In this document: piece after piece, positions 1 to 48,800 of the stretch
How positions within the stretch are numbered: the stretch's first letter is position 1
Layout: every line of letters begins with the position of its first letter
NCBI GenBank assembly: GCA_009786825.1
Contig: WQRI01000005.1
Coordinates: 1 to 48,800, forward strand
Origin: Bacillota bacterium
GTDB lineage: Bacteria > Bacillota > Clostridia > Christensenellales > WQRI01
Direction: 5' to 3'
Length of the DNA stretch: 48,800 bases
The notes under the pieces: model-generated
The model's input: only the letters and a program-made list of their open reading frames with translations
What the model was told of the DNA's origin: nothing
Databases searched by the model: none
Made by a program: the position numbers and the translations under genes

Positions 1-18
1 CAAAGGGTTTTCCCCCGA

Positions 19-819
19 CTATAAACCACGTTTCAATCCTCTTCTAAACCTACCAAAAAACCCCCTATACCTATGCGTGCAGTCGTATAAATCGCGCGTG
101 CCGTTATGTAGGTTGCTTGCTAGCATATCAAATATTTGCCCCGTGAAAGATGTAGAATACACAGTCTCGCCTAGTGCGCTAAAAAGTGAGATATCATCGT
201 TATCCGGAATAACACCTATAATCTCTGTTTGCAATAGTTTGACAATATCTTGCACTTGCATCATCTCGCCCCTAACTATCATATCGCCACGCGCTTTGTT
301 TACTATTAAACTTATGCTGTTTAAGTCGTAATTTTTTAATAGGTTGATTGTTTTGTCTGCATCTCGTATTGCCGATATGTGCGGCGTGGTTATAACTATC
401 GCCTCTTCAGACGCCCCTACAGCCCTATGAAAGCCTAAGTCTATGCCGGCTGGGCAATCTAGTATTATGTAGTCGAACGCCAAATCTAGTTTGCTTACAA
501 TCTCTTTTATGTCGGCGCCACTTATGTCTGATTTGTCTATACCCCTTGCTGATGGCAAAACAAAAAGCGTTTCTATTTCGTCGTCTTGAATAAGGGCTTG
601 CCGCACCCTACACCTACCCTCTACAACATCTATAATATCGTACACTATTTTGTTTTCCATACCAAGCACCACGTCTAAATTATTCAGCCCAATATCTAAA
701 TCTATAAGTGCCACCTTTAAACCATACCTTGCTAATGACGCCCCTAAATTAGCAACAACAGTTGTTTTACCTACGCCACCCTTCCCGCTTGTTATCACAA
801 TTTTTCTTGCCATTTTCAC
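19..819 (-). CDS. minD: Septum site-determining protein MinD
   Basis: ORF with deviant Walker A SGKGGVGKTT and MinD-typical ALIDLDIGLNNLDVVLG; likely ATG start at 813 (GAGG upstream), ORF track uses GTG at 819. Confidence 0.96.
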   Translation of the reverse strand: MKMARKIVITSGKGGVGKTTVVANLGASLARYGLKVALIDLDIGLNNLDVVLGMENKIVYDIIDVVEGRCRVRQALIQDDEIETLFVLPSARGIDKSDISGADIKEIVSKLDLAFDYIILDCPAGIDLGFHRAVGASEEAIVITTPHISAIRDADKTINLLKNYDLNSISLIVNKARGDMIVRGEMMQVQDIVKLLQTEIIGVIPDNDDISLFSALGETVYSTSFTGQIFDMLASNLHNGTRDLYDCTHRYRGFFGRFRRGLKRGL

Positions 820-824
820 CTCAG

Positions 825-900
825 TTTTAAATGTTGAATTTTAAATGTTAAATTGTTTTACTCAATTTAAACACTTACTTTTGAACGTCTTACTATTAAA
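825..900. repeat. Heptad-arm element, degenerate (AATGTTA arm plus ACTTTTGAAC-type end only)
   Basis: ttttaaatgttgaattttaaatgttaaattg then acttacttttgaacgtcttac. Confidence 0.5.
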
Positions 901-1115
901 TTCTGTGTATTAAAGTTAATTACTGCACTTCAAAACAAAAAGCCCTAGCAAAAACTAGGACTTATATTATACATTCTTTTTATAACTTTTGAACCACCTT
1001 CTACAAAATAAGTCTTTAACCGCAATTCTTTTTAATGTCGCAATTCTTTTTTGTCGCACTTTAATATGCCGTGGTTTTATCCGCACCACGCTCGCACGCA
1101 AGCACCTTATAAATA

Positions 1116-1170
1116 TTGCCCGCGCTAGCGGTGTAACAATTATTCAATATTCATTGTTCATTATTCATTC
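1116..1170 (-). repeat. Heptad-arm element, GC-box half with ATTATTC arm
   Basis: tgcccgcgctagcggtgtaaca then ATTATTC AATATTC ATTGTTC ATTATTC. Confidence 0.8.
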
Positions 1171-1211
1171 GCGAAGCGCTAGCCGCGAAGCGTTAGTCGC
1201 TGAGCGCTACC
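1170..1211. repeat. Three tandem 14-bp (2 x 7) GC-rich repeats covering the 3' end of the MreB-like gene
   Basis: CGCGAAGCGCTAGC / CGCGAAGCGTTAGT / CGCTGAGCGCTACC. Confidence 0.8.
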
Positions 1212-2323
1212 GTTGCATCAAAATGCTCTTTACTATCCCACAGCCTACCAGCGCCTATAACCACCGCGTTAAGTGGGTCGTCTGCTAACTTAATGTTTAA
1301 GCCTAGGTGGTGCTTTATAAATATATCAAGCCCGTGAGTCTGAGACAAACCGCCCGCAAGATATATGCCCGTTTGCGCAAGCCACTCTTCCGTTTTTTTG
1401 TCTACAAACTTTAGCATCGTATCTATAACTGTACATATTTGCAAAAAGTAAGGCGTGATTGCTTCCCTTATAAGAAGCGAGTTTAAGCGCATCTCATCAG
1501 AGCGCGAAGTTAGTAAATTTCTGCCATTTATTATTAAACTAGACTGGTCGTTTTGCTGAAGCGTGCCTATTTCTTGGCGCGCAATGTCCGCGGTACGCGA
1601 ACTTATCTCAAAAAAATTATGCTCTGCAACATAGTTTGTAAGGCTTGCGTTTAGCAAACTACCCCCTATGTTTATAGTGCAACCAGTTAAAATCTCTTTC
1701 CTGCCCCTGTCGTACACATCTTTTAACACATTGCCTATAATAGCAAAGTCGGTTGCCCCGTGTCCCATAGATATAGCAAAGCACGGCACGTGAGAGTGCA
1801 ACAAGTTTAGATAATTAGCAAGCGCTAGAGAATGCGGTAAAAGGTGAACTTCATCTGCCCCCGCTTCTTTTAAAGAATGAAAATATGTAGCCTTATCTTT
1901 TTCTGAAGCCCCTGTCGGAACACAACAAATTACTGCAAATTTCGCACCAAGCGTACTACTCTGCGCTTTGCTTACGGCACTTTTGCTAGCCTTTTTAGCG
2001 CCCTTACTTGCCTTAGTGCCACTACCCTTAACACTATTACCCCCAACTGCGCCACTACCAATAACCTTTTCAAAAAAAGCCCTAACAAGCGCTGTAAGTT
2101 TGTCGCGACTTTTAATTTCTGCTTCTTTTATAGGCGAATAGATTTTTACATTTGCAATAGGAAATTGCATAAGCTCTTTGGCTTCGTCGCCAACTGCTTT
2201 TATCATCTCTCCATTTTTCGTCTCTTCAATAGCAATAAGGGTGGACTCTTTAAGCACGAGACCACGCCCTTTTTCATAAATCGTAGTAGTTGACGAACCT
2301 ATATCAATTGCAAAATAAATCAT
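1193..2323 (-). CDS. MreB-like actin-family ATPase, with a low-complexity Lys/Ser/Gly/Ala insertion
   Basis: IYFAIDIGSSTTTIYEKGRGLVLKES, GGSLLNASLTNYV, GIYLAGGLSQTHGLD match MreB/actin-fold motifs; start placed at MIYFAID because the upstream MYIEI is encoded by a repeat arm. Confidence 0.8.
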   Translation of the reverse strand: MIYFAIDIGSSTTTIYEKGRGLVLKESTLIAIEETKNGEMIKAVGDEAKELMQFPIANVKIYSPIKEAEIKSRDKLTALVRAFFEKVIGSGAVGGNSVKGSGTKASKGAKKASKSAVSKAQSSTLGAKFAVICCVPTGASEKDKATYFHSLKEAGADEVHLLPHSLALANYLNLLHSHVPCFAISMGHGATDFAIIGNVLKDVYDRGRKEILTGCTINIGGSLLNASLTNYVAEHNFFEISSRTADIARQEIGTLQQNDQSSLIINGRNLLTSRSDEMRLNSLLIREAITPYFLQICTVIDTMLKFVDKKTEEWLAQTGIYLAGGLSQTHGLDIFIKHHLGLNIKLADDPLNAVVIGAGRLWDSKEHFDATVALSD

Positions 2324-2328
2324 AATTT

Positions 2329-2512
2329 CAATGTACAAATTACAATGTACAATTTACAAATGTTAAACTCATAGTAACAAAACATTTGAACAGTTTGCTG
2401 TAGTGCCTTTTTAATATTTTTATTGTGTGCAAGTAGCAAATTAAAACTGTTCAAACGATTAAGCATTTAGCAAATAAAATATTTGTAATTTGTACATTGT
2501 AATTTGTAATTT
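2329..2512. repeat. Heptad-arm element, AATTTGT arms, two GTTCAA-type ends
   Basis: caatgtacaaattacaatgtacaatttacaaatg and atttgtaatttgtacattgtaatttgtaattt. Confidence 0.85.
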
Positions 2513-2513
2513 T

Positions 2514-4031
2514 TTAAAGTATGTCCAAATTTTTTCTATATACTTTTCTGAACTCTGGGTTGGCTCTGGTTGCTTCCCTAATTTCTAAACTTGCGTCTGC
2601 TTTTACTTCTGTTTTTAAAATAACGCTATCGCCCAAAACATCGCACACAAGCCCGGTAATCACACCTTGCATACCCCTATCTAAACCCTCTGCTATTCTT
2701 ATTAAAATGCCTAGGCGCTTAACCGCCTCGAAGTCTTCTGGCAATAATAAATCTTTAAACTTTGTAAGCCCCGCAACATCAACCTCACCCTTTCTGTGCG
2801 CACCCGCAATAAACGCCGCAAGCACAATCTCTCTATGGCTAAGCCCGTACAATTGAGAGGCTAGTATAGAATAAGTAGAATGGCGGTGGTGGTCGTAATA
2901 CTTTACATTAAGCCCTATATCGTGCAGATAGCCCGCAACGCGCAAAACCTTTGTGTATGTGCGCGGAAGTTTGTGCAAAACCCTAAGTTGCTTAAACAGC
3001 ATCATACAAAGCGCCGCCGTATGCTCTGCGTGTTCGAAATTAGAATTTGTAAATGCAAGTGATGTATTCACGCTGTACATCAAAATATCAGACATCGGCT
3101 TGTCTTGCGTGTTTCCGCTTGCGTGATATAAAAGCAAACCTTCCCTCTTTCCAGCCCCGCTTATAGTTAACGACTTTATATTTACATAGTCCATAATAGA
3201 CTTTAGTATAGACACAGCGCTAACAAACGTATCTGCACGACCAGCAGTTAAACCCTTAAGTTTTTGGCGCTTATCTATATCTAATACTTTCAATAAGTCG
3301 TATACATTTTTTATATCTTCTTCGCCCATTTGATAGTTGTGGTTCATCTCTAGTGGATATTTTCTTGCAAGCCTACTTATCTTAGATAAGTTTCTGAACG
3401 AACCCCCGACACCAACAATCTGTGTATCGTCTTCTATATCTTGCAACCAATCTACTTGCGTTAGTTGCTTTGCAAAAAATGTCTCTGCCTTTGTAGCATT
3501 AACTTCGCCCGACTTACCGCTTTCGTTAAACAGCATATTAACAGTTAGCGCACCAAACGGCAAAATAGCCGAATTTAAAATGGTTCGGCGATTATAATAA
3601 GTTAGCGAAGTGTAATTAGCCTCTATAGAAATAATGATGCCCTTTGGGATATCCAAACTATTAATAACACCCCTATATAAATAGTAGTGTTCTTCTTCTT
3701 CGTTTAAAATTTTAAACCTAAAACCTGTGGTTGCGTATGCTTCGTCTAAAAAAGATTTCTGATTTTTTACGCGCATAAAAATGCTGGAGGTATACGCCAA
3801 AGTTTTAGTTACTTGATAATAGTCGCAAAGTTTTCTGAAGTTTTTTAAAACCTTCATTGTTTCCGCTATGCGCTCTGGGCGGAACATTCCGTCTCTTGCT
3901 ATATCCTCGCAAAGTTTAATGCTGTCTGAGTAATCGTCTATAATGTTATAATAAGGTCCTTTATCGGACACTTGCGCTACAACCAATCTTGCCATAGCGC
4001 TTCCTAAATCTATTATCGCTACTTTTTCCAT
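2514..4031 (-). CDS. Ppx/GppA family exopolyphosphatase with C-terminal HD-type domain
   Basis: N-terminal VAIIDLGSAMARLVVAQV, GVGGSFRNL, and HD motif VAGYLHDIGLNVKYYDHHRHS. Confidence 0.88.
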   Translation of the reverse strand: MEKVAIIDLGSAMARLVVAQVSDKGPYYNIIDDYSDSIKLCEDIARDGMFRPERIAETMKVLKNFRKLCDYYQVTKTLAYTSSIFMRVKNQKSFLDEAYATTGFRFKILNEEEEHYYLYRGVINSLDIPKGIIISIEANYTSLTYYNRRTILNSAILPFGALTVNMLFNESGKSGEVNATKAETFFAKQLTQVDWLQDIEDDTQIVGVGGSFRNLSKISRLARKYPLEMNHNYQMGEEDIKNVYDLLKVLDIDKRQKLKGLTAGRADTFVSAVSILKSIMDYVNIKSLTISGAGKREGLLLYHASGNTQDKPMSDILMYSVNTSLAFTNSNFEHAEHTAALCMMLFKQLRVLHKLPRTYTKVLRVAGYLHDIGLNVKYYDHHRHSTYSILASQLYGLSHREIVLAAFIAGAHRKGEVDVAGLTKFKDLLLPEDFEAVKRLGILIRIAEGLDRGMQGVITGLVCDVLGDSVILKTEVKADASLEIREATRANPEFRKVYRKNLDIL

Positions 4032-4129
4032 AACTCTTAATTTTTTACCCTTTGTTTTTTTCTTTAACCTAACCTAATGTTTTTTGCATATGTTTTTTTG
4101 CCCATATGCTTTGTTTTGCTTACCTTGTA

Positions 4130-4366
4130 TTACTTCTTTTTTGCTTCTATAATTTTTACAACATCTGCAATGGTCTTAATCTCAGAAGCCTCTTCCGTTG
4201 GTATTTGAATGCCTAAGTTCTCTTCCATTGCCGTTAATAATTCTATTAAGTCTAAACTGTCTGCGCCTAAATCGTCTTGCAGATTAGCCTCCGGCACAAT
4301 TTTATCTTCTGAGATATTAAGTTCGCTTGCTAACAATTTTTTAACTTGTTCTAAAATGTTTGCCAT
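4130..4366 (-). CDS. acpP: Acyl carrier protein
   Basis: 78 aa with phosphopantetheine motif DDLGADSLDLIEL. Confidence 0.97.
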   Translation of the reverse strand: MANILEQVKKLLASELNISEDKIVPEANLQDDLGADSLDLIELLTAMEENLGIQIPTEEASEIKTIADVVKIIEAKKK

Positions 4367-4480
4367 AAATTTTCTCCCGTATTTTTAAATACATAATATA
4401 TTTTTAAATGTTCTTTATCTATACTAAAATTCTATTCTTACTTATTATAAACCATAAACGCAATTTTGTCAATACTAATT

Positions 4481-4637
4481 AATGTTAAATTTTAAATGTT
4501 AAATTTTAAATTGCTTCACCCGCTTAGCGCGAGAAAAAATTTATTTTCTTTAATGCACACAAAAACACATCGCAAACTGTTCAAAAGTTATTGCCTTAAT
4601 GAGTTAAACCATTTAAAATTTAACATTCAACATTAAA
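4481..4637 (+). repeat. Heptad-arm element, AATGTTA/AATTTTA arms
   Basis: aatgttaaattttaaatgttaaatttt.. core ..ccatttaaaatttaacattcaacatt. Confidence 0.88.
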
Positions 4638-4645
4638 AATTGCAT

Positions 4646-7423
4646 CTAGCCTCTAACTTCAGACAAGCCCTTTTCTTTCTCGCGCTCTTCTCTTATACTT
4701 GCTTGTGCTGCTGCTAGGCGCGCTATCGGAACTCTATAAGGCGAACACGATACATAGTCTAGCCCCAACTTATAGCAATACTCTATACTTACCGGGTCTC
4801 CGCCGTGTTCTCCGCAAATTCCTATTTTTAAGTCTGGCTTTGCGCGCTTGCCTTCTTTAACAGACATTTCCATTAAAAGCCCAACGCCCGACTTATCTAG
4901 TGAGGCGAACGGGTCGTTTGGATATATGTTATTATCTAGATAGTCTTGCAATATTTTTGCGCCATCGTCTCTTGATATTCCGTAAGTTAACTGCGTTAAG
5001 TCGTTAGTGCCAAAACTGAAAAAATCTGCTTCTAGCGCTATATCAAAAGAATGTAGCGCCGCCCTTGGTATTTCTATCATCGTGCCTACTGTATAGTCTA
5101 CTTCTATGCTGGTCTCATCTAAAACTTTTTGCGCTTCCGCAAGCACAATGTTTTTTACAAAGCGCATTTCTTTAACATCGTTAATAAGCGGAATCATAAT
5201 CTCTGCATTTGCCTTAAGCCCGTTTTGCTTTAAGTATACAAGCGCCTCTATAATTGCGCGCGTTTGCATTGCGGCAATCTCTGGGTAAGATACTGCCAAA
5301 CGACAACCCCTATGACCCATCATTGGATTAATCTCGTGAAGGCTAGCCGCCCTTAACTTTAGTTGCTTCCAATCTACTTTGTCGCGCCCCCTTGCGTTTA
5401 ACTGCTTTGCTAGAAGTTTAAACTCGGCGTCTGTTTTTGGTAAAAACTCGTGAAGCGGTGGGTCTAAAAGCCTTATGGTTACAGGGCGTACACCCATCGC
5501 TTTAAATATTCCGATATAGTCTGCGCGCTGATAACCGATAAGGTCACGACACGCAATAAGTCTCTCTTTTTCCGTTTCGGCAAGTATAAGTCTTTGCATT
5601 TTTGGTATGCGCTCTTTATCAAAAAACATATGCTCAGACCTTACAAGCCCTATGCCCTCTGCGCCAAACTCTATCGCCTTTTTAGCGTCTTCTGGCGTGT
5701 CTGCATTTGTTCTGACTTGCATTTTTCTGAAGTTATCTGCCCACTCCATAAAGGTTGCAAAATGCCCGCTAATTTTAGGCTTAACAGTTGCAATAGCCCC
5801 CTCGTAAACTTTGCCCGTAGAGCCATCTAGCGAGATTACCGCGCCCTCTTTATACACCTTGCCACCAAGCGTAAACCTTTTGCCCTTTTCATCTATTTGA
5901 AGTGCCTCTAACCCGCACACACAGCACGTACCCATACCGCGCGCAACTACCGCCGCGTGAGAGGTCATACCACCCTTTGCTGTTAGTATACCCTCCGACA
6001 CGTGCATACCGCCTATATCATCTGGCGAGGTCTCGTTTCTTACCAGTATAACCTTCTCACCCTTTGCCGCCGCACGCTCTGCATCTTTAGATGTAAAGTA
6101 AATTTTACCACTAGCAGCCCCGGGCGACGCCGCCAACCCCTTTGCAATATGCTGGGCTTTTGCAAGCGCCTTTGTATCAAAAACTGGGTGAAGCAAAGCG
6201 TCTAACTGCTTTGGGTCTACCATTAAAACTGCTTCTTGCTTTGTTATTAAAACTTCGTCTACTAAATCTATCGCTATTTTTAGGGCAGCCGTTGCCGTAC
6301 GCTTTCCGCTTCGCGTTTGCAAAAAATAAAGTTTGCCTTGCTCTATAGTAAACTCCATATCTTGCATATCTTTATAGTGGCGCTCTAAAAGGTCTGAGAG
6401 TGTTAAAAACTCTTTATATACTTCTGGCAGTTCTGCCTCTAATTCAGAAAATGGCTTTGGCGTTTTTAAGCCCGCAACAATATCCTCGCCTTGCGCATTC
6501 ATTATGTACTCGCCGTAAATTTCTTTGTCGCCGGTAGATGGGTTTCTAGAAAACACAACGCCCGTGCCAGACTTATCGCAAAAGTTTCCATACACCATAC
6601 TCTGCACGTTTACAGCCGTACCCCAGTCGTGCGGGATATCGTACATACGCCTGTAAGTGTAAGCGCGCTCGTTCTCCCACGAATCAAACACAGCCTCTAC
6701 CGCGTTAAAAAGTTGTTCTTTTACACACGTCGGAAAGTCGCGCTCGCGCTCGTACTTGTAAGACTCTTTAAACATATTAGCAATTTTTTTATAATGCTCT
6801 GCCGTTAGGTCGGCATCATCTGCTATATTATTTCTTGCTTTAAAATTATCAAACGCGCTCTCAAAAATGTGCTTATCTATACCCTCAACAATGCTTCCAT
6901 ACATCATTATAAAGCGGCGATAACTATCATACGCAAAGCGCGCGTTGTTAGTAACCGCGGCTAAAACTTCTACCACTTCGTCGTTTAAGCCTAAGTTTAA
7001 AATGGTGTCCATCATACCCGGCATACTAGCCCTAGAGCCAGAGCGCACAGATACCAAAAGCGGCACAGCCCCTTTATCACTATTACTTAGCCCAAATTGC
7101 TTGCCCGTTAGTTTTTCTAAATTTACAATTGCGCTGTCTATTTGCTGTTTAATCTCACTAGACAGCACCTTGCCGCTCGTGTTATAGTTAGTGCAGCCTT
7201 CCGTGCTAACAATAAACCCTTGCGGGATAGGAAGCCCCAAGCGCGTCATCTCGCATAGGTTTGCGCCCTTACCACCCAAAAGGTTAATCATAGAGCCATC
7301 GCCCTCGTTAAACATATAAACATACTTGTGCGCCCGAGCATCTACCGCTGTGGCACTTGCCGACTTTTCTGCCTTTGCCGCATTACTCGACACTTTACTA
7401 TCTGCTTTTAATTTCTTAGCCAT
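4646..7423 (-). CDS. ppdK: Pyruvate, phosphate dikinase
   Basis: 925 aa; LLGGKGANLCEMTRLGLPIPQGFIVST, GGMTSHAAVVARGMGTCCVCG, GICGEHGGDP. Confidence 0.98.
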   Translation of the reverse strand: MAKKLKADSKVSSNAAKAEKSASATAVDARAHKYVYMFNEGDGSMINLLGGKGANLCEMTRLGLPIPQGFIVSTEGCTNYNTSGKVLSSEIKQQIDSAIVNLEKLTGKQFGLSNSDKGAVPLLVSVRSGSRASMPGMMDTILNLGLNDEVVEVLAAVTNNARFAYDSYRRFIMMYGSIVEGIDKHIFESAFDNFKARNNIADDADLTAEHYKKIANMFKESYKYERERDFPTCVKEQLFNAVEAVFDSWENERAYTYRRMYDIPHDWGTAVNVQSMVYGNFCDKSGTGVVFSRNPSTGDKEIYGEYIMNAQGEDIVAGLKTPKPFSELEAELPEVYKEFLTLSDLLERHYKDMQDMEFTIEQGKLYFLQTRSGKRTATAALKIAIDLVDEVLITKQEAVLMVDPKQLDALLHPVFDTKALAKAQHIAKGLAASPGAASGKIYFTSKDAERAAAKGEKVILVRNETSPDDIGGMHVSEGILTAKGGMTSHAAVVARGMGTCCVCGLEALQIDEKGKRFTLGGKVYKEGAVISLDGSTGKVYEGAIATVKPKISGHFATFMEWADNFRKMQVRTNADTPEDAKKAIEFGAEGIGLVRSEHMFFDKERIPKMQRLILAETEKERLIACRDLIGYQRADYIGIFKAMGVRPVTIRLLDPPLHEFLPKTDAEFKLLAKQLNARGRDKVDWKQLKLRAASLHEINPMMGHRGCRLAVSYPEIAAMQTRAIIEALVYLKQNGLKANAEIMIPLINDVKEMRFVKNIVLAEAQKVLDETSIEVDYTVGTMIEIPRAALHSFDIALEADFFSFGTNDLTQLTYGISRDDGAKILQDYLDNNIYPNDPFASLDKSGVGLLMEMSVKEGKRAKPDLKIGICGEHGGDPVSIEYCYKLGLDYVSCSPYRVPIARLAAAQASIREEREKEKGLSEVRG

Positions 7424-7767
7424 ATAAATTGCCCACTCCTTTATTTGCTTTGAAAAACCACCTTATAACCTAAATATAAGTTTGCTTGCATATGTTTGCA
7501 TATGTTCAACGAACTACCGCAAACAATTTACAACCTTATACTAAGTTTTGCAAGATGTTTACTATAAAAGCCTATTTTTGTATATTTAGATATTATACCA
7601 CAAAACAAAAAAAAGAGCAAACAAAAACAGCACATTGCTCAAACTACTTCTCACTCTTTCGCTCTAAACCTTGCCTTATGCTTGCTCTGCACAAGGCACG
7701 CTACCTGCGTTTGCTCTGCATATGCTTAATACCATACACGCTACCTGCATATACTTTTGCACTCGCT

Positions 7768-8196
7768 CTACATCTGGTCGTCGTAAGAGTTGTAATTTCT
7801 ATTTGTGCTGTTATACTTTTGGTGCTTCAATGCGGGCGTTACTTTAGTTTTAGACTTTAATGCATTTTTTGTTGCTAGTGCTAATCTGTGCTTAAGGCAA
7901 TGCTGGCTACTAACGTCCGTTACATCTATAGCCCTAACACACTTAGTTAACCACGGCATCGCCTTGGCTAGTTTGTCAATTATATCTGAAACTTCGCTAT
8001 CATCTAACTTGTAGTTAGATGTGTACACAGAGCCTTGCCTATGCGCCCACCTTTCTTTAATAAAAAATCTTTTTAAATCGTAATAAGCATTTTTATAGTG
8101 GTCTGGGTTTAGAGTTATAGCAGGTTTTGGATAATACTCTTTTAACCACTCTTGCTTTAAATCGAACGCTATTTGCTTACGCGATTTATCTGTCAT
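7768..8196 (-). CDS. Hypothetical protein, third gene of a tight three-gene cluster
   Basis: 142 aa ORF starting 3 nt after the stop of the upstream gene. Confidence 0.6.
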   Translation of the reverse strand: MTDKSRKQIAFDLKQEWLKEYYPKPAITLNPDHYKNAYYDLKRFFIKERWAHRQGSVYTSNYKLDDSEVSDIIDKLAKAMPWLTKCVRAIDVTDVSSQHCLKHRLALATKNALKSKTKVTPALKHQKYNSTNRNYNSYDDQM

Positions 8197-8198
8197 TT

Positions 8199-8516
8199 TT
8201 ATTTTAATGGGTATATCCCCCTTTTGTACTTATCTTTTACCTGCTTTAAAATATCCCCATATGTGTTTTCTGTTTCTAATGTCCAATGAGTTGCCGTTTT
8301 TATAAACCACTCCTCGTTTTTAAATGTGCTTAATAAAGTCAACATTCCAGAATAGTCATCTTTTTTACCTGTGCCAAATACTACTAGCATATTGCCTTCT
8401 ATTTTGCACTTTAGATTTACTTCGCGCGCTTGCTCTGCTATACAATCAAACACACTTTGCATTGTAAAACCATAGCGGTCTACTGCACCCTTATCAAACT
8501 TAAATTCCATTCTCAT
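8199..8516 (-). CDS. Hypothetical protein, tandem paralog of 8513..8827
   Basis: Shares MRMEFKFDKGAVDRYGFTMQSVF and EGNMLVVFGTGKKDD with its neighbour; overlaps it by 4 nt (ATGA). Confidence 0.75.
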   Translation of the reverse strand: MRMEFKFDKGAVDRYGFTMQSVFDCIAEQAREVNLKCKIEGNMLVVFGTGKKDDYSGMLTLLSTFKNEEWFIKTATHWTLETENTYGDILKQVKDKYKRGIYPLK

Positions 8517-8827
8517 AGCGGTAATTCCCCCTGTCTGTATTTCTCTCTCACTTGTTTTAAAACATCTTCAAATGTGGTTTCCGTTTCAAATGTCCAATGA
8601 GTTGCTGTTTTTAAAAACCACTCTGAATGACTTAAATCGTGCATCAAACCTAGCATTCCAGATAAGTCATCTTTTTTACCCGTGCCAAATACTACTAGCA
8701 TATTGCCTTCTATTTTGAACTTTAGGTTTACTTCTCGTGCTTGCTCTGCTATGCACTCAAACACACTTTGCATTGTAAAACCATAGCGGTCTACTGCACC
8801 CTTATCAAACTTAAATTCCATTCTCAT
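8513..8827 (-). CDS. Hypothetical protein, tandem paralog of 8199..8516
   Basis: Near-identical N-terminus and central block to 8199..8516. Confidence 0.75.
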   Translation of the reverse strand: MRMEFKFDKGAVDRYGFTMQSVFECIAEQAREVNLKFKIEGNMLVVFGTGKKDDLSGMLGLMHDLSHSEWFLKTATHWTFETETTFEDVLKQVREKYRQGELPL

Positions 8828-8900
8828 AATAATAATTTTCTCCTTATTTAATTTCTGTTTTAATTGCGCCCGCTAGGCGAAGCACTTATTAGGGCAAAAG

Positions 8901-8989
8901 TTGAGTGGCTTGGATATGTTTAGATTTTTGAACCTTTGTTTGCGTAGCAAACAACCGAGAAAAAATCTAACATATCCAAAAAGGCTCAA
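8901..8989. repeat. Long imperfect stem-loop (about 29-bp arms) with an inner GTTTGCGTAGCAAAC hairpin
   Basis: ttgagtggcttggatatgtttagattttt (8901-8929) against aaaaaatctaacatatccaaaaaggctcaa (8960-8989). Confidence 0.75.
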
Positions 8990-9211
8990 TTAATTTCTCT
9001 TTTATTATAGCACAAAACTTTTTTGTACGTAAAGCCATTCTCATACAAATTGCTTATTTCTAATACAAACTTATTGCTCTATCTCTAAAACAAATTTGCT
9101 ATGCCTTGCCAATTATAAAAAAGGCGGCTTCGCCGCTTCCCTCGCTTGAGGCTCGGCTTTTTTGGACGAGGCTTTTCACTCTCTTTCAAAAAGCGATATT
9201 TCCTAGGTCAT

Positions 9212-9256
9212 AAAAAAAATCAGCGCATTGCACTTTTGAGCAATACGCTGATTTTA
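9212..9256 (-). terminator. Rho-independent terminator of the rnf operon
   Basis: Minus strand: aaatcagcgtattgc - loop - gcaatgcgctgattttttt. Confidence 0.88.
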
Positions 9257-9298
9257 TACCTAATTTGTTTTTAAGTTGTCCACAGAAGTTTTAAAAGT

Positions 9299-10177
9299 TT
9301 ACTGTGGTGGCACTAGGTGTGTGCGGTCGAAAATTATGTCTCTTGGACACTTCTTTACGCACTCCATACAAGAAGTACACTTTTCGTAGTCCCACACTGG
9401 TAGGTTGTTTTCCATTTTGATAGCGCCCGTAGGACAAGCCCTTTCACATAATGTACAACCGTGACAGCCCGTTTCACAGATTTTTGTAACATCTGCCCCT
9501 CTGCAATTTGAATTACACGCAACAAAAACTGGTGCTTTTGCCGGTATAATTTTGATAACCTTGTTAGGACACTTCTTAACACACAGCCCACACGAGATAC
9601 ACTTGTGGTCTATATCTACTACTTGGTTGTCTTGTAAAATTATAGCATCTACAGGACAAACAGCAATACAGTCGCCAAAGCCAAAACACGCTTTAGAACA
9701 GAATTTGTGACCACCACTTGTTGCAGCAACCGCCACACAAGTCTCATATCCCACATACTCGAACCTATCTTTTGCACGCACTCCGCCATTACACGCAACT
9801 ACTGCAAATGTCGCCTCGAAAGAGCCTTCTTTACCTAATATACCAAAGATTTTCTCTTTAGCAGACGGGTCTGCCGGACCACATTCTTTTAAGTCTATTT
9901 TTTCTTCCGCTAGTGCTTTTGCAAAACCTTCGCAACCTGCAAAACCACACGCCCCGCAATTAGCCCCCGGTAAAAGTTCGTTAATTGCGGCTACCTTCTC
10001 ATCTGCTGGTACGTGAAATCTAATAGCCAAAACTGTTAGCAATACTGCAAACAACACGGCTACTAAAACACCTACCAAAAGTGGCCAGAAAATGTATTCG
10101 AAGGTAAATTCTGGGCGTCTTTCAGGTTCCGGCAACCCCGGAACGTACGCTAAAATGTTATATAAAAATGCATTCAT
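9299..10177 (-). CDS. rnfB: Rnf electron transport complex subunit B
   Basis: LLPGANCGACGFAGCEGFAKAL plus several CxxCxxCxxxCP ferredoxin clusters. Confidence 0.96.
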   Translation of the reverse strand: MNAFLYNILAYVPGLPEPERRPEFTFEYIFWPLLVGVLVAVLFAVLLTVLAIRFHVPADEKVAAINELLPGANCGACGFAGCEGFAKALAEEKIDLKECGPADPSAKEKIFGILGKEGSFEATFAVVACNGGVRAKDRFEYVGYETCVAVAATSGGHKFCSKACFGFGDCIAVCPVDAIILQDNQVVDIDHKCISCGLCVKKCPNKVIKIIPAKAPVFVACNSNCRGADVTKICETGCHGCTLCERACPTGAIKMENNLPVWDYEKCTSCMECVKKCPRDIIFDRTHLVPPQ

Positions 10178-10192
10178 TTAATTTACCTCCTT

Positions 10193-10810
10193 TTACAACT
10201 GCAGTAACCCAACTAACCCTAAGAACGCAAGACCAATAATACCTGCGGCTACTAAAGAAATTGGGAAACCTGCGAAAGGTCTCGGAATTCTGATTCTTGC
10301 CATCTTCTCTCTCATACCTGCTAGTAATACAATAACAAGTAAGAAACCTAGTCCACCAAACAAGCCGTGTAAAGCCGCCGTTAATAAGCCATACTCGTTA
10401 AGCGGGTTAGTAATTCTGATTGTTACTTGTAAGATTAAACAGTTAGTTGCTAGAAGCGGTAAGTAAATTCCTAAACTTGAGTAAAGTGTTGGAACAAACT
10501 TTTTGATAAAAATTTCTGTGATTCCAACAAAACTTGCTATTACAACAATTAATATAAGTATATCTAGGAACATAAAGCCAGCATCCGTAACAGCCCCCGG
10601 AACAACTACGTTAGTAAATAACAAGTACAATAATATACTAGACATTGTAGTAACAAAAACCGTTGCAAACCCTATACCTATTGCACTCTCAACCTTTCTA
10701 GATACCCCAACAAACGGGCAAAGACCCCAACCTTGTGCAACAACATAGTTAGCACCAAATAATAACGCAATGGTTACAACTACATATTCTGCTTGGAAAG
10801 TTTCAAACAT
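10193..10810 (-). CDS. rnfA: Rnf electron transport complex subunit A
   Basis: Multi-TM, GLCPFVGVSRKVESAIGIGFATVFV. Confidence 0.96.
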   Translation of the reverse strand: MFETFQAEYVVVTIALLFGANYVVAQGWGLCPFVGVSRKVESAIGIGFATVFVTTMSSILLYLLFTNVVVPGAVTDAGFMFLDILILIVVIASFVGITEIFIKKFVPTLYSSLGIYLPLLATNCLILQVTIRITNPLNEYGLLTAALHGLFGGLGFLLVIVLLAGMREKMARIRIPRPFAGFPISLVAAGIIGLAFLGLVGLLQL

Positions 10811-10811
10811 T

Positions 10812-11609
10812 TTATGCTACCTCCTGTGCTACTTTTTCTGGTCTCTTAAAAGGTGCTTTAGGTTGTGTAGCCTTTTTATAGATTTGATTGAATGCAGCCA
10901 TAAGTATGCCTAATGTTAGTAAACCACCAGCAAGTGTAGAGATAACCCCGATAGGCGCCATAAAGCCACCGTCTTCTATTACAGGTGCTAGCTCTATCTC
11001 AAAAATAGTACCTAGACCTAAAATTTCTCTGATAGCACCCAATATAACTAGCGCGCCTAGTAAACCTAGACCCATAAATATACCATCTACCACAGCGTGA
11101 CCCGGGTTGTTTGCTTTTATTAGATTACCTTCTGCATCTCTTGTTCTTTTTGTTGCAAAACCTTCTATTCTACCGAATATGATACAGTTAACAACAATTA
11201 AGTTAATTGCTACTGCTATAGGTGTAAATACAGGAATTCCTGTTGTGTCTTCTATCCACGCAAAAGACATTCTAACAACTATAACAAGTGTAGCAACTAT
11301 TGCTAAATAAATTGGTATTCTTACCCTGCTGTCTATAACAGGTATAAGTAAGTTTGTTATTAAAGTAGCAAGCGCCAAAACAAGTAGTGTTGCTAATCCC
11401 ATAAATAAGGCGCCGAATGCTGTACTTGTAACAACTACGATTGGACAAAGTGCAAGAGCCATTCTGAATAAAGCGTTTTCTCTTAAAAGACCACCCATCA
11501 TAATCTTTTTATATTTTCCGCCTTTATCCTCTGCCTCTACAGTAACAACCTGCGTTTGCACTTCTTCTGTTACGAAGTCTGTGTCCACTGCGAATTCTGT
11601 GTTTTCCAT
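10812..11609 (-). CDS. rnfE: Rnf electron transport complex subunit E
   Basis: Multi-TM, GGLLRENALFRMALALCPIVVVTSTAFGALFMG and operon position. Confidence 0.94.
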   Translation of the reverse strand: MENTEFAVDTDFVTEEVQTQVVTVEAEDKGGKYKKIMMGGLLRENALFRMALALCPIVVVTSTAFGALFMGLATLLVLALATLITNLLIPVIDSRVRIPIYLAIVATLVIVVRMSFAWIEDTTGIPVFTPIAVAINLIVVNCIIFGRIEGFATKRTRDAEGNLIKANNPGHAVVDGIFMGLGLLGALVILGAIREILGLGTIFEIELAPVIEDGGFMAPIGVISTLAGGLLTLGILMAAFNQIYKKATQPKAPFKRPEKVAQEVA

Positions 11610-11633
11610 AGAATTTTTACCTCCTTTTTGGGA

Positions 11634-13043
11634 TTAGTTTATGTTTGCCCTTGCCCACGCCGCCACTAAGTTAAGTGACATAGCAACTTGGTTAACAGTT
11701 GTTGTAGCACCAGTATGCGAAATTGTATGCTCGCCCGATGGTCCTGCTGAAGTACCGCCAAACGTTGGTCCCGGGTCAGCATTAATTGGTGGCATTGCAG
11801 CTGAAAGCGCTAAATCTCTGAAAGCGTGAATTGCTTCCTCAGGCTCGTGTACGCCTGCTTGCCTTGCAATTGTACTTGAGTCTGGGTTATAGTACATACC
11901 TACTAGTCTGCCCGTGTCATTATTAATTCTGAATATTACTTGGAATATTCTGTTACCCCAGTCTCTTGGAGACCTTGAAGCATCAGAGCCTATTGTTTGT
12001 ACTAGTACATAACTGTGGTTATCCCTTTCTGCTGTTGCTAAAACTTGAGAGTTAGCAAAGTCGTCCGCCGTTACATTTGCCGCCGTTATGTGCGTTAAGT
12101 CTGCCGCGTCGAAGTTTGCTAGCCTTTCGAATAAGCCTCTAGCAATCTCAAACGGGTCTTGCAAGCCGTTTCTGAATGCAAGTAGCGCACCATTTAAAGC
12201 CCTTATAAATGCGTCGTATGTCTGCGTTGCGTTTGTTACAACAGTAATGCTTGGGTTAGCAGAACCTCCGCCCGTTACGTTTGGTCTAGATGCTGTACCT
12301 ACGTTTCTAAACTCCATTACAGTACCTACAGTCTCGCCCGCAATAACGCCCGCTCTGTTTAAAACCATATCAAACGCTTCCCTCATTCTATATTGTCTCT
12401 CCATTGGGAAGAAGTTGTTTAATATACCTTCCGACCACAAGTAGATGCCTTCCATAAGGTTTGTGTCTGTGTCTATTGCTATAGTTACATAGCACTCTCC
12501 GCCACGGAAGCCGTAACTTCTTGCTATGATGTATATCATAGAGCCAAATTGTGGCTCTGCCGCCGTACCTATGTTGTTAAAAAACATACGGCTTACTATA
12601 AACTGATTTGTTGGCTCGTAATAATTCCAGTGAAAATTAAGTTCTTCTTGCTCGTTGTATAAAGGCATATTTGGCCACGCGTGAATCGCGCCCGTGTCTG
12701 CGTTATGGTTCCATAACCACGCACCCGCTCCTTGCGCTGCCGCACCCGGAACATACCTAACCCCCGGCGCATTTCTGTCTATCCCTCTGCCCTCATCTAT
12801 AAAACCCCTAACCGGAACTCTTATAAAGTTTTCTGGGTCGTCCGCACCACTTTCTATCTGTGCTGGTCTGCCCCTATCGTCTAAGCCTACCATAGATTGT
12901 GCCATCCATCTGTAGTATCTAGCCTCGTCTGGTGCTACCCAAAATACTACGTTTAACACAGTTAGTAAGCCTACACAAATGGAAACAATAAGCACAAGTG
13001 TTAAAGTGTTAATGCCCAGTCTTCTCCACGTATTCTCTACCAT
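11634..13043 (-). CDS. rnfG: Rnf subunit G, atypically long (469 aa), with C-terminal FMN-attachment-like motif
   Basis: N-terminal TM, position between rnfD and rnfE, C-terminal HTGATTTVNQV resembling the RnfG/NqrC (S/T)GAT(S/T) flavinylation motif. Confidence 0.85.
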   Translation of the reverse strand: MVENTWRRLGINTLTLVLIVSICVGLLTVLNVVFWVAPDEARYYRWMAQSMVGLDDRGRPAQIESGADDPENFIRVPVRGFIDEGRGIDRNAPGVRYVPGAAAQGAGAWLWNHNADTGAIHAWPNMPLYNEQEELNFHWNYYEPTNQFIVSRMFFNNIGTAAEPQFGSMIYIIARSYGFRGGECYVTIAIDTDTNLMEGIYLWSEGILNNFFPMERQYRMREAFDMVLNRAGVIAGETVGTVMEFRNVGTASRPNVTGGGSANPSITVVTNATQTYDAFIRALNGALLAFRNGLQDPFEIARGLFERLANFDAADLTHITAANVTADDFANSQVLATAERDNHSYVLVQTIGSDASRSPRDWGNRIFQVIFRINNDTGRLVGMYYNPDSSTIARQAGVHEPEEAIHAFRDLALSAAMPPINADPGPTFGGTSAGPSGEHTISHTGATTTVNQVAMSLNLVAAWARANIN

Positions 13044-13070
13044 TGTTTAAATCTCCTATTTTTTTAATTT

Positions 13071-13258
13071 TTAATGTTAAATGTTTAATGTTAAATTGTT
13101 TCACCGCTTTACGCGGGTAATTATTTATTTTTGCAAATTGTAAGAAAGGTCTAAACTCCGACTGTTCAAATGCATTTGTTTTAAATGGCTGAAATCATTT
13201 AAAATTTAAAACTTAACATTTAACATTTCTGAATTCTGAATTTTTAATTCTGAATTCG
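13071..13258 (+). repeat. Heptad-arm element between rnfG and rnfD, AATGTTA arms plus adjacent TTCTGAA array
   Basis: Core tttcaccgctttacgcgggtaa...cgactgttcaaatg; 13227-13257 is TTCTGAA TTCTGAA TTTTTAA TTCTGAA TTC. Confidence 0.88.
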
Positions 13259-14308
13259 TTAAGCCGGTTTAACTGGCTTAACATAGCCAAACGGCTTGTG
13301 AATAAAGTACTTATCCATTAGTGGATTAACTAAGTTCATTAATACTATTGCGAAAGATACACCCTCAGGTAGCGCTGTAAATAGTCTGATTAATACAGTT
13401 ATAAGCGCAAGACCCGCCGCGTATATGTAAATGCCTAAGTCTGACTTTGGGCTAGATGCATAGTCTGTTGCCATAAATATAGCACCAAACACAAGTCCAC
13501 CACCTAGTAAGTGTATAACACCAGCATTTAAAGAACCCGTTAGTAGTAAAATTAGTAAGAACGTACCGCCCATATATATAACTGGTATTCTCCAGTCTAT
13601 AATGCGAAGCACACCTAAGTACACACCGCCAATAAGCAATGCGAGTACGCTTGTCTCACCAATAACACCACCGGTTCGACCGATAAACATATCCCATAAT
13701 GCAACCGGCGCAATAGACGACATCGGGTCGTCTCCCCAACTAGAACCCGCAAACCACTCTGATACAGCCTGAAGCGGCGTTGCGCCACCTAGTACTGAAA
13801 TTGTTTGGAAGTACTCGAATGTGTTGTGGTAGATAGGGTATAAAGCCGCCGCACCAAATGCAAAGAATACGAATAGCCTTGCAGTTGCCGCCGGATTGGC
13901 AAAGTTTTTACCAATTCCACCAAAAATCATTTTTACAACAATTATAGCAAACAAACCACCAACAACTGGGATATACCAGTGTGCAAACGGGGTCGGGTCG
14001 CCAGCCTCGTTAACAAAAATAGGTAGGTTTAAACCAAGTATTAAACCCGTTACAACAGCAGAAAAATCGTTAATAGTTAACTTCTGCTTTGCTGCTAAAT
14101 TAAATAATAATTCGCCAACAATACAGGCAGCCACACATAATAATACTATAACAAGCGATGATGGTCCGAAAAATAGTACGCTTGCAATTAGTGCTGGTAT
14201 AAGCGCTATACATACGTGCATCATTATGCTTTGTGTTGTGTGTGCCCTGAAAAAGCCTTTATTGGTAAAATGCGGGCTTGGCGATACTATAAGATTTTGT
14301 CTTTCCAT
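13259..14308 (-). CDS. rnfD: Rnf electron transport complex subunit D
   Basis: SPSPHFTNKGFFRAHTTQSIMMHVCIALIPAL, multi-TM, GGIGKNFANPAATARL. Confidence 0.95.
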   Translation of the reverse strand: MERQNLIVSPSPHFTNKGFFRAHTTQSIMMHVCIALIPALIASVLFFGPSSLVIVLLCVAACIVGELLFNLAAKQKLTINDFSAVVTGLILGLNLPIFVNEAGDPTPFAHWYIPVVGGLFAIIVVKMIFGGIGKNFANPAATARLFVFFAFGAAALYPIYHNTFEYFQTISVLGGATPLQAVSEWFAGSSWGDDPMSSIAPVALWDMFIGRTGGVIGETSVLALLIGGVYLGVLRIIDWRIPVIYMGGTFLLILLLTGSLNAGVIHLLGGGLVFGAIFMATDYASSPKSDLGIYIYAAGLALITVLIRLFTALPEGVSFAIVLMNLVNPLMDKYFIHKPFGYVKPVKPA

Positions 14309-14333
14309 AATTTTTTAAACCTCCACGGACAAA

Positions 14334-15662
14334 TTACAGCCCAAGCTCCCATATTTTATCTTTTGCTATACGCATACTTGTAATTAAAGCACGCTTAGCC
14401 GGGCAGATATACGCACAACAGCCACACTCTATACAAGCGTTAACGTGGTATGCCTTTGCACCTGCATAATCTTCAAACTCTACACAGTCGTCTATCATAA
14501 CCGGCATAAGTATCATAGGGCAAATAGATATACACTTTCTGCACGAGATACATTGTGTAGGCTTGTCTGTAAATGTTTCAGCAGGCGTCATAAAAATTAC
14601 GTTAGATACAAGTTTAGACGCTACCGGCTCTAAGTCTATCATAGCAGAACCCATCATAGGTCCGCCCGCGATAATCTTAACAACCTGCTCGCCCTCTTTA
14701 ATTCCGCCGCAATGTGCTAAAACTTCTTCTAATGGCGTACCATTACGTATCCAAATGTTTGCTGGTCTGGTTACACCGCCACCCGTTATTGTAGTAACGC
14801 GTTCGTAACTTGCCTTACCTTCTTTAACAGCCAAGTAAACTGATAAAGCGGTATGAACGTTAGTGATAATAGCACCAACATCACCCGGGAATTTTCCAAC
14901 AGGAACTTTACGCCTTAGTGATGCATAAAGTAACTGTTTTTCTGCACCCTGTGGATACTTCTTTTTAAGTTTTACAAGTATGAAGTTTTCTGTCTCATAC
15001 TTTTTAAGCGCGTGGTAAGCGTCGGGTTTGTTAACCTCTATGCCTATGTAGATTTTTTCTACACCAAGCGCCTTTGCCATAAGCTTCACACCCTCAACAA
15101 ATTTCTCTGTTAAGTCTTGCATAATGCGGTCGTCACACGTAATATAAGGCTCGCACTCTGCCGCGTTGATTAATAAAGAATCAACTGGCGAGGGAGGCTT
15201 TAACTTTACGTGAGTTGGGAAGCCGGCACCACCAAGTCCAACAACCCCTGCTTCTTTTACGCGCTCTATAATCTCGTCTGCACTTGGGTCGTTTAAAATT
15301 GGCAACAGCACTTCATCTTCCTTGCCATCGTTTTCTATAACGATGTGGTCGATTTTAATGCCATTAGGGTTAGACCTTTTTTCGATGCCCTTAACTATGC
15401 CCGATACGCTAGAGTGTACATTAGCAGTATTCCAGTTTGTAATTGTCGCAATTACTTGCCCTTTTTTAACAGCTTGTCCTGCTTGTACAACTATTTCTCT
15501 CTTAGCCCAAACGCCACCGCTATCTTGAACAACAGGTATGTAAACTGTTTTAGGGGCAGGCATAAGCGAAATTTCTTCATCTTCAGAATAATACTTAGAT
15601 GCGTTCGGATAGGCACCACCCGGGAATGATTTTCCCCCAGAAAGATACTTCTTTTTTGCCAC
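14334..15662 (-). CDS. rnfC: Rnf electron transport complex subunit C
   Basis: GGAGFPTHVKL, LLINAAECEPYITCDDRIM, two 4Fe-4S motifs CISCRKCISICP and CIECGCCAYICP. Confidence 0.97.
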   Translation of the reverse strand: MAKKKYLSGGKSFPGGAYPNASKYYSEDEEISLMPAPKTVYIPVVQDSGGVWAKREIVVQAGQAVKKGQVIATITNWNTANVHSSVSGIVKGIEKRSNPNGIKIDHIVIENDGKEDEVLLPILNDPSADEIIERVKEAGVVGLGGAGFPTHVKLKPPSPVDSLLINAAECEPYITCDDRIMQDLTEKFVEGVKLMAKALGVEKIYIGIEVNKPDAYHALKKYETENFILVKLKKKYPQGAEKQLLYASLRRKVPVGKFPGDVGAIITNVHTALSVYLAVKEGKASYERVTTITGGGVTRPANIWIRNGTPLEEVLAHCGGIKEGEQVVKIIAGGPMMGSAMIDLEPVASKLVSNVIFMTPAETFTDKPTQCISCRKCISICPMILMPVMIDDCVEFEDYAGAKAYHVNACIECGCCAYICPAKRALITSMRIAKDKIWELGL

Positions 15663-15747
15663 CTTTCTCTCTCCTTTCTAAATGGATTTGTTTTTGATTT
15701 TTATATATGTTTAATTTTAATGCTGTTTTACGCAATTCACAAATAGA

Positions 15748-15804
15748 TTTTGCCCGCGCTAGCGGTGCAACAACCTTTACACTTTACACTCTACACTTTA
15801 CACT
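15748..15804 (-). repeat. Heptad-arm element, GC-box half with ACTTTAC arm
   Basis: tttgcccgcgctagcggtgcaacaacctttacactttacactctacactttacact. Confidence 0.82.
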
Positions 15805-15974
15805 ATCTAACATAATATTACATTGCGTAAAGTAAAAGAACATACACTTCCCCATATTACACTATTACATTATATATAATAGCATATTTTTTTTAATAAC
15901 GCAAATGTTTGAAAGCGGTTTTTCAATTTTTTCAAAATAAAAATTGTTAAAATTGTTAATGGTTTTTTAATAAA

Positions 15975-16011
15975 GCAAAAAGCAAGGCTCTTTTCTTGCC
16001 TTGCTTTTTGC
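15975..16011 (-). terminator. Rho-independent terminator, 14-bp perfect stem
   Basis: gcaaaaagcaaggc / gccttgctttttgc followed on the minus strand by a T-rich tract. Confidence 0.85.
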
Positions 16012-16031
16012 CCTAAGGTGGACCTCACGCT

Positions 16032-16081
16032 GATATGTATACCGACACATATCTAGAGAATAAAAACCGGTGGTTTTTATT
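16032..16081. other. Two adjacent short hairpins downstream of the 75-aa gene
   Basis: gatatgt..acatatc (16032-16053) and aataaaaacc-ggt-ggtttttatt (16059-16081). Confidence 0.65.
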
Positions 16082-16090
16082 GCTTTGGTT

Positions 16091-16318
16091 TTAGTTTGCC
16101 CAGCCTGGTTTGTACATTGCTGTGCCACCAGGACCCGTAATTACTACCCACTCTTGGCTAGTATCTTGGTTATTAACCACCAATGCGGATAGTAACCTAT
16201 TGTCGTCGTTATCCATTACCCTTTGACCGCCATCGATATGTTGCGCCTGAGCATCAGTAACCAGATTACCTGAATTAGGTAAAACCAAAAAATTTGTTTG
16301 TGTTGATGATTGTGCCAT
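16091..16318 (-). CDS. Hypothetical small protein (75 aa)
   Basis: ORF with ggaggtttttt-type upstream sequence and strong downstream hairpins. Confidence 0.65.
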   Translation of the reverse strand: MAQSSTQTNFLVLPNSGNLVTDAQAQHIDGGQRVMDNDDNRLLSALVVNNQDTSQEWVVITGPGGTAMYKPGWAN

Positions 16319-16528
16319 CTTAAAAAACCTCCGATTTTTGAGTAATAAAATTCTAGTAAATCTCTCGACTTATAGTATAACACTTTGCTAGTGATGTTGT
16401 CAAGCGTTTTTCACGTACTTAATTTTTTTCTTCTATGCTGAAACACTACTATGGTTTGACTATCCAGTATATTAAACACTACACTATATTATACACAAAT
16501 TCTTCAAAAAAGGTCAAGTCGTAAATTA

Positions 16529-19500
16529 TTACTTTAATCTCTTTTTTTCTAACTTTGCCGCCTTATCTATTGCAGATATTACCTTGCCCTTAGATAGCCA
16601 CCAGTCCCTTGCCCATACTCTTATAATAGTCCAACCGCGCGACTCTTTAAATTTAGACCTAAATACATCGCGCTCTAAAACGGACGACGACGAATTAAAC
16701 GCCGTAACATCACACTCTATACCAACTAGATATCTACCCAACTCTTTATCGTACACACCTAGTGAGACCTTATATGCGTTGTTACCTAAATTAGCATCTA
16801 CATCGTAGCCCATTTTTTCTAGCGCCTCTTTAAGTTCTAGCACGTAGTTAACACTATCTGCACCAAGCCCTATAAAACTAGAGAAGCCATCTAGTATAAT
16901 TTGCGCCTCGTTTTTGTTGCCAGTAGATACAGCGCGCGCATACTCTAAATACTTTTTAAACACTTTAGGACCCAAGTGCTTTGTGTTTTCTACGTTTAAG
17001 TCCTCCGGCTCTATACTTGTTACTACGTAGATTTTCTTTTTAGCCCTTGTTATAGCAACGTTCAGTCTGTTCTCACCGCCCTCTAAGTTAAGCGGACCAA
17101 ACTGCGCAACAACCTTGCCTTGCTCGTTTTTCGCATAGCCTATACTAAATATAATTATATCGCGCTCGTCACCCTGAACATTCTCTAGGTTTTTTATAAA
17201 CAAACTAACATCTTGCCCATCTTCTTTTCTGTTGCGCTCTTTAACAATTGCATCTCTGAAATTATTATCCTTAATGCACTCGTCATCAATTAAGTCTGCT
17301 ATATAACTCTCTTGCTCTGAGTTAAATGTTATTATACCAATAGTCTCAGACGCCTTTCTGTTTTTCAGAGTTTTTTTAAGAAGTTCTAAAATCTTTTTGG
17401 CTTCCTCTGTGTTTTTTCTGTTTATCCACCTGCCATCTACTTTTACCCTTTCTATTGGCTTGTCGTTTTTGTTGTTTGTTAAGTTTGGCGCAATTTGCAG
17501 TTTCGTGTCGTAAAACACATAGTTAGAAAAACTTATAAGTTCTTCGTATGCGCTTCTGTAGTGATAGTTTAAGTTTGCGCTACCATATCTGCTTGTTGCT
17601 AAGTCTAGCAAACTTTCTACTTCTAGCGCTGCTTGAGTGTTATAGTCTTCTTCATCATCTAAGTCGTTACCCATATAGCGCCTTACAAACATCGCTGTTG
17701 GGCGAAGTTGCTTGTTATCTCCCGCAACGGCAATGTGCTTGCCCCTATATATTGTAGGAAGCGTACTTTCTATAAATATTTGCGAAGCCTCATCAAACAA
17801 AATAAGGTCGAACAAGTTAGCCTTAAGCGGCATAAGCGTAGATACATTCTCTGGCGATAGCAACCAACACGGAAAAAGTTTAAGCAATAATTCGCCGTAA
17901 ACATCTACTAGCCTTCTGATAGGCCACAGGTTTTGCTGTTTGTTTATTTGATACAAAAAGTTGTTGCTCTCTGGCGTTTTATCGTAGAGTTTTTTATATT
18001 CGCCCTTAAAGTTTTCGGTAGACATTTTTTGAACAATCTTTTTTTGTTCTGCCCTTAGGGACACTATCCTATTTTTTATATTCTCGTATTCCATTATGTT
18101 GGATAGTTGCACTTTATATTTTTCCTCCAACAAAACTATCTCGTGATAAATTCTGATTGGAAGTACAGAGTTTATAACCCACTTAAATTCTGTTAGGTTG
18201 CTAGAATTTTCGTACGCAAAGTCTAGTATGGTTTTTTCTATATGCCCTAAAAATTCTAGGTTTATGTTCATATCCCTTATGTTTGCATAATTTTCTAGCG
18301 CATTTAAAAGCAACTTGATATAAACCGCGTTGCCGTTTAAGATGTTACTAACAATAAACCAAAGCCCGCGCCTATCTAAAACTTTTTGCAAAAGCGGATA
18401 CTCACCGATATAAGCCTCAACCTTAGGTAGTGTTGCTAAAAAGGCTTCGCTAATTTCTTTTTCTCTTTTTCTAAGCGCAGACCCGCTTGCCCGTGGGTTT
18501 TCTAGCGTAGCAATATACTTTATAAGTGGCGCTAGTTCTTTCGCGCTTTTAAGATTGTTTTCTATATAAAAGCCCAGCAGTTGATGTAGGTTTGTGATTT
18601 GCCCCATATCAAAAGGCGCAATTCGTTTAGACAGCAAGTTTTGCAAGTAAGACATTATGCTGTTAAGTGTGTGAACATCTAAATCTGTAAATATGTGATT
18701 AACAAGCGGGTTGTTTTTTTGCATCTCAAGGCGGTTGTAATAAAGTTCGCACTTTTTTTTCTCGCCTATAATTCTAACGGCGTCGTTTAAATCTTTATAG
18801 CCTAATTCCATTAATCTTGGGTTTTTTAAAATCTCTTCGTAAAGTTTATGCTCGCCCGTATTCTTGTTTATAAGGCGCGACTTTGCATACATCTTTTGTA
18901 GGCTTATACCAAAAGTTGTAGGCTTTGTAAGTGTGTTAGATATATCCTCTAGCAACTTAATCTCTTGATTTATTCCATCTAAAATCTCGCCGTAAACGCC
19001 TTGTAAAGATTGCCCCATATTTAAGGCCACAAGCCCAACATCTTGTATATTTACATTTTCTTGATGCGCTACCCTAACTTTTTCGTAAAAGTTGTTTCTG
19101 TTTTTTTCTGGGTCGTTTATATACATAGCCTTATTGTTTAAAACGCCAAGCCTATTATAAACAACATCAAGTGCAGACTTTTTTTGCGAAACTACCAAAA
19201 CGCGCTTGCCTTTACAAAGTGCGTCCGCAATAATATTAACAATAGTTTGCGACTTTCCAGTTCCGGGCGGACCATATATAACCAAATTGCCGCTTTGGTT
19301 AAGTCTTTTAATTGCGCTCTCTTGTGCGTAGTCTAGTTGGCTTATTGTGTATGTGTTTTCATCTTTAGTGGTTTTAGATTTTGTCTTACTTTTTTTAGGC
19401 TTAACTTTTTTGTTTTCTAGTAGTAGCCTTATTGCATCTGTTGTTAGGTTTAGTTTTTCTAGTTGTGTATAGTCGTTATAAATAGAGTTTGCAAGCGGGA

Positions 19501-20230
19501 AGCGACCAAGCACGGCATAGTACTTAACTTCTATCTCAGAGTTTAGTTGTGGCAGTTTTGGTTGCTCGAAGTTTTTAAGCCCTCTATCTTTAGACTTATT
19601 ATTTATTTTAAAGCCGTTGTCTTTAAGCATTTTTAAAACGGCATCTACATTTTTTAAATTAGCGCGCGGCAGGCTTTCAAAATCTAGTTGTACATCCTCT
19701 ATGTTAAGTCTGTGGTGTTTTGCGTATGCAAATGTAAAAACCTTGTTTATTTGTATATTTTCGTTTTCTTTAAACTCTAGCGTAACTGTTTGCTCGTCCT
19801 CTATGTTTATAACTACCGGAAAAAGTAGTAGTGGCGCTTTAACAATAGACTCCCTACCAATACTGCCCTCAACAAAAGGGTAGCCAACAAAAAGTTCGTA
19901 CCTGCCCGTCTCGCGTGCAAAATCTTCTATCTCGCGCTTTAAATATCTAAGCGCATTAACTTGCGTGCTAATAACATTTTTTTCGTTAGCAACTTCACCC
20001 TGTAAATTTTCCCAAAGCCTTTTTTTATGTTTGCTAGATACAAGCGTAAAACTAGACTTTTTACCGCGCCACAAAAAATCTATAAATTCGGCAACAATAT
20101 CATTATCACCCTTCAAAATTTTTCCAATATCGTAAGAATATTTGCGGCTCACCTTTTTAGAAAACAAACTTCTATTCTTACCACTAATCTCAATTAATCT
20201 TTCCTTATAATATTTATAAATCTTTTTCAT
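16529..20230 (-). CDS. Large SF1 helicase (AAA_11/AAA_12 type) with C-terminal restriction-endonuclease-like domain
   Basis: Walker A YGPPGTGKSQTIVNII, motif II LFDEASQ, VAGDNKQLRP, GGENRLNVAITRAKKKIYV; C-terminal GIECDVTAF...RDVFRSKFKESRGWTIIRVWARDWW resembles MTES_1575/Vsr-like nuclease. Confidence 0.88.
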   Translation of the reverse strand: MKKIYKYYKERLIEISGKNRSLFSKKVSRKYSYDIGKILKGDNDIVAEFIDFLWRGKKSSFTLVSSKHKKRLWENLQGEVANEKNVISTQVNALRYLKREIEDFARETGRYELFVGYPFVEGSIGRESIVKAPLLLFPVVINIEDEQTVTLEFKENENIQINKVFTFAYAKHHRLNIEDVQLDFESLPRANLKNVDAVLKMLKDNGFKINNKSKDRGLKNFEQPKLPQLNSEIEVKYYAVLGRFPLANSIYNDYTQLEKLNLTTDAIRLLLENKKVKPKKSKTKSKTTKDENTYTISQLDYAQESAIKRLNQSGNLVIYGPPGTGKSQTIVNIIADALCKGKRVLVVSQKKSALDVVYNRLGVLNNKAMYINDPEKNRNNFYEKVRVAHQENVNIQDVGLVALNMGQSLQGVYGEILDGINQEIKLLEDISNTLTKPTTFGISLQKMYAKSRLINKNTGEHKLYEEILKNPRLMELGYKDLNDAVRIIGEKKKCELYYNRLEMQKNNPLVNHIFTDLDVHTLNSIMSYLQNLLSKRIAPFDMGQITNLHQLLGFYIENNLKSAKELAPLIKYIATLENPRASGSALRKREKEISEAFLATLPKVEAYIGEYPLLQKVLDRRGLWFIVSNILNGNAVYIKLLLNALENYANIRDMNINLEFLGHIEKTILDFAYENSSNLTEFKWVINSVLPIRIYHEIVLLEEKYKVQLSNIMEYENIKNRIVSLRAEQKKIVQKMSTENFKGEYKKLYDKTPESNNFLYQINKQQNLWPIRRLVDVYGELLLKLFPCWLLSPENVSTLMPLKANLFDLILFDEASQIFIESTLPTIYRGKHIAVAGDNKQLRPTAMFVRRYMGNDLDDEEDYNTQAALEVESLLDLATSRYGSANLNYHYRSAYEELISFSNYVFYDTKLQIAPNLTNNKNDKPIERVKVDGRWINRKNTEEAKKILELLKKTLKNRKASETIGIITFNSEQESYIADLIDDECIKDNNFRDAIVKERNRKEDGQDVSLFIKNLENVQGDERDIIIFSIGYAKNEQGKVVAQFGPLNLEGGENRLNVAITRAKKKIYVVTSIEPEDLNVENTKHLGPKVFKKYLEYARAVSTGNKNEAQIILDGFSSFIGLGADSVNYVLELKEALEKMGYDVDANLGNNAYKVSLGVYDKELGRYLVGIECDVTAFNSSSSVLERDVFRSKFKESRGWTIIRVWARDWWLSKGKVISAIDKAAKLEKKRLK

Positions 20231-20399
20231 ATTTTTTTGTGTTAATCTTTGCCCCTAAACTAGTTTGCCGACTTCTGTCTCGCCGTGGCGGACAGTTAAG
20301 TTTGGACACCCGACTATTTTTGTATTTTTGTATTTTGGTCTGTTATATTTTTTTATCTAGCACTATAATTATTATTGACCTATAGCATACCATATTTAA

Positions 20400-20433
20400 C
20401 AAAAAAAGTCCACTTTTTAAAGCAGACTTTTTT
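20400..20433 (-). terminator. Terminator-like hairpin after the toxin-antitoxin pair
   Basis: aaaaaagtc-ca-ctttttaaag-ca-gactttttt. Confidence 0.6.
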
Positions 20434-20449
20434 CAAAAAGAATGTCAAA

Positions 20450-20752
20450 TTAACTAAACAGTTTTGCTAAGTAATTTTCTTTAGAATGAAAAACGCTATG
20501 TATAACTATGTGAGTTTCGTAATGCTCTGTTATAACTATGTACGGCGCAACAACAGAGCGCCTAAGTTCTGTATCTACATCAAAAAAGTTTTTTAACGGA
20601 ACACATATGCCGGGGAAATAACCAATATTTTCAAAATGATTTTTAAGTTTATCCGATTCTGCTTCAGCATTTTTTGGACTGAACCTATAAATGTAACTAA
20701 GTATATTATAAACATCTAAATCCGCACCAACAGATACCTCTACTCTTTTCAT
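20450..20752 (-). CDS. ParE/RelE-like toxin
   Basis: Small basic protein, ...RRSVVAPYIVITEHYETHIVIHSVFHSKENY typical of the RelE/ParE fold, overlapping an upstream antitoxin-like ORF by 4 nt. Confidence 0.75.
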   Translation of the reverse strand: MKRVEVSVGADLDVYNILSYIYRFSPKNAEAESDKLKNHFENIGYFPGICVPLKNFFDVDTELRRSVVAPYIVITEHYETHIVIHSVFHSKENYLAKLFS

Positions 20753-21033
20753 TCCTTTTCTCCTTGATGCTTTGCCCTAACTCTTGCCATTACATCATCT
20801 GTAAACTTACCAGCCCTTAATTCTTCTATTGTATAACTTGTGTATCTACCATTTTTAATATCTTCTCTAGATTTTTCTACTTTCTCCATAAGCCATTGCC
20901 AAGCCTTAGCCTTATCCATTTCCAAGTTATATTCTGCCCTAGACAAAACAAAAACTTCATCACCCTTAGACTTTACAATTTCTACAATGTTTTGCTCCCA
21001 ATTGCTATCGCTTGCTATATTTAACTTTGTCAT
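20749..21033 (-). CDS. Antitoxin-like protein
   Basis: Translationally coupled to the toxin ORF; start chosen at MTKLNIASD (GGGGTGG upstream); C-terminal DIKNGRYTSYTIEELRAGK. Confidence 0.68.
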   Translation of the reverse strand: MTKLNIASDSNWEQNIVEIVKSKGDEVFVLSRAEYNLEMDKAKAWQWLMEKVEKSREDIKNGRYTSYTIEELRAGKFTDDVMARVRAKHQGEKE

Positions 21034-21164
21034 TAAAACCACCCCTATATTGATTTGTATGTTTTTATTAATATATTTGTACGCTTCGTACAATTTTAGT
21101 ATACAGTATTTTTATAAAAAAGTCAACCCTTTACTTACTAAAATTTTTCAGATTTGCCACTTTA

Positions 21165-21614
21165 CTAATGCTCTGCTACGCGGGTTTGATTTTCGGTGTT
21201 TTGGTTTTCGCTTTGTGGGTTTACTTGCCCCGTATTGCTAGACTTGTTTTTTCGCCACTTTATTATTATGGTTGTTAGTTGGTATATGCCTAGTCCCATT
21301 ATAAATAGCCCGAAGTAGCCTGACAGCCTTGCGTCGTCTAGACTATTTGCTAGCACAGAGCCTAGTATTGTAAAGGCAAGCGCGAATACAATTATAACCC
21401 ACACGCGCTTAAACTGCACAAGCCCATTTTTGTTATGGATATAAAGCGCAACCAACGCCATTGGCAAAAACGCCACCAAATTAATAGCCTGCGCAGACTT
21501 TTGCCCCATTGCAAAAAACAAAGTTAGCATAGGTATTAAAAGCGTGCCGCCGCCCATACCCATACCAGCAAAAATCCCCGCAATAACCCCTGTTATAAAA
21601 AGTAGTAATTCCAT
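21165..21614 (-). CDS. TauE/SafE-family permease, half-size
   Basis: 149 aa, GVIAGIFAGMGMGGGTLLIPML and four TM segments. Confidence 0.82.
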   Translation of the reverse strand: MELLLFITGVIAGIFAGMGMGGGTLLIPMLTLFFAMGQKSAQAINLVAFLPMALVALYIHNKNGLVQFKRVWVIIVFALAFTILGSVLANSLDDARLSGYFGLFIMGLGIYQLTTIIIKWRKNKSSNTGQVNPQSENQNTENQTRVAEH

Positions 21615-21626
21615 AATTTATTTTGT

Positions 21627-21830
21627 AGTGTAAAGTGCAGAGTGTAAAGTGTAGAGTGGCTAAACTCATTAATGCAAAAACTTTTGAACAGTCTGCATTT
21701 TGTGAATGTACGCAATTTGCAAATCAATTTTGCCCGCGCTAGCGGTGAAACCACTTTACACTTTACACTTTACACTTTACACTTTACACTTTACACTTTA
21801 CACTTTAATTTTACATTTTACACTTTACAT
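21627..21830 (-). repeat. Heptad-arm element, ACTTTAC arms (right arm with about ten units)
   Basis: gtgtaaagtgcagagtgtaaagtgtagagtgg...cttttgaacagtctgcattttg...gcccgcgctagcggtg...ccactttacactttacac. Confidence 0.92.
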
Positions 21831-22426
21831 TATCTAAGAAACATATATGCGCCCGCCACCACCATCACCACCGCAAACACTAGCCTTATTACATTGTTAG
21901 ATAGTTTTGATAATGCGTATGCGCCCAGCAGTCCACCTGCAATAATTCCTATAATTGTGGGCATACTAGAGTAAAAATTAAAAGCCCCATTTGCAATATA
22001 CACAACACTACTAGCAACACTTAGTGGCAGTATAACCAAAATAGCCGTTGCGTGAGACTTTTTTGCTTCTAGCCCCAAAACGCTTGCTAGTATAGGAACA
22101 GCAATAAGCCCGCCGCCGCCGCCAAAAAAACCATTTACAAAGCCAACCAAAACGCCAGAGATAGCAAGCAGTATAAAAGTATAAGTGCTTAATTTGCTTG
22201 AGCCACCAACACTACCTTCATCATTGTCAACACCAGTAGAAGCACCACCAGCGCCAACATCAGTACTAGCAACACCACCCCCAGCCCAAGCCTTGCCCAT
22301 ATCAGCAGATGTACTATCAACTAATCTATCAACTGTAGCGGGAACATTCGAGACATACACCCCAGAATTTTGATAATTTTCTACATTTTGTGCTATAGTT
22401 TTTGCCATATAATTTAATTTGTGCAA
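21830..22426 (-). CDS. TauE/SafE-family permease, half-size, with disordered N-terminal extension
   Basis: GVLVGFVNGFFGGGGGLIAVPIL and TM segments; alternative start at 22408. Confidence 0.82.
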   Translation of the reverse strand: MHKLNYMAKTIAQNVENYQNSGVYVSNVPATVDRLVDSTSADMGKAWAGGGVASTDVGAGGASTGVDNDEGSVGGSSKLSTYTFILLAISGVLVGFVNGFFGGGGGLIAVPILASVLGLEAKKSHATAILVILPLSVASSVVYIANGAFNFYSSMPTIIGIIAGGLLGAYALSKLSNNVIRLVFAVVMVVAGAYMFLR

Positions 22427-22686
22427 GTGTGCATATAATTATGTACTAACACTAAAAGAGTACTATGTATTTTAATAACCAAAACCTTGTACGTAAAATG
22501 AAAATGTTAAATTTGTAACTTCACAAAAATTGCTTGCTTTTTTTTACAGTATATTATATAATAGAAAGATAGCCAAAAACACATACTAAACTTAAATTCA
22601 AAAAATAAACATTTAAAACAACTTTAAGCAAAAAAATTAAAACAAAAAATACATCTAAATAATTTTATTTAAATAGGAAAAACAAA

Positions 22687-25600
22687 ATGAGAACACAACA
22701 AGCAAATCAAAAAAGGTTCAAAAAAACAGTACTACTATCACTAGCACTTGTGCTTGCACTAGGCGCGCTTTTTACTGCGCTTTTGCCAACTAACCGCGCG
22801 TACGCAAACCCAAACCTTGTAACAATCAGAAACTCAGATTTCGAAAACACAGGCTCTACATTCCCATCTGCCCCACAACCTGTAAACGCGTGGACACAAC
22901 ACGCGGGTGGCGCAGCGGAAGGCTTTCCAGCAAACCACGCGGGCAATCGTTACGGTGTTATAGACACAAACGTAACTCGTTTTCGTGCAGACACTTCAAG
23001 CACGGCAAACATAGGCGGTGTTAACAGAAACACAACCTTTTACGAGGGATACAGACTAGGAATGTGGGAAAACCCACTATCCCCACACTTGCCAGCAAAC
23101 AGAGACACTAACCGCCGCGTTTTAATGCTTAACAACCTAACGCCAAGTTCTTACTTTTTTCAATCGGAAAGCGTTAGTTTAACAGCGGGCAGTTTTTACA
23201 GAATTTCTGTTTGGACGCAAACAAGAATACGCAACTATATGTATAGGTGGGTAGATGCTTATATAAACATATTCGACCACAATATTTTCGATGGCACAAA
23301 CTTTATTCATAACCAGTCTGAGTGGACAACTTCGCCAAACGCGCCAATACTTCGCACAAACTCTTACAACCAACTTATGCCGGTTTACGACCCTAATATG
23401 CAAGCAAGTGTGTACAATCAAAGGCATAGCCATTGGCACAGCCTAGGCGCAATAGATGCTAGTAGCGGGTACAGACACATATATAACCTAGACGGCGAGC
23501 GTGCATACACAGAGTTCGGCACAGGAACAAGCCTTGTTAGACAATACTACGCAGTTAGACCAGATGGCTACGCGTTTGTATACGAGACGCGCAACCACGA
23601 GGGCAACCCTATAACAACAGGCAGACAAGACCCGGGCTTTAGAATAGGCTCTGAAAATCGCCTTATAATTTTTGAAAGAGACCTAAGTGGCAACTTTTGG
23701 AACAGAAACGGAAACAGAATAAGAACAGCAGATGCACCGCTAGATCGCCCAGTTGCTGTGACGGGCGTTGTCGGCGCGTGGACAGGTACGTGGAACGAGA
23801 ACATAAACTGGTGGACACTTCAAAGAGGCGCGCGCGTGCAAGCGCAACGCAAAGTTTACGTTATACCAAACGCTAATTTACCAGAGCAACAACACCTGCC
23901 ACAAGGCTACAGATACAGAGACATTGATGGACAACTTTACGCATCTAACAGGCGCATACCGCTAAGCACACAGGGCGGCGCTATGTTCACACTAAACATA
24001 GCAAACCAATACTTGCCGTTTGGCGCAGATGCTAGCGCATTCAGAGCAAACCAATTCACAAATATAGACACACAAGCGACAAACCCAAACATCGTAGGCA
24101 ACCCACCACTATTCCCGCAAGTTACAAAAACTAACGACTACGTTCAACTATTCTACTATGTGGCGGCATCTACTGTAAGAAACACACCTTTTAATATCAG
24201 ATTAGGTCTAGGATACGGAAGCGCGCTTAGCCCACAAACTCACGCACAAGGACAAGCCTTTTTTGACGATGTGAGAATGGAACGCATTACTGCCGAGCAA
24301 TTCTCCAGAGCGCAAACTAATGTAAACCACAACACTACAAGAGTATTGTCCCTAAGGGCAAGCGCAGATGGCTTTGCGGGCGTACACAACGCGAACGCGG
24401 GTGACTACCTTACACTTGCCGGGTTCGACACTCGCTTTACAGACAACAGACCAATATCTAACTCGCAATTCTCTCAGTCTAACACGTGGGAGACAAACGC
24501 AACGCGCCCGGGCGTTTTAAACGCAGGCGTAATCAGTTCTACAAACCAACCTAATATAATACCATCGCCAAACCCAGTAACTGCAAACCACACAAACCTA
24601 CTAGCAATTGCAACAGACAACAACAACAGAGTCTCTTTCACATCGCAAACACTAGAATTAAGCGCGGGCTATACATTCCAACTAACATTCTGGGCTAGGA
24701 CAATCGGCTTAACCGAGGGCATTAGCGGCTTTGCAAACATAAGGCACTTACACCTAGGCGACAACGGACACATAGATGACGACTTAACTACAGACGCTGG
24801 CACACACTCTATCAACACAAATGGTGAATGGACACGCTTTAGTTTCGGGCTACAAGCAAGTTCGCGCCAAAACTCTTTAATTCAACTAGAGCTAGGGCTA
24901 GACCACTCAGCAGGCACAACAACTCACCAAAACATCATACTATTCGACTATATCACGCTTGATGTAATATCTACTACAAACTATAACGCAATCGGAATGG
25001 CTAACAACCAAAACGTAAGCTTGCAAGAGAGTGTATCCCCTTCTTTCACAAACGGCTTTTTCGACAACATCACCAACAACAACCCAGACAGACTGTGGCA
25101 ACCAAACGGCTTTACTGGTCCGCAAGCGGCACACCACAACAACCAAAACCTTTCCAACGTACACGAGTCTATAGTAAGGGGCGGTGTTGTTAACAGAAAC
25201 ATTCACGATAACTGGCTTCCAAGAACGCCACACTCTCACACACCAAACTTACTAATGCTAGAAAACCTAGCACCAACTGCAAGCGGATATGTATCAGACA
25301 ATGTTCACGTTGGCGCTAACTCATTTGTACAATTCAGCATATCTCTATTTACACGAAATATCACCGGAAGCGGCGCATCAGTTGTTCTAACACATAACGG
25401 CTCACCAATTGCCGCGTTTGATAACATCGGCTCTTCTACTTCTATGAACTGGACACAGTTTTGCTTCTTTATTCATACGGGGTCTAACAGCGTAGATTTA
25501 CGCTTAGAGATTTGGCTAGGGCGCGGTGCAAGTTTTGACATACTAAGGCACGCAAGCGGACAAATTTTTGTACAGTCTGTAAGGCAAGAAAACCACGGCT

Positions 25601-26817
25601 CTTTCTCGGCAAGTTACGACGCTTATCTAAACTCTGTAAACCGCCTTGCAATAAACTTTGCTGAAGATAACTTCTCTCCTGTGTTTGCCTCGTCTGACTT
25701 TGAGATATTTACAGACCCACTTAACTGGAACGCAAGCCGCCCATATAACATAGTAACAAGCAACAGCGTAACAAGAGGCATTGTAAACACTTCTCGCGTA
25801 CCTCTTATACAAGTGCCAAACCCAAATGGCTCTCACCTACCGCCAATAATGATACCAGACCCAAATGTTCAATCTAGAAACCCTAACGGCTTTTTCAACT
25901 CGGGTGAGAATATACGCCCAAGGGTGCAAGGCTATAGCGGTGCGGGCGCGCTTATGCTAGAGACAGAAAGGCTAACGCAAACAAGCCACCAACTACCTTC
26001 CGGCGCACAAGCCTACAACAACGCAACCGTATACGTATACACATCGGCAACGCCAATACACTTGTCACCAAACACCCACTACGTGTTTGAAGTATGGCTT
26101 CAAGGCAGATTCCAATACGGCGGGGCTTCAATTGCGCTAATCGGTATAGATGACGCGGTTATTAAAAACATCGGCGCACCTATTGCGCCAGCGACTATAG
26201 GCACAACACCTACAGACCCACGCACACGTAACGGCTTTACACCTCACCATATATTCATATTTACGGGCGATAACTCGTACACAGCGTATATACAAATAGG
26301 TCTAGGCTTTGTAAGACACCAGCACGACGCGGATAACGTATACGATATATGCGAGTTTGACACACGTGGCTACTGCCCTCGTATTGTTGTTAACACAGCA
26401 AGCGGCGTAGTATACTTCGATAGCGTGTCTTTCAGACAAATCACGCAGGCAGAGTTCGAGTTAGAAACTTCGTACGCAGCACTAGCGCTTAACAACCAAA
26501 ACGGCATAACAAGAATAATGATAGAGCGCGAGTTGACAGAATACGAAGAGGAAGAAGAAACTACTCGCCGCGGGCTAGACTACTGGGCAATGGCTTTCGC
26601 ACTTCCAACACTTCTAATAGCAGCAGCGCTACTAATAGCAATGCTAGCGGTTATCTACAGAAGATACTTCCCTAAGTTTGGGCGCGAAGTGGTAATAGAG
26701 CAAACGTACGAACGCGTAAACAACGAAGAAGAATTTGACAGACGCGAAAAAAGGCGTAAAGAAGCAATCGAACCAGTCCACACCCTAAAATCAGAATACG
26801 AAGACTACGAAGACTAG
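22687..26817 (+). CDS. Large secreted, membrane-anchored surface protein (1376 aa)
   Basis: Signal peptide KKTVLLSLALVLALGALFTALLPTNRAYA, Asn/Thr-rich ectodomain, C-terminal TM and charged tail. Confidence 0.88.
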   Translation: MRTQQANQKRFKKTVLLSLALVLALGALFTALLPTNRAYANPNLVTIRNSDFENTGSTFPSAPQPVNAWTQHAGGAAEGFPANHAGNRYGVIDTNVTRFRADTSSTANIGGVNRNTTFYEGYRLGMWENPLSPHLPANRDTNRRVLMLNNLTPSSYFFQSESVSLTAGSFYRISVWTQTRIRNYMYRWVDAYINIFDHNIFDGTNFIHNQSEWTTSPNAPILRTNSYNQLMPVYDPNMQASVYNQRHSHWHSLGAIDASSGYRHIYNLDGERAYTEFGTGTSLVRQYYAVRPDGYAFVYETRNHEGNPITTGRQDPGFRIGSENRLIIFERDLSGNFWNRNGNRIRTADAPLDRPVAVTGVVGAWTGTWNENINWWTLQRGARVQAQRKVYVIPNANLPEQQHLPQGYRYRDIDGQLYASNRRIPLSTQGGAMFTLNIANQYLPFGADASAFRANQFTNIDTQATNPNIVGNPPLFPQVTKTNDYVQLFYYVAASTVRNTPFNIRLGLGYGSALSPQTHAQGQAFFDDVRMERITAEQFSRAQTNVNHNTTRVLSLRASADGFAGVHNANAGDYLTLAGFDTRFTDNRPISNSQFSQSNTWETNATRPGVLNAGVISSTNQPNIIPSPNPVTANHTNLLAIATDNNNRVSFTSQTLELSAGYTFQLTFWARTIGLTEGISGFANIRHLHLGDNGHIDDDLTTDAGTHSINTNGEWTRFSFGLQASSRQNSLIQLELGLDHSAGTTTHQNIILFDYITLDVISTTNYNAIGMANNQNVSLQESVSPSFTNGFFDNITNNNPDRLWQPNGFTGPQAAHHNNQNLSNVHESIVRGGVVNRNIHDNWLPRTPHSHTPNLLMLENLAPTASGYVSDNVHVGANSFVQFSISLFTRNITGSGASVVLTHNGSPIAAFDNIGSSTSMNWTQFCFFIHTGSNSVDLRLEIWLGRGASFDILRHASGQIFVQSVRQENHGSFSASYDAYLNSVNRLAINFAEDNFSPVFASSDFEIFTDPLNWNASRPYNIVTSNSVTRGIVNTSRVPLIQVPNPNGSHLPPIMIPDPNVQSRNPNGFFNSGENIRPRVQGYSGAGALMLETERLTQTSHQLPSGAQAYNNATVYVYTSATPIHLSPNTHYVFEVWLQGRFQYGGASIALIGIDDAVIKNIGAPIAPATIGTTPTDPRTRNGFTPHHIFIFTGDNSYTAYIQIGLGFVRHQHDADNVYDICEFDTRGYCPRIVVNTASGVVYFDSVSFRQITQAEFELETSYAALALNNQNGITRIMIERELTEYEEEEETTRRGLDYWAMAFALPTLLIAAALLIAMLAVIYRRYFPKFGREVVIEQTYERVNNEEEFDRREKRRKEAIEPVHTLKSEYEDYED

Positions 26818-26842
26818 AAAAAAATCCCACCACAAAAAACTT

Positions 26843-26873
26843 AAAAATCCCGCTTACAATAGCGGGATTTTTT
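26843..26873 (+). terminator. Rho-independent terminator
   Basis: aaaaatcccgct - tacaat - agcgggatttttt. Confidence 0.92.
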
Positions 26874-27030
26874 AAATGTTAAATGTTAAATGTTAAATGG
26901 TTTCGCCTTGCTGCGCAAGAAAAAAAATATTTGTTTTGCATTAAAACTGCATTCGCAAACTGTTCAAATGCTATTGCAATAATGATGTGTAAACATTAAA
27001 CATTTAGCATTTAAAATTTAACATTAAATT
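26873..27030 (+). repeat. Heptad-arm element, AATGTTA arms
   Basis: ttaaatgttaaatgttaaatgttaaatgg ... aaactgttcaaatg ... aaacatttagcatttaaaatttaacatt. Confidence 0.87.
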
Positions 27031-27299
27031 ATTATCTGTTGTCCTATATAAACTATCTCTGTAAAGTTAGCAGCCTTTAAATTATTAACATCTACGCTAT
27101 ACTCTTTTGCTATAGAATAAATTGTCTCTAAAGGCTTAACTATATGAAGCCTGCCACCCATTGGAATAACAAGCCGCTCGCCATAATCAACATAAGCGCC
27201 ACTTAAATTATTAATGCCAATAAGCACACCAACACTAACCCCATACTCTGAAGCAATAGCCTCTAGAGTATCACCCTTTTTTACCTGCACAACCCTCAT
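27024..27299 (-). CDS. Small two-LysM-domain protein without signal peptide
   Basis: VQVKKGDTLEAIASEYGVSVGVLIGINNL and HIVKPLETIYSIAKEYSVDVNNLKAAN. Confidence 0.88.
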   Translation of the reverse strand: MRVVQVKKGDTLEAIASEYGVSVGVLIGINNLSGAYVDYGERLVIPMGGRLHIVKPLETIYSIAKEYSVDVNNLKAANFTEIVYIGQQIII

Positions 27300-27547
27300 A
27301 TTCTCTCACGTACGTAAACGAATGCTTTACGTATTAATTTCTACAACAACCCCTAACCCACATATTAGTTTACTTGCCATATTTACATATGTCCACAAAA
27401 CTAGTATACAAGCCAAACCTCTAGAATATTCTATATATTATGGGCTAGTCCACACGACAAGCAAGCGCTAGCAACGCTTTGCGAAAACAAAAGTCTGATT
27501 TGCTAAACAAAAATTTATGCAAGCCCTAATTTAAGACACACAAAAAA

Positions 27548-29143
27548 ATGAAGAGAAGTATATTTCAAGCGGTTGTGCTTATAACAATTATAACTGTACT
27601 TAGCCGTGCATTAGGCTTTGTATTTAGGGTATATATATCGCGCGTTATCGGTCCGGAAGGGGTTGGTATTTATCAAATTGCAATGTCTGTATTTTGGGTA
27701 CTTGCAACAATAATAGCAAGCGGCATTCCGCTAACCGTTTGTAAACAGACTGCTAATCACAAAATTATAAACAACCAACTAGCCATTAATAAAACAACCA
27801 CAGCAGCACTTGTGGTCTGCTTAGTTGTAAGCGGGATACTAATTGGTATATCTCTTGTATTCCAAAACTTTATAAAAGGCTTTTTTGCAGATGAAAGAGT
27901 CTTTCCAATATTTTTAATTTTGTTACCATCACTAGTTGGCACATCACTACTGTCTGCTTTTAGGGGGGCGCTTTGGGGTGAGAAACGCTACTTTGCGTTT
28001 TCTATTACAGAGTTTATAGAAGATGTATTGCGGGTGGCACTTGGCTTTTTAATGGTAGTTGGTGTAACAAGCGCGCTTGATGGCGCACTTAAAGCGGGCT
28101 TGTCTTTTACAATTGCTACTACAATTGCGGCATTTATATCGGGCGGATTTTTCTTTTACTATAGGGGCAGACTATCTAACCCCAAAGGCTATATCACACC
28201 CATTATACAAAACAGTTGGGCAATTACGGGGATTAGGGTGTCTTCTAATCTAATTAACGCAGGGATAGCACTTATAATTCCGCTTAGACTAATGCACGGC
28301 GGGCTAACCGCTTCTGAGGCTATCTCTCAGTTTGGCATACTTATGGGTATGGCAATCCCGCTTATGTATCTGCCACTAACACTTATAGGCTCGCTTGCAA
28401 CAGTTATTATACCAGAGATGGGCAAAAAAGATGCAGAGCCGGAAGAGTTAAAAAAATCTGCAAACGATGCAATCGCCTTTTCGGTTTTGGTTTCACTTCC
28501 TTTTATGTTTTCTTTTTTGGCACTCGGCACACAAATTGGCACACTACTTTTTAATTCACCACAAGCGGGCGATATGATGAGAGCGGCGGCGTGGATAGTA
28601 CTGCCCGTGTCCCTATCGCAAATATCAAACTCTATGCTAAACAGCCAAAATTTAGAAGAACGCTCTTTTGCAAACTTTATAGCGGGTAGTGTGTTTTTGT
28701 TTTTGTGCGTATGGTTTTTACCGCCACTTTTGGGTGTACATAGCCTAATACTTGGGCTTGGGGGCGGGGCAGCAATAACAGCGGCACTAAACTTTGTAAT
28801 GCTTAAAACGCGCATAGACTTCTCACTTGGCTTTATAAAACAAATAGTGGTAGTAACCCTACTAGGCATACCACCACTATTAGTGTCTGTGTTCAGTTAT
28901 AACATAATGTCTTACAAATTTCATACTATTATAGCAATAGGGCTATCTGGGTCTGTGCTGATGTCTACATATGCCCTACTGCTGATTTGTTTTGGTATAG
29001 TACAAATACCAGATAAAGTACTAGAAAAACTAAAACTTAAAAAGGTAGAAGCAATAGATGAAAACAATCTAGCAGAGCGCCAAAAAACCAACACACGTAA
29101 TACAATAAAAAATCAGGTGTATCTAACGAGAATGCTTATTTGA
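27548..29143 (+). CDS. SpoVB/MurJ-like polysaccharide/lipid flippase (MOP superfamily)
   Basis: TVLSRALGFVFRVYISRVIGPEGVGIYQIAMSVFW, about 14 TM segments. Confidence 0.9.
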   Translation: MKRSIFQAVVLITIITVLSRALGFVFRVYISRVIGPEGVGIYQIAMSVFWVLATIIASGIPLTVCKQTANHKIINNQLAINKTTTAALVVCLVVSGILIGISLVFQNFIKGFFADERVFPIFLILLPSLVGTSLLSAFRGALWGEKRYFAFSITEFIEDVLRVALGFLMVVGVTSALDGALKAGLSFTIATTIAAFISGGFFFYYRGRLSNPKGYITPIIQNSWAITGIRVSSNLINAGIALIIPLRLMHGGLTASEAISQFGILMGMAIPLMYLPLTLIGSLATVIIPEMGKKDAEPEELKKSANDAIAFSVLVSLPFMFSFLALGTQIGTLLFNSPQAGDMMRAAAWIVLPVSLSQISNSMLNSQNLEERSFANFIAGSVFLFLCVWFLPPLLGVHSLILGLGGGAAITAALNFVMLKTRIDFSLGFIKQIVVVTLLGIPPLLVSVFSYNIMSYKFHTIIAIGLSGSVLMSTYALLLICFGIVQIPDKVLEKLKLKKVEAIDENNLAERQKTNTRNTIKNQVYLTRMLI

Positions 29144-29303
29144 TTGAACAATGAACAGTTAACAATGAACAATGGTTGCACCGCTAGCGCGGGCAATATT
29201 AAAAATTTAGCGAATGAAAATTGTAACGTTCAAACGTATTGCATTTAATGCATACAACCATTGTTCAATGTTCAATGTTCAATGTTCAATGTTCAATGTT
29301 CAA
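29143..29303 (+). repeat. Heptad-arm element, CAATGTT arms
   Basis: attgaacaatgaacagttaacaatgaacaatgg-ttgcaccgctagcgcgggcaa ... ccattgttcaatgttcaatgttcaatgttcaatgttcaatgttcaat. Confidence 0.92.
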
Positions 29304-29473
29304 TAAACATAATCATCTAGCATTTCTGCGGTTGTTGTTTCTTGCAAAAATTTTAGCAAATAATATATTAAATTTGCCTCGTAAGAATTAAGCGTAAGCG
29401 TTACGCATAATGTATTTTGTTGTTCTTTCGCTTCTATCAACTTTTCTAAAAGCGCCTTTGTTCTTTTATCCAT
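29300..29473 (-). CDS. Hypothetical small protein divergent from the Xre regulator
   Basis: Start chosen at MDKRTKALLEK; divergent from 29572 gene across a palindrome. Confidence 0.6.
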   Translation of the reverse strand: MDKRTKALLEKLIEAKEQQNTLCVTLTLNSYEANLIYYLLKFLQETTTAEMLDDYVY

Positions 29474-29510
29474 ACATATATTATATAACAATCTAAAAAA
29501 TAAGTCAAGC

Positions 29511-29536
29511 GTTACACGAAAAATATTTCGTGTAAC
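29511..29536. promoter_or_regulatory. Perfect palindromic operator candidate GTTACACGAAA-AATA-TTTCGTGTAAC
   Basis: 11-bp perfect inverted arms in the divergent intergenic region next to an HTH gene. Confidence 0.75.
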
Positions 29537-29571
29537 TTGCATAATTTATATTTTGGTGCTAACATAGAAAA

Positions 29572-29778
29572 ATGGATACAATAGGAAAACGAATTGCGTG
29601 GTTAAGAAAAGATGAAAACCTTACGCAAGTACAACTAGCGCAAAGTATTAATGTTACTGAGCGGTCTATACAAATGTGGGAAGCAGATGTTGCTATACCG
29701 GGTGGGCAATCTTTAATTGCGCTTGCTAACTTTTTTAAAACTTCTAGCGATTTTATACTTGGCATAAAGCCACACTAA
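29572..29778 (+). CDS. Xre-family HTH transcriptional regulator
   Basis: IGKRIAWLRKDENLTQVQLAQSINVTERSIQMWE. Confidence 0.93.
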   Translation: MDTIGKRIAWLRKDENLTQVQLAQSINVTERSIQMWEADVAIPGGQSLIALANFFKTSSDFILGIKPH

Positions 29779-29812
29779 TTTTTGCCATACAACTCTAAAT
29801 GAATATAAACAC

Positions 29813-29844
29813 AAAAAGTTACCATACTACTTAGGTAACTTTTT
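29813..29844 (+). terminator. Rho-independent terminator
   Basis: aaaaagttacc - loop - ggtaacttttttta. Confidence 0.88.
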
Positions 29845-29865
29845 TATTTAGACACTCAAAAATTA

Positions 29866-29923
29866 ATCTTGCCCGCGCCAGCGGTGTAACCATTTAACAT
29901 TTAAAATTTAACATTTAAAATTT
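29866..29923 (-). repeat. Heptad-arm element, GC-box half with AATGTTA-type arm
   Basis: atcttgcccgcgccagcggtgtaaccatttaacatttaaaatttaacatttaaaat. Confidence 0.85.
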
Positions 29924-29977
29924 TTACCGCGCTAGCGGTGTAACAATTCATAATTCATAATTCACAATTCATAATTA
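29924..29977 (-). repeat. Heptad-arm element, GC-box half with AATTCAT arm, in tandem with the previous half
   Basis: ttaccgcgctagcggtgtaacaattcataattcataattcacaattcataatt. Confidence 0.85.
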
Positions 29978-29984
29978 AAAAACT

Positions 29985-30719
29985 ATGTTAACTTCATTTT
30001 TTCGTTCAATTATAATATTTTTAATATTGCTAACAATAGTTAGGCTTATGGGCAAGCGCCAAATTGGCGAGATGCAACCTTTCGAACTTGTTATAACTAT
30101 TATACTAGCAGAACTAGCGGCAATACCTATGGCGGATAATTCTATCCCCATTTATTATGGTATAATTCCCGTGCTTGCTGTTTTTTTGTTGCACGTTGCG
30201 CTTACAAAACTTGGAAACCGCTCTATATTTATGTCGCGCCTTATAAGTGGCAACCCTATGATAGTTATAGACAGAGAGGGCATAAACATAAAAAATATGA
30301 ATGCTATGGATATGTCTTACAACGACTTAATAGAAAAACTAAGGGTTGCGGGGCATTTTGATGTTAGTGATATCGCGTACGCCATATTCGAGACAAATGG
30401 ACAACTGAGCATATTACCAAAAGACAAGCCACCAACACTTGCTGATATGAACGAATTAACATCTAAGCAAAAGCCCATAGATACGCCACCCCCTGCCCTA
30501 CCTGTTGTGCTAATATCAGAGGGCAAAATAAACAAAAGCAACTTAAAACTTACTTTAATAGATGAGTGTAAACTAAAAAGTATTCTAGCCTACAAGCAAG
30601 TAGACAGCATTAAAGATATTTATTTGCTAACACTAGACAACAACGGCAAAGTAACCTTGCAAACAAACACGGGCGAGTTTAAAACCTTTAACATAAATTA
30701 CTTTAGCGACAAATGGTAA
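29985..30719 (+). CDS. DUF421 (YetF-like) membrane protein
   Basis: LTIVRLMGKRQIGEMQPFELVITIILAELAAIPM characteristic of DUF421. Confidence 0.92.
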   Translation: MLTSFFRSIIIFLILLTIVRLMGKRQIGEMQPFELVITIILAELAAIPMADNSIPIYYGIIPVLAVFLLHVALTKLGNRSIFMSRLISGNPMIVIDREGINIKNMNAMDMSYNDLIEKLRVAGHFDVSDIAYAIFETNGQLSILPKDKPPTLADMNELTSKQKPIDTPPPALPVVLISEGKINKSNLKLTLIDECKLKSILAYKQVDSIKDIYLLTLDNNGKVTLQTNTGEFKTFNINYFSDKW

Positions 30720-30726
30720 TTTGTTA

Positions 30727-30884
30727 GTGTAAAATGTAAAGTGTAGAGTGTAAAGTGGTTTCACCGCTAGCGCGGGCAAGATTTTGTTTGCAAATTGTGT
30801 GTTGATACAAAATGCAGACTGTTCAAAAGTTTTTGTATTAAAGAAGTGTAGGCACTTTACACTTTACACTCTACACTTCACACT
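30727..30884 (+). repeat. Heptad-arm element, ACTTTAC arms (near-identical to 31325..31482)
   Basis: gtgtaaaatgtaaagtgtagagtgtaaagtggtttcaccgctagcgcgggcaagatttt... Confidence 0.95.
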
Positions 30885-30921
30885 AGTTTTAACTACTCTA
30901 CACTTTACACTAGGAGAGAAA

Positions 30922-31317
30922 ATGCGTAGAACAATTGCAGTTATAATAATAGCGTTTATATTAGGTGGTGGCATACTAGCAGAACACATTGGGCTAGTGC
31001 GCTTTTTAGATGGCTATATTGCTAATGCACAGACTTTGATGATTGAGCTTCAGCAATTAGAAGACGGCGATACACCACCACAAATATTAATAGACAAAGC
31101 AGAATATTTAGAGAAGCGATTTTTAAAAAGAAGCAAGGTTTTAGAAACGCTTGCTTCTCATATAGAACTTAAAGAAATTAAAGTGCATCTTGCGCAAATG
31201 CGCGCGGCACTATCTATGAATGCCATTAACGATGCCGTAATATTTACGTCCGCCGTAATAGCATTCTGCGCCCATATGCGCCACGCGCATACACCGCAAA
31301 TACAACACTTGTTTTAA
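30922..31317 (+). CDS. DUF4363-like protein
   Basis: MRRTIAVIIIAFILGGGILAEHI with AGGAGAG upstream; located after DUF421 as commonly seen; upstream part of ORF 30784.. is repeat-derived. Confidence 0.7.
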   Translation: MRRTIAVIIIAFILGGGILAEHIGLVRFLDGYIANAQTLMIELQQLEDGDTPPQILIDKAEYLEKRFLKRSKVLETLASHIELKEIKVHLAQMRAALSMNAINDAVIFTSAVIAFCAHMRHAHTPQIQHLF

Positions 31318-31324
31318 GTATGAA

Positions 31325-31482
31325 GTGTAAAATGTAAAGTGTAGAGTGTAAAGTGGTTTCACCGCTAGCGCGGGCAAGATTTTATTTGCAAATTGTGTGT
31401 GAATACAAAATGCAGACTGTTCAAAAGTTTTTGTATTAAAGAGTGTAGGCACTTTACACTTTACATTCTACACTTTACACTC
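31325..31482 (+). repeat. Heptad-arm element, ACTTTAC arms (near-identical to 30727..30884)
   Basis: Same left arm and core as 30727..30884 with a few substitutions. Confidence 0.95.
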
Positions 31483-31491
31483 TCTCAACTT

Positions 31492-32676
31492 TTATCTCGT
31501 TAAATCTCTTACCATTTTCTCGTACTCTTCCGCTAGCCTTACTTGGCGGCGGTATTTTCTTATCCTGTGGTCTACACCGCTGAACAATGCTTTATAAACT
31601 GCGCCGTAAACAAAAACGCCTACCGCGCCTATTATCACGTATATGTGTATGTTATCTCTGAAAAGCGGGTTGTTCCAAAAATCTAGATAGTCGTCGTTAA
31701 AGTGGTTGTCTATGTGATAGAACATAAGCGCCCCAATCATAAAAACTACGTAAGAGATAAAGTAAGCCATTTTAAGCCCATAGCGTGGGTTTGGCTTTCG
31801 CGGTGTTACAAAAGGCAAAGTACGCTGTGCGCCGCCCGTGTTTACATTTGGTCCGAGTTCTGGTGTGTTAGTCGGGTCGTCGTATGTCATTAAGTCTTTT
31901 GCGCCCGCTTTTACTTTTTGTTTTGTTTTTGTGGCGCTGTCTAAACGCTCGTGCTTTTCTATTGTAAGTTGCTCTTTTGCAACTGGTTGCCCCGTTACTA
32001 TGTCTGAGTGTAAGAAAATTTGTGGTTGCTTTTGTGGCGCGCTTCCGTCCGTTCTGGCTAAACTTCTGGTGTATGGGTCTACAAAAACCACTTTGCCGTT
32101 AATGCCGTTAACACACAGATTAAGCGTGTTGCCTTTATGTATAAACGTTATGTAAAACACGGGCAGGTTGTAATTAACCAAATTAACATCTTCTAATTCT
32201 ACTTCCGCTTTAAAATCGTACTCTAGCCCCGGCATAACTTTAGAAGCAATTACTGTAGCGCTAACCTTTTTTAGTCTGGCAGTAATTGTGTCCATACAAT
32301 CTGAGACTAGTGCCGCGTGGTTTGCGTAAGGCACGTTTGTAACAAGGTCAGAGTCTAACACGCCCATATCCAAACTTTTGTAAAGGTCTACAAGTTCTAG
32401 GTGAGAGTTACCCGAAATTACGCATTCTAAATTTCTGGTAATATAGTCGTACATAGAAGTAGACATAACGGCAATATCACCGCTTCCGTTTGCTTTAGCA
32501 ACGTAAGAAGCGCTTGCCGTAAACGTAGCCCTTAAAACAGGGAAAAACCTGCGCTCTGTGTTAAGTTGAACTGGCTGTTTAGAATATCCAAAATTTGCCG
32601 AGATAAATTCAGAAAGGGCATCGTGAATTTGATGCTCTGTCATAACAAATTTTACATATTTTTGTTGGATATTCAT
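31492..32676 (-). CDS. Hypothetical membrane protein
   Basis: 394 aa, two C-terminal TM segments (MAYFISYVVFMIGALMFY, IYVIIGAVGVFVYGAVYKALF). Confidence 0.75.
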   Translation of the reverse strand: MNIQQKYVKFVMTEHQIHDALSEFISANFGYSKQPVQLNTERRFFPVLRATFTASASYVAKANGSGDIAVMSTSMYDYITRNLECVISGNSHLELVDLYKSLDMGVLDSDLVTNVPYANHAALVSDCMDTITARLKKVSATVIASKVMPGLEYDFKAEVELEDVNLVNYNLPVFYITFIHKGNTLNLCVNGINGKVVFVDPYTRSLARTDGSAPQKQPQIFLHSDIVTGQPVAKEQLTIEKHERLDSATKTKQKVKAGAKDLMTYDDPTNTPELGPNVNTGGAQRTLPFVTPRKPNPRYGLKMAYFISYVVFMIGALMFYHIDNHFNDDYLDFWNNPLFRDNIHIYVIIGAVGVFVYGAVYKALFSGVDHRIRKYRRQVRLAEEYEKMVRDLTR

Positions 32677-32682
32677 AACTTT

Positions 32683-32847
32683 TAAAATTGTAAATTTTTA
32701 ATGTTAAATGTTAAATGGTTAAAATCGTTAATGCAAAAACTTTTGAACAGTCTGCATTTTGTAACTGTACGCAATTTGCAAAACATAATATTGCCCGCGC
32801 TAGCGGTGCAACCATTTAACATTTAAAATTTAACATTTAACATTAAT
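32683..32847 (-). repeat. Heptad-arm element, AATGTTA arms
   Basis: aatgttaaatgttaaatgg...cttttgaacagtctgcattttg...gcccgcgctagcggtgcaaccatttaacatttaaaatttaacatttaacatt. Confidence 0.93.
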
Positions 32848-32892
32848 AATTATAGCATATTTTGCGAAATTTGTAAAGCATTTTTTTTCAGC

Positions 32893-35721
32893 CTAGGCTT
32901 TTAAAACTTCTTTCAAAAACTGACCTGTATAACTGGCTTTAACTTTAGCAACTTGCTCTGGCGTGCCTTGTGCTACTACTTGCCCGCCCTTGTCCCCACC
33001 CTCTGGTCCTAGGTCTATTATATAGTCTGCAATTTTAATTAAGTCTAGGTTATGCTCTATAACTATAATGGTGTTGCCACCGCTTGCAAGGCGCTGTAAA
33101 ATAGCCACCAAACGCTCTACATCGGCTATATGAAGCCCAGTAGTTGGCTCATCTAAAATATATAGGGTTTTGCCCGTACTGCGTTTAGATAACTCTGTTG
33201 CAAGTTTAACACGCTGAGCCTCACCCCCACTAAGCGTAGTTGCCGCTTGCCCAAGCCTTATATAGCCAAGCCCCACATCCTCTAGCGTTTGCAATTTGTT
33301 TTTCACGCTTGGGATATTCTTAAAAAAGTCTAGCGCGCAAGTAACAGTCATATCCAAAACCTCTGATATATTTTTGCCGTTATATAAAACCTGTAGCGTA
33401 TCCCTGTTATAGCGCTGACCCTTACAAACTTCGCACGGCACGTATACATCGGGTAAAAAGTGCATCTCTATTCTGATTATACCATCGCCCGAGCAATTCT
33501 CGCACCGCCCACCCGCAACGTTAAAACTAAACCTGCCCGGCTTGTAGCCACGCGCCTTAGCATCTTTAGACGCGGCAAAAAGTTCTCTAATAGGCGTCCA
33601 AAGCCCCGTGTAAGTTGCGGGGTTAGAGCGCGGCGTTCTACCTATGGGGGACTGGTCTATCTCTATAGACTTATCAAGCGCCTCATAGCCCGTTATAGCG
33701 CCAAACTGCAAAGCCTCGGGCTTTTTAGACCTATTAAGTTTGTTAGACACATACGGCTCTAAAATATCGTTTATAAGTGTAGACTTACCGCTTCCCGACA
33801 CGCCCGTTATGCACGTAAGCACACCAATCGGTATAGACACATCTACATTTTTAAGGTTGTTTTTATGTGCATTTGTTATGGTGATAAATTTGTCTGTAAT
33901 TGCCCTGCGCGCCTTAGGCACTTCTATTTTGCGCTTACCGCTTAAAAACTGCCCCGTAATGCTCTCTTTACATTTCGCAACAGTATCAAGCGTGCCACCC
34001 ACAACAAGCGTGCCACCCTCTGCACCAGCACGCGGACCTATATCTATTATCCAGTCTGCTATGCGCATTGTGTCCTCGTCGTGTTCTACAACTATAACTG
34101 TGTTGCCCAAGTCGCGTAGGCGAAGTAGCGTAGTAATAAGTTTTTGATTGTCGCGCTGATGTAGCCCAATAGATGGCTCATCTAAAATGTAGAGTACACC
34201 CATAAGCCCAGAGCCTATCTGTGTTGCTAGGCGTATGCGCTGTGCTTCACCCCCGCTAAGCGTACCACTTCGCCTTGCAAGCGTTAGATAATTAAGCCCA
34301 ACGTTAATTAAAAAACTCAGTCGCTCTTTAATCTCTTTAAAAATCTGTCGCGCTATAATCGTATCTTTCTCGCTTAGTTTCTCTTGCTCTCTTTCAAAAA
34401 ACTTTAAGCAGTCTTCTATGCTTAGCAAGCACACTTCGCTTATGTTCATACCGCCAAACTTAACGGCAAGCGCTTCTTTTTTAAGCCTATGCCCGTTGCA
34501 AACTGCGCAATCTTTTGTGGACATATATTTTTCTATTTCGTTTTTTGTCCAATCCGATGAAGTCTCTTTATATCTGCGCTGTAGGTTGTTTATAATGCCC
34601 TCAAACGCTTGCTTGTATGTTCCAGAAAACGAGTGCGTGTTGTACACAATATCTAATTTCTCGCCGCCCGTTCCGTATAAAATTGCGTTGTAAGCCTCGG
34701 GGGTCAACTCACTAATGCGCGTATCTATTTTAAAACCATAGCGCTTTGCAAGTGGCTTAAAATACATATCCGTAACTTTACCGCCATCTATATTCCAACC
34801 CGCTATGCCATTTATAGCATCTGCCAAACACTTGCTTTTGTCGGGAAAAATTTTATTCTCGTCTATCACACTTTTATAGCCAAGCCCCTGACACTCTGCA
34901 CAAGCGCCGAAAGGCGAGTTAAAACTGAACAGTCGTGGCTGAACTTCTTCTATAGAAATGTCGCATTCTGCGCACGAATACTTGCTTGAGAACAGCGTCT
35001 CCACTCCTTCGTTGTCTATCAGCACAAGCCCCTCAGCAAGCTTTAAAGACGCTTCTATGGCTTCTGACAGCCTGTTTTGAATGTCGCGCCCTACAACCAG
35101 TCTGTCTATAACAACACTTATGGTGTGTTTCTTTTGCTTATCTAACTTAATTTCTTCATCTAAATTATATATGATTCCGTTAACCTTAACGCGCACGTAT
35201 CCGCTTTTTTTGTAACTCTCAAGTTCTTTTTTATACTCGCCCTTGCGCCCCCTAACAACCGGCGCCATAACCATAATTTTAGCGCCCTCTTTAAGCGCCA
35301 TAACCCTATCTGTTATTTGGTCTACCGTTTGCATTGTAATAGCCTTGTCGCACTCTGGGCAATGCACTACGCCAACGCGCGCAAACAAAAGGCGCATATA
35401 GTCGTAAATCTCTGTTATCGTACCAACATTAGAGCGCGGGTTTTTGCTTGTGGTTTTTTGGTCTATAGCAATTGCGGGCGACAACCCCTCTATATAGTCT
35501 ACATCTGGCTTGTCCATCTGCCCCAAAAACTGACGCGCGTATGCAGACAAACTCTCTACATACCTACGCTGCCCCTCGGCAAAAATAGTGTCAAAAGCCA
35601 AACTCGACTTGCCAGAACCCGACACACCAGAAAAAACCACCAACTTATTTCGCGGTATCTCTACATCTATGTTTTTAAGGTTATGCACCCTCGCACCCTT
35701 TATAATAAGTTTATCTTGCAT
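32893..35721 (-). CDS. uvrA: Excinuclease ABC subunit A
   Basis: [37 protein letters not shown], two ABC signature LSGGEAQR motifs, zinc CxxC motifs. Confidence 0.99.
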
Positions 35722-35740
35722 AAAAAACTCCGTTTTTTAA

Positions 35741-35917
35741 GTGTACAAATTACAATGTACAAATTACAAATGTTTTATTTGCTTATTGCCCTAACGTTTG
35801 AACAGTCGTAATCTGCTACTTTAACTTAGTTCAATTTTTGTAAATACGCATTGCGTACTGTTCAAAAGTTTTTGCTAATATGAGTTTAATATTTGTAATT
35901 TGTAATTTGTAATTTGC
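35741..35917. repeat. Heptad-arm element, AATTTGT arms, two GTTCAA-type ends
   Basis: gtgtacaaattacaatgtacaaattacaaatg...gtttgaacagt...actgttcaaaag...atttgtaatttgtaatttgtaatttg. Confidence 0.88.
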
Positions 35918-35920
35918 TTT

Positions 35921-37921
<2,001 letters not shown>

Positions 37922-37940
37922 AAATTTTTTTGAGTGTGTG

Positions 37941-38115
37941 CGATGTAAAATGTAACTTTTAGAGTGTAAAATGTAAAGTGTAAAGTGTAGAGTGGTTTCA
38001 CCGCTAGCGCGGGCAAGATTTTTTTTGTGTGTGAATACAAAATGCAGACTGTTCAAAAGCTTTTGCATTTAAAGAATATAGTCACTTTACAATTTACACT
38101 CTACACTTTAAAATT
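37941..38115 (+). repeat. Heptad-arm element, ACTTTAC arms
   Basis: gtgtaaaatgtaaagtgtaaagtgtagagtggtttcaccgctagcgcgggcaagatttt...gcagactgttcaaaag...cactttacaatttacactctacacttt. Confidence 0.93.
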
Positions 38116-38137
38116 GCCACCTTTGCCCGTGCAAGTT

Positions 38138-38262
38138 CGTAAGGGGCTAGGTGCAAGAAAGACAAGGCAAACGGCGGATTTTCAAGGGAGCGTACTAAAT
38201 GTACGTGACCGCAGAAAACCGTAACGTTTAACGCAGTATTTCGCCGTACATAGCCCCTTACG
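38138..38262. repeat. MITE-like structured element with 12-bp perfect terminal inverted repeats
   Basis: CGTAAGGGGCTA (38138-38149) and TAGCCCCTTACG (38251-38262); internal hairpins cgtac-taaat-gtacg and cggattttc/gaaaaccg. Confidence 0.75.
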
Positions 38263-38268
38263 AGACAC

Positions 38269-38628
38269 TTACGAAAGGACTTGGCGTATGGCTAAGCCTA
38301 TCAACGTCGATATCACAGCGCCTATTATTGTTACTGCTATCCACCTTACGCGGCTTCTGCGCTCGTTTTCTAATTCGCGCTCGAACGCTATGCCCTTGTG
38401 TAGCAAATTAAATACAAAAACTACTTCGCCCTTTTTTTCTGCACGCACAAAGTCTATATACTCTTCTAGCACTAGTTTTTCTATAATATCTTCTAGTTTG
38501 TTGTTGTCTACATCTAGCCGTGGGTTAAGCCTGTCTAATATATAATCGGGCGCTAAAACAGAGTTGCCTGTCGCCTTGCTGGCTTTGTATATAATTTTCA
38601 TAACAGCCCTTTCGTTTCTCTTAAGCAT
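38269..38628 (-). CDS. Small protein, predicted winged-helix-like N-terminus with C-terminal TM anchor
   Basis: 119 aa, C-terminal WIAVTIIGAVISTLIGLAI. Confidence 0.65.
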   Translation of the reverse strand: MLKRNERAVMKIIYKASKATGNSVLAPDYILDRLNPRLDVDNNKLEDIIEKLVLEEYIDFVRAEKKGEVVFVFNLLHKGIAFERELENERRSRVRWIAVTIIGAVISTLIGLAIRQVLS

Positions 38629-38642
38629 AATGTTCTCCTTAT

Positions 38643-38800
38643 TAATGTTGAATTTTTAATGTTAAATGTTAAATTGTTTCACCGCTTCCGCGAAAAAAAT
38701 TTTTGCATATTGCTCTAAACAACATCTTGCAACTGTTCAAAAAATATTGCATCAAATGAGTTTAAACATTTAAAATTTAAAATTGAACATTTAGCATTAA
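38643..38800 (+). repeat. Heptad-arm element, AATGTTA arms
   Basis: aatgttgaatttttaatgttaaatgttaaattgtttcaccgcttccgcg...caactgttcaaaa...aacatttaaaatttaaaattgaacatttagcatt. Confidence 0.88.
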
Positions 38801-39156
38801 AATAATAAATTTGCTAGTACTGTTCCTATAAAGCCGCCTATTACAGAGCCTATTATTGCAAAAAGTGCAACATAGATGTAAGAGCGCTTTTGCCTTTTTT
38901 CTTCCCTTTCTTTTTCAGAATAAAGCCTGCCTTTAGGAAGCGGCATTAAAGAAAAAGAGTTTTCGTCTTTATACTTACATTCTAGATAATCGCGCTCTAT
39001 TAAATAGTTTACCAAAATTTTGGCAACTTGCGCATCTATTTTAAACTTTTTAGGAAAAGCCTTAACAATATCATCTACTTCTATTATTTTGTGAGAACTA
39101 TCACCACACAAATTAATAATAGTCTCAAGCATTGCAAAAGTCTTTTTATCTAACAT
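38797..39156 (-). CDS. Small protein, predicted winged-helix-like N-terminus with C-terminal TM anchor
   Basis: 119 aa, same layout as 38269..38628; C-terminal YVALFAIIGSVIGGFIGTVLANLLF. Confidence 0.65.
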   Translation of the reverse strand: MLDKKTFAMLETIINLCGDSSHKIIEVDDIVKAFPKKFKIDAQVAKILVNYLIERDYLECKYKDENSFSLMPLPKGRLYSEKEREEKRQKRSYIYVALFAIIGSVIGGFIGTVLANLLF

Positions 39157-39174
39157 AAAAACTCCAATGTTAAA

Positions 39175-39323
39175 TTTTTAATGTTAAATGTTAAATTGTT
39201 GCACCGCTAGCGCGGGAAAGGCTTATTTGCTAATTTTATGAGATTTAAAATTGCGATTGTTAAAAAGTTAGTCTATTATGAGTTTAACCATTTAACAATT
39301 TAAATTTAACATTTAACATTATA
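39175..39323 (+). repeat. Heptad-arm element, AATGTTA arms
   Basis: aatgttaaatttttaatgttaaatgttaaattgttgcaccgctagcgcggg...gattgttaaaaag...aaccatttaacaatttaaatttaacatttaacatt. Confidence 0.88.
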
Positions 39324-39333
39324 ATTATAGCAC

Positions 39334-39368
39334 AAAAGGCACTAATTGTATAGTAATTAGTGCCTTTT
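39334..39368 (-). terminator. Rho-independent terminator
   Basis: aaaaggcactaatt / aattagtgcctttt. Confidence 0.85.
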
Positions 39369-39412
39369 TGTTTAAAATTATCTAAGCTAGAGATTCGGGT
39401 TAGCCGACTTTT

Positions 39413-42313
39413 TTACGCTCTGTTACGCCTTCTTAGTATAAAGAATATTGCAAAGCCCGCTACAACCGCAACACCTAGAGAGCCTAGTACTATCCATACC
39501 GCTACGTGTACGCCCGAGTCGTCCATACCCGGACCCGCTTCCGTGCTAGTTATTGCTATAGTAAACATATTTTCTATTGTTGTTCTGTTGCCGTATCTAT
39601 CTGCTACTTCTATAGTGATGGTGTGCGTACCAGTTTGCGTTGGAGTAAACCTAAAGTATCTGTCCCCCGCACCAGTAACTATTGGCTCTAACTCTATCAC
39701 CGAGCCACCTATTCTGATAATTGCTCTCTCTTGCGTTGTTATGCCCGCTGTATGCTCTACAGTTAGTCGTGGGAACCTTACTTCTGCGTTTACTGGTCTA
39801 GCCGTTAGTGTTATTGAAGCGCCACTTGTAGCCTCAGAACCTTCATCGCGGAAGCCAAAGCCTGTTGGTATTCTTGTAACTGGTTCTGTTGCGTGACCTA
39901 CCCTAATCTCGTAAGTTCTTGTGCCGATGTTACCAGTTGCGTCCCTTGCTCTGAACGTTACTTCGTATAGCCCCGGTCTCATAGTTGCACCCGCCGCAGA
40001 CATTCTGATTACATAGTATTCTCTTTGGTGTGGCAATAGGTTTCTATCCCTTATGCCCTCTTGCACTACATCTAGTGTGAAAGCCGCCGCAACCGAGCCG
40101 TGCATAATAGTTTGTCTAGGCGCGAAGAAGTCTAAGCCCGTGTCACCCGGCGCTGTAATAGTTAGGTCGTTTTGCCAAGCAAACTCTATGTGCGGAGCCG
40201 CAGGGTTTGAGTCGTTAACAAATGGGCTTGGTATTCTGATTTCTGTAAGTGCGCCCGCTCTATCTGGCGTAATTGTTTGAACAAACTCGTTGTTTACCCA
40301 GTTGTGCGTAGCGTCCGGTGCAAGTTCTACACCCTCGTCTGCCCACCTTGCGTGAATAGACGGCGGAGTTCTGTCCCTTACATTAACTGTAAAACTAAAC
40401 TCTCTATCAAACTGTGGTGTCCACTCTGCTAAAAGTAAGCCGAATGCCGCGTCAATTTCACTAACCAGCGGGGTAGCAATATTTGCGAACGAACCCGGGA
40501 ACATATCTAGTAATGTGCGTACAGAAACTACACCAATAGTAATTACCGACTCGCCATCTGCACCACCAGTTAGTTGATAAACTAAATTCTGATTTTGAGA
40601 TACAGAAACCACGCCCGGCGCTGAAGATAATATTGCTACGCGATAAGGCGCATCGTTAGTCACAACTGGTAGTGTGTCGTAATGTATTGTAAATGGCGGT
40701 AAGTTAGCAATTTCTGATGGTTGAAGTTCTGTTGGTAGTAACTCTGGGTTTATAGAAATTACAGGTACAGCATCTTCCGCTAGTACTTCTATCGTATATA
40801 CGTGGTCATTTAATATTGCCCAATTACCCGTTCTGTCTGTTGCTATAACAACAACTCTGTAATAACCGCTTATGTCTAGTGTGAAAAAGAAATTTGTACG
40901 GGCTTCAAATGTATGCCAGTATGCTGGGTCGTTAATACTTGGCGTACGGGCTTCTACTTCTATGTTTGTTGGTAGCCAATCGTCTTCATATGCTGCGCCC
41001 GGTAAAAGACCAGACCTTAGCCTTTGAACTTCTACTGTTATGTTAATCTCGTGTTCATCTGCTACATTATCATCTAAATAGTATCTTGAAAAATTTGGTA
41101 AGTTTACACGCCTTGTTCCCGCACCTTCCAATTGTTGAACATTTGGGTGTTGTGGTGTATTTACTGCGTTCAAAGTTATATTTGCTGAACCCGCAACTGT
41201 TAGAGTTGGCGCAACAGTATCTAGGTAAACTTCGAAGTTGTGCGTTATTTCTGTAACTGGCGCTACATTGTGTAAGTGTGGGGTAGACTGCAAAACTCTG
41301 AAAGTTAGCGTATGTCTGCCCGCTTCGCGTAAAAAGAATGGTACCCACTCGCCTGCCGCGTTTCTTGTTCCGAAAGCAGTTTTATTCGTGTGCATTGTGT
41401 ATGTTGTAAAAAAGTTATCTGGTATCGGGCCATTTGTTGGTCTGTTGTCAAGCGGATAATTATACGCTGTTTCTAACCTGCCATCTAGCGTTATACCAGA
41501 AGGCGTTGTAAGGGATACTTCTAATTGAAATCTGTATGGAACAAACACCCAGTCTGGCTCTGTTGCTGTGCCTCTGTTTATTCTCATAGCCGGCACAAGA
41601 TATTCTGGGTCTGCTGTGTTAACCGGCGCATCAGTTTCGTTTGTTGCTAAAGCGTGTACGCGGTAATCCATATTAGGTCGTGCATTATCTGCCGCTGCGT
41701 GTATTATGCGCGGGGTTGGAATTGTTAACTCTATACCCGTGTATAGTCTGCCACCAAATTGACTTCCGCGGTCGTTCAAATAATTTTCTACCGCGTCGTA
41801 GTTTATCTCAACATTTCTTACAGCGCGTGTGCCTGTAAAGTTTGCTTGTGGGTTAACAAAAATATAGAAAGTCTCTACTGCTTCTGAAGTAGCAACACGA
41901 CCATCTCTAGAATTTGTCAAATAAAACTCTACTCTCCACACACCATCTACGTGTAGGTTGTGTCTGTTATGAGTTATATTTCTAGCCTCTATAGGACTTG
42001 GGTTGTTTGGTTGAAAAAGTCTGAAAGAAACTAAATTTGTAACATCTTCGCGCCTTGCAAAATCGCCCGCAAGAGCCTGTGTTTCGCTATATGCAAAATA
42101 ATGATAACCCCTAGCAGAAGCCACCGCTCTTGATAAATCTAACTGGCTACCCCTTACAAATTCTGAGGGTATTGTAGAGCCGTCTACAACTAGCCTTGGC
42201 GTTACGTGATTAGCAACCGCCGCGCTTGCTGGAAACGTAAAACCAATTGCTGTAAACGCAACAACTACTGATAATAAAATTGACAACAGTCCTATTTTTT
42301 GGAACCTTTTCAT
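39413..42313 (-). CDS. Large surface protein with Ig/cadherin-like repeats and C-terminal TM anchor
   Basis: Signal peptide at N-terminus, repeated RDATGN/DRTGN/DRYGN motifs, C-terminal VWIVLGSLGVAVVAGFAIFFILRRRNRA. Confidence 0.87.
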   Translation of the reverse strand: MKRFQKIGLLSILLSVVVAFTAIGFTFPASAAVANHVTPRLVVDGSTIPSEFVRGSQLDLSRAVASARGYHYFAYSETQALAGDFARREDVTNLVSFRLFQPNNPSPIEARNITHNRHNLHVDGVWRVEFYLTNSRDGRVATSEAVETFYIFVNPQANFTGTRAVRNVEINYDAVENYLNDRGSQFGGRLYTGIELTIPTPRIIHAAADNARPNMDYRVHALATNETDAPVNTADPEYLVPAMRINRGTATEPDWVFVPYRFQLEVSLTTPSGITLDGRLETAYNYPLDNRPTNGPIPDNFFTTYTMHTNKTAFGTRNAAGEWVPFFLREAGRHTLTFRVLQSTPHLHNVAPVTEITHNFEVYLDTVAPTLTVAGSANITLNAVNTPQHPNVQQLEGAGTRRVNLPNFSRYYLDDNVADEHEINITVEVQRLRSGLLPGAAYEDDWLPTNIEVEARTPSINDPAYWHTFEARTNFFFTLDISGYYRVVVIATDRTGNWAILNDHVYTIEVLAEDAVPVISINPELLPTELQPSEIANLPPFTIHYDTLPVVTNDAPYRVAILSSAPGVVSVSQNQNLVYQLTGGADGESVITIGVVSVRTLLDMFPGSFANIATPLVSEIDAAFGLLLAEWTPQFDREFSFTVNVRDRTPPSIHARWADEGVELAPDATHNWVNNEFVQTITPDRAGALTEIRIPSPFVNDSNPAAPHIEFAWQNDLTITAPGDTGLDFFAPRQTIMHGSVAAAFTLDVVQEGIRDRNLLPHQREYYVIRMSAAGATMRPGLYEVTFRARDATGNIGTRTYEIRVGHATEPVTRIPTGFGFRDEGSEATSGASITLTARPVNAEVRFPRLTVEHTAGITTQERAIIRIGGSVIELEPIVTGAGDRYFRFTPTQTGTHTITIEVADRYGNRTTIENMFTIAITSTEAGPGMDDSGVHVAVWIVLGSLGVAVVAGFAIFFILRRRNRA

Positions 42314-42673
42314 TGAGTAATTCTCCTATTTTTTTAGAGCAACAACTTTTGGTTTGGTTTAGCGCACAAGCAAAACCTAGATATACACTCAAGTGCCTAA
42401 CCTAACTTGCCTTGCCTAACCTAATTTGCCTTAGCATAGTTGTTTCTCTGATACATTTCTCTGTTATAGTTATTTTTTTTCAAAAAACAAAAATTATGCA
42501 TTCTCTCGCCACCATAAAGAACAAACGTGCCACGATAATTCTTATAATTAAACGAAAAAATGCTAGGTTTGTTAAACCATATAAGATATATGTTACACTA
42601 TATAACAATAAAAGTCAATTGTTTAACGCAAAAATTTTCAATTTTTTTGACAGAAAATATTAATAGCGCTCTA

Positions 42674-43024
42674 CTACAGTATTAAACTGTCTATTATTGT
42701 TCTGCTGTATTCCCATTCTTTTATGCCTTGGTCTGCAATTTCTTTGCCTAGTTCTGTAAGCGAATAGTATTTGCGCCTACCACCCCTAGCCTCGCCCCCA
42801 CCCCAGTAAGAGTTTATACAGCCCTTTTGCTCTAGCCGAGATAACGCACTATAAATTGTTGGCAACTTTGCCGGAAAGCGCCCACCAGAGCGCGCATTTA
42901 AATATTCGAAAATTTCCTCGCCAAATTTATTACCATCAAGTAAAGAACAAAGAATAATCGTATTCATATAGCCCCTGAAAATATCAGAACCCATAACAAC
43001 TTCTTTTTCTACATTATTATCCAT
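42674..43024 (-). CDS. PadR-family transcriptional regulator
   Basis: LPTIYSALSRLEQKGCINSYWGGGEARGGRRKYYSLTELGKE. Confidence 0.95.
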   Translation of the reverse strand: MDNNVEKEVVMGSDIFRGYMNTIILCSLLDGNKFGEEIFEYLNARSGGRFPAKLPTIYSALSRLEQKGCINSYWGGGEARGGRRKYYSLTELGKEIADQGIKEWEYSRTIIDSLIL

Positions 43025-43076
43025 ATTTGTATTTTAACATTTTGCCAAACATTTTGCAAGCAAATTTCTATTAATT

Positions 43077-43232
43077 GTAAATGTTAAATTTTAAATGTTA
43101 AATTGTTGCACGCTAGCGCAAACAATTTTTTTTTGCAAAATACTAAAACACAAAAATTGCAACTGCTCAAAAGTAATTGCATCTAATGAGTGTAGCCATT
43201 TAACAGTGAACATTAAAAATTTAACATTTATA
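43077..43232 (+). repeat. Heptad-arm element, AATGTTA arms
   Basis: gtaaatgttaaattttaaatgttaaattgttgcacgctagcgc...caactgctcaaaag...gccatttaacagtgaacattaaaaatttaacattt. Confidence 0.87.
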
Positions 43233-43336
43233 AAGTAACAAAATTCGGCTTTTGCAAATAGTATGGTAATAGGGCAACCAAAATATACAGCAATTGCGTT
43301 GCCTTAATATGTACATATTGGAGGTATTAACTTATT

Positions 43337-43540
43337 ATGTTTAATTTATTTGGTAGAGGTGGCTGTCACGAGATGGAGCATAGAGGACATCACGAAGGTG
43401 GCTGCGAGTGGATAATATGGATTTTAATCTTACTTTGTCTTTGTGGCGGACAATTCGGACACATCGGCAGAATGTTCACTGGCGGTAACTGGGAGTGGAT
43501 AATTGCTATACTAATAATCTTGTTCTGCTGCCGTAGGTAA
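43337..43540 (+). CDS. Small Cys/His-rich two-TM protein
   Basis: 67 aa with ggaggt upstream; WIIWILILLCLCGG and WIIAILIILFCCRR. Confidence 0.75.
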   Translation: MFNLFGRGGCHEMEHRGHHEGGCEWIIWILILLCLCGGQFGHIGRMFTGGNWEWIIAILIILFCCRR

Positions 43541-43590
43541 AGCCTAAAACAAAAATTACATAACGCATATATATAAACGTCCAACACGTG

Positions 43591-43626
43591 AAAAAAAGAG
43601 GCTGTCGCAAACCAGCCTCTTTTTTT
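43591..43626 (+). terminator. Rho-independent terminator
   Basis: aaaaaaagaggctg - tcgcaaac - cagcctcttttttt. Confidence 0.92.
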
Positions 43627-43811
43627 AATGTAAAGTGTAAAATGTAGAGTGTAAAGTGTTGTAACTCATTAAATAAATTCACTTTTGAACAGCCTGCAAT
43701 TAGCACTTATACAAATTTGCTAGTAAATATTTCCCGCGCTAGCGGGTGTAGCCACTTTACACTTTACACTCTACACTAACTCAACTCTCAACTCTACACT
43801 CTCAACTCACT
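43627..43811 (-). repeat. Heptad-arm element, ACTTTAC arms running into an AACTCTC-type heptad array
   Basis: aatgtaaagtgtaaaatgtagagtgtaaagtg...cttttgaacagcctgca...cccgcgctagcggg...cactttacactttacactctacactaactcaactctcaactctacactctcaactcac. Confidence 0.92.
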
Positions 43812-45551
43812 AAACTCTGTACTTAGCCACTCTCGCCTGTTACGTAAAAAGTTTAGCAAAAATTCTACTTGCCCGCTAAAAGTGTCTATTTGTTGAATGC
43901 TTGAGGGGACTGCCCACATCTGCGTGCCTAAAATATCCCAACGCTTGAAGTTTCTCTCAAAGTCTTGCTTGTAGGTTGTGCTTAGATACTCTATTAGTTG
44001 TAGCGTATGCTCTAGGTGGCTGTCTTTTACTTCTGACCACCTTTGGTTTAGTAAGTCTACAAATTGCGGTACGCGAATTAAGTCTCTGAACCACACGTGA
44101 TGTGTCGCCCAAAGCCCCCTATAACTTGTAGCACTTTGCCTTACGCAACTACCGCCAATAAATACGCAATAGTCTGCAACCCTATCTTTATTGCCAGCCG
44201 CAACATCAAAATCCCAAATATGCCCAAGCACTAACCTTTTGTTGCCCGCTTCAGCACTACCCGCTGAATGCTGTCCGCTGTTCCCTGAACGCTGTAGCGC
44301 TTCAGCGCTACTCGCTGTTCGCTGAACGCTGTTCCCTGCAGCGCCGTGCGTAGCAACGCGCGGCGCTGCTATATTCATAAACACACTTGCGCCGAATACA
44401 TCAAAGTTTTTATACCACTCTTGCACTATATAAAAATCTATAAACGAGCCTACATCTATAACATTATTAATTGCGTCCCAATCCCTTGTGGCTATAACAT
44501 CGTGCACGTTTTGCAAAAAGTCGCGCGCGTACTCTTTATGCGCGCGCGTAAGGCGCGACCCGCTCGGGTACCTAATCTCGTACGCTCGCATTCTAAGCGA
44601 GCCATTTGTGTTTTGTTGTGGCTCACCGCGAGTATTGCGCGGGTTAACCAAAATGTAGTCTTCCCACTCTATATAGCCGTTTGTGGCTCTGTTGTCGTGC
44701 GCGCGCGTGTTAAGTTCTATATAATACTCAGATAAAGTCGGGTCTGCGTTAAACTGTGCTTGCACGCGCCCGGGCGCAACTTCTCTATGCTCGGCAAGCA
44801 TATAAATGCCCATATAGTTTCCGTTTACGTAAACGTGCATATGGCGCGCCTTTGTTGTCCACGCTTGATACTCTAACAGCCCGCCCAAAAAGTACGCCGA
44901 GTAGTTTCGTAAAAGACTTAAGTCTTGGTAATTTGCAATAAAAAGCCAATCTCTGTAAACGTTGCCGTTCCCAACCCCTAGCATATCTCTTGCTTGTGCA
45001 AACCTTATTCTAAAAGGCTTTTTGCCGTAGCGCTCGCCCTGCCACCACGAAGAATTTCCGCGCCCTCTAATCTGCCCCAAAGCACCCTCAAAGTTATGTC
45101 CCTCGTGCGCGCCCTTAACAGAAAAACTTATGCCACCTTGCCAATCTCTTGTAACAAAATCTAGATGCCCATTCTCACGGCTTGCATTAGGGTTTGTAGT
45201 AATGTTATTCGGCACATCTATATGAAGCGAAGCAAACGCATTAAAGTGCTTGTAGCGCGAAGCAGGATTCCAAGCGTCGTCGTTGTCGTTATTGTTGTCA
45301 TCACCCTTGTTATCGTAGCCCCCATCACTATCTTTATCGCTTCCACTACCGCTATCGTTATCGTTGTCGCTACTACCACTTCCACTACCGCTATCATTAT
45401 CTTTGTCACTACCGCTTCCGCCCGTACCGCCGTTCTCTGTGCTTCCATTCTGATAGCCATTATCACCACTACCATTGTCGTTAGCCAAACACGCAACTAA
45501 CGAAAAAGCAACAACCAAAATCAACAAACTTGCTAATAACTTTTTTTTCAT
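43794..45551 (-). CDS. CotH-kinase-family lipoprotein
   Basis: Lipobox VACLA, Ser/Gly/Asp linker, RGRGNSSWWQGERYGKKPFRIRF, GHIWDFDVAAGN. Confidence 0.92.
   Translation of the reverse strand: MKKKLLASLLILVVAFSLVACLANDNGSGDNGYQNGSTENGGTGGSGSDKDNDSGSGSGSSDNDNDSGSGSDKDSDGGYDNKGDDNNNDNDDAWNPASRYKHFNAFASLHIDVPNNITTNPNASRENGHLDFVTRDWQGGISFSVKGAHEGHNFEGALGQIRGRGNSSWWQGERYGKKPFRIRFAQARDMLGVGNGNVYRDWLFIANYQDLSLLRNYSAYFLGGLLEYQAWTTKARHMHVYVNGNYMGIYMLAEHREVAPGRVQAQFNADPTLSEYYIELNTRAHDNRATNGYIEWEDYILVNPRNTRGEPQQNTNGSLRMRAYEIRYPSGSRLTRAHKEYARDFLQNVHDVIATRDWDAINNVIDVGSFIDFYIVQEWYKNFDVFGASVFMNIAAPRVATHGAAGNSVQRTASSAEALQRSGNSGQHSAGSAEAGNKRLVLGHIWDFDVAAGNKDRVADYCVFIGGSCVRQSATSYRGLWATHHVWFRDLIRVPQFVDLLNQRWSEVKDSHLEHTLQLIEYLSTTYKQDFERNFKRWDILGTQMWAVPSSIQQIDTFSGQVEFLLNFLRNRREWLSTEFSELRV
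44246..44368. repeat. GC-rich heptad (NNCGCTG) array plus 13-bp hairpin inside the CotH-kinase gene
   Basis: ...TCCGCTG TTCCCTG AACGCTG TAGCGCTTCAGCGCTA CTCGCTG TTCGCTG AACGCTG TTCCCTG; hairpin CAGCGCCGTGCGT-AGCA-ACGCGCGGCGCTG at 44339-44368. Confidence 0.85.
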
Positions 45552-45567
45552 ATATACCTCTTTTTTT

Positions 45568-45726
45568 AATGTTAAATGTTAAATGGTGAATGTTAAATGT
45601 TTAAACTCATAAAGGCAATGACTTACGAACAGTCAGAGTTTTCAACTCTCTACATTTTGCAAAATGTAATATTGCCGCGCTAGCGGTGCAACCATTTAAC
45701 ACTTAAAATTTAACATTTAACATTTT
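45568..45726 (-). repeat. Heptad-arm element, AATGTTA arms
   Basis: aatgttaaatgttaaatggtgaatgttaaatg...acgaacagtcagag...ttgccgcgctagcggtgcaaccatttaacacttaaaatttaacatttaacatt. Confidence 0.9.
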
Positions 45727-45729
45727 AAG

Positions 45730-45761
45730 CAAAAGCACCTTAATACGCTAAGGTGCTTTTG
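45730..45761. terminator. Terminator-like hairpin downstream of the collagen-like lipoprotein
   Basis: caaaagcacctta / taaggtgcttttg. Confidence 0.75.
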
Positions 45762-45776
45762 TTGAAAAAATTCTAA

Positions 45777-46076
45777 TTAAGCATTTGTTGGGTACGTTGG
45801 TCCGCCCGGTGTATTACCACTTGGGTAACCCGGTGTAGTTCCACCCGGTGTTGTAGTACCCGGTCCACCGTTTGTAGTTCCACCCGGTCCGCCCGGCGTT
45901 GTAGTACCTGGTCCGCCGTTTGTAGTGCCACCTGGATAGCCCGGGGTTGTAGTACCCGGTCCGCCATTCGTCGTGTCACCCGGTCCGCCCGGTGTCGTAG
46001 TACCCTGTCCGCCATTAGTTGTGTCGGTAGGGTAACCCGGTCCACCATTTGTTGTGTCTGTTGGGTAGCCCGGCTT
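45777..46076 (-). repeat. In-frame tandem repeats encoding the PGGPGGTTNGGPGTTT tail
   Basis: Repeated ccgcccggtgttgtagtacccggtccgcc(g/a)tt(t/c)gt blocks. Confidence 0.88.
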
Positions 46077-48185
46077 GTACTCTCTTACAAACTCTTTGCT
46101 TGCGTTTACAATTGCAGACAAGTAGTTTTTAGCCGTAAGCGTTGTTCTTGTTGTTGGAAGTATAACAGGCGTCTCTGCGTTGGTTCTTGCAATGCGCTGA
46201 GTTGCTACCTGAGATTGCATTTTAGGCTGAGAACTCGAGTGCATTCTGCCCTGACTTCTGCCCTGACCGTGCATTTTGTCTTGCCCTTGCATTTTCATTC
46301 TGCCTTGTCCGTGTGCTTTAGCCTGTCCTTGACCTTGCATTTTAGGTTGAACTTGCTTGTCTCTACCAGCAACACCAGCCATAGCAGTAGGGGTAGTCGT
46401 TGTAGGTGGCGTTGGTCTGTAAAGCATATTTCTTTGGTTTGTGTCAGCGTTGCCCGGTCCTAACCCTGTGTCGTTGCCGCCTATTAACTGACCACCGTGA
46501 GAGTAAATCTCAAACTCTGCTACATCACTTGCAAACCTACCTACAATTTGTGCATCTAACTCTGGTCTGCCTCTATCTGATGTTCCGCCCGTTCCGAATA
46601 ACCAACTGCCTAACCAAGCAGTCCTTGTTGTAGATACATCTGGTGTAAATGTGTATACGATGTCTGCTATTCTGCCCGTGTCTTTTTCGAATACAACGTA
46701 TAACTCTATAGCACCCATATTTGCTCTGTCTGCAAACGCGTTGTTTAAGCTTGCGACAGGGTTTGTACCCCCGCCCCAAGTAGACGTTAAGCCCTCTACA
46801 TAAGTCTTACCCTCAATAATTACATAATGCTCTGTTGCAAATCTACTTTTTAAAAGTGCATTTCTTGCTGTTTCTAGCCTTCTGTAAAAACTTAAAGCAT
46901 TCTCACCTGTTGGGAATGCAAGTGTGTAGTTATCACCACCCGCAAATTCTGCTCTCTGTGCATTAGATAGTGCCACGAAAGAGCGCCACGCTCTGTCTAT
47001 CGCTGCTCTCATATCTGCGCTCTCAAGTGCTGTAGACATTTGTTCCCCGCTCATCTCTTCCCAGTTACCTAGCGCTACTACACGCTGTCTAAGGTATGCA
47101 ACCGGACCCGGCTGTTGTCCACCACCAGCAACCTTGCTTGCGTTTATAACAGCAGATACAAAGTTACGCGCTGTTAGTGTAGCAGACGTTGTTGGAACAA
47201 TCGCGTTAGGGTTAACCAACTGCCCCGCATTTGTATGACCTGCCCCGTGGCGCGCTGGGTTACCAATCTCGCCCTCTAAAAGCCTCGTGTTTGTTGGGTG
47301 GCGTGGGTCTTCTACACCCGGCGGATTAGAACCACCTGCAGGGTTCGCGCCAAGCGCACTTCTAGCAACTTGCCAAGTAGACACCTCTTGTATCGTATGC
47401 CCCTTAATGTCTTCTATTAAGTCGTGAACATTTCTGTGCGGGTTTGCTGTCCACGTACGCAAGTTGTTACCAACAACCCAAATACCTGCCCAGCCTGCAG
47501 TAGTGTCATTTCCGTTTCCGTTAAACGTGTAAATTACATCTACAATCTTGTCTGTTGCTTTTTCTACAACAATCTCTAAGTGAATTGCGCGCATACTGTG
47601 GCGGTCTGCAAATACGTATGGTCCGCCAGAGTTTGCGTGACCCGTGTGAAACTGCCCTGAAGGTATGCCCTGAACAAAAGTCTGACCCGGCGTAATTAAA
47701 TACATATCCGTGTTGCTGTACTTGTGGCGTAGATATGCGTTGTGTGCAGCCTCTAAGCGTGGATACATACTCTCGTAGTGGTGTGTCCAGTTAAGTTCGT
47801 TATAGTCTATGCTGCTTCTTGTATTTCGTGCATTCCTTGCATTTTGTGCCGTTGGCGTAGCAGGCGCACTACCTCTGTAAGCAACAAACCTTGCGCGGTG
47901 CTGTGGCGTTAGCCCCCTAAATTTTGCCCACGACTCTGAAATTGCTTGTCTGTTTTCTGCATTGTTTAAATGCTCTGTAACTTGGTCCGGCGTCTTTTCT
48001 AAAAAGTTTGGCTTGCCGTGAACCCTTCCGTGTAAAACTTGGTAAGCCGTGTGCGTCGGCTGTACATTTCCGTTGCCATTTCCATTCTCGTAACCATTAT
48101 CATTTCCATTTCCGTTACAAGCAACCATAGCAACAGCCATAACAGCCAAAAGCCCCGCTACCAACAAAACCCTAAAAAGTCTCAT
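45777..48185 (-). CDS. Lipoprotein with duplicated domain, Met/Gln/Gly-rich linker and Gly-Pro-Thr collagen-like C-terminal tail
   Basis: Lipobox MVACN; two homologous domains; C-terminal GGPGTTTPGGPGGTTNGGPG repeats. Confidence 0.88.
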   Translation of the reverse strand: MRLFRVLLVAGLLAVMAVAMVACNGNGNDNGYENGNGNGNVQPTHTAYQVLHGRVHGKPNFLEKTPDQVTEHLNNAENRQAISESWAKFRGLTPQHRARFVAYRGSAPATPTAQNARNARNTRSSIDYNELNWTHHYESMYPRLEAAHNAYLRHKYSNTDMYLITPGQTFVQGIPSGQFHTGHANSGGPYVFADRHSMRAIHLEIVVEKATDKIVDVIYTFNGNGNDTTAGWAGIWVVGNNLRTWTANPHRNVHDLIEDIKGHTIQEVSTWQVARSALGANPAGGSNPPGVEDPRHPTNTRLLEGEIGNPARHGAGHTNAGQLVNPNAIVPTTSATLTARNFVSAVINASKVAGGGQQPGPVAYLRQRVVALGNWEEMSGEQMSTALESADMRAAIDRAWRSFVALSNAQRAEFAGGDNYTLAFPTGENALSFYRRLETARNALLKSRFATEHYVIIEGKTYVEGLTSTWGGGTNPVASLNNAFADRANMGAIELYVVFEKDTGRIADIVYTFTPDVSTTRTAWLGSWLFGTGGTSDRGRPELDAQIVGRFASDVAEFEIYSHGGQLIGGNDTGLGPGNADTNQRNMLYRPTPPTTTTPTAMAGVAGRDKQVQPKMQGQGQAKAHGQGRMKMQGQDKMHGQGRSQGRMHSSSQPKMQSQVATQRIARTNAETPVILPTTRTTLTAKNYLSAIVNASKEFVREYKPGYPTDTTNGGPGYPTDTTNGGQGTTTPGGPGDTTNGGPGTTTPGYPGGTTNGGPGTTTPGGPGGTTNGGPGTTTPGGTTPGYPSGNTPGGPTYPTNA

Positions 48186-48485
48186 AGTGTTTTCTCCTTG
48201 TTTTTTTATAATGTAAGTGTGTGAGATGTAAAGCGTAAAAGCACCTTGCCAGTCGTTAAATGCAACACTTCACACTCAATTGTACACAATTTTACTATGT
48301 GCAAAACACCAATTTGTATACACACCAAAACCCCACAAAACAAAACACTAAACAAAGAAATAACAAAACTCACAACGCAAAAAACCTATCAACAAAAAAA
48401 CAAAACCACCAAAAACAAAAAACCTATCCACAAAACAAAAAGCGCAAACACCCCAACACTCACAGAACCCAAAAAGCCACCAAAC

Positions 48486-48521
48486 AAAAAACGCAGCCTG
48501 AATTCTCAGGCTGCGTTTTTA
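48486..48521. terminator. Bidirectional rho-independent terminator
   Basis: aaaaacgcagcctga-attc-tcaggctgcgttttt. Confidence 0.92.
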
Positions 48522-48539
48522 TAAATATTAAGTTATTAA

Positions 48540-48800
48540 TTAAGGCGCTGGCACTTCTACCGGTGTTGCGTTTATAGCATTTACTAAAGCATTAGCAACA
48601 GCATTTAAAGTGTTTGTTATTCCAGAACTTGGTGTTTCAAATGCTGTAAACCCAAATGCTGTTAAGTTTTGTCTGTGATACGGATCTGTAGAAGTTGCTA
48701 AACTTAATTCTTGCCAATGTGTTATGCTTTGTAATTGTATGTGCGCAAACATATCAGTTACTGCTGTTTGTATATAATCAATAAATTGGTACCAACCTGA
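48540..48800 (-). CDS. C-terminal part of a protein continuing past the window edge
   Basis: Frame stays open upstream of the ATG at 48752 to the edge (SGWYQFIDYIQTAVTDMFAHI...). Confidence 0.7.
   Translation of the reverse strand, partial: SGWYQFIDYIQTAVTDMFAHIQLQSITHWQELSLATSTDPYHRQNLTAFGFTAFETPSSGITNTLNAVANALVNAINATPVEVPAP

Follow-up and report, generated by a model that had tools for sequence, protein, structure and literature searches.

Intervening-sequence (IVS) elements, known for decades, lie inside the 23S rRNA gene (in helix 9, 25 or 45) and are excised by RNase III. In Coxiella the terminal inverted repeats of the IVS pair over 28 bp to make a stem, and heptameric repeats lie in tandem upstream of the ORF; where the IVS came from and what S23p does are published as unclear, mobility being one of the guesses (PMC4990558). 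The elements considered here come from a 1.70-Mb Clostridia MAG (assembly 85.8% complete, 1.52 Mb read), of which the window, the whole 48,800-nucleotide stretch that was analysed, is contig C5. They resemble the IVS (PF05635/TIGR02436) in that complementary terminal arms surround a loop in which an S23p ORF is optional, three members holding S23p, and in that the ends of complete members can pair as a long stem, although the tandem in the window has no left arm. They differ in location, the members read being flanked by protein-coding genes, in number, with about 200 copies, and in carrying several arm types. Because the members read lie outside rRNA, strict IVS membership fails, and they are best read as a modular, IVS-like family of intergenic elements.

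The SDRs of Nostoc, described by Elhai et al. in 2008, are reportedly small hairpin repeats of 21-27 nt, embedded in heptameric arrays, with copies nested and without flanking inverted arms of one type; set against this definition, the core here is about 100 nt long and stands between facing arms. The TAACTGA heptamer arrays of Beggiatoaceae, cyanobacteria and Bacteroidetes are abundant and intergenic, and Microcystis mixes heptamer types (PMC4679880), but these arrays are described as direct repeats, with no conserved core or same-type facing arm. BOX elements of streptococci are modular composite intergenic repeats, variable in module number and inserted into one another (PMC3049150). That build is common to the family here, whereas the modules are others, and neither heptad arms of exchangeable type nor a link to S23p is described in the passages covered (PMC3049150). 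REPINs and RAYT-mobilised REP elements are non-autonomous and use short palindromes as modules and doublets (PMC3116915); such palindromic modules and doublets are found here too, but the genome gives 0 matches to the Y1 (TnpA-REP) transposase (PF01797; assembly 85.8% complete), and in the core consensus ...nTTgCCCGCGCtAGCGGTGaAAcc neither GTAG nor CGTC stands as a tag beside the GC-box palindrome. With MITEs the family shares terminal inverted repeats and spread to unrelated sites; it differs in that the inverted repeats vary in type from copy to copy. The heptads leave the outer ends of members ambiguous in a check for target-site duplications, and DDE_Tnp_1 (PF01609) is absent from the genome.

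Direct reading confirms the observation of the initial annotation that two GC boxes and two heptad arrays occupy 29866-29977 of the window. Each box carries an array of about 32 nt, of different type, and the two stand head to tail, 54 nt apart, at 29857-29976, in the gap between a gene for a 68-aa HTH_3 regulator (29572..29778; PF01381, E 2.6e-11) and a gene for a YetF/DUF421 membrane protein (29985..30719), whose earlier assignment to DUF421 is upheld by a PF04239 match (E 3.2e-30); all features of this locus are on the + strand. Unit 1 reads, from 29873, CCGCGCCAGCGG + tgtaacc + CATTTAACATTTAAAATTTAACATTTAAAATTT (29891-29923), and unit 2, from 29927, CCGCGCTAGCGG + tgtaac + AATTCATAATTCATAATTCACAATTCATAATT (29945-29976); they are 54 nt each, abut one another and are 72% alike. 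A flank word, AGCGGTGTAAC, is found 15 times in the window with at most 1 mismatch, against 1.3 expected.

The core model detects both units. Right-end module 1 (29857..29923; model positions 63-99, 31.4 bits) consists of about 20 nt of the core 3' end, GC box 1 (29873..29884), a CCGC-GCCA-GCGG hairpin that folds with 4 bp, and a type-B arm of 4.7 heptads, (ATTTAAC ATTTAAA)n, at 29891..29923 (TRF, period 7 and 14). The heptad array previously given as TTTAACA is thus present, in the refined form of alternating ATTTAAC and ATTTAAA. Right-end module 2 (29916..29976; model positions 68-99, 23.2 bits) retains about 8 nt of the core, followed by GC box 2 (29927..29938), a CCGC-GCTA-GCGG hairpin that folds with 5 bp including the flanking A/T, and by a type-E arm, (AATTCAT)4.6, at 29945..29976 (reading and TRF); the DUF421 start codon is 8 nt beyond its end. 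No left arm was found upstream of the tandem. It is preceded by the HTH gene and then by a stem-loop (29813..29844; DNA fold z -3.8) that is AT-rich, includes a T run and resembles a terminator; a consensus scan called no terminator there. What had been termed half elements are indeed incomplete, and more precisely both are right-end modules only, without left arm or full core. As regards assembly error, the whole 112-nt tandem could fit inside one short read. The homologues of the DUF421 protein found in Clostridia MAGs, Borkfalkia and Gallimonas among them, are at most 49% identical in the best segment, and no such heptad arrays lie upstream of their genes.

Both modules belong to a family of about 200 scattered copies, mostly ORF-less and intergenic. 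The 1.52 Mb contain 505 heptad-periodic arrays, where block-shuffled DNA has 1 and 0.96 Mb of relatives (109 loci) has 10; GC boxes with at most 1 mismatch number 165 genome-wide. The arm types are A (ACTTTAC), B (ATTTAAC/ATTTAAA), C (ATTGTTC), D (ATTTGTA), E (AATTCAT), F (ACTTGTT) and a further, GC-rich type G. Most complete copies run from a left arm through a core of about 100 nt (consensus ggtTaaActCATTAaatnCannaCtTTTgAACAGtctgcanTttg...gcAaTTTGCAAAaataaAtnTTgCCCGCGCtAGCGGTGaAAcc) and a GC box to a right arm, and arrays that face each other about 90 nt apart are of the same heptad type in 121 of about 140 pairs, about 15-20 being mixed. When the left and right halves are modelled separately, the result is 143 copies of form L>R>, 12 of form L>L< (type D wherever the arm could be typed) and many single modules; the window, C67 and C76 each show a tandem R>R>. 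One-sided copies comprise 44 solitary 5' and 32 solitary 3' ends; with truncation on both sides, 5'-truncating retroposition is not supported. Dispersed repeats, GTCATTCTGAGCGAAGCGAAGAATCTAGGC...GTTCAGGGTGAC and GGGTCACGGGGACGT...GACCCAA, are nested inside some cores (e.g. C69:7600-7800).

In the window, complete members with type-A arms lie at 21627..21829 on the + strand (left arm, core, GC box and right arm; core model 86.9 bits at 21658-21755, arms by TRF) and on the - strand at 30726..30884 and 31323..31481, the cores of the latter two being 96% alike (core comparison and core model). A complete member with type-C arms is at 29145..29304 (- strand; TRF and core model), an L>L< member, two left modules face to face with type-D arms, at 35742..35916 (no strand assigned; half models), and a solitary right-end module with a type-A arm at 15721..15804 (+ strand; core model match 15721-15773, arm by TRF). 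Compound arrays are seen at 13195-13257, where a B arm runs into E-type heptads, and at 43753-43818, where an A arm runs into CTCAACT heptads. Two other repeats were recorded: at 8216-8828 a 311-nt unit in two tandem copies, 86% alike, spans short ORFs, and a separate, well-conserved repeat at seven loci (C1:96442, C8:8035, C9:3657, C18:2482, C21:12110, C22:11457 and C30:5555) has TCGCGAAGCGG and CAGCGAAGCGG at a distance of 57 nt, with atcatatcataaaagaatttcc in the interval. Rfam matched nothing in window positions 20000-46000, even with the threshold at E<=1; the pattern CCGCGCTAGCGGTG was absent from 395 other genomes of the order; viral contigs and phages gave no match. A left-core pattern had two matches in 147 other genomes of the class Clostridia, both without heptad arrays and in coding DNA, which look like chance.

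Copies with cores 91-96% alike lose similarity at the outer arm edges, beyond which the flanks are unrelated. Unrelated flanks around cores at least 90% alike indicate that the element has moved, and the loss of similarity at the outer arm ends indicates that the whole unit was copied to unrelated sites. Complete members between ORFs lie between codirectional genes in 134/154 cases and between divergent genes in 4/154, the background by simple ORF calling being 666 codirectional and 118 divergent of 912 gaps; in codirectional gaps the median distance of a member to the preceding stop is 1 nt, and to the following start 10 nt. No orientation bias of members was seen. The mean MFE of complete members is -45.6 versus -23.7 for shuffled sequences; the stem shows no strand asymmetry of the kind that an RNA stem should leave (G-U 104 vs A-C 84, folding energy equal on both strands), which counts against the RNA-stem reading, and RNAalifold found no consensus structure in the aligned cores. 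The one-type arms of a complete copy can pair into a long imperfect stem, and copies transcribed between operon genes would then present an IVS-like stem, while the tandem halves, which lack a left arm, are most probably inert remnants in the leader of the DUF421 gene. Two reverse transcriptases were considered as helpers of the element and set aside, no link to it being shown: one, of UG17 type, stands beside an RT-associated SLATT protein in a candidate defence pair (C28, L250:988-2996), and the other (C10, L251:928-2346) has in-gene repeats (SDKLSNKLLSEQRAGN) and only distant matches, to group II intron RT models.

Arm exchange occurs within the family. Mixed-arm elements are present in the genome; a core with B arms and another with A arms are 87% alike; and core similarity is weakly tied to arm type, the nearest neighbour being of the same type in 59/97 cases versus 32 expected. 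The gene end TTAGTCCATTCCCCACTC is common to about 20 paralogous loci (e.g. C12:32472, C40:14368, C77:5669), in which left arms C, E and A are joined to right arms F and E in several combinations, and C51, of the same set, has a left arm and truncated core with no right module. This gene end reads ...GMD stop, and in most of the copies the member is directly behind the stop codon. The two arms of an element, though of one type, are not identical: facing heptads are less alike than permuted pairs, in the facing register only (z of -3.2 for type A, -3.0 for D and -1.9 for B, with no effect for C), and a perfect 28-nt mirror occurs in 0/101 arm pairs, a count that short-read assembly bias against perfect palindromes could lower. 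This pattern of facing arms, one in type and yet not identical, is unusual, and since facing heptads agree less than permuted pairs, arm-to-arm copying (quasi-palindrome correction) was rejected as a recent process.

The initial annotation had offered arm replacement or nested insertion as the origin of the tandem, which it regarded as a snapshot of how arms change. That arms can be exchanged relative to the core is borne out by the mixed-arm copies, the A/B switch and the paralogous loci; the locus itself is one example and no unique snapshot, because the head-to-tail arrangement of right ends is found again at three places, with a nearly constant spacing of 54-56 nt: C67 has two copies of a D-E tandem, C61 has D followed by C, and C1:81256 has B followed by B, the second unit being attached to a complete element. 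At C1:81256 the second unit matches the right arm of an element 2 kb away over 35/35 nt, a stretch that includes the heptad ATTCACC; in this context the variant is rare, with three places genome-wide, and the match points to copying of a right-end module. We consider it probable, at about 0.6, that the tandem consists of two right-end modules of a dispersed modular family, joined by accretion between members, the complete copies of which form an IVS-like stem. Through recombination or copying between members, an arm already in place would have gained a further right-end module at its outer end; the different arm of that module would have been brought in by the donor or acquired afterwards by arm exchange. 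Accretion is favoured because of the added unit at C1:81256, the recurrent tandems and the separate places in the genome at which the closest copies of units 1 and 2 are found.

The main rival, although we think it unlikely, is that slippage or unequal crossing over duplicated one right-end module and gene conversion then swapped the distal arm from B to E. A same-type tandem such as that at C1:81256 is what a duplication would leave, the D-E pair at C67 is itself locally duplicated, and the D-arm/box junction is 94% alike between C67 and C61, whose distal arms, E and C, differ. Against this, the window units are only 72% alike, their GC-box loops and core remnants differ, and the different places of their nearest copies favour separate origins. 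Loss of left arms and cores from two adjacent complete elements, leaving two right ends, would account for the unequal core remnants of the two units and has a counterpart in the similar numbers of copies truncated on either side, but it requires two deletions that both halted just before a GC box and sits poorly with the recurrent spacing; we regard it as improbable. Insertion of one mobile element into another has a precedent in the GAGCGAAGCGAAG-type repeats that sit inside the cores of other family members; at the tandem, however, arm 1 is of standard length, unit 2 begins at its outer edge and nothing is interrupted, which makes nested insertion very improbable. Accretion of right-end modules accordingly remains the preferred account.

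The S23p-bearing copies hint at the identity of the elements. The genome has four PF05635 genes for S23p, the four-helix-bundle protein of the IVS, and the facing same-type arm pairs that lie 250-700 nt apart around a single ORF with no array between are exactly three (on C10, C14 and C59, none in the window), all of which enclose S23p; on C10 the gene lies between left and right modules of the usual kind. The fourth gene, on C1, has GC-rich, heptad-like flanks, with an array called on one side. In relatives, S23p lies between facing heptad arms at L262 and L172, so that the link is based on three loci in this genome and two in relatives; heptad arrays also occur near S23p at L268 and L269, and none at 13 other S23p loci of the order. 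More tentatively, the family may be a non-rRNA branch of the IVS that spreads with the help of S23p, in which arms have to be of one type to pair, a perfect mirror is avoided, and end modules are swapped and stacked to give compound states. About 200 ORF-less and three S23p-bearing copies outside rRNA, apparently of one element, would make the mobility guess testable.

Follow-up and report, generated by a model that had tools for sequence, protein, structure and literature searches.

The gene for a CotH-kinase-domain, lipoprotein-like protein of 585 amino acids occupied positions 43794..45551 on the reverse strand of the window, the whole 48,800-nucleotide stretch of DNA that was analysed. Residues 161-576 matched Pfam family PF08757 (E=2.6e-33) with 116 bits against a cut-off of 23.8, which places the product in the CotH kinase family, and no other CotH gene was found in the genome. 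Inside this domain lay a GC-rich array of period 7 that included a 16-bp palindrome and, at one end, a strong hairpin (44245-44369). Read along the coding strand, the order was hairpin, four heptads, palindrome, five heptads, and a decayed copy of the palindrome. The hairpin (44339..44368) had 13-bp arms with one T:G mismatch and a 4-nt loop (14-nt arms at 93% by repeat detection). Heptad block 1 (44311..44338, reverse strand; CAGGGAA, CAGCGTT, CAGCGAA, CAGCGAG in coding sense) was separated from heptad block 2 (44260..44294, reverse strand; CAGCGTT, CAGGGAA, CAGCGGA, CAGCATT, CAGCGGG) by the palindrome TAGCGCTTCAGCGCTA (44295..44310), a stem with a TTCA loop. The decayed copy of the palindrome, TAGTGCTGAAGCGGG (44245..44259, reverse strand), was part, with block 2, of a direct repeat spaced by 51 bp, in which a 41-bp block recurred with 83% identity (44247-44287 and 44298-44338). 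No two neighbouring heptads in the array were identical.

The period-7 signal was well above chance, as identity at lag 7 across 44246-44340 was 0.49, compared with 0.27 +/- 0.05 after shuffling, and none of 2000 dinucleotide shuffles reached it. The array, palindrome and hairpin had been described in an earlier sequence-only reading, and its letters, positions and period all proved correct. GC content was 65% in the segment, 46% in the CotH gene and 40% in the window. The segment folded better than its shuffles (z of -4.6 as RNA and -6.0 as DNA), chiefly owing to the hairpin and the palindrome. An Rfam scan of the window and searches of phage and plasmid collections gave no match, and a BLAST search of the genome found no second copy of the hairpin, the matches ending short of it.

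A search of the CotH protein against PDB sequences returned no match, and homologues were therefore taken from related genomes (L045 and L049). Alignment with these CotH proteins defined an expanded loop, IAAPRVATHG...AGNKR (I394-R439; 44235..44372, reverse strand), of 46 residues in place of a 6-residue turn, a net insert of about 40 amino acids. At this place CotH proteins of other genomes in the order had YFYRDARGKLCIGPVWDYN or YFYKKPGGKLTMGPVWDFD, and the protein studied here had FMN-(46 residues)-LVLGHIWDFD, with the conserved GHIWDFD motif (44205..44225, reverse strand) immediately past the insert. The proposal that the array is an in-frame insertion within the CotH domain was thus borne out, the extra segment being absent from CotH homologues. 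The extra residues ahead of GHIWDFD were real, though not exactly the 38 that had been quoted, and the peptide given for them left out the first, hairpin-encoded residues.

The genome search that the sequence-only reading had suggested was productive: BLAST with the CotH segment gave 48 matches, the strict pattern CAGSGNNCAGSGNNCAGSGNNCAGSG occurred 28 times, and the degenerate heptad CAG[C/G]G plus two free bases was present at dozens of sites, about 40 of them beyond CotH. Stretches around the matches were sampled (about 312 kb including the window), and, as this sample is enriched for GC arrays, the rates within it are not genome-wide. It held 143 arrays at lag 7, compared with 0-3 at each other lag from 4 to 11. 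When GC-rich lag-7 arrays in these stretches were detected without any consensus, 41 of 47 fitted CAGCG; the A and the two G positions of the heptad were the most constant and the last two bases the least. Twenty of the 29 distinct arrays that the pattern picked out in these stretches lay in sense orientation within ORFs, one was antisense (the L030 array) and eight fell between genes. Counted by gene, with MetK added, 15 were sense and one antisense; in two-armed inserts (see below) the sense bias follows from the order of the arms, and its independent support comes from about eight one-armed cases against one. In-frame arrays were present in at least 15 ORFs, that is, CotH and at least 14 others, several of them near-universal housekeeping genes. 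The hosts included TsaD, DnaX, MnmA, FolD, MetK, an ABC transporter, an AAA protein, a reverse transcriptase, a DUF1385/methyltransferase fusion, DUF1538 and a few unassigned ORFs, among which no common pathway was apparent. These observations point to a dispersed repeat family that would be spreading through coding DNA with the reading frame kept.

In three of the housekeeping enzymes, alignment to solved structures placed the inserts at short turns of the homologues: residues 123-163 of MetK (41 aa, 4-6 in homologues), 223-278 of TsaD (56 aa, 5 in homologues) and 242-274 of FolD (33 aa, 0-6 in homologues). Two forms were recognized. CotH, FolD and MnmA carried sense heptads only, and TsaD, MetK, DnaX, the ABC transporter, DUF1385 and DUF1538 carried the complete, two-armed form, which consists of a sense array, a short core and a second set of heptads in opposite orientation. 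The TsaD and MetK inserts aligned over about 118 bp with 79% identity (E=7.7e-23) and had a peptide core, SSKxTxKTHRSSLNA, in common and in one frame; DnaX carried a similar core. This similarity and the shared core show that the two-armed form was copied between genes. The CotH array is of the one-armed form and is without the core of the TsaD and MetK inserts, and it may have arisen by copying as well, as the similarity of its heptads suggests. Besides its heptad insert, MnmA (L038:5027-6340) had a repetitive N-terminal extension, KIDKTDKVDKANKVDKANK, absent in solved homologues. Only two reverse transcriptases were found in the genome, and one of them (L026:4149-5564; G000 C10) itself contained a 48-bp in-frame repeat three times over, every copy combining a heptad run with the palindrome GAGCAACTTGTTGCTC.

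A separate, AT-rich family surrounded the CotH gene. This intergenic element, of about 170 bp, carried the conserved core CCGCTAGCGCGGG...ACTGTTCAAAAG besides its inverted heptad arms and was present in at least 16 copies in the window. A profile built from 16 window copies (nhmmer) placed one copy downstream of the CotH gene (43618..43778, reverse strand, E=8.9e-35) and one upstream (45557..45735, reverse strand, E=8.1e-39); others lay at 30718-30885, 31316-31484, 32679-32852 and 37954-38114, and dozens more were found in the 312 kb. The same profile had no match to the CotH segment, which rules out that the CotH array is a copy of the AT-rich element. A one-copy query gave no BLAST match in 60 related genomes, and Rfam held no match to the element. 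The two kinds of array nevertheless had a cyclic tetramer, A-R-Y-G (C-R-Y-T on the other strand), in common. It was present in 90 of 119 AT arrays, with 22 +/- 4 expected from permuted letters, although AT arms are related copies and these trials are not independent, and in 21 of 25 GC arrays, with 6.6 +/- 2.3 expected. Neighbouring arrays of opposite orientation also converged in one and the same order in both kinds (13 of 13 AT, 6 of 6 GC). The shared skeleton and the shared convergent order make a common process or a common ancestry of the AT-rich and GC-rich arrays likely, so that the idea of a common generating process acting on different seeds was partly supported as to the common process. 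At 1170-1209 of the window, a GC-rich 14-bp repeat, CGCGAAGCGCTAGC, adjoined an AT-rich heptad run and may represent a transitional form linking the two kinds of repeat. Elsewhere in the window (8216-8828), a 311-bp tandem duplication with 86% identity was noted.

The units themselves bear on whether the repeat is a phase-variable contingency locus, in which gain or loss of 7-bp units would shift the frame and toggle CotH. Slippage in a surface-protein-like gene would have that effect, and perfect CAGCGAA arrays stand at gene starts in other phyla, for example in Synergistaceae. In this genome, however, the same two free bases recurred in only 24-29% of adjacent pairs, compared with 18-19% after shuffling, which leaves few slippage-prone perfect runs; the CAGCGAA arrays of other phyla, which had been picked by a pattern favouring CAGCGAA, were near-perfect (83%). 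Whole-unit identity between neighbours was 15-21%, against 78% in those CAGCGAA arrays. Since neighbouring units hardly exceeded shuffled ones in likeness and 41 of 47 GC arrays fitted one consensus, the arrays did not grow locally from separate seeds, and the second part of the earlier idea, different seeds, was not supported. This pattern argues against recent slippage or phase switching. The arrays draw their units from a genome-wide pool, which fits recombination or conversion among dispersed arrays, or very old, constrained arrays, rather than fresh slippage. An origin from such a pool weakens phase variation, and so do the arrays inside MetK, TsaD and FolD, where frameshifts would be harmful, and the CotH array with its lack of identical neighbours; we consider phase variation of CotH very unlikely.

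A functional DNA or RNA element, whether a regular set of ARYG or CAGCG sites or an RNA stem, that serves binding or processing and falls in genes by chance would account for the A, G and G conserved in every unit beside freer neighbours, for the skeleton shared with the AT-rich arms, and for the segments that fold strongly, those in CotH, the ABC transporter, DUF1538 and the reverse transcriptase (z of -3.9 to -5.2). The FolD (z +1.4) and DnaX (z +0.2) segments, on the other hand, folded no better than shuffles, and the empty Rfam scan and the scatter of host genes over pathways also speak against such an element, which we judge unlikely. That the insert is an adaptive part of CotH, a hydrophilic linker under selection close to the active-site motif, fits its position just ahead of GHIWDFD; the same peptide family, however, occurred in unrelated enzymes at the short turns of their homologues and was absent from other CotH proteins, which makes selection for a role in CotH scarcely credible. 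The two-armed, inverted architecture and the near-copies in different genes recall a true transposable element, MITE or REP-like, mobilized by a transposase acting in trans. Its length and boundaries were variable, however, its arms were degenerate arrays rather than fixed terminal repeats, and a search with PF01797 found no Y1/REP transposase in the 86%-complete assembly, so that this origin appears highly improbable.

The reading we favour, and regard as probable, is that the CotH segment is a one-armed member of the genome-wide GC-rich heptad family and a tolerated, selfish in-frame insert. The main heptad is free of stop codons in all sense frames and encodes a hydrophilic cycle, Q-R-T-A-N-S-E, with variants; being stop-free and hydrophilic in every frame, it can enter coding DNA and survive in a tolerant loop. 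Stops do occur in AT-rich versions, for example TTAAATG, and within the window such versions were intergenic. The CotH array is an in-frame insertion at a turn of the kinase domain, a loop that the fold presumably tolerates. Spread of the family may have proceeded by duplicative copying together with recombination or template switching between dispersed arrays, with selection presumably retaining only inserts that keep the frame open and the loop soluble, and the insert would have no special function for the host protein.

Heptameric repeats are known from other bacteria, including GGGAATC in Xanthomonas and GGGGA(C/T)T in Nostoc, with intragenic and inverted cases (PMC4692102), heptamers of Calothrix, as cited in that paper, and TAACTGA in Beggiatoaceae (PMC4679880). 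The arrays described here resemble them in their tandem 7-nt units, which are dispersed, numerous, at times arranged as inverted pairs, and sporadic across phyla. The known heptamers, by comparison, are mostly intergenic (7-11% intragenic in Xanthomonas, more in Nostoc) and have near-identical units (PMC4692102), whereas the GC arrays here lay mostly in sense within ORFs, had neighbouring units that were not near-identical and varied mainly at two positions, and extended conserved enzymes in frame. Repeated in-frame inserts are known as Rickettsia palindromic elements (Ogata et al. 2000, summarised in PMC10969869), described in that summary as families of consensus units of about 150 bp, with no mention there of heptad periodicity. 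As with those elements, so far as the summary describes them, palindromic or inverted sequences occurred here in frame in unrelated genes, encoding similar peptides; MetK, TsaD, FolD and CotH all had inserts that their homologues are without. A conserved peptide core was common to TsaD, MetK and DnaX, and the CotH insert shared the heptads only. In contrast to the Rickettsia elements as summarised, length and core varied here, CotH was without a core, and the two lineages are unrelated. Transposase-driven MITEs and REPs are likewise short, multi-copy repeats with inverted symmetry, and the arrays differ from them in that fixed ends were not seen and a Y1 transposase was not found in the genome.

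Nothing matching heptamer inserts in frame in conserved genes was found in the open-access library searched. Heptamers have been noted to be over-represented in bacteria and, according to one source, are without a detailed dedicated literature (PMC4692102). In this genome they appear as in-frame inserts of near-universal enzymes, stop-free in any sense frame, and offer a concrete system in which to study the origin and spread of 7-bp arrays and the amount of unstructured peptide that conserved proteins can accommodate. They also serve as a warning that such insertions in proteins from MAGs are not necessarily errors.

Strong CAGNG arrays were present in 6 of 297 genomes of the order, and three of the six, from two other families, had in-frame heptad inserts. 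Alignment located such inserts in DeoB, GlmM and PflA of these genomes, the PflA insert spanning 79 aa at a site with 6 in the E. coli enzyme, and inspection located them in TilS, AddB-like and ECF-transporter-like proteins. The habit recurs sporadically rather than by simple descent. It is conceivable, though we hold it doubtful, that a heptad-armed family, built on a genome-wide A-R-Y-G word rather than on a fixed sequence, propagates itself without a transposase, with an AT form between genes and a stop-free GC form in coding DNA, and that it has extended core enzymes in several lineages of one order, each time independently. In one genome from another family of the order (G206; L270:1311-2237, L256, L263), PflA and AddB-like proteins had all or part of one long in-frame insert, NSEFRIQNEGKESAHSAQRTAHNEG, in common, built from several different heptads. 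Outside the order, CAGCGAA arrays were found, among the matches listed, in Ignavibacteria, Bacteroidota, Synergistaceae, Cyanobacteria, Streptomyces and others. In Synergistaceae MAGs from goat rumen and reticulum (L111, L133, L145, L148, L177), perfect CAGCGAA arrays stood directly after a promoter-like TTGACA-17-TATAAT/TACAAT and ahead of glycosyltransferase-like ORFs, a possible heptamer phase-variation family.
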